From positions 64,471-128,470 of the forward strand of contig NW_006921539.1 of NCBI RefSeq assembly GCF_000340215.1: a DNA stretch of 64,000 nucleotides. The letters are read 5' to 3'. The DNA comes from Pseudocercospora fijiensis CIRAD86. Lineage: Eukaryota; Ascomycota; Dothideomycetes; Mycosphaerellales; Mycosphaerellaceae. This document shows, piece by piece, positions 1 through 64,000 of the stretch. The notes beneath the pieces are model-generated. The model did no database searches and was not told the origin of the DNA. It was given only the letters and a program-made list of their open reading frames with translations. Position 1 is the stretch's first letter. Every line of letters begins with the position of its first letter. Position numbers and translations under genes: made by a program.

Positions 1-1240
1 TAAAGACGATAAAGAATATATAGTAATCCCTATAAATACTCGTACCGTTAAGGAGTATATATAATAGCTAATAATGCTAACTATAGTACGGCTAGTAGAG
101 GATATCCTAGGATACTAGCCCGAGAAATAGAGGAATAGAAAGAAATCGGTTAAGTAGATTACGATAAGGGAGGCTATAGCTATAATAGAAGAGAACCTAG
201 GTCGCGACTTCTAATAAGCGATTACGGTATTCGTACGGCAATAGGGTACCTACGATAAGAATAGCGTATTAAGTACCGTAGCCGACCCTAACGATATCGT
301 AATAGACTATATATACGTTCTAGATATAGAGATCTACTTCTACGGTAGAATCCGATACTAGAAGCGTACGAGTAAGGATATAGAATATCCTAACGTAGTA
401 GTAGCTAACTTCGCGAGATATATACTAAACTAGGAGGGGCTCTACGGTAATAGACGTTATAATTTTATATAAGTATAGGAATATAACGTTAATTATATAG
501 AAACACCTAATAAATTAGCAGTTCGATTCGGCGGTCGCCTACTAGCGTAACTTAAGTACGTAATCTCGATTAATATAGAAATAGGAATTAAATATAGGAA
601 GGGGCTTAGGACGAAACAGAGGCCCGTTATAAGCGTTTTTATTAAGCTTTACGACTATATTAACGATAAGAGCGAGTATAAGGATACGTATAGTCTAACG
701 ACAATTCGGCTATAGCGTCTTTTACTATACTATAGTAGACTTAAAAGGCGACGGATATATAGCCTACTACTAGTCTATTATATATTATACGCTATATCTA
801 TAGACGAAGGCGCCCCGTATAGGACTCGCTATATTAATAGTATAGTTCATTTTAAGACGTATAATATAATTTACGACGAGGAATAGGAGGAGAAGGAAAT
901 ACGAGCTATAAAGGCTTATAGGCGAGTAATAAAAAGGCCACGTACCGAGTAGAGTATATAGAAATCGTACCTCTAAAATATAAAGAATAATAATACTAAG
1001 GCGGCGAAGAATAATTTTATAGTTAGTAGAAGATATATAAGATAGAATATAGCGATATATAGTAGCGATAGTTAAAAAACCGTTATAGTAATATACTTAA
1101 ACCTATAGTACTACTAGTATATTCTAGTTTAGACCGAGTCGACTAATACGACCGAGTCGACGAGTCGATAAGTATTAATATAGCAATATACGAATAGTAT
1201 AAATATTAACGACTACGACTACGAGCGACCTAGAGCGATC
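1..1240. other. RIP-degraded, unassigned coding-like remnant
   Basis: The stretch is TpA-rich and full of TAG and TAA. Read on the + strand with those stops taken as mutated Trp or Gln codons, it gives long protein-like runs over roughly 1-1,000 (for example NTRTVKEY near the start). I could not assign a family. It is probably the remains of a transposon or a RIPped duplicated gene; nothing here looks expressed as protein. Confidence 0.45.
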
Positions 1241-1437
1241 CTATATATGTAAAAATTTACCTAAAAATTTACCTAAGCGATCCTATCGATCGCGTCGATC
1301 GCGTCGATCCTATCGATTCTAGGCAATCTAGGCGTAAGTCGGGTCGCGACTCGGTCGCTTAGGATCGCTTAGGATCGCTTAGGATCGCTTAGGATCGCTT
1401 AGAATCGATAGGATCGATAGGATCGACGCGATTAGAA
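1241..1437. repeat. Inverted and tandem short repeats (AGGATCGCTT units)
   Basis: Five head-to-tail copies of the decamer AGGATCGCTT run from about 1,357 to 1,402. They are followed by GATAGGATCGATAGGATCGACGCGAT. The reverse complement of the same words lies just upstream (about 1,265-1,315, with CCTAAGCGATCCTATCGATC and GCGTCGATC repeats). The block can therefore fold as a large imperfect hairpin around a GC-rich centre near 1,330. No gene is visible in it. Confidence 0.7.
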
Positions 1438-1593
1438 AAAATGTTTTTATAGCGTATATCTTCGTAATATACTTTTTTCCTTAATTCGACGACTTTTATA
1501 ATACCGAGTCTACTTAACTAAGTTACGACGCCTCGTAAGAAAGGACCTACTACTTCTACGGGTCGTAATAAGACCGGAAATAGTAGAACAAGT

Positions 1594-2230
1594 ATAGTAT
1601 GTTAGCGTAAGAAGGCTACTACTACTATCGCTAGCTCCGGTACTAGAAAGGGCGTCGCGAGTAAGGCTCTACGTAAGACGACGGCGGGTAAGGCTCTACG
1701 TAAGACGACGACTAGCGCTTCTACTACTAGTAGTAATAATCGTATAAAGCGTCGATAGCGCCTAGGAAGTAAGTCCTGTTTATAGCTAGTAGCGTAGCCG
1801 GTAGCGTAGCCGGTAGCGTAGCCGGTAGCGTAGCCGGTAGCGTAGCCGGTATTCTTACTATCTTTTTACTAATCCTTCTTTAGCCGTAGCCCTCTATAAG
1901 ATTCGGAAGTATTAGAAGGGTTCTAATCTCCTACTCCGTAAAGCTCCTTTCTAACGACTTATTCGCAAAATTGCCTAGTATTATATACTAGACCTTCGCT
2001 TCTAAGCCTTCGCGATAGTCGCCCTTTAAGAGGCTATAGAAGCCTACCTAGTTCGTATCTTCGAATATATATTTCTCTTCTACCTCTTTTCGAACTATAC
2101 TAATACTATTTTAGCGGTTAACCTTATAGCTATCTACGCAAAGCGTATAACGATTATAGAGAAGGATTTTAAAGCACTCTATTAGATTCTAAAAGGCTAG
2201 AATGTCTATATTCGAGATAGTGCTAGGTAG
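1594..2230 (+). pseudogene. RIP-mutated histone H3-like gene (H3 or CenH3-type variant)
   Basis: The reading frame encodes a histone H3 fold once in-frame TAG/TAA codons are read as mutated Gln or Trp. The first part (to 1,768) is a basic tail with two near-identical blocks, SKALRKTT and GKALRKTT. A well-formed intron follows at 1,769-1,883 (GTAAGT, branch ACTAAT, TTTAG). Splicing it joins the tail to TVALYKIRKY, the start of the H3 core. Then come the alpha-1/alpha-2 motifs (GSNLLLRKAPF, DLRF, VALxEAIEAYLV) and, after a second likely damaged intron near 2,058-2,115, LIAIYAKRITI near 2,127-2,160. At least seven stops and a lost start show it is dead. The tail differs from canonical H3, so it may be a centromeric or other variant; loop-1 length matches canonical H3, so this is unsettled. 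Family identity is clear from the sequence; the subtype is inference. Confidence 0.78.
1789..1850. repeat. 12-base tandem repeat GTAGCGTAGCCG x5
   Basis: Five perfect head-to-tail copies start at 1,789, 1,801, 1,813, 1,825 and 1,837. They lie inside the intron of the histone-like pseudogene. The same word recurs in reverse complement at 2,429-2,468 and about 15,433-15,452. Confidence 0.9.
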
Positions 2231-2428
2231 GATAGATATTCTAGTAGGAAGGATATTCGTAGTATTATCTATAAGCTTTTCTATATACGAAATAAGCCGC
2301 TAATATACAGCGCTATATACGGCGCTCTAAATACTCTCTAAGTATATATATATATAGTATAGTATACTTTATTAGCTATACGGAATATAAGTCTTCGAAA
2401 ATCCCGTTAGTACTAAGGAGTAAAAAGG

Positions 2429-2468
2429 CCGGCTACGCTACCGGCTACGCTACTAGCTACGCTACTAG
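2429..2468. repeat. Reverse-complement copies of the 12-base repeat
   Basis: CCGGCTACGCTA is repeated, then CTAGCTACGCTA and a partial copy. This is the reverse complement of the array at 1,789-1,850, so the two can pair as an inverted repeat of about 580 bases spacing. Confidence 0.8.
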
Positions 2469-2946
2469 GTTTTTTAAAGAACTAAAAGAAGATAGACATT
2501 CCGGTTAATTTGTATTAGTTTAGATTTTTATAAAAAGAAAATAGGGAAAAATAAGGAAGGTTAAAGAGCCTAATACTTATAGTTATAGGCATTATCCCTG
2601 TTTTCTAGACTATATTATATACCTGCCTTCGTAACTCTACCTAATACTCCCTCTAAATATCCTTATACTCTACCTACTAGAAATTTAACTAGGTACCTAG
2701 ACCTATAGCTACCTCTATATCTTTTACTATCTTCTATAGGTTAAAGGACTCCTCTATAGCAGCCTCTACCTCCTTATATAATACGAAGTTACTACCTACC
2801 CTACCCTTAATATCTCCTAAATAACTAAGAGTTCTAAGGAACGAACTAGTATTCGGCCTTAGTATAGCGAGTAACTAGTAGAACGTTATATAGAGCTACC
2901 TTATAGCACTTTTATATACTATACCGATACCGAGGGAGGAGCTATC
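2469..2946 (-). other. RIP-degraded coding-like remnant, unassigned
   Basis: On the minus strand the sequence reads as protein if TAG/TAA are restored (for example FLRTLSYLGDI, AAIEESFNLQKIVKDIEVAI around 2,690-2,850). I do not recognise the family. It was continuous with 15,159 onward before the gypsy element inserted. Confidence 0.35.
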
Positions 2947-2950
2947 CTAG

Positions 2951-3229
2951 TATTAGCTAGTAACCGGCCCTACACCTATAGGCTAGTTTTAAGCCTATAT
3001 AAGAGGCCTCCTTGTATAGAGTAGACAGATTATTAACCTCGTATAGTACATTGTTTATGTTACACTTCTATAATGCCTATATTATAGGGCTCTAGTTATT
3101 AGCCTAAGCGACAGTCTCGTTATCCTATCTTGCTAAACATAGCTACCTATATTGCTATAGGTTATATTACCCTCGGTAGCCTATACTATTGCTACGAGTA
3201 GTAGTAGTAGTATTAGTTTCCGTCCTTTA
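2951..3229 (+). repeat. 5' LTR of the gypsy element
   Basis: It is near-identical along its full length to 14,876-15,154. It starts TATTAGCTAG (TG to TA by RIP) and ends CCTTTA (CA to TA). Confidence 0.9.
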
Positions 3230-3882
3230 TTAGAGCCGAAGGTAGGGCTATCTCTTTATATCTAACAGGTTCGGGTATATTAAAGGTAGTCTCTAGGTAC
3301 GAATAGCTATAACCGAAGCGAGGGTACGATAAGAGCCTACGATACGGACGATACCGAAGTATCTTAAGGGGCCGTTACGATAAGTAGAGAAACCTCTTAA
3401 CGAGGGCATCGCTTTAACCCTAAAAAGCTACAAACCCTTAGGACTATTATAGCTTAGGGCCTAGTCTATAACTATAGCTAGCTTCTAAGGACTCGGCTCT
3501 AGGTCGAAGACCTATTTAGTACCGCTTACTCGAGATAAGCCCCGCCTAAGGAGGAGATAGACTAATTACCTATCGGCCTTGCTTAGTTTACTAAGACTAT
3601 CTATACGATAGCAATTTCTAGATTATAGGTCGGATACCTAGACAGTTCCCCTATTAACCGGATAGACTGTTTCGGGATTCGCTACCTCGTTCGGATAGTA
3701 CTTAGCCTTCTACTAGAAAAAGAAGGTCCCCGCCCCCCCCCCCTGCCTAGCTAAAGGAGATACGAGCTAGTTTCTAGGATCTAGGTATAAATAGAGATTA
3801 TAGTCTCTCCCTTCGAGCGGCTTTTGTCTAATACTAAACTTAGCTCCTAGGGGTATATAGGCGACCCCTAGGAGGCTAAACT
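3230..3882 (+). other. Gypsy leader (5' untranslated) region
   Basis: No ORF is visible. A poly-C run lies near 3,728-3,741. The whole leader recurs, inverted, in the truncated copy at about 16,261-16,958, which shows it belongs to the element. Confidence 0.7.
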
Positions 3883-3909
3883 CTAATGCTACCCTAGGGG
3901 TAATATTAG
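3883..3909. repeat. 27-base palindrome, copy 1 (before gag)
   Basis: The palindrome has CTAAT arms around a TACCCTAGGGGTA-type core and sits between leader and gag. The inverted element copy keeps it at 16,234-16,260. Confidence 0.85.
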
Positions 3910-4029
3910 AAGAAAACAGCCTAGTATACTATTTTCTCGTATAGCAACATCGAAACAAACTAAACCTATAATATATACTAAAAACACTTTCCTATAGTAT
4001 TTTATTTTAACTACTTTATAATAATCGAA

Positions 4030-7000
4030 TAAGCTCTAGCGAAAGCGAGTATTACGAATTAGCGGAATCTTCGGAATCTAATAACCTACTAGACCCTATT
4101 AACGAAGAAATCAGGCGACGACTAGTTATTATAAGCGCTATCGAACTAGGGGCTATCGAGCCTTCTACGCCCGAGGCCCTCTATAATATCGTTATAAAGA
4201 TAATTTAAGGGCAAACTAACTTTCTCCGTTAGAATAGGCGTCGCCCGCTAGAGCTAAGAAGTAGTAGGAACCCTTTATTCGAAGGGTAGAACGCTACGGC
4301 GCACGTAGAACGCTTTAAGGACAACTTAGCCGAGTATAGACTCGAAGAGGAGTCGGACTAGTATAAGGTCCGGTCCCTTACGAGGACTACTATTACTAAG
4401 CTTTACCGAACCCTTAGAACCCTAGTTAGCTACCTAGAAAAGGACGACAAGTCTAATACCGACTAGGAGGTCTTTAAGTAGGCCTTTATAAGGGAGTATC
4501 GGGATCGCGATAGCCGTCGTATTAAAGGCAGTCGTATATAGCTTAAGAACCTCTATATAGAGAGGCGTACCGAAGATAACGACCTAAAGGAGTACGTCCG
4601 CGAGTTTGTTAAGTTAGCGGACGGCATCGACTAGTAGGACCTCGAGAATTCTTAGAGAACGAGGCTGCTCCTTAAAGGGTTGCTATAGTCTACGGCTAAG
4701 CGCGTCTTCCGTCGCTATAAGCTTAGCGAAGCTAATCCCGAGACCTTTAGGAAGTATAAAGAGGTCCTAGAGGCTATTAAGGACGATATTAACAGCTCCG
4801 CTAACGCAAAGAAGTTCATTTACGGCGAGGACTAGAATAACCTAGCCTAGGTAAGGAACGATACCTCGGGAACTAGAGGGCCTAAGTTTCTTCCTAAATC
4901 GCAAAGTAGTCCTAGTGCCGTAACTCCTACTATTACTAAGCATTCTTAGGACATTACGGACTTAGCTAAATCCCTAGCCTAGCTCAACCTTAATACGAAA
5001 GCACTATAGCGAGTTAGGGAGGTTATTAATACTAGTATACTAAAGGATATACTACCGGTCTACTAGATTTCCGATCCTAACTACCCTAAGGCCCCTTTAG
5101 TTAACGTCTACGCTATACGGAAGATCTATTCTAACTTAGATAGCAAGTGCTAGATATACGGCGGTTTTAAATATATTTAATTAGACTGCCCTATCTAGAA
5201 GGAGCTTCTTAAGAGGAAGCTCGTTATATAAGTAAATAGTCGGTTCTACTATACCGATACCGGCGATAAGATTAACTTCGAGTAGGATCGTAGAGCCCCG
5301 AAGCTGCCTTAACTTAGGAGTCTTCTAGAGAAGAAGTATAGTAGCAAGATCGAGTTTAAGGATACTAGGAATAGTACCCTCGCCGCTATTGCTAAACGAG
5401 AAACTTAGAAGGTTAGGGTAAAACAGGTTAAGGAGAGGAGTAGTAACGGCACTACTAAGCCTATTAAAGTTAACTTTGTATCTTAGGACCCGGACGCAGT
5501 TACTAATGTTTACGCGGTTACTAAGAATAGTATAGATATCTACGCTGCTATAAGGTCCTAAACCTAGTCCTAGGGTAAGGGTAAGAGCCCGTAGAACCCT
5601 ACCCGCCCTAGTACGGCAGCCCCTACTAGGATACTTAAGAAGCAGGTAGCTAACAAGGCTAAGAAACAGCGAGAATTAGTCGCTAAGACTAAAACACTCT
5701 AGATAGCTAAAGACCGTGCAACCCGAGCTAGTATAGCTACTCCGGAGGTACTAGAAACTCTAGATATTAATATAGAGGATGCTACTACCGACCTTAGTAG
5801 TACCCTAGGCCTAGCTAACCCGCCGGCCTATAAACGAAAGTTAGCCGACCTAAAGAGCTTTCGCTTTAATAGGTATATAAAGAAGTATAGCGCCGGGCCT
5901 ACTAACTCTTACGATATAAAGGCAAATGCTCTCTTCTAGGCTTTATAGTTCCTAGACCTTAAGTCTAACGTGTCTATAGGGGAGCTTCTAGTATACGGTT
6001 TGCCTACTAACCTGTTCTAGAGCCGGATTCCTAACGATACTACCTTTATAAAAGACCTTACAGCCCTCCGACGTAAATAGGGGCGAGAGGACTATATCGA
6101 CGTCTCTTCCCTATAGTTCCTTCCTAAATTTTTAGGGGCCTAGGAGTTAGTAGAAGGCGAATTAGTAACCTACGAGAGCTAGGAGACTATCGATAATGCT
6201 AATAAAGAGGGGATTAAGGAGATAGGCCGAAGGGATAATAATAATGCCGACCCTACTTCGGTTTTAGTTTCTATTAAGGCTGTCCGATTTACTAGCTAAT
6301 AAATCGGTCGAGTAGGACCTCCTCGACCTAAGGAACTTTACTCTATCCCTAATAATATAGACCTTTCCGTAGTTACCCGTTCCTTTACTATCGTTCCCGC
6401 TATCTATATTTAAGTTACTATCGGAAGCTATAGTTAGTAGTTGCTAGCAATGCTTAATAATAGTTTAGAGTTACTTATTATAAGTAAGCGCTAGGCTAAA
6501 CAGCTCCGACTACTAATAAACAGAGATATTTCCCTTAGTATATAGGGAGTAAATAGGGAGGTTGCGCTAGTAGGTACCTACTATAATATTATAGTAGACG
6601 CTTTCGGCATATACTTTTCCTTTACCTTCTAGACTGCCGCTAACCCGAACACGCTAATTATTCTAGGTCGTCTATAGTCTCGTATAACCCGGGGTATCTA
6701 GCGTAACTGCGACGATAGCTCCTAGGAAGGAACTATCGCTAACTAGAAAGGCAACCGAGTCGTATTTACTAGTTATGTCGGAAACACTAGCTATAAATCC
6801 TACGAGGATATCCTTACTGCTTCTAAACGCTCTTCGGGAAACGCTATAGCGCGGTTATAAGACCGGCAATCTGCGCTATAAGTTAATATAGCTTAAATAG
6901 GTTATATCTAGAGGTACGCCGCTCTATACGTTAAGGTAAATTTCTAGGCTCTATACTAAGGAGGCGAATGCTCGAAGCGATAGCGAGTATAATAACCCGG

Positions 7001-7100
7001 CAACAACAACCTAGTATACGAATCTCGGTAATAATACTATCGTAGGTATCGCCGCCGGAAGCGGATCTACCCGAGCCCGAATCCGAACTAACTAATTAGA
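4030..7100 (+). pseudogene. Gypsy gag and aspartic-protease-like ORF, RIP-broken
   Basis: The first module reads as a charged gag followed by a CCHC zinc knuckle at about 5,148-5,189. There the spacing C-x2-C-x4-H-x4-C survives, although RIP turned the second Cys to Tyr, the His to Tyr and made two stops. After about 6,340 the frame has a retropepsin-like fold (GSYSQQLLAMLNNSLELLIISKR, in two pieces, is the likely active-site strand, with the catalytic D/S/G mutated). Dozens of in-frame TAG/TAA codons rule out function. Exact ends are uncertain because start and stop codons are themselves RIP targets. Confidence 0.75.
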
Positions 7101-7108
7101 GCGCCGAG

Positions 7109-7135
7109 CTAATGCTACCCCGGGGGTATTATTAG
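7109..7135. repeat. 27-base palindrome, copy 2 (between gag-PR and pol)
   Basis: CTAAT arms surround TACCCCGGGGGTA. It has the same length as the other copies. Confidence 0.88.
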
Positions 7136-7139
7136 GAAT

Positions 7140-10100
7140 CTAACGTTTTCGCCGGAATTATAAATTAGGATTACTAGCTATATACCTACCGACTTAAGGA
7201 GACTTCTAATAAAGTTTACGCGCTATTCTATTACGCTAATCTCCGGGCCTAACGTTAAAGAGAGAGGGCTCGGATATTACGAGCGGTTAGTATATATACC
7301 CTATATAAGAGGGTAGCTAATAAGATTAAGCCCGTAAAAGGCAGCGTATATATAACCGATAGGTCTAATCCTAGCGGAAATCCTAACTAGCGATAAAAGT
7401 GCCTTAACCGCGAAGCGATGTTAACACCTAGGGATAGTCTATACGACTAGAGGTATATTACTAAAAAGTTCTCCGCTATTCCTAGGGGATCGAGGCTAAC
7501 GCCGGAGAGACTAGCGAATATTAAACCTAGTATCGAGCTTTCGGATCTTAAACTAAATTTGCTATACGAGCTTCTATATAACCGCGAAGCCGTATTAGTA
7601 TATAACTTTACGTATCTAGGTAGGATTAACCCGGAGGTTGCCCCTCTATAGAGGATCCGAACGATCGAGTATAAGCCTTAGGCTTACCTAGGGTTTAAGC
7701 TAAACCTAAGCCTAAGAGGTATAGTTAAGGATATAATACGGTAGCGTATAAAGGCTAGTACCTTAAAGCCTTCCTATGCCTCGTATTGCAATCTATACTT
7801 CCTAGTTTAGAAGAAGATAGCTCCTAGGGAACTAAAGAAGTACCGTCTAATTAACGCTATACAAAAGTTTAACGTAGTTACGATTAGAGATACTAACCTC
7901 CCTCCGGAGACTAATAGGTTCTTAGAAGCCTTTACTAACTATATAGTAGCCTCGCTAGTTAATGTATTCTCGGGCTACGACTAGATACCTCTCTACCCTA
8001 ATAGCCGGGACCTTACTAGTTTCGAGATATCTCTTAGGCTATATAGACAAACTACCCTTCCCTAAGAGGCGACTAACTTAGTAGCCTAGTTCGTTCGTAT
8101 TATAAACTAAGTCCTCGCGGCCTATATCTCCTATATAGGGATGCCTTTCCTTAACGACATCGGTATTAAGGGCCCTAAAACTAGGTATAACAATAAAGAA
8201 GTAGAGCCTAGCATCCGTAGGTTCTTTCTCGAATATATTTAGAACCTCGATAGTGTCCTCTACGACCTAGAGCGAGCTAACCTAACGGTATATAGGGAGA
8301 AGCTTTAGCTCCTATATAAACGAATAAACATTATCGGGTTTATAACTAATAAGAACGGCCGCTATCCTAATAATACACGGGTTCTAAAGATTGTTTCCTA
8401 GCTAGACCCTACCTATTAGAAAGATGTCCGGATCTAGCTTAGAGTAGTCTCCTACTTCCGTATCTAGGTCGAAAACTTTGCGTTAGTATATAAGCCTCTA
8501 TACGCCTTACTTAAGAAGGATATAGAGTTTGTATAGACCTCCGTTTACTAAGCCGCTAAGAATAAGGTTACTAAGGCGCTTATTAGCGCGCCTACGCTTA
8601 CCTCTATTAACTACTCGGAAGGCGTAGGTCTACTAATTGTTACTATCGACTCGAGCGGGGAAGGCTACGGCGAGATACTAATATAGTATAATCGTAAGGA
8701 GCCCTCCTTACGTTACCCTATCCGGTACGAGTCCGGTTTATAGAAACCTATCGAGGCCCGATACGATACTAGTAAGCGAGAGTGCCTTAGTGTCTATAAG
8801 GCTCTTAAGAAGTTCCGACCTTAGCTCTTTAGAGTGTTCTTTCGCCTAGAAGTCGACGCTTAGACGCTAGTCTATTAACTTAACTATATAGCCTCCGACC
8901 TACCTAACTCTACGATAGCTCGGTAGGTTACCTAGATCTATTTGTTTAATTTCGACGTCTTCTATATCCCTAGTAAGAAGTATACTAGACCGGATAGCCT
9001 TTCTAGAAGGCCTACTATAAAAAAAGACATCGCCGAGATAATAGAAGAAGAGGATATCGACGCGGTTATTAACCGTACCTTCTTTACTACCTTCTATATT
9101 AACGCTATACCGGTAATTACTAGGTCTACTACCGACGACTAACCTAGTAACTAGCCTAACGAAGACCCTACTACTAATAGCGAGGACTAGGACGATACTA
9201 AGGCGGGCGAACTAGGTAGGGATAATATCCTTAATAGGGTCTACTCCGACGACTCCTATAATATCGCCTACTTCCTTACCTATACGAAGAGAGCTCCCGG
9301 TCTATTAAAGAGTTAATACCGTCGTATTATTCGCTATTCCCGGAGGTTCCTTATTAAAGATCGCATCCTTTAGCGATAGGCTATAATTAATATACCGCTC
9401 TAGCGTATTATTAACGATCTAGCAGCCCGATAGGACATCCTTCGCTCCGTTTACGATAAGCTCGGCTACTAGGCGGCGGAGGGCACCTTCGATACCCTTC
9501 GTCGGCGCTACTAGTAGGACGGCGTATAGGCTAATGTCTCCCGCTACTATAAGAGCTATCCTAAGTGCAACTTTAGGAACAGCTACTAGCGTCTAGGAGA
9601 GCTACGTATCCCTACTACCTAGTTAGTTAGGGAGCGGTAGTATAGCGATAGGGTCTATCTTAGCCGCAATAATAGCCTATATATTATTCGAGAGGGTCTT
9701 TCTCGATAGCCGGAGGCCTATTATTTCTATAAGGGTTGCGGTGCTATTAATGCCCGTAATATAGCTACCTTCCTATTTAAGGATCTATTTTACCGCTAGA
9801 GAATACCTTACGAGGTTATCTTAGATAACGCTACGAACAATATAGCTAAGAAGGTTTAAGCGCTACTTATTTCGTATAGGGCGAAGAACGTTCGCATCTC
9901 CCCGTACTATCCCTAGTCGAATGCTATTATTAAGCGCGGCTATCGGTCGTTAATTAATGCCCTATCTAAGATAACTAATAGTAGCGATAGATTAGTTCCT
10001 ATTTCTACCCGCGTCCTAGCCCTTCTCTAAGCGGACCGAACTACTATTATCGACACGACTAGACTTATACTAGCGGAACTTATAATTAGGAGGGACGCCG

Positions 10101-10850
10101 TTCTTCGTATTAAATTGTCCTATCGCACGTACGGCGTTTACGATTAGGGGTCTATTCGTACTAGGGTAGATCTTCTTACCCTACGGGCTAAGGCTCTTAA
10201 GGATATAACTACGACTTCTTAAGAGGGTCTTGCTCGATAACGTCGGCTTCGGGAAGAGGCTAAGCAGTATTTTAATAACTATAATGCTATTAATTAGGAA
10301 CCTCTAAAGGTTAGCGATATAGTCCTTCTATACCGGTCCGAACTAGAGTATAGTTACTCCTATAAGCTAGCCTTTAAGTAGAAGGGTCCTTATAGAGTAA
10401 AGGAGGTCCTTTACTCGGGTTCCGTATACCTTCTTTAGGAGCTAGATAGTGCTACCTTAAAGCACTCTTACCCTCGGGCTAATCTAAAGAAGATCGTTAA
10501 GTTACGTAAACCTGCCCGCTCTCCGCCGACCGAGGAGGAAGTTAGTGCCTTAGCAGACCCTCTACCGTCCTTAGATACCTATCGGGAGGAGGATCCTACC
10601 GCTATTATAGATCCTGTTCTACCTAAGAACTATGCCTATCCCTAGATTCGTCTTAGTAAGCTATTAGGAATAACTTAAGAATAGAGGGAGGGTTATATAC
10701 GGATTAACTATATATAGAGCGTTTCCGATATTAATTCCGATTCTAATAGTAAACGAGACTTCTAGCTATCTAACTCTAACTCCGAAGAACCTAACTAGTC
10801 TAGCGACGAAGACCGCCTAGAATTATAGCTAGATCCCGAGACTAAATAAT
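7140..10850 (+). pseudogene. Gypsy pol (RT, RNase H, integrase), RIP-broken
   Basis: Reverse transcriptase motifs lie at about 7,780-8,200 (FSGYD.IPLY, then FLNDIGIKG at the YxDD position near 8,145-8,165). RNase H is at about 8,640-8,900 (TIDSSGEGYGE). A 66-codon stretch still free of stops covers 8,942-9,142 with the typical end of RNase H (FDVFYIPSKKY, PDSLSRRP). The integrase core is at about 9,530-10,050 (ILDNATNN, ISPYYP.SNA). The C-terminal tail ends near 10,850. The RT-RH-IN order defines Ty3/gypsy. Frequent stops make it non-functional. Confidence 0.88.
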
Positions 10851-11115
10851 TGCTTACTCTTCCTTGCCTCTACCTACCTCTACTACGTTACTTCCTTGCT
10901 CTTATCGATCGTTCTCCGCGCTATTAATATAGTACCGCCCTATACCTTTAGTCCTTACCTATTATCTATTCCTACTAATGTTTATACTCTCGTTTATTGC
11001 TTTTAGTTTATCCTATTATTGTCTTTTGCTTTTGCCTTTACCTTCGATTAATGTTGCTATAACTTTATTCCTTCGCTCTTGTTTCCTTAGATAGAACTAT
11101 ACGAGGCGTATTTTC

Positions 11116-11142
11116 CTAATAATACCCCGGGGGTAGTATTAG
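11116..11142. repeat. 27-base palindrome, copy 3 (after pol)
   Basis: CTAATAATACCCCGGGGGTA plus a GTATTAG arm. It sits about 270 bases after the end of pol. Confidence 0.88.
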
Positions 11143-11406
11143 GAAGATAGCCGAACCTAACCCCTCTACCCTTCTAGGACTACTTCCCTCTAGATTCCTA
11201 GACTCTAGCAACCTTCCTTAAGTAACAACGATAATAAGATACTCTACTAGAGGATGTTCCTGCCCTAATTAGCACTAGCTACGTAGGATACTAAGAAAGG
11301 GAGGATCCCTCTCCCTTCTTAGCTCTTAGATAGATATAGCAACCTAGGCCTATAGCCTCTAAGAATAGGGACCTTAGGCCGCTAAGCTTAGTGTCTAGAA
11401 GAAAGA

Positions 11407-11521
11407 NNNNNNNNNNNNNNNNNNNNNNNNNNNNNNNNNNNNNNNNNNNNNNNNNNNNNNNNNNNNNNNNNNNNNNNNNNNNNNNNNNNNNNNNNNNNNN
11501 NNNNNNNNNNNNNNNNNNNNN
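11407..11521. other. Assembly gap (115 Ns)
   Basis: A run of N lies inside the gypsy element between pol and the third ORF. Its true length is unknown, so the element's size and the spacing of the modules are approximate. Confidence 0.99.
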
Positions 11522-11989
11522 TATTAGTCCCGCTAGCCTTACTACTATAGATTACTACTAGGTACTCGAACTAACTAGTTATATTTCGAGTACGCGGGAA
11601 TCTACGAAAGCTAGAGGTTAATAAAGGCGCGTAGTCGCTACTAGCAATTAGCTAGATCGATTATTAAACTTTAGCCGCCCTACTAATAAAAGAGTCTCGT
11701 ATATAGCTTTACTTTTTAGGGTCTATATATAATCGTTATCCGTTTACTTTACCGGAATATACGGACTACGCTACCTTCGTACCCTATTTAAGGCGAGCCT
11801 TCTAAGCTCTTTCTTCTACTCGAGCACTAACTAACTTACTACCGCCTACCCCCCCCCCCCCTCTTCTATTTAAACCCTTTAATTATTATTAACAAGCTAC
11901 GAACGTTTTTGCAAGCTCGTTACTAACTCCTTTCTGTTCCGGTCGACTAAGATATCTTCCGGCGCCTTAAATCCGCTAGGCGCTAGCAG

Positions 11990-14700
11990 CAGTAGCAACC
12001 TACTAGCCCTAAACCTAGGCGTACTAGTCCCGATCGAAGCCCCCTTCGATAGCGCCTTAGCTACTATAACTAGCCTCGAGCACTACTTCTAGATCGTTAC
12101 CGCCCTTAAAGACCCTTAAGAGAAGATCTAGAACGCTCGTACCCTACTACGCGTTATTAATAGGAATATTAAGAAGGCTACTATCTTAGTTACGTATAGT
12201 ATAAACAACTTACGTTAGTCTATCGGTAAGCGTATCTTTAAGCGCGAGGTCCTTAACGATATAGATATCGAACAAGCCTTTCCTATCGTCTATAGCCTCG
12301 AGATAGCCGGTACCTAGATTCGCTTACGCTTTAAGACCCTCGACTAGGCCTTCGAATATTAGGGAGGACTAAGCAGTCTTCCTAAGAGCCTTATTAACTT
12401 CGCCTACGGTAGATAAGAGCGTACAAAGCAGGTCTCTTCGTTCGTTAATAAGTATAAGGTCCGTTATTAAGGCGCTAAGTACCTTTCCTATACTATAATC
12501 TATCGTATATCTACCGCTAGTAAGAAGGTAGGCAAGTAGTTACTTAACTTGTCCTTTACGCTTAACGACTTTACGATATCCTACTAGAAGCGGTACTACG
12601 ATGCAATTGTCTAGATCGATCTTAATATATAGACAACTAAGGATCTACTAAAAGAGAAGGGCTATCGTATTAATAGTACAGGTTTTATTGTTAAAGGTTA
12701 AGAGGCTCCTATCGTTAATATCCTTAAACGTAAGGCTCTTCGCCTAGAAATAGAGGCCGATACGGCTACTAGTCTCGCGCTCGCTACGGAGATATAGGCT
12801 TAAGACCGTCGCTCGACCCGTAACTATAAGGTCTTTTAGGAAGTTAAGGACGAGCGCGCTAAGGCCGAAGTAGCGCGCAAGAAGGCATTATATACTCGCT
12901 AGGCCCTCTGTAAGGCTACTAAGAAGTATAGCGCCCCTTCTAGGACTAACTATAGTACTAACTATAGTAACTCGGATGTTAATATACTAGATATACTACT
13001 AGAAGATGTCTCCTCCGAAGGCTCCTTTAGCGAGCGTAGAGATAGAGGGCTCTCGCCGATCCTATTAACTAAGAACATCTATAGTTCTTATAAGGGCGAC
13101 TCTATTACGTACCTTATTACTAAGATCGATATAGTTCCTAAAGCCGATATAGGTAAAGCTCCTACCGCCCTATCTATCTATTAACAGCTCGACGACCTTA
13201 GTAAGCTAGGAGAAGAGCCGTTCTCTATATATACTAACTATATTAAGAAGGCCGCTAAGGTCTATAGTCTTTATACTAGTACTAAGGCGAGTGTCCTCGT
13301 CGGTCGCCTATTAAAGATTAGTCGCGAGGTTCCTAATTAAGACGCCTTCGCTGCCCTTAAGGCTAATTAGGCCTATACTAACTAGTTTCCTAGACGCCCT
13401 ATTGCCGCCCTAATATCTCTAGGACTCTACGCGTTTAACCCTACTAGTACTATTACTCGCGCCCTTACGCTAACGGATCGCTAGAGTAAGTTCGTTACCG
13501 GCATCCTTAGCTAAGGCACTTCCTTCGACCGCTTTCGCTAGACTAGCAATACTATCTTCCCTTAAGTCTTTAGCTAGTTATAAGAGCCTCGTAGAGTATA
13601 TCTTCCTTTCCTTATCGACCTAATATAGGAGGAGTTTGAAATGTACCTTTAGTATATACATACGATGCCTAAGTCTAAGTAGGAAGGCCGTAATGCCCTT
13701 TAAACTTATAGTATAAGTAACTAAATCGTCCGCTAGTACCCTACCCTATAGCTCTTAGCTGTCGCCCTTCGACCTAATTACGTATACGAGGTAATCTGGA
13801 CCGGCGTCCATACTAAGTTCTTTAAGGTTAGCGGTACTTATAAAAACTGTCCTTCTAAGGAGTCTGCTCGTCTCGGATAAGATATAGTTAAGCTCGTAGC
13901 TAGCGAGGGTACTAGTTACCTACGTATTAAGGTCTGCCTTATATCTAAGGATAAGACTAGCTGCTCTACTATTATCGAAGGCATATATTAGCCCGAGGTC
14001 TTTACGAACTAGGTTAAGAAGCTTAAGGCTCGTAGCCTAGTCCTACTAAGCAAGATCGGTAAGCTTACTAATAAGCACCTTACCGACGACGACCTCGACT
14101 ATATATTCGATAGTTAGCCTAATAGTAAGAGGCGTAAAGCGGAGTAGATCCTTAACCCTCTAAAGGAGTACGAGGTCTCTATTTAGATACTATACCTACT
14201 ATATAGTAATCTAAAGACTAAGAGCAACCGTATATTAATTAACCCGGGCTACTCTCGCGTTATTAATAGCACTAAGGTTAAGGGCTACGAGAACTTAATA
14301 GTCTCTTAGGTTGCTAAAGCGCACCGCAATCTAACCGCCCTCCTAGCCTCTAACTCCTTTGTACTATTCGCTTTCCCTATAGCTATCTTAGTCGAAGGCC
14401 TCGGCTATATCTCCGACGCCCTAGTTAGTAGGATTCCTTAGTTAAGTTACGTTATTTAGAACGAAGTTAAACAGATCCTCTAGCTTAATAACGAAGGACT
14501 TAAGGAATATCTATACGATTAGGAGAAAGCTACGACGGAAAAGGCTGCTAACCTCCTCGTTAATTAAGCTTTCTACGAGGGATAGTACTTCGGTACTAAT
14601 AGCTTTAACGTATACGGAGGAGATTTCGAGAGCCGACTAGTAGATAAGGTTATTACTAGTAAGGATTACGGCGCGTTAAAGCAATAGTAAGTCTGTATAG
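11990..14700 (+). pseudogene. Third gypsy ORF of unknown function, RIP-broken
   Basis: Downstream of integrase and upstream of the 3' LTR, one + frame reads as a continuous protein of about 900 codons when TAG/TAA are treated as mutated Trp or Gln. It lies in the position env would occupy. It is rich in Lys, Arg and Ser. A basic stretch PNSKRRKAEQ lies near 14,120. One hydrophobic run (SFVLFAFPIAILVEGLGYI, about 14,355-14,412) could be a membrane segment. I see no RT, integrase, protease or zinc-knuckle motif and do not recognise the family. A cytosine run and a TATTTAAA near 11,848-11,877 lie just before it and might be its own promoter (inference). It could equally be a captured host gene. 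Confidence 0.65.
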
Positions 14701-14743
14701 TATTACTTAGGAAGTTGTTTTTATATAATTATAGTATCTAGGA

Positions 14744-14770
14744 TTAATGCTACCCCGGGGATATTATTAC
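14744..14770. repeat. 27-base palindrome, copy 4 (after ORF3)
   Basis: TTAATGC arm, TACCCCGGGGATA core and TATTAC arm. It follows the third ORF and precedes the purine tract and 3' LTR. Confidence 0.85.
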
Positions 14771-14875
14771 GGAGTTCTAAAAATAGCCTTAGCTAAGAAC
14801 GCTAAGGATGCATATATGTTTGTTTTAAGCGCGCAATATAAAGCGTGTCTAGTTAGATACGAAGAAAGGGAGGGA

Positions 14876-15154
14876 TATTAGCTAGTAACCGGCCCTATAC
14901 CTATAGGCTAGTTTTAAGCCTATATAAGAGGCCTCCTTCTATAGAGTAGACAGATTATCAACCTCGTATAGCATATTGTTTATATTACACTTCTATAATG
15001 CCTATATTACAGGGCTCTAGTTATTAGCCTAAGCGACAGTCTCGTTATCCTATCTTGCTAAACATAGCTGCCTATATTACTATAGGTTATGTTACCCTCG
15101 GTAGCCTATACTATTGCTACGAGTAGTAGTAGTAGTGTTAGTTTCCGTCCTTTA
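14876..15154 (+). repeat. 3' LTR of the gypsy element
   Basis: It matches 2,951-3,229 base for base apart from scattered transitions. It is followed by CTAG. Confidence 0.9.
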
Positions 15155-15158
15155 CTAG

Positions 15159-15639
15159 TACTTAATATTAGAGAATAGTTTAGTTAGAAAGTATTAGAAC
15201 TTCTTAAGGAGGGCTTCTAGGGAAATCGAGAAGTTCTACCTAGATCTAGATAATAACATTCTACCGAGCAGTTAGGGAATTAAATAGCGAGCGAAAGGAT
15301 AAAATTTATACCTAATAAGTATAGTTTCTAAACTAAACTATAATAGCTTATATATATATATGCTTTTAATTATTTAGTGCCCTTAGCTAATTGTCTATAG
15401 ATTTAGGGTTATATAAGTACCTTCCTATAACTAAAAAATGCCGGCTACGCTACCGGCTATACTCTCGTATCTTATAAAGGGCTTACTCCGAGTTACGTAG
15501 ACATTCTTATACTTCTTAGAAACCGATAAATTCTATAGTTTGAACTAGCTAATCCTATAGTTGCTTAGTAAACCTACCTAAACTAAACTAGATCTTTAGC
15601 TTAGCAAACTAAACTAAACTAACCCGAACTACTACGGGG
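15159..15639. other. RIP-degraded sequence, continuation of 1-2,946
   Basis: No gene is recognised. It contains GCCGGCTACGCTACCGGCTA near 15,433-15,452, matching the 12-base repeat family found at 1,789 and 2,429. That fits an originally continuous region split by the gypsy insertion. Confidence 0.5.
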
Positions 15640-17238
15640 TCTACTTAAAAAGGCCTACTAAAAGGTCTCCTAGTCGGTATTAGACTTGTTATCCTTTTCT
15701 AGGTAGCTAACTAGTATTCTAAGGGTTCGGTAAAGCTTAGTAATAGTAGTCCTCGTAAGGGACTAGATTTTATACTAGTCGGACTCCTTATTAAGTTCGT
15801 ACTCGATTAGGGAGTCCTTAAAGCGCTCTATATATACTATAGCGTTCTACCCTTCGAATAGGAGGTTTATACCGCTTCCTAGCTCTAGTAGACGGCGCCT
15901 ATTCTAATAGAGAAGCTTAATCTACTTCTCGATTATCTTTATAATAATATTATAGAGAGCCTCTAGCGTAGAGGGCCTAATAGCCTCTCCTAGGTTAACG
16001 GCACTTATAATAACTAGTCGTCGCTTAATTTACTCGTTAATAGAATTAGGGGGATTGTCGGAGTTAGAGGATTCTACTAATTCGTAATACTCGTCTTTAC
16101 TTAAGCTTATTTAGTTATTATAATAAAATAGTTAAAATATTAATAAAATGCTATATAAAAGTGTTTTTAGTATAGTTAGTAGGTTTGTTTCGCTATTACT
16201 ATACGAGAAAGTAGTATAATAGGCTATTCTTCCCTAATAATATCCCTAGGGTAGTATTAGGCTTTAGCCTCCTAGTAGTCGCCTAGATACTACTAGGAGC
16301 TCGATTTAGTAATTTTTAATAAAAAGCCGCTTATAGGGAGGAATACTATAACCTCTATTTACTCCTAGATCCTAGAGACTAGCTCTCTCTTATCTCTTTT
16401 AGCCGAGCGGGGGATAGGGGCCTTCTTTTCTTAGTAGAAGGCTAAGTACTATCTAAGCGAGGCTACGAATCGGGGAGTAGTCTACTTAATTAATAGGGGA
16501 ACTCTCTAGTTATCTAACCTATAGTCTAGAAGTTACTATCGATTAATAGTCTTAGTAGGACCCGGTAAGGTTAATAGGTAATTAATCTATCTCCCTCTTT
16601 AGGCGACTAGTCCGCGTTACTATCCTATAACCGGGCCGGTAGGTAGTAGCTTATCTCGAGTAAGCGGTACTAAATAGGTCTTCGACCTAGAGCCGAGTCC
16701 TTAGAAACTAGCTATAGTCGTAGACTAGGCCCTAAGCTATAATAGTCCTAAGGGTTTATAGCTTTTTAGGGTTAAAGAGATACCCTCGTTAAGAGGTTCT
16801 TTACTTATCGTAATAGCCTATCGAGATACTTCTATATCGTCTATATTATAGGCTCTTATCGTACCCTCGCTTCGGTTATAGCTATTCGTACCCTAAGACT
16901 ACCTTCGATATACCTATACCTATTAGATATAAAGAGATAGCCCTACCTTCGGCTCTAATAAAGGACGGAAACTAATACTACTACTACTAGTAGTAGTAAT
17001 ATTATAGGCAACCGAGGGTAATATAACCTATAACAATATAGGTAGCTATATTTAGTAAGATAGGATAGTAAAGAAGTCGCTTAGGCTAGTAACTAGAGCC
17101 CTATAATATAGGTACTATAGAAGTATAATATAAATAATATACTATACGAGGTTAATAATCTATCTACTATATAGAAGGAGGCCTCTTTTATAGGCTTAAA
17201 CCCTAGCCTATAGGGATAGGGCCGGTTACTAGCTAATA
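15640..17238 (-). mobile_element. Truncated inverted copy of the same gypsy family
   Basis: The reverse complement matches 2,951 to about 4,490: LTR (here 16,959-17,238), leader, palindrome (16,234-16,260) and the first part of gag. The match stops near 15,640, in mid-gag. CTAG follows the LTR at 17,239-17,242, as at the full copy. The rest of the element is missing, so this is a 5'-end fragment. Confidence 0.88.
16234..16260. repeat. 27-base palindrome, copy in the inverted fragment
   Basis: This is the counterpart of copy 1, retained at the leader/gag boundary of the second element copy. Confidence 0.85.
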
Positions 17239-17242
17239 CTAG

Positions 17243-17735
17243 TAGCCTCCTATACTTAATAAATAGAGCGGCGAGAATAAATTTTCTAATAATAGAATAT
17301 AATAAACAAGTTAATTATATAGCTAAGGCTATCGGCTATTTAAAAGGTTCTTAATATATACTACTATATAAGATAGTATCTAGATTCTTATATAGAGATT
17401 ACTTCTATAGCTATAATAGAGTAGGGTCTCGAAGTAGTACCGTAACTATATTTAGCTAGAGAATCGCGCGGGGATAAATACTATAATAGAGCTAAGCCGA
17501 GACTCGAAACATTCGGTTTAGTTCTAGGGATACGCTATAACGAATTCTCTAGTAGTAAGTTAAACGCTAATAGTAATAGTAAAAGTAAAGACGGCGGCGT
17601 CTACGTAGGCCTAGAATCTACTAGGCAGGTATAAATTGTCTTTATATGCTTATATACTAACCCTTAGTATGCGAACGAGGTCTAACCTCTACTAAATATT
17701 ATAGACCGAAACTTTAACAACGCAAGAGCATCCTC
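17243..17735. other. Edge of the RIPped region, no gene seen
   Basis: TpA-rich sequence continues to about 17,700 and then gives way abruptly to normal composition. Nothing codes here on either strand. The OPT gene's stop codon is at 17,736, so the edge lies within a few tens of bases of a live gene. Confidence 0.6.
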
Positions 17736-20676
17736 TTAACGCCAATCCGTAGGTCCAAACGTCTGTCCTTTAGGAACAGACATATACCTACAGTCTTTGA
17801 AGTCGCATGTAGAAGAATACTTCGTTGTTCCCCACCAGTCTGGAAACTATTCACACTGTCAGCTTCCGAGAGATTCTCTCCCTCCCATTTGGAAAAAGCA
17901 GATCCCCAACGTAAGAGGAGAATTCGGACACACCTCGACTTTTGCGTTGGTAATGGCAAAGAACTGGACAAGTGCAGACACGCCAATTCCTGCGGTCAGG
18001 GCGGTAGAGAGTACCATGGCATATTTGGACCACCATCCGGGGCTTCTGGTCTTGATGTACGAGCCGAAGAACCAAGCGAAAGGTACAGCCTGGGCGAACA
18101 TTGAGAAGTTGAGAGGAGCCCAGAGCACGCCACCCAGGACTATGACAGGTCTTATTAGTATCGCTTCTGTGGTGAGACGTGAGCAGATGGCTGCGAGACG
18201 TACGCAACAGAATCGGGTGAACATGGCGTAGGACGCTTCCCGGCCATCTTTTCTTCGCAAAGTACCAAGGCAGCGGCCAGAGTGCTCCCGCCAACAAGCA
18301 GAACATGATTTTCCAGTATGGCGCGCCGACATGCTACAGAAATCGACCGGATTAGCTCGTCTCTCGGGTGAATCTCTTTGCTGTCGGGCGCGATGGCGTC
18401 ACGAATACATACCGTGAACATGCGACGAGCTCCTAGCAGGCCCCAACCTATGACGCTGGTGAAACTGGTATGAACGCTGCCACAAATCCAGTGATCCGAT
18501 GCCTTTGGATCGCACATCTCCTTCAGACCGAGTTGGTAGTTCACCACAGCGACGATCGTCACGGATGAAATGCAAACGGAGGAGACCTGAGCAGCAAACA
18601 TGTGGCGAGGAGGGATTTTGGCGTAATGACCAAGCTTCATGTCGCTCATGAAGGCAAGCGCCTGTGTGATGATTGCATTTCCCAGACCCCGGAACAACAA
18701 GAAGGCGGAAGGATTATTATGAGTGATGTAGCTGCTGATCTAGATCAAGTGAGAAATGTCAGCGAGCACGCGCATCAAAATCAAAGCGGGTTCTATGGAG
18801 AATACCAGGTCAAAGAGGATTTCAAAATTGGCCTCGTAGCTTGCGATCGCGAGGATTGCGCCAAAGGGCACAACAAATACCATCGACATCACGATGATGA
18901 CTGGGATAATCCCTACGATCGTGTTAGATGCGGCGGCTCGAGAGGTGAGATGGTTCGATTTTACAGCCTGGCGTGTCTGTCGGGTATGCATACAGTGCAG
19001 CGAAACCGAAGGCTGCACCCACAACTCCTACGCTGATATACCATACCTGGAGACCCTCAGTCAGCGTGAAATCAAGATGGTCGTAGACAAGAGGGACATG
19101 CTTCCGGCACTTCACGGTATTTAGTCATCAGCCGGGAATGGGCATCTGGAAATTCATCGTGTACTGATCTGCGCTTCCAGGCGCTCTTGAAGATGCTCCA
19201 AAAGGTCTTGCCATAATACAGACCTGTAAAGACCAGTGCTGCGGGAATGATCTTTGATGCGCGGTTAGCAATCGTACGCTCTGAAGATGATTCACGTACC
19301 GCTAGGAGAACTCCATATCGTAGCACCAATGCAGCGGGGAAGAACAATGGCGAGTACTCCTCATATCCAGTCTGATTAAGTCTCCCATGTGAGTCCAGGA
19401 TGCGTTGTACAGAGTATTTCTTTCCTGTATTGTCAAACGTGTAGAATGCGTTGATCGGCAGATACGCTGTATGCCAGGTATTGGAGAAGAACACTGGGAT
19501 GATTACAGCCACTGCCCACACCAGCACCGCGAGCACGAGCTGCAGGACAACAAAAAAGGGATTGACGATAGGGTCGATCACGCCAGCAAACCAGTTCCAA
19601 TCGAAGGAATTCACAAGCGGGTTGAGTCCCAAGTTGAAATAATATGAGCCAGTAAGGATTGAAAGGGCGGCATTTCGAGGTGCAATCCAGGTGGTCCAAT
19701 TGAAGAATGTGAGAGTGGGGAAGATGGTGTTCGGGAGCCAAAAGTAGCTGGCATGCCATTAGCCAGACTCAATAATGTCGTGAAGAGCCACGTAGTTTTA
19801 CCAGAACATTGCTCCAAATGTAATGAAGAAAGCGCTGAATCTTGATATTTTCCAACCGCCGACTGGTCCGGTGTCTTCATTGTGAAGAGCTTTAATCAAA
19901 GCCGCTTCGCCCAGACTACTGTAGAAGATCATCTGAACGGGATAGATGATGAATCTACGAGTCAGACCACAGAGACTGAAACCGCAGACCTGTGCACACA
20001 ACAACAGGCATAGCTGAAAGCCCCATTTCCCAGCCCATGGCCTGTCTAGAAACATTGGTAGGTGAAGGGCGAATATGATCTGGGGAATCGCAAAAACATT
20101 GAGGGTAGTGATGTCGGCCATGATTGTGATTAGCATGTGCTCCTTCACGTTAAATGGTCCTGGATTCAAGGTGAATGCGTATTTTGTATCCGGGAGGAAC
20201 ACCCTCGTGGGAAGAGTGGCAGCACAGAATCTGCCCATTGGGTAGGCGAAAATTTGGGCAATATAGACAGACAACGAGATGCTTGGATTGCGAGGAGCGT
20301 AGAAGGTGTTGAGTGCGGCGAGACCTGCGGCCCACATGATGCCAATCACGTATGCGCGGATGGTTCCACACGGGGTGTCCGTGTTGTCGTGGTTGTTAAA
20401 TACAGACCTCACCTCACGGTAGGGGGAATTTCTTGCGAACACGGCAGCAACAAGGATCGTTCGAGTCTTCAGACTGTCTTCGATTGGCTTGTTCGATGGT
20501 TCAGTGGCGTCTAATAAGTGATCGATCTCTGCCATGATCGACTGAGGAATCAACATATCGTCGCTACAGGCAGATTTAGCACCAAGACTCGAATGAAGCA
20601 ATACTACTCCCGCTCCGTCGTACCTGTGTGTTTCATACACACCGGCCAGCGCAGATCGAGCGTCATCGAAGGACAT
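17736..20676 (-). CDS. Oligopeptide transporter, OPT family
   Basis: This is a proton-coupled peptide transporter of a fungal membrane (family knowledge). The hallmark NPGPFNVKEH lies in exon 1. KLGHYxKIPPR-type sequence (KLGHYAKIPPR) lies in exon 5, and the characteristic end WWG...STCDFKDC...VPKGQTFGP is in exon 8. Exons on the minus strand are 20,676-19,802, 19,747-19,102, 19,046-18,965, 18,912-18,806, 18,739-18,413, 18,333-18,204, 18,139-17,934 and 17,846-17,736. The frame is kept throughout, giving 827 residues, normal for OPT. Introns are 52-87 bases; the second (19,101-19,047) is GC-AG, the rest GT-AG. The frame stays open upstream to an ATG at 20,790 but meets a TAG at codon 4 (20,781-20,779), so I start at the next in-frame ATG. 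The exons otherwise look intact. Before TE insertion it was divergent from the ACS-like gene. Confidence 0.9.
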
Positions 20677-20790
20677 GGACAATGCATCGTTCACAGCCTG
20701 ATCGAGGTCGTGCTGAGTGATCCCAAACTTGATGAACGCCGAGGCAGATGCATTCCGGATTGATTCTTCGTCTTTCTCCTACGATGACAT

Positions 20791-21161
20791 GTCAGAGGTA
20801 CATTTTCCCGGCCGCAGCAGGAAGAGATAAAATCTGACTGTGGACGGCACATTGGCAGTGCGTTTCGGATCCTCCTTGTCGTTCAAATTGCCAGACATTT
20901 TTCAGTCGCAAATCCGAAGATGTTTGCTGCAAGTGCGATGGCCCGCAGAGCGCAGTGCGACACTCGGATCTTTATCCATGGTAATCTTGTTGTTGGCATT
21001 ATTGCCAGACTTGATAGATAGCCTATCTAAGCATGCGGTGGAAGCATTTGCCGACATCGTGATGGCAGGCTACCCATGCGCTGATGTTCCAACGTTTCGG
21101 TGCCACACCCTCTTTTAATAGGAGAAGCAGATTATGCTTGTAATGAGTTGCGATCTGCCAC
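20791..21161. promoter_or_regulatory. Left half of an interrupted divergent promoter
   Basis: Ordinary-composition sequence lies between the OPT start and the Harbinger target duplication (TTA, 21,162-21,164). Joined to 24,777-24,788 and 36,143-36,375 it makes an ancestral intergenic region of roughly 600 bases between OPT(-) and the ACS-like gene(+). No convincing TATA box was identified. Confidence 0.5.
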
Positions 21162-21679
21162 TTAGGCCCTGTATACTTCGATAATATATAGCATATTATT
21201 GTCTAATAATACGCATAATATAGCTGTCTCTTTCAATAATATGCTATTAATAGTGCGCTACCTAATCTCGCTACTCGCTGTCTACTTCTAGTATATATAT
21301 ACGTATTTTAACTACGCTGTTAAGTATAGTTAAACCGCTAGTTTTGCGATACGCCTAGAGCATATCGCTAGCTAGTTTAAAGCCTGTTCGAGGCCTATAG
21401 ACCTTCTTAAAATAGCTAGTATATATTAAAAGCCTATTTCGTAGTATAGTCGCGTTCGCGTAGCGCGTTGTATATAGGTCGTAGAATCGATACAATCGGT
21501 AGAATTAGAGCGCGTTTTCGAGGAAGTAGTAGAAGAAGGTGTCGATATCGCATTGTCGGCGGCAATAGTAGACTTAATCGAGGTCTCGTACGTACGGCGG
21601 AGCGATCGTATTATAGCGAAGGAACGACGAAGACCGCTAGGCAAGGTTACTACTTTAGTAGACTTATAACGAGGTAAGA

Positions 21680-22760
21680 AGTTAATAAACGAGTACCTAT
21701 ATAGACCTAAAGAATACAGCTTAGCGACGATACGCCTACGGTAGCGTATACTACGCGCCTTAATCGATTATTTAGTAGATAAGAAGGGCCTTACCTCTAG
21801 CGGCAAAGTCTAGCCTACTTAGTAGGTAGTAATGTTCTTAGACTATTACGCTTACCGGACGACGTATCGCTAACTTCGTCGTATTTACTAGGTATCGTTA
21901 CGTACGGTTAGAAGAGCTATTAATAGCGTATCGCGCCTGCTTATTAGCATATATCCGGACTTTATAAAGTTGCTAGACGAGCGCTCGTTACCGCCGCCTT
22001 CGTACGTAGAAGACCCCAAATTCTAGCTATTCTTTGCTAGTTGTATAGGTACGTTAGATAGCTCTTACGTACCTATTAAACCGAAGAACGTAAATCCGGA
22101 TAACTATCGCAATCGCAAGGGTAGCGTATCGTAGAACGTGCTAGCGGTATACGACTTCGAGATAAACTTCGTCTATATTCTTACTAAATATAAAGAGTTA
22201 GCAAACGATATAGAAGTAATAGATTTAGCAGTTAGCAAGAGCTTCTATATACCTAAAGGTCGCTATTATCTCGCGGATAGTAGCTATTCGAAGAACAATC
22301 GCCGTATTCTAGTGCCTTATCTAAAGATACGGTACTACCTTCGCGAGTTTAATACTACGTAGATAAAGCCTCGTATAAAGGAAGAGTTATTCAACCTCCG
22401 CTACGCTTAGTATCGCAACGTTATTAAGCGCATATTTAGCATCCTAAAGATACGCTAGAATATCCTCAAAGACGGCCTAAACGTAGGCTATAAGATCTAT
22501 ATAAATGCTCGCTTTATTAACGCCTTAATCGTCCTTTATAACTTTATAAACAAGAACGGACAATACTGCTCTATAGAGCGCTAGAATTGGAAGCCGGAAG
22601 ATCGTAATAGTCGCATTAATAGCGCTTATAGCTATAGAACTAACTATAAGATAGAGGCTTTTCGCGATAGGGTTGCTTAGGCAATGTAGGATTAATACCG
22701 TACGATTGTCCGTTAAAGGGAGTCGTTATAGTAGAAGAAGAGATAGAAGAAGAGCTAGAA
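21680..22760 (+). pseudogene. Harbinger (HARBI1-like) DDE transposase, RIP-broken
   Basis: Motifs in order are CIGTLDSSYVPI (first Asp), DFEINFVYILT, then YYLADSSYSKNNRRILVPY (second Asp region), FNLRYA.YRNVIKRIFSILK (Glu region), and GYKIYINARFINALIVLYNF. This is the usual arrangement of the HARBI1/DDE_4-type nuclease. A 74-codon piece at 22,138-22,362 has no stop. Elsewhere TAG replaces Trp or Gln. Confidence 0.85.
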
Positions 22761-23389
22761 GAGATTGTTATAATAGTCGGATTTGTTGCGCGAATTCTTT
22801 AGATACACCGGCATATTGCCTAGTATCGTAATACTTAGATTTTAGTCGATTTAGTATAGGGAAACTAGCTACAATCCCCGCTAAGACTACCCTTCGATAC
22901 GCATACGCATTTCAATAGTTTGTTAATAGAAAGAATTTAATAATTAGGCGGGGTCGTATTCTCTATTAATCGGACTCGAGGTAGGGTTAGAGATACTAAG
23001 AAAGCCCGAATATACTAGGTCGATACTAAGCTATATATATAATCGAGAAGCTTACTAAAATTCCACTAAAACCGAGACTTTAGAATAGTTTAAAATCTAC
23101 CTCGTATTATCGGACCTATCTAATATCCTCTGCCGACAAATATAGCTATCCCGCTAAGCCTTACGCTAAATCCTAAAAACCGTAGTAAGTCTAGTACTAT
23201 AATACACTACAAATCTCAACTATATTAGCTAAATCGTTGTATACTTAGCAATAGCGGTCTAGAGTAATACCCTTGTAACTCTTGCTAACTATAATAACTA
23301 GGCTAAGGTGTTAGTATTGCGTAGTATACCGACGTCGAGGTTCCGTATAAGGGCGTCGAAGATAGGCGTAGATCTTACTAGCTTTAGGC

Positions 23390-24590
23390 AGTAATTATAG
23401 CCTCTCGCTCTTCCTTCTTATTCCTTTCTTTACGCAACTTCTCGTCTAACTAATACTCGACAAAGCTCTAGTCTATATCAATAAAGGCAATAATATCCTT
23501 ATAGTTTGCTTTCTCGGCGAGAACCTACGTACGAATTACGTACTTGTCCGCATTTACTAACTCCTCGTACGCCGAGAATAACTTTAGTCGAGTTAACGCA
23601 ACTATACGCTCGCTCTACGGCAACTTAGGCGCTCGAGAACGAGCTGTTCTATACAACTCGATAGTACGCTTTAGATTAATAGCGTTACTCTAAGACTTCG
23701 AAGAGGCAGTCTCGACTTCCGTAACAACCTCCTTATAGTAAGAGCGCTTCCTCGTAACACTCTCTAACTTAGAAGACGAGGCGGCGGCGGCGGCGGTAGA
23801 AGACTCGCGTATAGTAGCGGCTTCTACTAACCTCTTTGCTAACTTAGTATATATAGCGGCCTATTACTCGTCGTCCGTCGTTTCTATACTACTCTCGACC
23901 TTAGATATATTACTTCTACCGTTAGAATCGCCGCTATTGTCCTTATTAGACTCCGATCCGCTATCGCTCGAGACGACGACTACGCCTCCTTCTACCTCCG
24001 CCGCTTAATCCTCGTCTGCCTCCTTCTCGAGCTCCGCCGCCTCCTTTACTATCTCTCTAGTCGCTAAGTTATCCTTCTATACGTATTTATATACGTCGTA
24101 TAGTAAGGGCAATTTGCGCTCGAATAGCCGACACTTCCTATAGCGCTTAGGATACTTAGCCTCCTTCTCGAGGGTACTAGTTAGCGCTTCGCCTTCGAGG
24201 AAGGTCTATCCGCTAAGATAGCTATAATAGACCTTGTATCTCTTATAGCGCTTCTTCAACTCCTTTACCTAGTTTGCGATAGTACGGAAGTCGATAAGAA
24301 TACTAAACTCCGTAGTTAGCGTCCTTCTGTAATTACCTAAGTGTTTATCCTTAAAGCCGTTAGCTTTAGTTATCTTCTTCTCGTCCTTTAGCGCCTTTAA
24401 TAACTCCCTTAATCTATTAATAATCTTTATACTATTGGCGCGCTATAGCACCGATTTCTTGCGTAGTTTAGACACCTTCTACGTAGACGACCGCTTCCGC
24501 TTCTTCGAGCTGTTTAGAGACCTATATTTAGTCTTAGTTATCTTCTTCTTCGACGACTTAACTACCTTCGGAGCTATATTTTAGACACGA
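23390..24590 (-). pseudogene. Harbinger Myb/SANT-like DNA-binding ORF, RIP-broken
   Basis: The minus strand gives a highly charged protein. DFRTIAN.VKELKKRYKRYK near 24,235-24,290 resembles the Myb/SANT-like partner protein that PIF/Harbinger elements encode. A run of Ala/Ala-like codons and acidic tracts follows near 23,780-24,050. It contains many stops. Assignment rests on position plus one motif. Confidence 0.6.
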
Positions 24591-24776
24591 TATAGCAATA
24601 GCAATAGCAATAGTATAGATACGCGTAGACACGCGAGGTTGGAGCCCTTACTAAGAGCTAGAAAGCATAAAAACCAAGGTTGTATACCTTATTAATATGC
24701 GCAATATAAGACGAGAATATTAACTACTTTGACAGCTAATAATATGCTATATATTATCGAAGTATATAGGGCCTTA

Positions 24777-24788
24777 CGCGGTAGACGC
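24777..24788. other. 12-base host remnant between two transposons
   Basis: CGCGGTA plus GACGC is all that is left of the original intergenic DNA between the Harbinger and copia insertions. GACGC is the copia target duplication (repeated at 36,138-36,142). Confidence 0.85.
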
Positions 24789-24957
24789 TATTACGCACAG
24801 CGCAGTAGATTACTTACGTAATACTACATTGCCGGCGGTTGAATTAGCTTCGTTTATTGCCTATGTCTTAGTCTATTCTATAGTCTAAAATACAGTATAA
24901 AAATTCTTTATACTAAGAGGTTACGTGTCTGTTATGTAATTAAGCTAACGCGTTACA
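24789..24957 (-). repeat. 3' LTR of the copia element
   Basis: It aligns along its full length to 35,969-36,137 with scattered C/T and G/A differences. This copy is the more RIPped: several TG/CA in the other LTR are TA here. Confidence 0.92.
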
Positions 24958-25129
24958 CACCCCCTTAGCTTATATAAAAGGGTTTTAGGCAAGGTAGTTA
25001 ATGCTTCTTTATATACAAACAAAAGAAAATTAATCCTTTTAACTCCTTATATAGTGCTTTATTAAAACACTAAAAAAATAGTTTAAATCTATACTATATA
25101 TAAGAGAGTCAATCGATAACTGTAAGAAA

Positions 25130-26420
25130 ATGGCAGCGAACAATCAGAGACGAAGGGAAGATAGTTAAGAAGGAAGGGAGGACGAATAGAAAGCACTATA
25201 TACTAGGGCAGAGGAGGTGCTAAAGGCGGAAGATAGAAGAACCCCTAAGAGGGCATATAGGATAATAATCTCGGAACTCCTTAGAGGACTGAAAGCAATC
25301 TACAACTAGGCAAGCTACGTAATTACAAAGGTAGCTAATATAGTCGTAGCAAAGATTACGAAGAAACAATAGGAGACAAGCCTAAACCACCGTACCTAGG
25401 CAGTAGTAGCTAGTTAGGAGGCGCTAAAACCCCCGAGGACAGTAGTTAGAGTCTATATTACGGACCTATAGGAGCAAAAGGAAATCTAAGGACTTATAGG
25501 GAAAGAGATTATAGAAAGAATTATAGTTAAAGAGGTAATTAGGGCTAGGAACGAAGGTAAAGGGGTAATTAAGCTGTTTATAGTACAAGAGTAGGACAAA
25601 AAGAAGCTAGAAACATAAAAAGAATAGACAACTAAGATAGGGAAAACAGCAAAGGTCTCCTAATAGCAATTTATAATTATAGCCTATAGTATAATAAGAA
25701 GCTTTAAGGAAGAATAGGATATCGAAAGCCTATAGAGACAAAACCAAGCTATATACCTAGGCCTAAAGATTACAAAAGTAGTATAGATTAAAAGGAAAAT
25801 CGAAGAGACTAAGAAGCAGTCTTCCCTAATTATCTAGGTAGGGAGTATAGAGCAAGCTAATATAGTACTAGACTAGGGGTTGTTCTAGGACTTTAAAAGA
25901 TTAGAAACAGAGATATATAGAAGCAACTATAGGATAATGTAGTGCTTCAAATATTAACACTATAGACACTTAGTAGCTAAGTGTATAAAGACAACCAATA
26001 CCTACTCCTATTATATAGGGGATTACTAGGTTAAAGAATGTAAAGCATATAAGGGAGAAGCAAGATGTATATACTGCACTAAAAGACACCCCTCTTAGGC
26101 GAAGGAATGCCTAGTAAGAATATAGGTAGCTAGGAAGGCAAAGGAAGCTAGAATCAATACACTAAAAAGATATACAATAAGCTAGGGCAGCTAGGTGTAG
26201 AAGCAACCTAGCTAAGTGCTATAAAAGAGGTCTAGGCAAGATAATAGGTTCACATTTAGAGCCTTACTAGCATAAGAGAGTTACTAGCAACTAGGGAGAC
26301 TAAGATACCTTAATATTATAGGAAAGGAAGTAGGGCAGACAAAGCTTAGTTAAATATTAGTCTAAAGTAAGGGAAGACTAAAGGAAAACTTATAGGGAAA
26401 TGATATAGATAAAACCTAAT
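25130..26420 (+). pseudogene. LINE ORF1 (gag-like, zinc knuckle), RIP-broken
   Basis: The ORF starts at an ATG (MAANNQRRRED) and reads as a charged nucleic-acid-binding protein. A CCHC knuckle lies at about 25,946-25,990 (C-x2-C-x4-H-x4-C with the second Cys now Tyr). A further Cys-rich stretch runs to about 26,110 (CIYCTKRH, KECL). In-frame stops are frequent. Confidence 0.75.
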
Positions 26421-26429
26421 AAATATTGC

Positions 26430-29400
26430 AACATTACTGAATATTATATAGTACAATGTTAATAAGAGTAAAGATAAGGTATAGAGGAGCTTCCTTCAAG
26501 CACTGAACCTAAAAGAACATTACATTATTGTAATCTAAGAGCCCTAGCTTAACCTATATACAAAGAGACTAGCAACAGTTAAAGACCTAAGATACTACCT
26601 AATTATCTACAACTAGGGAGCCCTAAGGATATACATCTATATTAGCAAGGAGATAGATATAGAAACCTAGTAGGCTATACTATAGGAGGATAGGGACCTA
26701 ATATTAGTTTAAGTAGAGACATCCTAAGGTACACTCTAAGTCTACTATATATATAACCCACTACTAGACTTAAGAAGCAGTACCTAACTAAAAACCCTAG
26801 AAAGACTACCTAGAGTTATCTAGGGGAACACCTACTAAATCCTACTTAGGGATTTCAACCTCTACTACCCCCTCTAGGGCTTAGACTTTACCCTAGCTTA
26901 CTACTTCCTAATAGGAAGACTAATTAACATATTAGAGAGGGAAGGAATAGAAATTGTTACCCTAAAGGGACTAATTACTTAGGAGGCAAGAGGAAGCAGT
27001 AGCACACTAGACCTATACTTTGCATTATATTAGATTAGGAATAGGATTATAAGATACAGGGTTAACTAGGAACTAGAAGAATTATTAGACTACTTCCCGG
27101 TGCAGATTGAGCTAAATGTCTAAGCTAATTAGGAAAGGGAACTAGAGGAGAAGCTTAACTAGAAAGGTACCTAATAGGGCAGGATTAGGGAGGAACTAGA
27201 AAGGGACCTAAAACTAGAGGAACTCTTAATAAAGTACCTACTAAGGCTAGAGGACATTAACAAGGCAGTAGAAGAACTAATAGGAATCCTAAAACAGGTA
27301 GCTAGAAAGCATACCCTAGTAAAGAAACATTTACTATACTAGCAACTATACTAGACTAGTAAGTGTATAAGGAAGGTCAAAGTAGCAAGGAAGGCTAGGA
27401 GGTAGTAGACACAAACCTATACCTAGAAAGCATAGGACAACTATAATAAAGCCTACTAGGAAAAGAAGATCTAGATTAAGAAAGACAAGATATAAGAATA
27501 GAGATCTATAATAGGAATAATTACAAAGAAACTAGAGGAGATATAGAGGATAGCTAAATAGGCAAGGAGACCTAAATAGGACAAGGATATGCTACTACAA
27601 TTCCCGGACATTATAGACTAACAAAGACAAATACAGACTATAATAGAAGGGAAAGCAAGAGCCCTAGGCTAATACTTCTTCTATAGAAAAGTATAAGCAG
27701 ACCTATTAGATATAAAGGAGAAAGAACAAGAGACTCTACTACTAGGCACACTAAGAGACACCTAGGTTAAACCCGAAACTATTAAAAGGATCCTAAAGAA
27801 AATTCTAGGCAATAAGGCACTAGGAGAAGACAAGATCTACAACAAACTTCTAAAAGTATATAGGAAGGGGCTAGCCCTAGCACTAGCTAATATCTTTTTA
27901 TAAAGCCTAGTACTAGGATACTACCTAAGACTATTTAGGAAGTCCCTAACAGTAGTGCTAAGGAAGCCCTAGAAGGAAGACTATATACAGCTTAAGGCCT
28001 ACAGACTAATAGCCCTACTTAATATAATAGGCAAGGTGCTAGAAAAAATTGTCGCTAAAAGGCTAACAACCTTTACCGAGGAAAGGAACATCCTTCCTAA
28101 AGGCTAGATAGGAGGAAGAAAGAAGAGGTTAACACTAACAGCTATAGAACTAATTATAGAACAGATTAAGCATATCTAGCACTATAGTTAAAACTAGGTA
28201 GCAACCCTCCTCTCCCTCGATATCTTAGGAGCCTTTAATAATATCTCCTATAAAAGGCTCCTATATATACTTAAACAGAAAGCTACACTAAACTAGATAG
28301 TCTAATTTATCTAGTCCTTCCTATAGGAAAGATCAATATAGCTTATTCTAGGCAAATTCAAATTAGACCTAATACTAACTAAAAAGGGAATCCCCTAAGG
28401 ATTAATACTCTCCCTAATCCTCTTCCTTATCTTTATAGCAGACCTACTCCTACTCCTAGAATCAAAAAACACATTAGCATTAGGGTTTGTAGACGATACA
28501 AACATCCTAGCCTAGTCTAAGACAATAGAAACCAACTACAAGATCCTAGAAGAGAAGCACTAGGAGTATAAAAAATAGGTAAGGAGGCATAGAGCAAAAT
28601 TCGCCCTAGAAAAGTACTAGCTTATCTACTTTAGTAAGGCTAAATCAACCTATAATATAAAGCAATCAATTACTATCTAAGGCTTTGAAACCTAACTATT
28701 AGTAGAGCTTAGGGTACTAGGGATCTAGCTAGATCCAAAACTAAATTAGGGACTATAAGTAAAGAAGGCAAAGTAGAGGGTAGATACTAATATACAATCC
28801 ATCAATAGGCTTATAGCCTCTATATAGGGGGCTATATTCGAGAAAGCTAAAGTTATATACAAAGCAATTGTTAAGCTAGTAATACTATATAGAGCACAGA
28901 TATAGACAGCCTAAGAGAAAACACTAAAGAGGATTAAGCAACTAGTTAGTAGGTCCCAAACCTAAAGCCTAAAGAAAATCCTAGGAGCATACAAAACTAT
29001 ACTAACAAGGGTAGTAGAAATAGAATTAGGGATCCTACTAGTTAAACAATACTTTAAGGGACTAAGATACTAATATACAGTAAAGATAATAGAATACCTA
29101 GCCTAACAGACTATCTAAAAGGCACTAGACAAGATAAAAGCCTAGTGCATTAGGACTAGGAGGCGAGACAGACTATAAATAACTCCCTAGAAAGTTAAAG
29201 ACCTAGAGTAATATAGAGTCTTAATAAGAGAAATGCTAGAGAAAGAGCTTTAGGGACTAAACACAAGGCTAAAGGAAGACAAGCCAAAGGGAGAGAAACA
29301 AAGCCTAGTAGAATTAATTGCTAGATACCTATAGGAGTAGGAATAGAACAAAACATAAGTTAGACTAGGAACCCTAAAGGCACTAATTAAATTTAGTTAA

Positions 29401-29870
29401 CACAACTACTAGCTCTATAAGGACCTAAACAGGGCCGAGGCAAGCCTAGCTATCTAAATCAGATCTAAATATATTAGACTCAGATCTTACCTGTTTAGAA
29501 GAAACGTCCTAGGAATTAAAAGTAGAGCTTGCTAATATAGCTACCAATCTTAGAACCCTAAGCATATACTGCTAGTCTACCCTTAATAGTTAGAAGGCAG
29601 AAGTAATTAGAGACTAAAAGCAATAGAAAGGGAATACGACAAGCTAATCTAGAGCAAAGAAGACCTAAAGAGGATAGTAAAGTAGATTATCAAATAGGGA
29701 TTTGTACAACAATTCGCACTAGTAAGGGAAACTAAAGAGTAGATAAGAAGGAGGGAAGAAGAGGGGGAAAGAAGGGCAGGGCAGCAGGCAAGGTAGTTAG
29801 AGGGTAATAACTATAACACTAGTATACCCTAGAGGAAGGAAAACAAGGAAACGAGGAAGATTAACACTTA
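26430..29870 (+). pseudogene. LINE ORF2 (endonuclease and reverse transcriptase), RIP-broken
   Basis: The endonuclease motifs (QYNVNKSKDKV-like start near 26,453, then STLDLYFA, and DYFPVQIEL near 27,090) precede an RT domain at about 27,900-28,700. LDILGAFNNISY carries the first catalytic Asp, and LGFVDDTNILA at about 28,482-28,514 keeps the FxDD active site intact. Stops interrupt the frame throughout. This is the usual non-LTR ORF2 order. Confidence 0.88.
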
Positions 29871-30599
29871 TAAATAGGATAGGAGGGAGGTTTTTACTAA
29901 CTAAGTTAGTTTCCTACCTAAAACAATATATAGAAACAGACCTGTATAGGCCGAAAGGCACTACAACAGGCAAATGAAATATCTATCTATCTATCTATCT
30001 ATATAAGAGAGTCTTATTTTATACCCCGATTACCCTAGAAGGATATCGTTACATAATCCGGACTACGTATACACCTTTATATATAGTCCCTATTACTAGG
30101 AACTGTTGTCTTCCTATGTAGTTAAAGCATAGACCGGCACTATTAAGCCTTATATAAGAACTCGTATCGTTAGTAAAGTTAGTTTAATTTGAACTAAGCC
30201 CTTTTATACTATTACTATCGGTTATTAGATCAATCGCATAGGTAGCGTCTATTTAATTAGACGAAGGATTAAGTAAGGTATATATTAGTTAAATAGATTT
30301 AACAAATTAGGATAGGTAACTTAAACTAAGGACGCTACCCTTAGCTAAGACTACTACACTATTATTACTAGCACTAATACAATCGCCGTAGACTTGTTAT
30401 TAGTTAGTAGAAGTAACGTTCGAAGTAATAATATAGGCGACAATAACGTATTAGGAAGTAAGGTTAGATCCGCTACCCTAATTAGTCGTCGCTATCGTAT
30501 TAGACACTTTTGCTAGCGCTAATCGATAAAGGTATACTTAATCGACTTAGTTACAATTAGTAGCGAATAAGGGGGGGGGGCTACTACTACCTATTATAT

Positions 30600-33500
30600 A
30601 GAGTTGTCTTCGTATTACTAAAGAGGAAGAGGTTGTTAGAGGAAGAGTTACATCCTTATATACCTTATTTCGGCTCTACTTCACTTTGTAGTCCGTTAGT
30701 TAGTAGCCTTAATAGCCTAAGTTGCTATATAAACCTCTGTTAGTTCTATAGTCTATAGAGTTTAGTAAGTCTATCGGCTGGTATATCCTATATAGCTAGG
30801 TATTTATATTAAATTCTTCTAGCCTTATATTCTTGCCTTAGCTAGCACTAGTAAATATCTATATAGCGGAGCTTCGTGTCTAATTTACTAGCATTAGCCT
30901 TAATAATGCGGATAGTCTGTATGTTATTACAGTAAAGCATAGGGGCCTTATTTAAGGTAAGTCCTATATTAGTAAAGAAGCGTCTCTACCAGATTAGTTC
31001 TAAGCCTATATATAAGGTAGCTAACAGTTTAGCCTTAGTCGTAGATTTAGTAACAGTTAACTATCGTGCCGCTTTCTAATCGACTAGTCTATTAAACAGG
31101 CTAAATAACCATCCTTCTAATAACTGTCTAGTCCCTTTATAGTCCCTATAAGAGGCATTAGAGGCACTACAAAACTCATTAAGCTTATAGGTTAAACATA
31201 CCGTAATTGTTAGTCTAGTATTATTGTATTCTAGGCATAGGTCCTTTATCTAATAAAGGTACTTAATGCACTAGTTAGCAGCAGCTATATCTACCTGCCT
31301 AGGGTTCTATAGAGCTTTTAATAGCAGTAATACTGCCTTAGTAATGTCTAGTCTTGTTTAGACGGCTATAAAGTTAAGTGATCTAATACGGCTCTAATAG
31401 GCTAGTATCGCTATAGGATCGAGGTATATTGTGTCCTCGCTAGGTTCTAGCCTCTTATATAGCTTATATCTAGTTAGCAACGGTAACTCGGCTCTTCTAC
31501 TAACGTTAGTAATGTTGTATCGCTAAGCCATCTTCTTAATATAAGTCTTCTAAGATAGCTAGAGCTATCGTATAGATCGATCTCGCTTTACTTTAATACT
31601 AAGGAACTATAAGAGCTTCCCTAGGTTATTAAGCTCGTATTCCTTTATTAGCTTCTACTTTAGGTCTATTGCCTTCTATTTGTGTTAACGGTGATATAAT
31701 AGCACTATATTATCTATATAGAAGAAGATAAATATATGCTTGTCTAGGTCGGTATATAGGTAGTCTACGTTGTCTACTAGTTGTATACTAAGCTTGTTTT
31801 CGAGGGTAGTTATAAAGTGATTATACTAGAGCCGAGGAGACTCCTATAGCCTATACAATGCCTAAAGCAGGCGCAGTACCTTGCCCTTCTATGCAAATCC
31901 TTCTAGTAGTCTTAGATATAGTATATAGGGCAGTATAGCGTTAAGAAATGCATTTACTGCATCTATCTGCTTAGCCTCTAGATTAAACTTTGCAATAATA
32001 GCTATTAGGGCTCTAAATACTCTTACTACGAGGGTTGACGCATAGGTATCTAGGTATATGCCCTTCTATAGGTCTCCTCTTATATAGACTCTTGCTTTGA
32101 ACTTTACTAGCCGTCTATTCGCATTACCCTTGTATTTAAATACCTAGGTAAGAGGAAGAAGGTTAGGCTTGTCTAGTATATTAATATCGACCTATTCAAA
32201 TGTTCCTATTTTAAGCGCCTTATTAAACTTAACTATTGTAGCGTATATCTAATACTCTTTAAACTTGCTCTTAAGTACCTGTCGCTAGTTACGTAGCTCT
32301 GCTAGTAGGTCCGAGACCTTTAGTATAAGATTTAGATTATGTTCGTCGCGTAGAAGTAGTAGTAGTTCTAATAAAGGTAAGTTAGGTAGGTTATTAGATC
32401 GAGTAGGCTATACGAGGCGCGCTTTATACTCGGCGGCTATATAGAGGTTACTAAATAATAGAAGGTGCTTTGCTTGTTCTCGATTGCTAATATTATAGCG
32501 AATCGCGGCTACTCGTTGTCGCTTGTTTAGATAGTTAATACGGTAGTGCGGTCTACCTAGATTTAGTAAGTAACGATAAGATATATTAGCGGCTTTAATT
32601 AGTATTAGCAATTTAGCTAGCTTAGTACGTAGCAAGTTAAAGTCTATATTATCTATATAACCTAGTACGTCTACATTGTTAGTAGGGGCTTTATCGCTAG
32701 CATCGTTCTTAGGGGATCTTTATTAGACTAATCTATTTAATATATTATTATAAGGTAGCTAAGTATTGCTTAGTTTAACTAGAAAGTCTTGTTACTAGAT
32801 AGGCTATTGCTTCGGCACTAGACTAAGTTGTTTAACTAGTAGCGGCATTGTTAGTATTCCTTAGACTAGATCTGCTAGCCCTATAGAGTCGACAATTATT
32901 AGTCTTCTAGGTCCTAGTAGTGTATCTACCCCCTTAGTTCTAAACCGTACGAGGTCTAGGGGTATGTTACATACTTCTCGAAGGTTATTAAATTAATACT
33001 CCGAGGCGGTTGTTTGTAGTTCTTCGAGATTACTAAACTAAGTTAGCTCTTAGTTAGTAAGGTTAACTCTAAGATTATTATTATATCTATTATAGAACAG
33101 GGTTTCGTTAAAGATAACATCCCTCGTCCGTAGGACTATTATACGTAATAGTACCTAGATCCTATAGATAGAATAGCCTTTATAACTATACAAGTATCTA
33201 ATATAAGTACGTAAAGCTACTTTTATCGTTCTTAGTAGGATATCCTTTCGTTTATATAATGCTAGGTCTGTCTCCGTGCTATAGATTAGTAGATAGGCTC
33301 GTATACTAAATTGATATATATAGGCTATATTAGGCTTATATCTAGTTCTAATCTTATATAGAGTCCTTATTGCGTAGTCGGTAGAGCGTAACCTTAGTAA
33401 GCGGTTAATTAAGAAGGTTGCTATATAAACTCCTTCTAGCTATAGCTTGTATAGAAAGCGTGCATGTATTATAAGGGCCCTAGCTACTTCAATAATAGTG

Positions 33501-35950
33501 CGGCCTACTCGCTCTACTAGGTCTTACTTAGGGGTGTATAGTGCTAATAGCCTCTAGGTAGTATAGTTATTGCGTAAATAAGACCGAAAGCGTATTCTAC
33601 TAATAGCCCCTTTATTGTCGGATAACAGATAGATAATATCCCTACTAATACTGCGTATAAATAATGCTAGTTAGCTCTAGTATTATAGCAAGGTTAATTT
33701 AGTTCAATTATTAATCGTCTAGCTAAAATAAAGTCCTATATTCAAGTCGTAGGCATAGAATAGGTACCTATTACTATTATAGGCCGTATCTAGTTCTATT
33801 AGATTAGCGGCAATATAACTATATAGAGTAAGGATAGAGACATCGTACTTTCGTAGCCTTCTAGAAATAAGCTTCTTGCCCTTAGCCTAAGTATATACTA
33901 GACATAGTAGTATCCTTAGTACTTTAGTATCGTATAAGAGGTCCCGTATTATTCTATTAACCCGATTAGCTAGCTCTTTAGCACGTTCTGCACTTAGGTG
34001 CCTAAACACCTTATATATCTTCTTAAGTGTAAGCTATCTCGGTAGTAGTAGGTATATAGAGCGTCGTATAGTAAAGTTAGCCCGTATTAGTTAGAAGAAC
34101 GGATAACTTCGTAGTCGGCCTTTATCGTCGCTTAGCTATATCTTAGGTAGTAGGTTGTTATTAACTTTGCTTTCTATATCGAAGTAGGGCATATTATTGT
34201 CTAGTCTAACGAACTTAACTAGTAGTTTTCCTTAAGGGTTGTATAGTATATTATCTATCTCCTAATACCTAAACCCCTTATAATAGAATAGTATCCTACT
34301 AACAATATTAGTATAAAAGTTAGGGATATAGAGGCATTCCTTTAGTTCGATCTCTAAGGCACTTCCGCTAGTACTCTTTACTGTAAATAATACTATTCTA
34401 ATAGCGACGACTCGATTGTACGTAGTGCTAGTAGCTACGGTTGCCTATAGCGGAAGGAAGAGCGCTTTAAAGTTAAATCGACTAGGGTAGTTAATAATAT
34501 TACAGTTTAAGCCACTATTATATATTAGTACGTTAAATAGGTTCTATTTGCCTTTGTATACGATTATTAACATGTAGGTAGTTAGATTAGCCGCTAGTAA
34601 AGCTAATAGAGGTGCTAGTAAAGGATTGTAGAAGCAGGCTACTAAGAGCTTGCCTAATCTATTACCTATACTAGCATTATCCTTATTACGGCCCTCGTAG
34701 TGTTATTGCTTAGCAATCTTAATAGCTAGGGGATCTTTATAGAACTTAGCTTGTCTTAAGTAGAAGTCCTTATTACGGCGAAGATAGCCTTTATAGAACT
34801 TCAGCTTGCTACGCTACTAGGCGTCTTTGTCCTTCTCTTCTACTTTGTTACGTAGCCGGTAGTTAACTACTAAGCACTTGCTACGATTCTTACATACCTT
34901 CCTCTTACTAAGGCTAGTGAGTTTAGCATATAATTTAGGCGTACGGCGCTTATCTTTGTTCTTGTCTTTAATAGCATTGCTAGTAGTACCTTATAGTGTA
35001 GCATTCGTAGAGCCTTAAAGTGTTACGTTAGAATTGCCGTCTTCTTTATAGATTACGCTAAAGGAAGAGCCCTTTCGAGTCGTTAAGGTACTAGCTATAT
35101 TCCGAGCGTAATCTCGTATTATGCTAATTAGTTAGTAGAAGTTGTTAACTATTAGCCCTGCCTAATATATTATATAGAGCCCCTTGCCGTAGGTCTTATC
35201 TACATTCGTAACTGCAGTATATAGGTAGGTTACTAGGTTGTTAAATTCCGGGTATTGTATACGCTTTATAGTTTTGTATAGGTTAAGCTATTCTTTACAC
35301 TAGTGCTCGGGGTCCTTTACCTGCTTAGAGTTTATAAGACGTTATAGTTCCTTACTAAGAGTAGTTCTTTACTACTACGTATTAGGTACGAGCTTGTCCT
35401 TTAATCGAGTTAGGATAAGACGCATTGTTAGTGCTATATTCTCCCTATTAGGATTAGTAATCTCTAAGTAATAACGAATGTCTATAGTTATAGCTAGGTA
35501 CTCGATTGTCTTATTACGCGCTATTCTAAACCGCTTAAATTCCGTCTTCCTTATATTAAAATGTTCCTTAGTAAGCTTTGTACTAGCCTAATATAGGGGG
35601 TTAGTTATAAGCTACTCTATATCGAATTCCGGGAGAAGGGGTTGTACTAGTTTAGTAGGCTTAGTCGAGTAAGGGTTAGTAAAGACCTAGGTCTTATATC
35701 TAGTTAGGTACGTCTTAGTTTATTTAAACTATCGATCCTATTCGTTAGGTCTACGAAGGATAATAAGCTTACTACTACTAAGACGATTAGCTAATAAGAG
35801 GGCTATTACTAATAATATACTAGCGTTACTTTAAAGCGATTATAGAGATTTAAATAGTTGTTTCTTAGTACTATTAAGACTATCGATTATTAAAGGTCTC
35901 GTAGAATAGAAAAATTCTTTCCTACTATAGAAGTCTCTAATACCGCGGAT
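30600..35950 (-). pseudogene. Copia gag-pol polyprotein, RIP-broken
   Basis: Reading the minus strand from 35,950 downward gives gag, a Cys-rich knuckle-like stretch near 34,880 (KVCKNRSKC), an integrase, and then the copia RT. Integrase evidence is the HLSAERAKEL pre-integrase motif near 33,980 and SDNKGAISRIRFRSYL near 33,580. The RT (about 31,650-32,200) has KARVYIRGDLQKG, FNLEAKQIDAVNAFLNA, and FFYIDNIVLLYH at the YxDD site near 31,690-31,730. RNase H runs to about 30,650. A stop-free 75-codon piece covers 32,408-32,635. Nearly every Trp and Gln codon is now a stop. Confidence 0.85.
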
Positions 35951-35968
35951 TAAATCCGGGCTTATAAC

Positions 35969-36137
35969 TATTACGTATAGCGCAGTAGATTACTTACGTA
36001 ATACTACATTGCCGGCGGTTAAATTAGCTTCGTTTATTGCCTATATCTTAGTCTATTCTATAGTCTAAAATACAGTGTAAAAATTCTTCATGCTAAGAGG
36101 TCACGTGTCTGTCATGTGATTGAGCTGACGCGTCACA
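35969..36137 (-). repeat. 5' LTR of the copia element
   Basis: Partner of 24,789-24,957. It keeps more CA/TG (for example CACGTGTCTGTCATGTG), so it is less RIPped than its partner. Confidence 0.92.
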
Positions 36138-36142
36138 GACGC

Positions 36143-36375
36143 TAGCATTCGGTTCTTGAAAGATAGTGTAAGACTCATCCATGTAACAAAGGAGCACTTC
36201 ACCTATTGATAGAACCACTCGGAAGGCGGAGAATAGATGCACCGAGCTACGAAATATTCTAGCGGTGCGGGGAAATCTGCCAGCAGAAGACGACTCAACC
36301 ATACTACACTACTACACTACGGCTATATGTGCTACGTCTACAACTTGCACGCCAGAAGGGCTCATCGTAACCACA
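36143..36375. promoter_or_regulatory. Right half of the interrupted divergent promoter
   Basis: Host-composition DNA lies between the copia target duplication and the ACS-like start codon. No clear TATA box is seen. An ATG at 36,265 opens the same frame upstream of the chosen start. Confidence 0.4.
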
Positions 36376-37892
36376 ATGACAAAGATTGCGCAACCATCTC
36401 GACGAGGTCTGGCCAACCTCAACTCAGGCGCTTTCATCGACCTCGAGGAGGAAATCGGTAAACTACCAGCATACGACCCTTCAAAATGTCCCAACGGCTT
36501 GATCGACCTGTCTGGTGCTGTCAACAAGTTGATGAAAGACGTCATGGGCGAAAAGATCAAAACTTTCGCCGCACAGTATGCTTTTGACGGAGGTCAGTAA
36601 GAGTTTGGGACTTGAACGCAAGCACTTACCCGTAGCTTGTAGCTGTGAATTATGGACCTGTGATGGGACCTTCGAGTGAGTAGGCAAGATTCTACGTCCG
36701 GACACTGGTAGAGGTAGGGAATTGATTATGACCCAATAGGTTTCATCGAAGCCGTTGCGCGCTTTATCAACCATGGATTCAAACCCGCCACTCCTGTTGA
36801 CAGTAAGCAGATCCTGGTGACCAATGGAGCATCCTCGTCAATTGACCTCGTTGCCTTCAATCTGTGTGATCCCGGCGAAGGAGTCATCGTTCTAACACCG
36901 ACGTACATGATGTTTAAACATGATCTTTGCGCACGGACAGGGATCGAGTTCATCGCAGTGTCGGCCGATGTAGATGATCAATTCAGCGCTAGATACGCTC
37001 CTCAGCTCGCCAAACTACTGGAAGGCGCTATCGTAGAGAGCCAGCGACGCGGAATACCAGTCAAAGCGCTCTTGGTCTGCAACCCTTGCAATCCTGTTGG
37101 ACGCTGTTACTCCAAAACGACTCTGACCTACCTGGCTCGACTCTGCGGCAGTCACGGCATGCATCTTGTTTCCGATGAAATATATGCGATGTCTTGTTTT
37201 GCATCCCTCGAACCTGGCTTGGACGAGTTCTCATCGGTACTGAGCATTCCAGAAGACTTGAGTAATAATGTCCTGGCTGAGAACATCCACTGCATTTATG
37301 GAGCGAGCAAAGACTTCGGTGCCGGCGGTCTTCGATTGGGATTCTTCGTCACCCGCAACGAGCTCCTATGGAAGGTTTGCAGGCGACTGGCTTTGTTCAC
37401 CTGGGTGACCTCTTTTTCGACGGCCTTCTTTGAGCATTTCCTATCCGATCAATGTGCAATGACCGCGTACCTTGACCTCTACCACGTGCGACTTCGAGCT
37501 CGATATCTTCAGGTTACCGAGCTCTTGCGCGAGCATGGTATCCCATTTGTGTCCGCCAACAGTGGCATCTTTCTGCTCGTCAAATTGACGAAATGGTTGG
37601 AGTTCTTGGACAGCTCGCATCCGAAACTGAGTCGGGAGGAACAGCTTTGCCGTCATCTGGCATACAATGGTGGCGTTTTCATGAGCCCGGGAGAGGTAAG
37701 ATATGTTCAAGCCTTTCACACACACACTCCTTTGCCTATACTGAACTAATCCTTAATTGCCGTCAGCTGTCCAATTGTGAAGTTCCTGGATGCTTCAGGC
37801 TGACTTATACTGCCCATGATCTGAACGTGCTGTCCTTGGCGATAGCCCGACTTGCAAAATCTCTGGCTGATTTGTCAACGTTGGGACAGTGA
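36376..37892 (+). CDS. ACC synthase-like PLP aminotransferase (class I/II)
   Basis: A fold-type I PLP enzyme resembling fungal 1-aminocyclopropane-1-carboxylate synthase-like proteins. Exons are 36,376-36,592, 36,643-36,675, 36,740-37,695 and 37,767-37,892. The frame closes to 443 residues, a typical length. Visible motifs are YGP.MGPSSFIEAVARFI (spans exons 2-3), VTNGASSSIDL, PTYMMF, CNPCNPVG, SDEIYA, and the PLP-lysine site YGASKDFGAGGLRLGF. Splicing out three introns (50, 64, 71 bases, all GT-AG) is what brings these motifs in frame. True ACC synthase makes the ethylene precursor; relatives (the GliI type) work in secondary metabolism as lyases or aminotransferases, so the substrate is open. 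An in-frame ATG at 36,265 would add 37 residues; I prefer 36,376. It ends 41 bases from the M61 stop. Confidence 0.88.
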
Positions 37893-37933
37893 GTCGGACG
37901 GTGAAGGATAGTACTGTAAAAAGTCCAAATTGT

Positions 37934-39718
37934 TCACAGATCCGTATGTCCCGTTGGCTCATAATGATATGCTTCCACAAGCCTCCTTGCTCTCGGCCAA
38001 TACTCCACCACCATATGCTTGGAGGCTGTGTCGTCCGTGCGTGTAACGTGAAGAACCATATGAAGCCAGAGGTTATCTTTTGCTTGGTTGTACATGGAGG
38101 TGAACGGCATAGCAACAATGTCTCCATTCAGTAGACCTGCTTCTTGTGCTCGGGATCCTTTCACAAGTCCTGTGACAAGATGTGGATCAGAGAGCAATGA
38201 CTTCTCGTCGAATCCTAGCTCGAAAGCAGGTACATCATGGCGCACGCGTTGCACTGAAAGTTCCGACTCCAAGGCATTGCTCGGAGGAATCAAAATGATG
38301 CCAGCCTCCATTTCTTCGATGTGCCGAAAAGCATTGTGACCTCTTGGACCTATCAAGTCGTTTACAAGGCTTGCAAAGTCTGTCACATTGTGTCTCCCGC
38401 CGCTTCGAGACATTCGCGATAGCGCAACTACGACATCATCGAGATTCTTTTTGTTCGATGTTGAACTCTTGATCAAGCCATTGAGTAGCAATCCAAATGC
38501 AAACCCTCGACCATATGGGACACGCTGCGCGTGAGAGCAATTCCACGTCAGCTTTGCAACGTTGGCCATGTCTTCGTTGACGAGTGGGTTGGTGTAATAG
38601 GCGGTCATTTTCTGATTGATCTCATGAAGATATTGTTCGGCCGAGAGCAAATTTGAGCGATAGCGCAAAAGAACCGAATAATAATCGGCAAGACCCTCGG
38701 TGTACCAATTCTCCGACACCTGTGCCCCTGGCAGGAGAACCCAGTTATGCGACATTTCGTGTGCGAGGATTTCTTCTCGCTGGTATTGCGTCAAGGGATA
38801 AGTCATTTCTGTATCGTCCCAGCCAAAAACGAAAGAGTTGGGGAGAGCCGTGCCGGTGAGCGAGCCATGCGCATTGTGGCGTAAGAATATGCGAAAGTCT
38901 TGGCCTGAGTCCTGGAAGAATGATATCATATAGACATAAAGATCCTTCAGGACTGTACTGAGGTGATCGATGTCAAATGGAGGTTCAGTAAACCAGTAAA
39001 TGTTGAAAGCTGGCCCAGGGGCTTCATGGATTGCTTTCTGAAGTCGGCCAAACAGGAGGAAAGATTCTTGCAACTCTTCCATACTGAATTGGCCTTCTGT
39101 GGTACTAGACTTGTTGCCTGGACCTCGACTGGAAACAGCTGATACATCGGGATCAGCGCTCGAGAGGTCCCATTCAAGCGTGGTGCGAATGCGTGGCTCC
39201 TTAGGCATAAAGGGCAGGGCTATTATCCCATAACCAGAACCTATAGCTCCATGACCATCTCGTCGAAAGTCCAGTGCCGGTCCTGGTGGCGCATCTTCTT
39301 GCAGAGGACGTGGCAGAGCAGTATATGAGACGGTGACATTGCCGGCAGTGGTCCTTGTAGTTGTCCAGATTCGCTGTGTGCCCGCAGCCGATGTGACTAG
39401 GCGACTTGTCACGTTAATCTCGCCATGGTCGTCGTGGAAAGTCAGTCCATCGTTGGTAGTATGGCCCAGTGCTAGGTTGGCAATGGCTTCGAAAAGGGAG
39501 AATATGTCGGACGAGGCATCAAAGGTGAAGTTTGCGACGGTCTGTTGCACCTTCAAGGCCGCAGGATCGCCATAGCGATCAAAGGTGGGAGTGAGAAGGA
39601 CGTGCCATATTGGCAGGATAGCAGAGTGATCTACAGCTTCGCATTGCAGACGACCGAGGAAGCAGAGGCAGCCGATTATGGCTGACAACGCGTAGGAATG
39701 AAAGCCACGCTGTAACAT
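37934..39718 (-). CDS. M61-type (glycyl aminopeptidase-like) metallopeptidase, secreted
   Basis: A single exon of 594 residues. The first about 25 residues (RGFHSYALSAIIGCLCFLG) look like a signal peptide, and there are many N-x-S/T sites, so the product is probably secreted or vacuolar. The zinc motif HEMSHNW lies near residue 320 and the third ligand in ENWYTEGLADYYS follows about 20 residues later, the gluzincin arrangement used by M61. A C-terminal part with GLVKGSRAQEAGLLNGDIV reads as a PDZ-like fold, also typical of M61. I start at 39,718 because the nearest upstream in-frame candidate at 39,736 is TTG, not ATG. It is tail to tail with the ACS-like gene and was head to head with the S10 gene before the MULE inserted. 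Confidence 0.87.
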   Translation of the reverse strand: MLQRGFHSYALSAIIGCLCFLGRLQCEAVDHSAILPIWHVLLTPTFDRYGDPAALKVQQTVANFTFDASSDIFSLFEAIANLALGHTTNDGLTFHDDHGEINVTSRLVTSAAGTQRIWTTTRTTAGNVTVSYTALPRPLQEDAPPGPALDFRRDGHGAIGSGYGIIALPFMPKEPRIRTTLEWDLSSADPDVSAVSSRGPGNKSSTTEGQFSMEELQESFLLFGRLQKAIHEAPGPAFNIYWFTEPPFDIDHLSTVLKDLYVYMISFFQDSGQDFRIFLRHNAHGSLTGTALPNSFVFGWDDTEMTYPLTQYQREEILAHEMSHNWVLLPGAQVSENWYTEGLADYYSVLLRYRSNLLSAEQYLHEINQKMTAYYTNPLVNEDMANVAKLTWNCSHAQRVPYGRGFAFGLLLNGLIKSSTSNKKNLDDVVVALSRMSRSGGRHNVTDFASLVNDLIGPRGHNAFRHIEEMEAGIILIPPSNALESELSVQRVRHDVPAFELGFDEKSLLSDPHLVTGLVKGSRAQEAGLLNGDIVAMPFTSMYNQAKDNLWLHMVLHVTRTDDTASKHMVVEYWPRARRLVEAYHYEPTGHTDL

Positions 39719-39867
39719 GTTATGTCGTTGCAACAATTATTAAGAAGATAGAAAAGTACATATAGCAGCTCCTTCTCGCCCCTGCCTGCCAACACGGCTG
39801 ACTAATACTGCATCTGCCTAGTCTGATTCTTGAAAAGCCTAAACATGTGTTTAGTAAGCTTAAAGAG
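39719..39867. promoter_or_regulatory. M61 side of a MULE-interrupted divergent promoter
   Basis: 149 bases of normal-composition DNA separate the M61 start codon from the left MULE end. With 43,693-43,760 it makes an ancestral intergenic region of only about 217 bases between M61(-) and S10(+). Confidence 0.5.
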
Positions 39868-40899
39868 ACCGGTCCCTCGAGACTAAACCGAGCCCTAGCT
39901 ATCCGCCTAAGCCCTAGTATAACCCGAGATTACAAGATCGCCTATTTTATATAAAATCGCGTAGAAGTAGATAATCGCGTCGCTATAGTCCCTCCGACCG
40001 GGCAACTACTACTATATTACTACTAGTAGCTATTAAGCTAAAGTTTACTAGTAAATTAGTAGTATAGCAAAATTTAAGGTATTACTAGTTACTATCTATA
40101 TAGGTCTAAGCGGATTACGACCTATAGCCTTATAACTATACGGTACTATATATACTAGCTTATATTAGTCTCTTAGTTACTAACTAGCCTACTACTATAT
40201 ATAATACTACTACTAAGTAAACTAATAGTACTATTACTATAGTACCTAGTAATAAAGTAGCTGCCCTATTAGCTATATAAGCGACTATTACTATTAGTAC
40301 TAGTATTATTACTAAGTAGCCTATCGTTATTATTACTTATATAATACTACCTACTAGCGGCTCTAGCTAGCTTACTACTTCGCTCGCTCTTCTTCCGCCT
40401 ATAAAGTATTATTTAAGCCCTATAGTACTTGTCCTATTCGAGCGGAGCGACGGCGTAGAGCTCGAGAACAAAGTTAGATTAGCGCCTATAGAGCGCGGAA
40501 GCGTATATTTAGCGTACAATGTTATAACAATAGCTATTGTTATTATAGTTGTTAGTAACGTAAAGTAGAAGGAATAGCCTTAGGCTCGATATACGTAATT
40601 GCGATTCGAATTATTAACTAATTATAGCGCGCGCTCTGTTTTGTAGGCGTATTTTTTAAATTTAGCCTCCCTCGAGGCCCTATACTACTATTGCTTATTT
40701 ACTAACTATACCTACACGTATATGCAAATCTATACGTTATATAGTACTAATCTAATTTATTCTCGAGCTCTACGCTAGATTTACTAGATACCTTCTATAA
40801 CTATTTACTCGCTTCGCTCGCTTAGGTTACTCTAGGTACCTATTAAATCTATCGCTCCGCTCGAATAAACGTTAGTTCTTACGTACTCGTAGGTCTTTA

Positions 40900-43020
40900 A
40901 TCTCTTAGCAAAGTAGATCTAGCTTAGAACGTAGCTCCGGAGTAACTAGAAGTAATAATAAAGATACCTAACTCGTAGATTATAATAATTATTACTTAAA
41001 GCCGGCTAGATAGTAAGCGGAGCTATACGGTCGATTAGCCTTCTAGTAAGGGTATTACTAAGTACGTTATTAGCTCTTTAAGTACTTATAGTAATTAGTA
41101 ACTATAGTATAAAGTTATATAAGAGATATACCTAGTTCTAAAATAAAGTCGACTATTCTAGCCGTTAGAGTCTTTCGCTTCCTAGCTACTATAATCCTAT
41201 TTAAGTCGTCTAATTCTCGAGCCGTTACTATACGCTTTATAGTATATAGTATTACTCCGCTAGTAAGAGATATACGCTTACTAAAGATTACTTCCGGTTC
41301 TCGTAAATTATACGTTCTATAGAAGTTAATAAACTAGTGCTTATAGAAGTAGCTCGGTAATAGTATAGCGCGGCTTCTACCTATTTTAAGAAGCTTTACA
41401 ATATCGTATTTACAGGAACAGCTACACGTCTTACGAAGGCAGTCGTTATAGTAGTATTATAAGTAGGGGTACGAGTACGCCGAGTACTTAGTCTCGTTGC
41501 CGTTATCGTTAGTCGTAGTCCGTAGAAGGTCGTTAGTACGTTAGTATAGATCCTTAGCCTCGAGAAGATAGTAGTTGTTTACAGCTCGAGAAACGCTCGC
41601 CTTAAATAGTCTAGTAAGTACTTTATTATAATTTCTTTTAGTTCTTAGTAAGGCGGATACGACGGCAATTATACCCTTTATTCTACTAATTAAGAAGGCT
41701 CTTAAATAACGTAAAGATATCGTAGCGGCTACTATACTTAAGCTAGGCTTTAATACGTCTATATATAGCTTTAACTCGCAAGGTTGTTTTATAGCTAAAG
41801 TATAGAACTTCGTTAGTCTAGTAGTCGATAATATAAGTCTTATAGTACTACTAGTTATTATTAAGATAGGCCTTAAATATAGGATAGACCGTAACGTTAT
41901 CTAGTTTCTAAGTGTTCTCGTTAAGCTCGGCTTTAGTTTAACTATAGATAGTATAAGCGAATAACCGTAGAGACTTACTAGTTTAAGGACTATTAGTCTA
42001 AGAGCCGTCGGTACCCTTTACCTAACTAAATTCGCTACGCTCCTTATAGATACGAGTTAATATATCTTACTATAGATACTAGTCGTAGACGATATTTAAT
42101 AAGCCTAGATAGATCTCTCTACTTGCTAGTATTAAGGCGACTTCTTAATTAGTAGTAATAACGAGAGATAGCGGATAACTAGCCTATTCGAGACCCTTCC
42201 GTAGTAACTATAATAAAGTAGCAAAATCGGCTTAATTAGACTTTAGTTAAATAAGTCTAACGCCGAGCTTAATAGTATTATTTATTAGTCTAGTAGCGAT
42301 AATATCTCGAAGCTTAAGATTATAGATATTAGTTAAATACGTCGTATTAATAATAAGGGTATATAGCGTATTCTTAAAGGCCTCGAGTAGCTTAGGGTAG
42401 AGCGTAACTATACTTTAAATAGTATCGTTCTTAGGGTTCTCGTAAATATTATAGAAGATACTATTTTCGTTTAATAACTTAACTATACGCTATATCTACT
42501 ATTAAGCGTCTATATTATAAGCCTATACGATATTCCGTATATCCTTTAGCTTAAGAATAATATTATAATACTATAGCCGCGGAAGTAGGCTATAATCTTC
42601 GCGATTAGTATACGAGACTACTATAAGCGCTACTACGCTCTAGTTATTCTAGGAACTCTACGGATCTTAAGCGGCGCCTATATATAGCAAGGGCGACGAT
42701 ATCGTCCTTCTTGTAGTTACAGAACTAGTAATCTTCTTTAGTAGAATACCGAATAACCTATTAACCTTTAGGCTAGCTTAGGTCGATAGTAATAGTATAG
42801 AAGTAGAATTTATACCCTATTTTCTTTAAGGTTAAATTCCGCTTTATTACTTCCTTCTAGATACGCTTATCTAGTAAGCTAAAACAACTACATACCTAGC
42901 AGTAGCGATACTTAATACTATTCTTATTCTTCTACGGCTTATACTACTTAAACTCGTACCTAGTCGCCTTTCCGAAGATATAGATATACGACTTAAGAGC
43001 TCGATAAAACGGAAACTACG
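40900..43020 (-). pseudogene. MULE transposase, RIP-broken
   Basis: The N-terminal part (about 42,780-43,000) has a Cys-containing motif, KYRYC.VCSCFS, resembling the zinc-binding head of such proteins. The DDE core at about 42,060-42,260 reads SLVITTN.EVALILASREIYLGLLNIVYD.YL in pieces. This matches the MULE pattern of Asp-x2-AL-x-A-x4-P followed by a Cys-x-Trp-His box, with Trp, His and Cys changed by RIP. Many stops. Boundaries are approximate. Confidence 0.7.
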
Positions 43021-43179
43021 ACTCGCGCGGTATTAGACTATAAGGGCGCTCCTTTAGTAAGAATAGATACTTCTAAGAACGTACTATTAATACTAATCGA
43101 TATTTAGGAAGCGATATACGTTCTCGAAGTACGTTTAGTAAGCGACTATAACCTCGAATACGTATTTCCTATAACTTAA

Positions 43180-43370
43180 TAACTACCGCTACTATTTCTA
43201 CCTCTTCCTATAACTTTATAACTACCGCCGAAAGCGCGCCTTCTACCGCTATTTATACCTCTTCCTACGACTTAATAACTACTGCCGAGAGCGCGCCTTC
43301 TGCCGCTATTTCTACTACTATTTCTATCTCTGCCTATAACTAAATAACTACTACCGCTACTATATTATTA
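43180..43370. repeat. Imperfect tandem repeat (about 75-base unit) inside the MULE
   Basis: Blocks containing AATAACTACYGC, GCGCGCCTTCT and CTCTTCCTA recur two to three times. On the minus strand they encode repeats of the type AEGALSAVVIK. Confidence 0.6.
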
Positions 43371-43760
43371 CTATCGCTAGTAATAACTTTATCGAGAAAC
43401 TTATCGTATAATAGGAATTTAGCTATTTTTAGTAGTTACTAGGCAATCTACTATAAAAGGGAGAAGAAATACGAACTTTAGGTCTATAGTAGAATTTATA
43501 ATATAATTTCTTAGATAATACGCTACGCGCCTATTAATAATACTAACTAGGAATAGAAATAGCCTATATTAGGCGGAAAGAGTACGTAATTTAATATAGA
43601 GGCGATTCTATAAGAGTGCTAGCACCGGGTTATACTAGGGCTCGGGCGGGTAGCTAGGGGCCAGGGCTCGGTTTAGTCTCGAGGAGACCGGTTATATAAG
43701 CAGGATCCTGTATGCGTACGAAGCTCTGGCTAACTATATCATTGCTTGACTACTGCGAGC

Positions 43761-45514
43761 ATGCTTTTCTACACCGATCTCAGAATATTTTTCCTGCTCC
43801 ACATCACTGCTGGATCGGCTTCACCTCTTTCGCAGCAACCTCTTCTCGGCAGCACCGTCGACCCCTTCCCGGTATACTGGCAAAACGACACCGTCTGCGC
43901 CGCAAACTCTTCGCATTTCGTAGGAACAGTTCCGGTCGCTCAGAGCAGAGGGCTCTTCTTCTGTACGCGTTGAACCCCATGACTCCATCGGCCAAAGTTC
44001 GCCCTGCTGACACGCCTCGGCGCCAGGGTTTGTGGAGAGTCGAGATGATCCGATTGCAAGTCCTACAATCATCTGGTTGAATGGGTATGCACGACGCTCT
44101 TCAACATCCGCAGTGCTTGAGCTGAGCTGACGGCTGCGTGCGTGGTGGGAAGCGGTCCTGGTGCGAGCTCGCTGGTCGGGCTGTTCGAAGAGATAGGACC
44201 ATGCCGAATGTCGACCCTGAGCGAGACGCTTCCCAATCCTCACAGCTGGTCAGAATATGCCAATCTGCTGTTCCTAGAGTGAGTGACCCGAGCTCTTCCC
44301 TACTCCTGTGAGCACTCTCGTGAGGACTCGTCCGCTGAACTTTGGACATGGTAGCCAGCCTTCTGGAACAGGACTCTCGGCTTCCTCGTCTCCTGTAACA
44401 ACCTTGCATACGGCCAGTCTCGACTTTTCAACCTTCGTGAAGCGCTTCACGCGACAGTACCCTCAATACTTCGCCAAAGGCCTCTTCATCGCCGGCGAGT
44501 CCTTTGGTGGAATTTATGTGCCGAGGTTCACCTCCGACATTGTCCAGGAGCAGCTCAGCTTCCGCGAAGGGGCGCTTGAAGTTCCAATCCATGGCATCAT
44601 CTTGGTAGACGCCCTGGTCGATGGCGCTTCCTCGCCCCTCGGTCATTATGAGATGTTCTGCACAGGTGAAGCCGAGTTTCCCGTCCACTTCAACCAGAGT
44701 ACGTGCGATGCTATTGCGATGGCGATGCCAGAAGCCGAGCGCTTGCAGCATTTATGTCAAAGTACCCAAGATCCTTACGTGTGCTCGACAAGTCACGAAT
44801 TTGGTCTGAACAACATCTATCGCTATTTACAAGAACAAGAGGTGGATACACGTCGACGGAGTCCTTACGATCGTAAGTTGTTCATCGCGGTTTCGCCAGA
44901 GACATGGGAAATACAGTATCTCCACTGACATGTCAAGTACAGTTCGTCTCCCGTGTGGCGAAGACCGATTCTGCATCCCAAAGTCCCCAATTTCCATCGA
45001 GCATCATCTGAATCGTCCCGAAATCCAACGTCGGCTCGGACTACGCCAGCCCGTGGAGTATGTTTCAATCAACTTCTCGCTAAATGCTGCGTTTACCGCA
45101 CATCCAGAAAACTTGATCCCGACAACAAGAGAAGTCACATTTCTTCTTGACGAGGGGGAACTCTCGGTGCTTGTCATGAATGGCAATTTTGACGCTGTCA
45201 TGTAAGTCATGCGCATCCATCCACCCAGGTTCCTCCCCAAGGCAGGAGGACTTGTTTGACGATATTGTAGCACGACGCCTGGTGTATTTCGTGAGTATAC
45301 AGAGCTGCCATGGAAAGAGAACATCAAGTTCCGCCTTCAGCCGCGCGAGTCATGGAGATATATGGAAAGCCGATCGGGTAGACATCGCGTCGGAGGGGAA
45401 AGAAAAGGGACTGGGCGACTGCAAGTTTTCGGCATTGACGATGCAGGGCACATGTCTCCGGGCGACCAGAAGGAAGCTGTCTCGTCGATTGTGAGAAAAT
45501 GGCTGAGATCGTGA
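43761..45514 (+). CDS. Serine carboxypeptidase, family S10, secreted
   Basis: This family removes C-terminal residues from peptides. The start (MLFYTDLRIFFLLHITAGSA) is a signal peptide. Exons are 43,761-43,962, 44,027-44,084, 44,153-44,278, 44,355-44,872, 44,943-45,201 and 45,271-45,514, giving 468 residues with frame conserved. Splicing restores WLNGGPGASS across exons 2-3 and LDQPSGTGLS across exons 3-4. The catalytic triad is present: Ser in AGESFGGIY (about 44,500), Asp in VMNGNFDAVI, His in DDAGHMSPGD. All introns are GT-AG, 58-76 bases. The start codon lies only 69 bases from the MULE end, so its promoter is now truncated or MULE-derived. Partners in peptide use nearby are OPT, M61 and M28. 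Confidence 0.92.
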
Positions 45515-46000
45515 TTGTAGGCCCAGAATGTCACATGTAGCAACGGCGCTCTCGACGTGACGAATACGGACGCCAAACTATTCCGGCAGTGAGAACATCT
45601 CAATCGTCTTGTCGTTTGCTCGCTCGCTTCATCTGATCAGCTGTGCTCGTCTGAAGACCTCCAGAGTCCAGAACGACCAAGTCCAGATCCATGAACAGCC
45701 AGTCGCTAGATTTGCTCGACCCCAACCCGAGAGATTACCAAAATCTTCGGAGCCTTTGATGCAACGGAGCTGGACAGGGTCAAACAGGCCAAGTGCCATT
45801 GATAAAGAGCAAGCGAAGCTGTAGCACTCAGCACTTGAATCTTTCCTGCAAGGTATAGAGGGGAGAGGCCAGACTTGAACACAAGCTGACTCTCTTGCGC
45901 TCGAAGACACATCACTTCTTCATTGATCGCAATGGATCATCTCAAAGCCCTCCGTTGATTGCCAAACCCATCAGACTCCTGGAGAAAATTTGCTGCACCA
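45515..46000. other. Intergenic, nothing recognised
   Basis: Only short overlapping ORFs without family resemblance. It probably includes the 3' end of the S10 transcript. Confidence 0.5.
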
Positions 46001-46021
46001 TCACGATCTTGAAAGAACGGT

Positions 46022-46798
46022 TCATGTTGACTGAAAGTAAGAATTGCAGCTACATCTGGGAGATGTACACAGACCTGCCGTGCCGAAAAACACATATCGA
46101 TGTGCCACCGATCTGACGCGCAAGGCTTGCTTGTCAAACGGCACTTTTTTTTGCGTCAGCTCATCTGCTTTGTGGACCACAATTTCATCTGGATCTGTCT
46201 CTAGAGAGCAAAGTCTACATTTTTTCAGTGCCAACCAAATCTGCCAGCCTACTATGCATTCGCTTCTATTCTTGCCTGCTGGCTCTTTCAGCCATCTGCA
46301 CAATTGAATGAAAAAGGGAGTGATCCACGAGCAACGGACCAGACATGCGATCACAAATCCCACCGCCGCAACTCCCTCGAACATGTACGACAGGCCGTTC
46401 AACGACTCGCACCACTTCCGGTTGCTGAATAGCAGTCTATGCGTAATCAAGATAGTCCTCTTAATTACGAATTAGATTTCGACGATGCAGAGAAGCTAAG
46501 AAGGCATACTCCACCTCCAATGAAGATATTTTTTCTCGTTCTTCATCCTCGATAATGATTTTTCAACCTCTTTGGACAGGCAGTCATGCCTAGCTAAGCT
46601 AAGAAACATACCAAGCAGGACAATGACTTCTTGGCTACGGCAAGATAGATCTTCCAGAAATCTGTGTCGAGAATGGAGATTATACCGCGAAATGAGACCT
46701 CTTGCTCTATGAAATGCTGCACGCCAAGAACCTGTCCTAAGAACCGCTGCATGGGGCATGATTATCGAACATGTCAAAAACGCGGTGAGTGACGCCAT
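46022..46798 (-). CDS. Possible small gene of unknown function (low confidence)
   Basis: Two minus-strand ORFs look protein-like: 46,798-46,496 (MASLTAFLTCSIIMPHA start, then HSRHRFLEDLSCRSQEVIVL) and 46,450-46,022 with one hydrophobic segment (MFEGVAAVGFVIACLVRC). A GTATGCC...CGCATAG stretch between them could be an intron, and a GTATGTTT...CCAAAG stretch inside the first ORF another. If joined, this would be a single-pass membrane protein of about 200 residues. I do not recognise it, and it could be chance. Confidence 0.25.
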
Positions 46799-47632
46799 TG
46801 CAGGCTTTCACAGGACATGTCTCGGCTCTTCGGCCAGTGTAGACCGAGCATGAAGGTGAAAAGTCATGCAGTGAGATGGCTGAAACTCTTCACCCATGCC
46901 TCATGATAGAACTAATAATAGAAGCTCCATGTCCATCTTCCCCGAGTGAATCTACAAGAATCTCTGCAGAAAGATGTCGTGGGGCCGATTTGAAGTTCCA
47001 ACGAACCTTGGATAAGACTTCCGACAAGGTCGAGGCTCTCCTTTTTCGTACAGCAGTACTTGTCTCTTCAACATGCTACAGTCGCAGTCGCAGAGTCCAG
47101 AGTCCAGACCCGACCCGACCAGGTCTTGCAAGTTCCTTTTCGCCAGCATCTGAATATGCCGAAGTGTATCCGAACAGTCTTGACTGCTTGCTCTTCGAAC
47201 AGCTGCTGAGCAAGTGATTGACACCTCAATGAGACTTGAGATTGCGTCGCTATACGACCAAACACTGCGGCCACCTAAATTTTGTTAGCAGTCGCACTGA
47301 GATGAATCGGTGAGCCGATGATCTTAGTAAGCGGACGCTTGAGGTTTATGCTCCTGCGTTGGAAGTTCATAAAAGCCGCAACCGCAGCCTTGTCCCTGTC
47401 GAGTCTTGCAGCATGAGGCAGCCAATAGGTAGAGGCCGATCGCGGTGTTGGAAGTGGAGAGAGGCATAAGATTTGAGCATACAGTCACCCTGGCCAGGTA
47501 CCCATATAGCAGCTGACTTTCGAAGATGAGTGGAAGTCGTTCAGAAGGAGTCAATCGCCTTCTACCTTGCAGCTGATCACTTTGGCCGTCCGCTCATGCC
47601 ATTCCAAGAACAACATTCGACTCGGAGCTGAA
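46799..47632. other. Intergenic, nothing recognised
   Basis: Short conflicting ORFs only; no motif or splice pattern worth a call. The right part is the likely promoter of the SnoaL-like gene. Confidence 0.45.
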
Positions 47633-48172
47633 ATGTTGACCGCAAATCCAATCCACCAGGTGGAAATCGCGCGGCAAGATAGTTCGATCAAGCCGGTCTT
47701 GCCGTTGACGGACGCTCTGGACGGACTGTCAGCGGAAGGGCAGATACGAGGAATTATGGACTCGCTCATCTTCGTTATCAACAATCGAGTCTTCGATCGA
47801 GCTTCGCTCCCATGGACACGATTTGTCCCGGACTTCCAAGCGGGAACCAACATAGCTCTTCCAATCCGGAACTCTAGGGAAGTGTTCGACATGTTCCAGA
47901 CGGTCGCCGCGGCCTGTCCAGACTACAAAGTGACACTGTCGCACGCGCAGATTTTGGTGGATGAGGAAGCGGGTAGCGCAAAGGTGTCGTGGAAAGGGGA
48001 ATCGGTCGGCTTGTTTCCTGGAATCACAATTCCCAATATTGGTGTTACGGAGTTTGAGAGGATTGATGGTCGCTGGTGGGTGTCCCGATCTGACGATATC
48101 AGAGGGCAGGGCGATTACCCTCATGTCGCGGACCTCACCTATCTGCAGGCATGGAGTCCTGGGGTTGATTGA
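47633..48172 (+). CDS. SnoaL-like / NTF2-fold protein
   Basis: A single exon of 179 residues. The N-terminal helix region (GQIRGIMDSLIFVINNRVFD) is followed by SLPWTRFVPDF and repeated beta strands ending ITIPNIGVTEFERIDGRWWVSRSDDI. This is the cone-shaped alpha+beta layout of SnoaL-like polyketide cyclases and dehydratases and of NTF2-like proteins. Function in fungi is usually unknown and some act in secondary metabolism. I start at 47,633 (MLTANPIHQVEIAR) because the in-frame upstream residues look like leader sequence. The neighbouring FAD monooxygenase could be a partner, but nothing here proves that. Confidence 0.7.
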   Translation: MLTANPIHQVEIARQDSSIKPVLPLTDALDGLSAEGQIRGIMDSLIFVINNRVFDRASLPWTRFVPDFQAGTNIALPIRNSREVFDMFQTVAAACPDYKVTLSHAQILVDEEAGSAKVSWKGESVGLFPGITIPNIGVTEFERIDGRWWVSRSDDIRGQGDYPHVADLTYLQAWSPGVD

Positions 48173-48590
48173 CAATGTATACTTGGGGACAAGTTCCAAA
48201 TCGACACATTGTACTCGGCGGTGAATACTTCTATGACGGTAGAGAAGAAGATTGTGACTAGTTTCCCGGATCAAATCGACGTGCATTCGCTACTGCTCCA
48301 TATTATCTCACCGTGGGAAGCTGCAATGAATGCGGAGTCGTGATTTCATGGTGAATACTGAAGGCTTTGAGACCGCATCTCATAGGTTCTGAGACTCAGT
48401 CTTCACGACATCACATTCACTGACAAACAAAGTTATGACGCAAGATCTGACCCACCCCATTTAAGCAGTCCAAATCGTCGAAAAAACATCCACCAAACCC
48501 TGCACCGCAAGCAAGTTGACCTTCTCAGGACCTCCTCTTACCCAATACCAATACCCAATTCCAACACCCCCAGTCACTGTAGTCGCCATC
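48173..48590. other. Intergenic; promoter of the small secreted protein
   Basis: No ORF. A pyrimidine- and CA-rich leader with CCAATACC repeats (48,540-48,570) precedes the start codon. Confidence 0.5.
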
Positions 48591-49245
48591 ATGGTCCGCA
48601 TCGCCTCGACCAGCCTCGCCGTCATTGGCGCTCTGCTCGCCCCGTCCGTGTCCGCCTGGGGCATCGCGTTCTACAGTGGCGAGAACTGCAATCAGGACGA
48701 GCGTTTCGTGAGCGCCGCCGCAACAATCGCGAGAAAGCAAGCTAACCCGCCCTAGGACTCGATCATGTATAGGGGCGACAGCACGAAAAACAGCAAGTGC
48801 CTCGAGGTCGGCGAGCCGGGTGAGAACTGCGAGTGGGTAAGTGCAGTTCACCTCTACCACCATATGTCAGACCAAGCACGCTGACTTTATCCCAGTACAC
48901 CCACGAGGGCACTCAGGTCGCCGAGTGCACCGCTCCAACCAAATGGACCAACAGCTTCTACTGGTCCATCGGCTCGATCTGCGGCGTGGGCTTCGAAGAT
49001 AACCACGACTGCTATGTAAGTTCGAAAAGCCGGAAAAGGTTGGGGGCGCATGCTAATGAGCTGTCTGACCACAGTTCAACGACTTCGACTGGCACGGTCA
49101 GCAGTGCCTCAAAGTCACCGATCGTCCTGACTGGGCTTTCCACGGCCAGACTCTCACCTTCCAGTGCCGCGATCGCGAAGAGGATGGACTCCAAGATGTT
49201 GTGCCGTACATCCCGATGGGCGCCTTGAACATTACGGTGCCATAA
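48591..49245 (+). CDS. Small cysteine-rich secreted protein (effector candidate)
   Basis: Four exons, 48,591-48,707, 48,756-48,836, 48,896-49,015 and 49,075-49,245, give 162 residues. The three GT-AG introns (48, 59, 59 bases) all fall between codons. The first 22 residues (MVRIASTSLAVIGALLAPSVSA) are a clear signal peptide with a VSA-W cleavage site. The mature part has eight cysteines (contexts ENCNQ, SKCLE, ENCEW, AECTA, SICGV, HDCYF, QQCLK, FQCRD), enough for four disulfides, and one N-glycosylation site near the end (NIT). I recognise no domain. Size, secretion and cysteine content fit fungal effector-like or cell-wall-associated proteins (inference). Confidence 0.85.
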
Positions 49246-49527
49246 GCGCGCGCGACTGAACAAATTCGATGACTTGCCTCCGGACGGCGAAGAGTTTTCT
49301 TTTTGAGCGAGTTTGCATGGTGGCAGCAGCGGCGTAGCGGAAAGGGTCATAGCGAGATAACGGCGTCCCAAGAGCGCGACAGGCATGCAGTCAGCTGAGC
49401 TGGTCTCGGTGTTGCCAAATTCGACGGCAATCAGGTCGTCCTCCTAGCATAAGCCGCTATAGCTTTCCTGCAGCGGCAATCCAAGAAACCGATTTACCTC
49501 AAGCACAAGGAGCAGGACACATCTGCG
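49246..49527. other. Convergent intergenic region
   Basis: Short 3'-to-3' spacer between the secreted protein and the FAD monooxygenase; no gene seen. Confidence 0.6.
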
Positions 49528-50778
49528 TCAGATGTAGCTCTCATAAAGCCTCATTGCATCCTCATTCTGCTTCTCCAAGTCCACATCATTGGTGAAGGCT
49601 GCGCCACGCTTGAAGAAGTCGCGCATACCCTCAACATTGTCTTTCAATTCAGGCTCAGCATATGCGTAGACTCTACCAAATTTCCTAGTCTGATCCACCA
49701 CAGCTTGGGATCGAGGTCTTCTCGCACCATCATAAGCCTTGAAGACCGCCTCGATCTGGGTGGAGTTGGTGACTCTTGAGAAGAGGTGAGTGAGAACAGC
49801 GCAGTCCTCGAGAGCCTGAGCAGCACCATTGCCAGCGAACCCGTACATCGTATGAGCGGCGTCGCCAATCATGCACACGTTTCCTCGGTAGTATATCGGC
49901 GCATGGTCGTGGTCGGCAGCTGTCCATTGCATATTCACATCCTCTGCGACCATGCTCACAAAGAGCTTAGCTTCGTCGCTGTAATCACCGTAGTCTTCCG
50001 GGTTCAGCGGAGGAGCCTCGCCAGTTTTGCTGAACTTCGCGCCACGAATGGCGACGCCGATATTGATTCTCTTGCCTTTGTCGAGAGTGATGGAGTTCAC
50101 ATGTCCTTTTGGACCAAGAAAGATGGGCACGTACTTCGTCCACTTCGGGTCTATGCCTCTGGCAACAGCTTTCTCCATTGGCATCATTCGTCGGTAGATG
50201 TGCCAGCCTTCGTGGTTCTTTGGGGCAGTTGCAGGATGATCAGGCCCCAAGATGTATGACCGTGTAAGGCTTCGCATCCCATCGGCACCTATCAAGCAAT
50301 CTACTTGGACTTTCTCTCCATCCTCAAACTCTACCGTGACAGTATTATCGTGCTCTTCTATGCTCTTGACCCGCTTCCCAAACTTGACCCTCTCTTTCGG
50401 TATAAGCTCCATCAAACCTCTCAGTAGCTCGGCTCTTGCAATGGTCTTTCTGCCCTTGGCTCTGCCCAGCTCTGCGACACACTCTCCTGTATGCGGACCA
50501 TGCGCCAGAATCACCTCGGTCACTATCTCTTCATCCTCTTCGCCGATGGTGACAGCTCGATCGAAGTATGTTTGCTTGACCTCGTCGCCGATCAGGCCCA
50601 TCGCCTTGATCGCATTCATGTGTAGTGCTAGACCGGCTCCTACATCTTTGTGCTCTGGAACAGATTCGTAGACATACCAGTCAATGTTCGACTGCTTCGA
50701 CAGTCCAGCTGCCACCGCCAGACCCGCAATTCCTCCTCCGACAATGGCCACTCTGACCGGCTGTCCTGCTGAGCCCAT
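49528..50778 (-). CDS. FAD-dependent monooxygenase (salicylate hydroxylase-like)
   Basis: A single exon of 416 residues. The Rossmann motif VAIVGGGIAGLAVAAGL at residues 9-25 binds the ADP part of FAD. CLIGADGMRS near residue 160 is the DG motif and VCMIGDAAHTMYGFAGNGAAQALED near 295-320 (written here as a region) is the GD motif. These three define group A flavoprotein aromatic hydroxylases. The family hydroxylates an aromatic ring with NAD(P)H and O2. Close relatives include salicylate 1-hydroxylase, but the fold also serves secondary-metabolite enzymes, so the substrate is not fixed by sequence. There is no signal peptide; probably cytosolic. Divergence from neighbours is ordinary and the ORF is intact. 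Confidence 0.9.
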   Translation of the reverse strand: MGSAGQPVRVAIVGGGIAGLAVAAGLSKQSNIDWYVYESVPEHKDVGAGLALHMNAIKAMGLIGDEVKQTYFDRAVTIGEEDEEIVTEVILAHGPHTGECVAELGRAKGRKTIARAELLRGLMELIPKERVKFGKRVKSIEEHDNTVTVEFEDGEKVQVDCLIGADGMRSLTRSYILGPDHPATAPKNHEGWHIYRRMMPMEKAVARGIDPKWTKYVPIFLGPKGHVNSITLDKGKRINIGVAIRGAKFSKTGEAPPLNPEDYGDYSDEAKLFVSMVAEDVNMQWTAADHDHAPIYYRGNVCMIGDAAHTMYGFAGNGAAQALEDCAVLTHLFSRVTNSTQIEAVFKAYDGARRPRSQAVVDQTRKFGRVYAYAEPELKDNVEGMRDFFKRGAAFTNDVDLEKQNEDAMRLYESYI

Positions 50779-51402
50779 GATGTTTCGTGCTGATGTAGAA
50801 AGAGAGGCGTGCTTGTACAGGCCCGTAATGCTCCAATTTTGGGAAAGTTGTGCTCACCTGTCGTTACTTACCTTCCATGGTTTGAAAGCAGTGCCGAGCA
50901 ACTTTGGTCCGAAAGCACATCTGCGATGCGCGCATGTGACTATGACGATGCGTTGAATTCACGTGTTCCTGTTGGTGAGGTGTGGGGATCATCGACAGCT
51001 GTCGTGAACCACAGTGCTCCGAGCCGAACGGGTGTAGCTAAGAATAGTTGATAAGGCTATAGAGAAGTGAATCAATCGCAGAGCGGCAGACAGGATAAAA
51101 TCAGTGACATATTGCGGATCACAACTTCTGCTATGTGTATCGAAAGCAAGGAAAGGAGAGAAGTGCAAAGGAAAGCGACGGCATCATCGTCAGCGAATGC
51201 TTGGCATTGTATGTTTGTGCGAGAGCATCTGTCGATGGGTGCAATGTCTATCATTATCGCATACGCCATATATGTACTGTATAGAGATAAACCGGGCACA
51301 AGCCTTCATGCCTGTGGCTTGTAAGGCCTCGTCAACACAGTCCTCTGTGTCGAAGCGCAGGAAGATCTATATGTGTAATTGCAGAACTCATCGCTGAAGC
51401 AC
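50779..51402. other. Intergenic, nothing recognised
   Basis: This is the upstream region of the FAD monooxygenase and 3' flank of the M28 gene. Short ORFs on both strands show no family resemblance. Confidence 0.5.
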
Positions 51403-53041
51403 TTATATAAAGAGCTTGCTTCCGCGATACTTGTGCTTCGAACCATACTCCGTCGGTGTGCCGTAGATGTTGGCCTCCGTTTCTCTTTCTGGGAATCCTT
51501 CAAAAGATGCAGCATAAGTGGCGACGGAATGAGCGATCAGCTTGGTGTTCACAACCCATGCTGTCATATTGACATTGCCCACGTCGTCGCAGAGCTGATG
51601 GTAGCATGGATCGTACCAGTCTCCAGCTTTGCCACCAAACTCTCTAGCCTCCTCCTTAGTCTTGACTCCTTCTGCGCCAGTAGCCACGCCTCCGGCTGGA
51701 ATACCAGCGCGAATGAATCCATCGTAATCGCTGCGGCCGTCGAATGGGATGAATGTATAGTTGAGACCATGTTTCTTGTACCAGTCAACGTAAAGGTCTC
51801 GGAGCTCTTCGGACCCAGCTGGATTTTCATCATTGGTAGCATTATAGACCTGGTATGCGAAGTTTGGACTGCCCATCATGTCGTAGTCCATGAATAGTCG
51901 GACTTTCCGGTTCTCCTCTGGCGCAAGTGTCGCTGCGTAGTAATTCGATCCAAGGAGACCTTCTTCTTCGCCAGCCCACCAGGCAAAGCGTACACAGTTG
52001 TTCACACTGAATTCGGTCAGCGCTGTCGCCACTTCAAGCAATGACAGCGTGCCAGAGCCATCATCGTTGATACCAGGGCCAGCTTCAACACTGTCAGAGT
52101 GAGCGCCAAGCATCACCTACAGCAGAACTTGTTAGCGATCGTCCTTCGTTTTCCGAGAGGAGAATTGTGAATCAGGTCACTTACACAGTTATCTTTGTCA
52201 CCTTGAACAGTCTCGGCGATGATGTTGTTGGTCCCGATAGTCTTGACCTCGGCGTCAATGTATGCGATGACACTGACAGAACGTCCATCCTGAAGCTGCT
52301 CAATGTATGGCTTGGCTTCCTCCAAAGAGATGCTGAATGAGGCGATGTGGTCCGCGTCGGGTTCTCCTAGTGTCCCTCCAAAGAGACCGTTTTCGTTGTT
52401 GTATATGACTGCAGCGACTGCACCTGCTTGACCAGCCAGAGAGGACTTGTTACCAAATGCGCACTGTCCTCTCTGGATGAAAGCAATATTGCCTCTGACT
52501 GAGCTCGGATAGTCAGACGCTTCACAACCGCTGTTCTCAACCAGTATGAGATCGCCCTGTACCGGCTCGTGGTCCTTGGTTGGCGGCGTGAGGCTCATAG
52601 CGGACGCATTTTTGATCACTTCATCATCAAGGACGAGCCGGGACTCCGACACGTATCCAAGAACGGCAGGAAATGTCTGCTGCGAGACGTGGTAATAGCT
52701 TCCAAGCTTGGACAGAGTGGCCCATATGTAGTCGAGAGTAGCGGCATGGCCAGCACTGCCTGGTCACTGTCAGTAATGGACGCAATATGTCGCGTTTGCT
52801 CTGACTCGCCTATGACTCTGGTAGGGCGATTGTATTCGTGCCAGCTCAATTCGGCGAGCTTGTAAAGATCCTCGGCCCTCGCAAGCAGTTTGTCGCCGTC
52901 AATCTTCGACTGCAGCAGTTCGGTGTCGACCAGCGATTTGCCGCTGGAAGATGCCTCCTTATCGATCAAGGGTTGCTGACCATTGAACGCCGAAACCAGA
53001 CCTGCGATGGAGAGGAGCACAATTGGTCCGAAGCGTGCCAT
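51403..53041 (-). CDS. M28 aminopeptidase with PA domain (aminopeptidase Y-like), secreted
   Basis: Exons on the minus strand are 53,041-52,810, 52,759-52,185 and 52,116-51,403, giving 506 residues. Residues 1-18 (MARFGPIVLLSIAGLVSA) are a signal peptide. A protease-associated domain follows (GNIAFIQRGQCAFGNKSSLA). The M28 zinc site reads LGAHSDSV (His), NDDGSG (bridging Asp), WAGEEEGLLGS (catalytic Glu and ligand Glu), DYDMMGS (Asp) and YHQLCDD (His). The first intron (52,809-52,760) is GC-AG; splicing it makes RVIGSAGHAATLDYI, the expected family sequence. The second (52,184-52,117) is GT-AG. The enzyme releases N-terminal residues from peptides in the vacuole or outside the cell. Confidence 0.92.
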
Positions 53042-53277
53042 CTTGACACGATATTATTTAATCCCAAGTCTGCGATGAAGAACAACCTTGATGACTCGAT
53101 GTTTTGATGATTTCGTTGCGCGGACAACGTGGAAGTCAACGCCAGGTTGGGCGTGGGGGCGGAGCAGGCGAGATTGGAGCCTCCAGCACGAACAACTCAG
53201 CAGGATTCAACAACATTATCAAGTTGCGCATTGAGCGGAGGCTCTTTCTCATATGACACGCTGCTCAGACGCCTCAG
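53042..53277. promoter_or_regulatory. Divergent promoter between M28 and the 2EXR-like gene
   Basis: 236 bases separate two head-to-head start codons. No specific element was identified. Confidence 0.5.
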
Positions 53278-54063
53278 ATGGCAGATGACAGGCCTGAGGC
53301 GCATGACCAAGTGTCGAAGTCTTCGTTCCTTGCGTTGCCACCAGAAATCCGCATGACCATCTTCCAGCATTGCCTGCACATTCCTGGTCTCTCAACTACA
53401 CCTGTTCCCCATAGAGCCGCGGCGTACGCGAAAGGATACACGTCTGGAGTCGGCCATATAACTTTGGCCCGGGATGGCGAAGAGTGGCGTTCTGTCTCCA
53501 TCGCCCGCCCACCGGGCTTCGCCTTCAGCGCGACATCTGTTCTCCGAGTATGCAAATCAATACACAGAGAAGCCATGGACGTCCTGTACGACAAGATGCT
53601 TTGGGTGATCAATATCCAGAACCGGCGTCCCATCGCTCCTCCGTTCATAGGCACTCACAGCAACTCGGCCATTTCAGCCAGCCCGACCAGGCCATCTGTG
53701 TTTATGAAATGGGTCGCCCACGTACACATAAGGCAGCACATCAGGCCAGAGGAAGACTTACTGCAGAAAGCCGAAGCCTTGCGGTCGCTGATCGGCTGTC
53801 TTGGTTCGGATCGGAAATCCACTGAAGCAACACTGCATTTCGATTCAATTCATCTGGTGAACGACTCCAAGTGGCCAAGAACTGCTAAGCCTCAGTATGC
53901 TTGGGACTCGTACTACTCGCAGCTTATGGCATTTGATCTTGGAGCAAGACCCAATATCAGAACATCGTATTGCTGGGTTGAGACTGAAGGACAAGAGAGG
54001 TTTGAAGAGCTCACAAGACGCCTTGGAGGGTGCTTAAATGACCCCCATTACATCTACTGGTAG
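53278..54063 (+). CDS. 2EXR / F-box-like domain protein
   Basis: A single exon of 261 residues. The N-terminal FLALPPEIRMTIFQHCL is the leucine/proline-rich motif seen at the start of F-box and 2EXR proteins. SVLRVCKSIHREAMDVLYDK follows, with the conserved CKxIxxEA(xx)xLY box. These two together mark a large, poorly studied family common in dothideomycetes. Some members may act as ubiquitin-ligase adaptors, but most have no known role. I see no signal peptide or membrane segment. Codon use is ordinary. Confidence 0.75.
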   Translation: MADDRPEAHDQVSKSSFLALPPEIRMTIFQHCLHIPGLSTTPVPHRAAAYAKGYTSGVGHITLARDGEEWRSVSIARPPGFAFSATSVLRVCKSIHREAMDVLYDKMLWVINIQNRRPIAPPFIGTHSNSAISASPTRPSVFMKWVAHVHIRQHIRPEEDLLQKAEALRSLIGCLGSDRKSTEATLHFDSIHLVNDSKWPRTAKPQYAWDSYYSQLMAFDLGARPNIRTSYCWVETEGQERFEELTRRLGGCLNDPHYIYW

Positions 54064-54756
54064 ATGTAGTGGAGCATGAGACGCCATACTCTTCCAGTTC
54101 TCGAATTCAATGCACACGACTGCCGATCTGGACATTTCGTTCATGGCTATTGTTGCCCGACTCGGTCGGTTTCAGCCTTCTACAAGCTGCAATCTCTCTC
54201 ATCACAGCCAGAGTTGAATCCCGAGAGAAATAACAATTTTCTTCTTCCAAAATCAGCTCATTTCCAGCGTTCCAAACCAGTATCCCATGATCGCATTACC
54301 ATCATGTTTCCTAGCCACAACGCTCTTGCTGTTATCGGCATGAACTACCAAAGCGTTCACCACGTCTTCAGTCCTGCTCCGAAGTGCCATGTAGAGCAGC
54401 GTTGCAATGGTACTTTATGCCTCGTACCCCAATGCGGAAGGCGCTAGCGACACCGGGTCAAGCACAGACCATTTCTTGCGCTTCACCTCGGATAAGCCCG
54501 GAGCGTGGTGCCGAAGATAGGCACAGGCACGCCGAGCGGGGAGAGTCGGCGACAGACATACGAAAGGCTGGCAGGCTGCTGCTTTCCGGCATAAACAGGG
54601 CCAATTTTCTGGCGTAGTCATCAGGGTTGGACAGGACAATCCTTACAACCGCCAGCTAGGTACTCCTCTCCGCGAGTCTCTTTAGCTAGAAGACGGTGAA
54701 GCCCAGACCCCACGCCAGCTCCCGGTACCTACGCCATACGCCCTGCTTCTACCACA
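54064..54756. other. Intergenic, nothing recognised
   Basis: No convincing ORF. It contains the upstream region of the MMSDH gene; the start codon context is ACCACAATGG. Confidence 0.5.
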
Positions 54757-56528
54757 ATGGCCGCACGTCGAGCACTGTCACGACGAACATTGCAGAGTCT
54801 CACAGCCCGTCCAACACCAATTGCAGCCTCCAGAGTCTGCAGAATGCCTCAAAGCCCCAGCGCAGGCCAGACGGGCGTGCGAAGACTACACGCCACGACC
54901 CAGCACCTCGCAGCGACGACGGCAGCAGCTTCCAGCCCCGCAGAATACCGAACTACGCACGAGAAGGTCGAAAAGCCATTGGACACCCCGAACTTCCTTG
55001 ACAACAAGTTCGTAGCTTCAAAAGCATCGCAATGGATAGATCTCCATGACCCAGCCACAAACAACCTGGTGACCCGTGTACCACAATCCACAGATGAGGA
55101 GTTGAAGGCAGCGGTGGACAGTGCAGAAAAAGCATTCCCGGCATGGAGCAGGACAAGCTTGCTGCATAGGCAGCAGATCATGTTCAAGTATGTGGCCCTG
55201 ATCAGAGAGAACTGGGATCGTCTCGCGGCCAGCATTACGCTAGAGCAGGGCAAGACTTTCGCCGACGCAAGAGGAGACGTCCTTCGTGGTCTTCAGGTCG
55301 CCGAGACTGCATGTGGAATTACCACACAGATGCTTGGTGAGGTGCTTGAAGTGTCGAAAGACATGGAGACACGCACATACCGCGAGCCACTCGGTATCGT
55401 CGCCGCCATCTGTCCATTCAACTTCCCAGCCATGATTCCTCTCTGGACCATCCCAATCGCTACCATGACCGGTAACACGGTGGTGATCAAGCCTTCCGAG
55501 CGTGATCCAGGTGCGACTATGATCCTCGCCGAGCTCGCGGAGAAGGCAGGATTCCCACCAGGCGTGATTAACGTCATTCATGGTGCGGCCAAGACTGTGG
55601 ACTTCATCATTGACGAGCCACGAATCAAGGCCATCTCCTTTGTCGGCTCGAACAAGGCTGGAGAGTACATCTTTAGCCGAGGAAGTGCTCAGGGCAAGCG
55701 TGTGCAGGCCAACTTGGGCGCGAAGAACCACGCTGCGGTCCTTCCAGACTGCAACAAAAACGCTTCGTTGAACGCCATTGCAGGTGCCGCATTTGGTGCT
55801 GCTGGTCAGAGATGTATGGCTCTCAGCACGCTTGTGCTGGTCGGCGAGACGAAGCACTGGGTTGCTGAGATCGCCGAGCGTGCGAAGGGCCTGAGCATGA
55901 ACGGAGGCTTTGAGGAAGGCGCGGATCTTGGTCCAGTCATTTCTCCACAAGCCAAGAAGAGAATTGAGGACATCATCGCCACTGCAGAGAAGGAAGGCGC
56001 AACCATTGTGCTTGATGGACGAGGCCAGAAGCCGGAGAAGTATCCAAATGGCAACTGGGTAAGCAAACTCAATCCTAAATGCAAGCTGCTGGGAATTAAC
56101 ATGTTACGCAGGTCGGCCCAACCATCATTGCCAACGTTACGAAGGACATGACCTGCTACAAGGAGGAGATCTTCGGTCCTGTTATCGTCTGCCTCAATGT
56201 CGAGACCCTTGACGAAGCGATCGACCTCATCAACGCGAACGAATACGGTAACGGAACCGCGATCTTCACATCTTCGGGAGCCACAGCAACGAAGTTCCAG
56301 AAACAGATCCAGGCTGGTCAAGTCGGTATCAATGTCCCAATTCCGGTCCCGCTTCCAATGTTCTCGTTCACTGGTAACAAGAAGAGTGTTGCTGGAGGTG
56401 GAGCAAACACATTCTACGGAAAGCCAGGTCTGCAATTCTACACACAACTCAAGACTGTGACGAGCTTGTGGAGAGCAGAGGACGCGATTAGTCAGAAGGC
56501 TACGACGAACATGCCGACACAGTCGTAG
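54757..56528 (+). CDS. Methylmalonate-semialdehyde dehydrogenase (acylating), mitochondrial
   Basis: It converts methylmalonate semialdehyde to propionyl-CoA with NAD+ and CoA in valine, thymine and inositol breakdown. Exons are 54,757-56,058 and 56,112-56,528 (intron 53 bases, GT-AG), giving 572 residues. The first about 60 residues are rich in Arg, Ser and Ala ([15 protein letters not shown]), a mitochondrial targeting sequence. The core shows [29 protein letters not shown], the Glu-less [13 protein letters not shown] typical of this subfamily (Asn in place of the general-base Glu), and the catalytic Cys in [11 protein letters not shown]. The end [17 protein letters not shown] is also specific to MMSDH (ALDH6). 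Length and motifs fit; function is well supported. Confidence 0.95.
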
Positions 56529-56656
56529 GACAGAAAAATATATGTTGACCGTCTAGTTCACGGCATGTTGATATCTTTATATCTGCTGAAAGTAAAATCG
56601 TATAAAGTGACCAGTGCAACAATCTGATTGATACTACCACAATTCTTCTTCATTAC
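56529..56656. other. 3' flank of MMSDH
   Basis: AT-rich spacer with no ORF. Confidence 0.5.
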
Positions 56657-57420
56657 TCATTTCGAGCCCCCCGTCCCTACACATACCAGATCTATTTCCC
56701 TCCCTCGCCGTCCCGGTATCTTCCCAACACCTGTCTCGGCAACATCTCCCGAACTCTCAACTCCAAAAGCCTTCTGCCACTGCTCTACCCTAAAACTCCA
56801 ACCTCCTGACATCAATCCATGGCTATCTATCCTCACAGCCACGAATCTCTTTGCGTACCCTCCCTCGACTCTGATCCAGATCTTGAATGAAACTCAGCAG
56901 AACGAAGTTGATATCCAAAAGGGGGTGAAAAAAAAAGAAAGCTCAGCTATCGCTACGCTAGATGGAGACATGCACGTTGTGAGACTTGTGGCTGATCACT
57001 GATGTTCTCGTTGCTATCGAGAAACAGTGCTTTTGGGTGGGTCTGGTTTTCTGTTCGTGCTGTTCTGCTGCAAGCGAGCGGAGTCGTGGGCAAGAACAGA
57101 TTTGTGGCTATGAATGAATGAAACTGGTGCAGCGATGATCTTTTGAGTTCGCCTGCTGCTGCGCTGGAGATAGCCTTCCTTCTGCGACAAGCACAAGGAC
57201 CGTATTCGACTTCTTTCAGAGTTCGCACCTTTTCAGTCCTCTGTCAAGCAGCCTCTCTCCAAGCGTGGTAAGTAAATTCTGAGGCCGCCTCAAAATGCTC
57301 GCAGGATCACGCGCGACGACGAGGATCTTCTGCGACAAGGTTAGGAGGTGATGGGACTGGTACAGTTGCAACACATACCCGCTTCTTGACCAGCAGCGAG
57401 TTTGTGTCGGTGGACGTCAT
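56657..57420 (-). CDS. Possible small gene, structure unresolved (low confidence)
   Basis: An ATG at 57,420 opens a 14-codon exon (MTSTDTNSLLVKKR) followed by a textbook fungal intron, 57,378-57,330 (GTATGT, branch CCTAAC, CGCAG), and then KILVVARDPASILRRP. The frame stops soon after unless another intron is removed. A protein-like 3' segment, GWSFRVEQWQKAFGVESSG, lies at 56,657-56,842 on the same strand. Whether the two belong together is unknown. I do not recognise a family. Confidence 0.3.
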
Positions 57421-57571
57421 GGTTGGGACTGTGTTGTCGGCGAATTTCAAGAAATGCTAGGAAGAGTGGAAATATTTATGCGCCCGGATTAAACTTTGAC
57501 GCGCCTGAGTACCTTCTCCGTTTGCGCATCGTGCGAGAAAGCTCTGACATTGTGTGAAGGAAAGCGCTCGA

Positions 57572-58457
57572 TCACCCCTTTCGGGCACTCCGCAGAGCAA
57601 TAGAAGTCACATCTTGTCCGACGCGGACTTTGACGTCTGAGAAGCCGACTCGAAGAGCCTCCAGTCGTCCCAAAGCATCAGCAGAAGCACTTTGAGGCGT
57701 AGCGCCTACACCAGAGCTCTTGCTACCTTGGGGCTTTAACGACCAGGCAATGCTGATGTGGAAAGCGTCGCTGGCCTCATTGTGGCATTCAGCATAGAGT
57801 AGAGGCTGGTCGAGGGATTTGGCGAGAGCGTTGCAGGTCTTCAGCAAATTCTTCAGCTCATCGCCGGCAGGCCTCTGCAAGCGAAGCACAAGGAACCAGC
57901 GCGTACGGTGTTCGTTGGGATGCCAGACCAGCTCCAGTGGCTGGACCTCGAATGCGCGCACGCTCGCCTCTTCAATGGCCGTCTCGAGCCTCGATACGAA
58001 GCTGTCTTTCTGCTCTGTCTTCAGTGCCAAGGGGCGCGACAATGAGACGTGCAGTGGCAGCTGGACTCCCAGGTCGTTCTCCAGCAAGCTCTGCACGTGC
58101 TCCTCGCCGCTTGTCTTCCTGATTTCTTCGAGGATCTCGGACAGTAAGCTGTACTCCTTTGGCATTGGACTCCCTCCCGTACATGTTAGTGAATCGCGAA
58201 GAAGATGGAAAGGGCAACGGAACTCAGTTGTCCTTACAGTCGAGATATACATGCGTCGGCCAATTGCCCACGACATGAGGGGTCACTCGTTTCCGGCCAG
58301 CATGGAGGGCGGGATCATCTTGAGTGCTCGTCCTCACCGTCGACGAGTACAAGTCCCGAAAGCCGGCAGGAAGTGGTGGTAAGGCAGACAATCTCCTCTT
58401 CTTACTCTTGGGCTCGTCGTCTTCCTCGTCGGAATCCGAGTAGTCGACCAGGCCCAT
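57572..58457 (-). CDS. USB1: U6 snRNA phosphodiesterase USB1
   Basis: A 2H-family exonuclease that trims and matures the 3' end of U6 snRNA. Exons are 58,457-58,238 and 58,173-57,572, giving 273 residues. The intron (58,237-58,174) is GT-AG, and splicing makes THVYLDWSPMP. The two H-x-S/T catalytic motifs are present: LHVSLSRPL and [20 protein letters not shown] precedes them, as in USB1. The acidic, Lys-rich N-terminus ([19 protein letters not shown]) looks like a nuclear localisation region. Size and motif spacing are normal. It is divergent from the Pal1-like gene. Confidence 0.9.
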
Positions 58458-58837
58458 GGCTAGAAGAATATCAGGAGTGTGTGTGGGGCTCTGCTACGAG
58501 ACTGTCCGAGCAGATCCGGAGCACGACGACACGATCGCGCGTTGGAATCAAGCAGTTGACGCGTGTGTCGCGATGACGGAGCGGAGCACTGATCGTTCTG
58601 AGGCACGCGAGCAGGGGTCTCTGAGGCCTGACGCTGACGTAGCCAGGCCCATCATCCATGCAGGACGCACGGCACGGATGAGCACGAGCAAATGTACGCG
58701 CAAGTGCAGGGGCCGGTGCAGGGAGCAAGTTCCCGCCTGCTCTGCATCTCACTCCTGCAGCCTCTTCTCACGCAACTACTCCTGCCTTCACCTGGAGACC
58801 ACAGCTTGGACTTGGAGACGATAAGCAATATTACCAC

Positions 58838-60250
58838 ATGGCGGAAGACGGTAGCAAGGTAAGCAGAACTCAACGATCTCGCGTGGTCATGCAAGGGGCC
58901 GCAGCGGCAGCGGCAGCGGCAGCGGCAGCAGGCAGCAGGCAGAAGTGAAACGCAAACAGTTGCAAGGCATGAACAAAGGCACAAAGTCAGCGGCTGACAC
59001 CAAGCTCGTGTACTGTACAGGCCGCAGCCGCCTACTTGATCGATCCATTGAATGCACCTCAGCCCGCCGACGAGACTGGCCCGGGCACGCACTTTGGCAG
59101 CACATTCGATCCCGCCCACAAAGCCAATGCCCCCGCCCTGCCCAAAACCTCCACCGGTCGCTCATCCGCGAGCAACAACCCATACCGCAAATCGATCGAC
59201 AAGCATGGCATACCGGAAAAGACTGGCGCATCATCGCACACCCGAGCACTGAGCGGCGCAAGCAATAGCGGGAGACGGAGAAGTCCTCGCGAGGAGTTTC
59301 CCAACTACCGCGCTGAGGCATTTGGCGACTTTGAGCCAGCACCGCGCAGTCGCAGTGGAAGCCATGGCAAGCCGCCGCCATCTTATGAGCATGCCACTGG
59401 CTCTGCCCCAGGCTCTCCAAAACAACACCGCAGACGCACATCCTCCTTGAACCAGCGATACCCAGGCGATGAGAGTACTGAGCCTCTGGAGAGAATCAGA
59501 CGCGATAGCTTGAGGGCCCACCGCTCGCCGCATCTTAGAAAGAAGCATCAGCCGGGAGCCGACACCATCGACCGCCTTGACCCTGCTATTGGAGGCCGTG
59601 CTTACCATCATGAGGGCCCATATGATGCCGCGCTGCTAGCCAGAAATACTAGTTATAAGTCTTCGCCAGTAGCCGCATTGCAGAAGTCGAACGAAGAAGC
59701 GCTCAAAGCTACGCCTGCAGAGAATGTTAAGGACAGTCTTGACAGGCACAAACCGCTCGACGGTGTTGCTGTGGTACCTCCAGGCATGCCAGACCGCTTT
59801 GGCAGGACTTACAACTATGAGGAAGGAGCCGACCTCATGCACGAGGACAATCCAGATGGACCGGGCTACAAGCGTTGGAGTGGAAAGGTGAGATACCGCC
59901 TACCCAATGGGCACTGGCGCAATGCTAACGAGGCGCAGGAATACTCACCAGACGATCTTAAGGGGAAGGGTGAGCCATCCTTCTCTCTCAACAAGGCCTA
60001 CAAGGCACACACCATCAACGACAACGGTATCGAAATGGCCAACGGCGATCAGATGTATAAGAACCGCAAGCAGAATGGCTCCGTAGACAACCGTGATCCA
60101 GTTGATATTGCTAGCGGAGAAGGCCGTTCCGTCGATGCGGAGATCGCTCATACCAACGACAGAGATTCTGGAATGCAGCGGAAAGGCAGTCTGCGAGATG
60201 GGTTGAAGAGGCGAATTGGTAGCTTGCGCAAGAAGCCAGCCGAGCGTTAA
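58838..60250 (+). CDS. Pal1-like cell-morphology family protein
   Basis: A 21-base first exon (58,838-58,858, MAEDGSK) is joined over a 162-base intron (58,859-59,020) to one long exon (59,021-60,250), 416 residues in all. GADTIDRLDPAIGGRAYHHEGPYD around residues 180-205 (two pieces: TIDRLD and YHHEGPYDAALLARN) resembles the core of the fungal Pal1 family, whose S. pombe member acts at growing cell tips and endocytic sites. PGMPDRFGRTYNYEEGADL is another conserved block. The rest is polar, basic and probably disordered, with Ser/Arg-rich patches suited to phosphorylation. The intron holds a GCN repeat. Homology is judged from motifs; role is inference. Confidence 0.75.
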
Positions 60251-61333
60251 GTTTGCCATGTTTTAGGGAGGGAAGCTCTTGAGGCACATGTTCCTGGGCT
60301 GACGGGCCTGAAGAGGACACACAGTTGGACTACATGGCGAAAGTTTTGATCACGCGTCAGATTGTATCATGATGAACAGCATATGATGGAGTTTACAGGC
60401 AAACAGCGATAGAAGGAGCAAGATACGATGCAGATATGACGATACACAGATCTCAACGATGTATTCACGCGTCTGACAAAACAATCCATGTACAATCGTG
60501 AAGCAAGCGAAGCGTTGCCACTTGGGCGAGGAGTTAATGACAACAGCTCTGGCCCTATTGCCTCTGCCACCCAGCCTTGCCTTCTTCACGACCACTTACG
60601 CCATTTCCCAACAAACATAGAAAAATCCCCTTTCACCACTGAAGTCCATCATGTCATTCCGTAAAGCACGGCAACCGCAACAAGTCACCGACGAGTGACA
60701 TCCCATAGTGTCCTCCTATCAAACCCGATCAATCATCCGTCGGAACAAATCCCTCACTAACCTCGCCATGCCCTCGCCATCCCATCCCATCCCCCCCAAA
60801 CCAGAACCAGCAGCTCATCCACGCCCACCTCCTCAACCTAATCCCCCACCACCACCAAAAACCAGGCGACTATCCTGATTTGTTTTTTTCCGACTAGATT
60901 AGGGAAATTTAAAGAAAAGAAAATTGCAGAGAGAAACTTGGCGGGGGAGGCGGATACGGAAATTACAGGCGAAGCGGAGATGGGGAATGGGAACGGGACG
61001 GGAGATGGGAAAGGTTAGATATTCTTGTTGCAACTCTTACTACGCTTGAGAGTGAAGAAAGAGTTGTTAGGTATAATTCGGGGGATTTGATGAAAGAGTG
61101 ATGTGGAAGTACAGCTTGGACAGTTGTGGTGTTCATACCATTGGTTTAACAGGATCGAGATTCCAGATGGCGCATCCTCGTTCGTAGCTATGTATATTCT
61201 AGCAATTCTTCTATACGGAAAACAGCGAGTACCGAAAAGCCTTCATGATGTCCATGTGCATGATGTGACCAATGTCAATAAGATATCTTGATCGCCTCTG
61301 TAAGCATAAAGATTTCTCTCGGAGCTGATTCCG
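60251..61333. other. Convergent intergenic region with strong strand asymmetry
   Basis: The + strand is C/A-rich at about 60,660-60,880 (many CCATCCC and CCACC words) and switches at about 60,890 to a purine-rich stretch to about 61,080 (GGGAATGGGAACGGGACGGG). No coding frame is convincing on either strand. It lies between two genes that end toward each other. Confidence 0.6.
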
Positions 61334-64000
61334 TCAATCGACTTTGGCCTGGGTAGTGGCCGTAGTTGTGTTCCCATCATCATCAGTCGCCGTAGCTGTG
61401 GCCGTAATAGAAATTCCTTGTAGGGGGTTCCTGTTATCCTTACAAACCTTCTCCAACATCATTGTGACGTTCTTCGTCAATTCACCAGCACGACGCAAAG
61501 CCTCGCCAGCGTATATCGTGGCATCAGCAGCATCCCTAGCCATCCGCATTAGGAGTTTTGTGACTTCTGGGCTCTGACCATCTAGCGCATTCGACTGCAG
61601 AATCTCTGCGATACTGGCAAGCGCTTCTGCCGGCGACTTCGCAGGGACAGGTCTGTCTGGTGCAGAACTATCGCGCATCGAGGCCGAAGTCAATTCTTTG
61701 ATGCTTGATGTGCTATTGGTACGTTGACTCAGCAAATAGTCGATCTTAGCCTCCAGCCGGGCGATGCCGGGGTCCTTTGCTACAGCTGCAGCGGTGGCAT
61801 CTGAGATGATTCGAAGAGGATCGCCAGAATCTTCTTCTGGAGGCGGTGGAGGCGGCGGTGGCGGCGGTGGAAAGTCCTCCATCTCTTCATCGGATACTAT
61901 TGCATCATCGTCTCCAGCTTCTGTCGGCGACATTGGTCCATACACAGCTTCGATAGCTTCTTTCGCTTCACGGTTCGATGTTTCTCGCAATCGCTCCTCA
62001 ATGTAAGCCTCCTTTGCCTGTTCCTCATCCTCCGAAGTAAACTCGGTAAGTGGTGAGGTTTCGCGAGAAGAATCGGCATCATTCGTCTCGGCGCCTTCTC
62101 TCTCGGCATTGTCTGCCGAATTCCAGCTTGCGTTTGAGCCGCGTCGGGCGGCCTTTCTGCGTTTGTTCGCTCGTCTGGCATCCTCGAGGTCGGCCTCTTC
62201 GGCTTCTTCAGATGATGAGCGCGACTCGCGGCTACGTTTGCCCCTTCCATGCACGCCTCTCCGATGCTGGTTCATGTTGTCATGTCGCGCGAAAGCTTTG
62301 CCACAGTCCGGGCATTTGACGTCCTTCTTGCCGTCATGTACTGATCGGGCGTGCCTGACAGCATGGCCTGGTTTGCTGAAGAGAGAGGTACAACCCGTCT
62401 CCTTCGCCATGGGACATGGCCATCGATTGTGCAACCTGTCGTAAGCAACCTCAGATTGATCGGTAGGATAGCGTGTTCGCAACCGTTTCCTCACAGGCTC
62501 ATGCTCGGATTCGTCCTCAGATTCCTGCACCTGCTCTTGCTCTTCCTCGTCTTCCTCATCCTCGTCGTCCTCCTCGGTCTCCTCGGTCTCTATACGCTTC
62601 TTCCGTGCGGGCGCTTTCGCTTTCGCTTTCTTCTGTTGCTTTTTGCGAGCAGAACTCTCGGCTTCCTCATGTTTGCCAAGATCCTCTATTTCCTGCAACT
62701 GCTCCATGAAAAGCTTCAAGCTCGTTTTGGCGGCAGGCGTATGCTCCAAGATGGTGCGCATGATTTCCAAGGCCGACTCGCGGGCATTGAGTTGTCGCAC
62801 ATTGGCCTCCGATGGAAGTGGCTTGTCATGCTGCAGGAGTTGCTGCACGGAAGGCTCATATTGAAGGTCACCAAGAATTTTGGTCACCAGCGGATCCGCA
62901 TGTGGTTGTCGGGCTTGTTTCTCAGATGGGGCTGCATTGTCGCTGGGGCCGTCTGCGGAAGTCACAGCCGCTTGCGGACGCTTGCGAGCCATATCTGCGG
63001 CAGGTGGGGGAGGAGGAAGTGGTGTGCTGCTGCTCCAATCTTCTGCGGCGTCTGGCGGCTCAGGACTGCGAATCTCAGAATCATTTGTTGGATCGGTGAG
63101 AGGTGAGGATGCACTCGAATCTGCGAGAGGCGTTGATGCACTCGAGTCTGCGAGAGACGTTTGGTCGGTTGCCGGCTGTGGCTGCGTTGACGTCGTGGCC
63201 GTGCTATCGTTATCAACTGCGGCGTTGCTGGCTTCCGCGTGCACATGTAGCTCGGTACTCTCGCCCACCAGCGTCGCATCCTCGTCCTCTTGCTCTGGAG
63301 CAGGCGGTCGTTGTGGTGAAGCTCCCGCTTTGGCCTGGCGAACTTCCTCTCCTCCCTCTCGTGGTGTTTCGGCCGCGTGCTTCTGCACACCGACCTGCTT
63401 CTTGCCGTCTTGCCACTCCTTCCCTCCCTTGCAATTGGCACATTTACACCCAGGCGGATCATACCGAATCTCCTCAGGCGACGCCGGTTCTCGATGTTTG
63501 GAGGTTTTTGGTGGAGGCGGCCTCTTCGAAGAGGTCCCTTGTTGCCCTGTAGCCTTTCCTTGCGCGCGCACCGCCCCGGCTTCCTCTTCCCGATCCTTGA
63601 TCTCCTTCTTGGCCGCCCTCACAAACTCTTGAAAGCGTGCGTTGTCTTCTTCGTTGGCTGTCTGAGTGAGGATCTTCTCGAGAAGCTCGCGCAGTTCCGA
63701 ATCGTGCATTGACTCCTGATGTATCTGCCGCACACACATGGCCAGCTCGACCTTGCCCACTTCCATGGCCCTCTCACAAGCGGCATCGACTACACGCTCC
63801 AGCTCCTTGTCCGCATATTCATACACGCGGAACCCATCAACGCCTGGGGCTGTTTTGAAGCCGTCAGGGATATCATCCCACTCGCATTCGTTGTGATTGA
63901 ACTTCCACTGCCATTCTGCGGCTGTCATCTTCGACCAGATCTTGATCCATCTTCGCATGAGACGATCGTATTCTGAGCCCTCCTCATGGCCTCGTCTGCG
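61334..64000 (-). CDS. Large C2H2 zinc-finger protein, 5' end possibly outside the window
   Basis: At least 874 residues from an ATG at 63,958. The frame stays open to the window edge, so the true start may lie beyond it. Two C2H2 fingers sit near residues 520-580 (CPMAKETGCTSLFSKPGHAVRH; VKCPDCGKAFARHDNMNQH), the second canonical. They are flanked by a long acidic tract (EETEEDDEDEEDEEEQEQ), basic RKKQQKKAKAKAPARKKR, and low-complexity Pro (PPPPPPPPPPP near 61,850) and Ser/Thr-rich regions. These suggest a nuclear DNA-binding regulator (inference). A Cys-rich patch CKCANCKGG lies nearer the N-terminus. I do not recognise an orthologue. Confidence 0.8.
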   Translation of the reverse strand, partial: RRRGHEEGSEYDRLMRRWIKIWSKMTAAEWQWKFNHNECEWDDIPDGFKTAPGVDGFRVYEYADKELERVVDAACERAMEVGKVELAMCVRQIHQESMHDSELRELLEKILTQTANEEDNARFQEFVRAAKKEIKDREEEAGAVRAQGKATGQQGTSSKRPPPPKTSKHREPASPEEIRYDPPGCKCANCKGGKEWQDGKKQVGVQKHAAETPREGGEEVRQAKAGASPQRPPAPEQEDEDATLVGESTELHVHAEASNAAVDNDSTATTSTQPQPATDQTSLADSSASTPLADSSASSPLTDPTNDSEIRSPEPPDAAEDWSSSTPLPPPPPAADMARKRPQAAVTSADGPSDNAAPSEKQARQPHADPLVTKILGDLQYEPSVQQLLQHDKPLPSEANVRQLNARESALEIMRTILEHTPAAKTSLKLFMEQLQEIEDLGKHEEAESSARKKQQKKAKAKAPARKKRIETEETEEDDEDEEDEEEQEQVQESEDESEHEPVRKRLRTRYPTDQSEVAYDRLHNRWPCPMAKETGCTSLFSKPGHAVRHARSVHDGKKDVKCPDCGKAFARHDNMNQHRRGVHGRGKRSRESRSSSEEAEEADLEDARRANKRRKAARRGSNASWNSADNAEREGAETNDADSSRETSPLTEFTSEDEEQAKEAYIEERLRETSNREAKEAIEAVYGPMSPTEAGDDDAIVSDEEMEDFPPPPPPPPPPPEEDSGDPLRIISDATAAAVAKDPGIARLEAKIDYLLSQRTNSTSSIKELTSASMRDSSAPDRPVPAKSPAEALASIAEILQSNALDGQSPEVTKLLMRMARDAADATIYAGEALRRAGELTKNVTMMLEKVCKDNRNPLQGISITATATATDDDGNTTTATTQAKVD

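Follow-up and report, generated by a model that had tools for sequence, protein, structure and literature searches.

Why does one 27-base near-palindrome recur at the module boundaries of a fungal LTR retrotransposon? The question arises from a 64,000-nucleotide stretch of Pseudocercospora fijiensis CIRAD86 DNA (contig NW_006921539.1, positions 64,471 to 128,470; hereafter the window, whose own numbering is used throughout), in which an initial annotation had noticed the motif at four places in a gypsy element and once more in an inverted neighbor.

Structure of the element and its palindromes

The element, F1, is bounded by 283-base direct repeats that are 96% identical, the 5' LTR at 2951-3233 and the 3' LTR at 14876-15158. 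On the same (forward) strand, the first palindrome (s1, 3883-3909) lies in the leader between the 5' LTR and gag; its center has undergone a RIP-type change from CG to TA, and the same site is found in other copies. Next come a gag-protease region broken by RIP-type stops (4000-7108, start approximate), the second palindrome (s2, 7109-7135) where the gag-protease region ends and the pol frame begins, a broken pol region with reverse transcriptase, RNase H and integrase zinc domain (7136-10850, end approximate), and the third palindrome (s3, 11116-11142). An extra open reading frame region of no recognized family (ORF3, 11760-14690; broken, limits approximate, low stop count in two frames) separates s3 from the fourth palindrome (s4, 14744-14770), whose outer pair is non-complementary in 10 of 10 aligned rows. 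On the reverse strand, 16234-16260 is the s1 of a second, inverted and partial copy. All these palindrome coordinates are exactly those first reported. The description of s3 as following pol is right in that it lies beyond pol, but by eye the gap from the apparent end of the pol frame is about 260 bases.

F1 is a Ty3/gypsy element: it has LTRs, and reverse transcriptase and RNase H of Ty3 type precede the integrase. The pol region matches Pfam RT_RNaseH (5.4e-12) and RT_RNaseH_2 (3.7e-12), followed by Integrase_H2C2 at 7.9e-05 (23.1 bits, under the cut-off of 25.5); against the PDB it matches the reverse transcriptase chain 4ol8_A (2e-14), with a Ty3 Gag-Pol chain among the best matches. No Pfam match was returned for 7136-8335, the other pol pieces having matched RNase H and integrase, and none for the integrase core (rve) in the broken frame searched. 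The gag-protease region, its frame likewise broken, gave no significant Pfam match. Codons in pol start at positions mod 3 = 2, as judged from periodicity, and near the 3' end of gag-protease probably at mod 3 = 0, a frame read by eye; in the bin 6600-6899, 12 of 12 transversion cells fall at one codon position (bins 6000-6599 hold too few). Periodicity in ORF3 is weak and inconsistent, and this region yielded neither a Pfam match nor a homologue at E <= 0.001, a miss that says little for a RIP-changed query with X at its stops.

The letters first given for the motif, CTAAT arms and a TACCCCGGGGGTA core, hold exactly for two of the four sites and differ at the others: the core reads TACCCTAGGGGTA at the first site and TACCCCGGGGATA at the fourth, where the arms are TTAAT/ATTAC. 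Searching both strands of the window for TACCCCGGGGGTA with up to two mismatches returned 10 matches, of which eight are the four sites read on either strand; 100 shuffles averaged 0.97 matches and never exceeded 4. The motif is best described as a near-palindrome of 27 bases with the framework AAT--YACCCC / GGGGTR--ATT, in which one arm usually has GC at positions 6-7 and most aligned rows have YACCCC-N-GGGGTR as the core.

Occurrence of the motif across the genome

The four sites of the element are indeed all present, but the element has five: in other copies a further palindrome (s3b) precedes the extra reading frame, starting 306-451 bases after the start of s3 (for example at L030:1930); it is not legible in the window. 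Recurrence at module boundaries is borne out, and is stronger than originally claimed. Across 20 regions of this 74-Mb genome, each 10 kb long, the motif is kept at 67 of 67 covered F1 sites, 20 of which had served to pick the regions; sites were counted from their flanks (64 with two flanks, 3 with one). Flank-to-flank spacing at the motif is 27 bases at 63 of the 64 two-flank sites and 28 at the remaining one. The initial annotation had proposed looking for copies that lack the motif at the same sites; every covered site in the 20 regions had it. Since the flanks of the five F1 sites are unrelated to one another, it is the 27-mer itself that recurs.

Genome-wide, 2195 places match with up to three mismatches, while a reversed-pattern control matches none; together with the shuffles, this control rules out a chance origin. 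At up to five mismatches, all 136 places in the window and 61 further loci lie inside LTR retrotransposons. This speaks against the random spread that had been named as a refutation, but only within a sample whose loci were mostly chosen around motif matches. A looser 23-base core pattern occurs nowhere in viral contigs and in two stretches of a prokaryote collection of 257 billion bases. A known structured RNA family was also considered; positions 2900-17300 gave no Rfam 15 match with E <= 1.

Between subfamilies A and B, in a comparison covering s2, s3 and s4 (s3b was not legible in it), non-transition differences number 1/27, 0/27 and 1/27 in the motif and 25/200, 16/200 and 9/200 in the respective flanks. 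Among 26 copies, columns with a transversion in at least two copies number 0/27 at both s3 and s3b, and 9/96, 3/100, 1/89 and 3/99 in the flanks. Because 15-51% of 27-base flank windows are themselves free of any A/B difference, conservation at any single site is weak, and weakest at s3b.

Two further carrier families

The motif is not confined to the gypsy family F1. Its presence in two unrelated LTR families besides F1 is a new finding, and it is to these three families, in the window and the 61 loci mostly chosen around matches, that it is restricted. The first, F3, is a chromovirus, with a chromodomain after the integrase: Pfam Chromo is matched at 1.5e-05 in copy L052 (25.2 bits, cut-off 25.1), rve at 0.00036 (below the cut-off) together with SH3_Tf2-1 in copy L041, and chromodomain chains are matched as well. 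It carries a variant of the motif just after pol, at about 966 places genome-wide. The second, F2, is taken to be of Copia type from matches that fall short of their cut-offs (Retrotran_gag_2, 1.8e-05, 24.7 bits against a cut-off of 27; Pol_BBD, 26.2 against 27), and holds the motif in frame between its gag and protease regions, as nine codons without a stop. The letters in its copy L008 are identical to those of s2 in the gypsy element of the window.

One could envision a very small mobile palindrome carried along by LTR elements, perhaps gained when reverse transcriptase switched templates, and persisting only at junctions and linkers that can accommodate 27 extra bases. The letters common to L008 and s2 and the stop-free insertion in the Copia-type polyprotein are what such a sequence would leave behind, as are a discrete, sharply bordered unit in seven contexts unrelated to one another, its occurrence in both orientations and only in retroelements (window and 61 loci), and a palindrome with other arm letters within the s3 flanks of L059. 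We nevertheless find this reading doubtful. Empty-site searches, which covered s3b of F1 and F3, found no empty s3b site against 382 flank-plus-half-site places, and for F3 one place matching the joined flanks with three mismatches, an ambiguous candidate for an empty site. By eye, the borders show no target duplication, and the location of five of five F1 sites at junctions would fit a function equally well. A combined version, in which the motif is parasite or shared passport, moving between gypsy, chromovirus and Copia elements during reverse transcription in shared particles, lodging only where its 27 bases are tolerated and perhaps opening a common packaging or dimerization step, strikes us as unlikely.

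Pairing, RIP and the reading of the motif

As a single strand, the motif can fold into a predicted hairpin of about -9 kcal/mol, with z only -1.3 to -2.5; for s4 of the window, the value (-1.0 kcal/mol, z +0.9) is no better than that of its shuffles. At pair 2:26, an otherwise exact motif departs from T:A on both sides at 35 places, and at all 35 the two letters are complementary. One-sided changes at this pair are more numerous (44 places, 21 with C and 23 with G), and the 34 double changes to G:C probably go back to a small number of events passed on within one subfamily. The shuffle control, run on 27 distinct chosen rows, is a weak one, with the covariation score reached by 7 of 500 shuffles and the count of doubly changed pairs by 140 of 500. 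The 21 one-sided changes to C had suggested a CCAAT box, a reading set aside since nearly all aligned rows have T at that column.

Part of the perfect pairing in the window is a product of RIP-type mutation. In copies less hit by RIP, the sense strand carries G-T at pairs 6:22 and 8:20, respectively, in 12 and 11 of 17 rows at s2, 7 and 7 of 24 at s3b, 6 and 4 of 10 at s4, and 4 and 3 of 5 in the Copia-type family; G-T on the sense strand is a wobble pair in RNA. The inverted s3 tells against an RNA signal: on its sense strand, 9 of 24 rows carry A-C at 6:22 and 2 of 24 carry C-A at 8:20; at s1, A-C occurs in 2 of 15. RIP converts G-T and C-A mismatches into pairs, so that mutation accounts for some of the apparent pairing. 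Within the motif, letters differ by 119 transitions and 13 transversions (2646 cells, 98 rows), and RIP-type change can explain most of these differences as well as the sharper pairing. The motif as a whole was also considered as a RIP artefact, a proposal that leaves its recurrence unexplained.

The same letters could be read in DNA, as a dyad of two 13-base half sites bound by a candidate host or element protein acting in transcription, silencing or chromatin. Orientation would then not matter, and s3 has its asymmetric letters inverted relative to s2, while the chromovirus site has the other central base. The half-site letters AAT--YACCCC are nearly constant around variable positions 6-7, and they are restricted, with C or T at position 6 of an otherwise exact pattern at no place genome-wide. 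Yet the complementary change from T:A to G:C alters both half sites at once, and no place in the window and the 61 loci lies outside LTR elements; we know of no factor that binds the motif. We regard a protein-binding dyad as a doubtful reading, though marginally the strongest of the rivals.

The initial annotation had proposed hairpins that separate translation units or mark RNA processing or termination. Fixed placement at reading-frame junctions and a strand able to fold agree with this, but two specific forms of it, splicing and stop-restart translation, are weakened. CTAAT and TTAG resemble a fungal branch point and acceptor, and punctuation of this kind could take the form of a splice acceptor (CTAAT branch point, ATTAG acceptor), a TAATG stop-restart or a terminator between reading frames. 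The s2 of the window does hold TAATG, which gives a stop to the probable protease frame (mod 0) and an ATG to the pol frame (mod 2). However, a TAG is the seventh codon past that ATG, and the ATG is missing in copies L057 and L058, where RIP could have removed it, yet is kept in other copies with a CGAAT arm; stop-restart is not conserved. Splicing is unlikely as well: s2 of subfamily B ends in TTAC and so has no AG, which is absent in 5 of 17 s2 rows, and at s4 none of the 10 rows has CTAAT or the final AG. With the Copia-type element reading through the motif in frame, we consider expression punctuation improbable.

Still more improbable is the suggestion that the palindromes mark, as scars or hot spots, where elements have recombined module by module. 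Mosaic copies do exist, L004 and L012 switching from B-type to A-type sequence and back, and in L057 s2 has a left half identical to one of s3 type that occurs in its own subfamily. But one switch falls between alignment columns -361 and -183 of s3, an interval free of palindromes, and the other between -71 and +304, which at 375 columns is too wide to assign.

Discussion

Our best explanation, advanced tentatively from sequence comparison, is that the motif is a hairpin-forming cis-signal, kept in the gaps between genes and probably read in element RNA. Such a nucleic-acid signal would be common to several LTR retrotransposon families of this fungus and retained where it is tolerated: in the leader, reading-frame junctions and 3' regions of F1, after pol in the chromovirus, and in the linker that joins gag and protease in the Copia-type element. 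As a hairpin or self-complementary segment of the genomic RNA, the signal might be recognized by a trans-acting factor or by another RNA, and might serve, for example, RNA dimerization or packaging, so that sharing the motif would let unrelated elements use one step. From what was observed directly, namely the presence, position, copy number and complementary double changes of the motif and its restriction to three LTR families in the window and 61 loci, we infer action at the RNA level, a recognizing factor and a role in packaging or dimerization.

Copia and gypsy elements are too distant to be expected to share a 27-base unit outside conserved domains, and the common motif points to a shared signal or a tiny hitchhiking sequence. 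Were the motif a shared RNA signal, a single genome would suffice to test cross-packaging and exchange between superfamilies directly; were it mobile, it would rank, to our knowledge, among the smallest such units in a nuclear genome. Either way, three repeated families can be tagged by one simple sequence, as the 382 flank-plus-half-site places for s3b of F1 and the 966 places of F3 illustrate.

Rickettsia palindromic elements are small and high-copy, and can sit in frame in genes. Prokaryotic REPs are likewise small high-copy palindromes, of 20-40 bp (PMC3733652). Unlike either, the present unit is eukaryotic, confined to LTR elements in the window and 61 loci, and found at set positions that each family passes on to its copies. 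Gypsy and Copia elements of Mycosphaerella (Pseudocercospora) fijiensis have been treated before (PMC3562529, PMC13041039), in articles whose main text does not contain the string "palindrom", and among the open-licence PMC papers listed by literature searches we recognized none as describing such a unit.

The Conserved Hairpin Site of fungal GalEa Copia elements is described as lying immediately downstream of the 5' LTR, in the position of the primer binding site, and reading mostly CTGATCAGT or CTAATTAGT, with its partner 12-41 bases away (PMC5445492). Like it, our motif is a short conserved palindromic or hairpin sequence of fungal LTR elements, common to families within a species. Unlike it, the F1 unit has 27 bases, occurs five times and has an ACCCC core; s1 starts about 650 bases after the LTR, and the YACCCC-N-GGGGTR core of most rows is not of the 9-base CTGATCAGT/CTAATTAGT type. 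In yeast Ty3, dimerization of the genomic RNA is reported to involve a 6-base palindrome, CUGCAG, at 391-396 near the RNA 5' end (PMC11381356). The F1 motif resembles it as a self-complementary candidate cis-element of a Ty3/gypsy retrotransposon, and differs from it in spanning 27 bases, in being repeated along the element and in occurring in a Copia-type element as well.

Palindromes at five sites of a Ty3/gypsy element

A 27-base near-palindrome recurs at five sites of F1, the Ty3/gypsy element of the window, and is shared with two further retrotransposon families. F1 consists of an LTR, a leader, a gag-protease region, a pol region, an extra ORF region (ORF3) and a second LTR; the LTRs (2951-3233 and 14876-15158) measure 283 bases each and are 96% identical. 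Its matches to RT and RNase H are Ty3-type, and its reading frames are interrupted by RIP-type stops. Transversions between the two F1 subfamilies, A and B, show a clear codon periodicity for pol (position mod 3 = 2; bins 7200-10799); the protease frame probably lies at position mod 3 = 0, with 12/12 transversion cells in one bin. In ORF3 (11760-14690), for which neither Pfam nor a homologue search gave a recognised relative, the periodicity is weak and inconsistent. Runs of C occur in the leader upstream of the first palindrome (11 C, 3733-3743) and close to where the ORF3 region begins (13 C, 11849-11861). Elsewhere in the window, a 12-base minisatellite, TAGCCGGTAGCG, occupies 1771-1863 and has an inverted counterpart 0.6 kb away at 2419-2468, and 26749-27345 is assigned to another repeat family because a 95% repeat of it adjoins an F1 copy (L027:1-597).

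Site s1 lies in the leader, s2 at the junction of gag-protease and pol, and s3 about 260 bases 3' of where the pol frame seems to end. Between s3 and ORF3, 306-451 bases beyond s3, comes s3b; s4 follows ORF3. The initial annotation had claimed four palindromes for the window. Their coordinates are confirmed, together with s1 in an inverted partial copy; the letters it gave are exact at two of the four sites and differ at the other two. The fifth site, s3b, is known from other F1 copies and is not legible in the window. Conservation of the motif at the same sites in other copies was borne out in 20 regions of 10 kb around exact matches: all 67 sites, located by flanks alone, carry it with at most six mismatches. 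Because 20 of the 67 had been used to choose the regions, the sample is biased towards copies with one or more exact sites. Two flanks located 64 sites (s1 11, s2 18, s3 12, s3b 15, s4 8) and one flank the other three; flank-to-flank spacing is 27 in 63 of the 64 and 28 in one.

Sharing between families

Across the 74-Mb genome, 2195 places match the motif pattern at up to three mismatches (reversed control, 0); flanks and alignment put 29 of the first 30 retrieved in F1 and one in F2, a Copia-type element. Nor does the motif appear to be randomly spread: in the window and 61 loci (359,110 letters), mostly retrieved around matches, all 136 places at up to five mismatches, some counted twice because loci overlap, fall in F1, F2 or F3. 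Flanks placed 129 of them in F2, F3 or one of the five F1 sites; the remaining seven were assigned to F1 by eye.

In F2 (L008:1501-1527, L034:3242-3268, L054-L056) the motif forms nine codons without a stop, in frame between the gag and protease regions; Retrotran_gag_2 and Pol_BBD matches, both slightly below cut-off, flank it in one shared frame. This stretch has at least 40 copies (40 scored among 137 candidates). F3, a chromodomain gypsy (L041:2491-2517, L051, L052) with RNase H, integrase, Tf2-1-type SH3 and Chromo matches, carries it just 3' of pol, beginning about 60 bases 3' of the L052 chromodomain match. F3 is abundant, at about 966 places. No second motif was seen at up to six mismatches in L041 between 2518 and the F1 element that follows (~8063), a stretch in which Pfam-recognised pol reaches ~4900.

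The F2 copy L008 and the window's s2 have the same 27 letters in unrelated flanks. With both strands summed and three mismatches allowed, flank plus half site was found genome-wide at 382 places for s3b (control 1) and 966 for F3 (control 0); joined s3b flanks, representing an empty site, were found at none, and joined F3 flanks at one place with three mismatches (control 0).

Letters, strand and pairing

Among 28 rows selected to show variety (27 distinct), A3, A4, T5, A9, C12, G15-G17, T19 and A23-T25 are invariant. Positions 6-7 read GC (or AC) in one arm of most rows and AA, GT/AT or AG in the other, L057 (both arms AA) and L059 (both arms GT) being exceptions; two places have GC or AC in each arm, and the s3 site of L060 is AC/GT, of GC type in both arms. 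A genome search for otherwise exact patterns found none in which a half carries C or T at position 6. Changes within the motif are mostly transitions (119 vs 13). The facing positions 6:22 and 8:20 are G-T pairs in less changed copies at s2, s3b, s4 and F2; RIP turns these into A-T, and the palindrome therefore looks more perfect than before RIP.

The GC arm comes first at s1, s2, s3b, s4 and F2, whose sense strand has G at the centre where RIP spared it; the arms of s3 are inverted relative to the other F1 sites, and in F3 the GC arm leads and the central base is C. This strand pattern leans towards sense RNA, but the seven contexts, several of them probably related, are not decisive. Computed hairpins of s1-s3 and F2 reach -9.2 to -9.5 kcal/mol (z -1.3 to -2.5); the window's s4 does not fold in this computation. 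From the sequences, a cis-signal acting at the RNA level is the reading that we tentatively prefer. A DNA binding site and a mobile palindrome follow it closely, though each is rather doubtful by itself.

Where pair 2:26 of an otherwise exact pattern is changed on both sides, all 35 places are complementary (34 G:C, one C:G); 44 others show a change on a single side (21 C, 23 G). All but one of the 34 G:C places bear s3-type letters and therefore probably form one lineage (L005 and kin); in this lineage the left arm of s2 is likewise CGAAT. At L059:62-88, a perfect palindrome with arm letters unlike s3 lies inside s3 flanks. Over the 27 distinct rows chosen, pairing holds in 95.6% of cells, compared with 93.5% for shuffled rows (0/500 reach the observed value); the covariation score was reached by 7/500 shuffles and the number of pairs changed on both sides by 140/500. 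Selection on pairing can produce complementary changes, and so can the use of one arm as template for the other.

Conservation and known systems

Non-transition differences between A and B number 1/27 at s2 (upstream 23/100, downstream 2/100), 0/27 at s3 (flanks 10/100 and 6/100) and 1/27 at s4 (flanks 5/100 and 4/100, plus indels). Conservation at any single site is weak, because difference-free 27-base windows are common in the flanks (15-51% by stretch); five-fold recurrence and sharing between families are the stronger argument. The idea that the motif punctuates gene expression is weakened by the subfamily letters, which speak against it, and the idea of recombination scars by the breakpoint intervals in mosaic copies. 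Two copies, L004 and L012, are mosaic near s3, with A/B switches inside ~1 kb.

The string "palindrom" is absent from the main text of two transposable-element papers, probably on the same species or genus (PMC3562529, PMC13041039). The nearest descriptions found concern the Conserved Hairpin Site of GalEa elements (PMC5445492) and the palindrome through which Ty3 RNA dimerises (PMC11381356); from both, the present motif differs in place, sequence and number.
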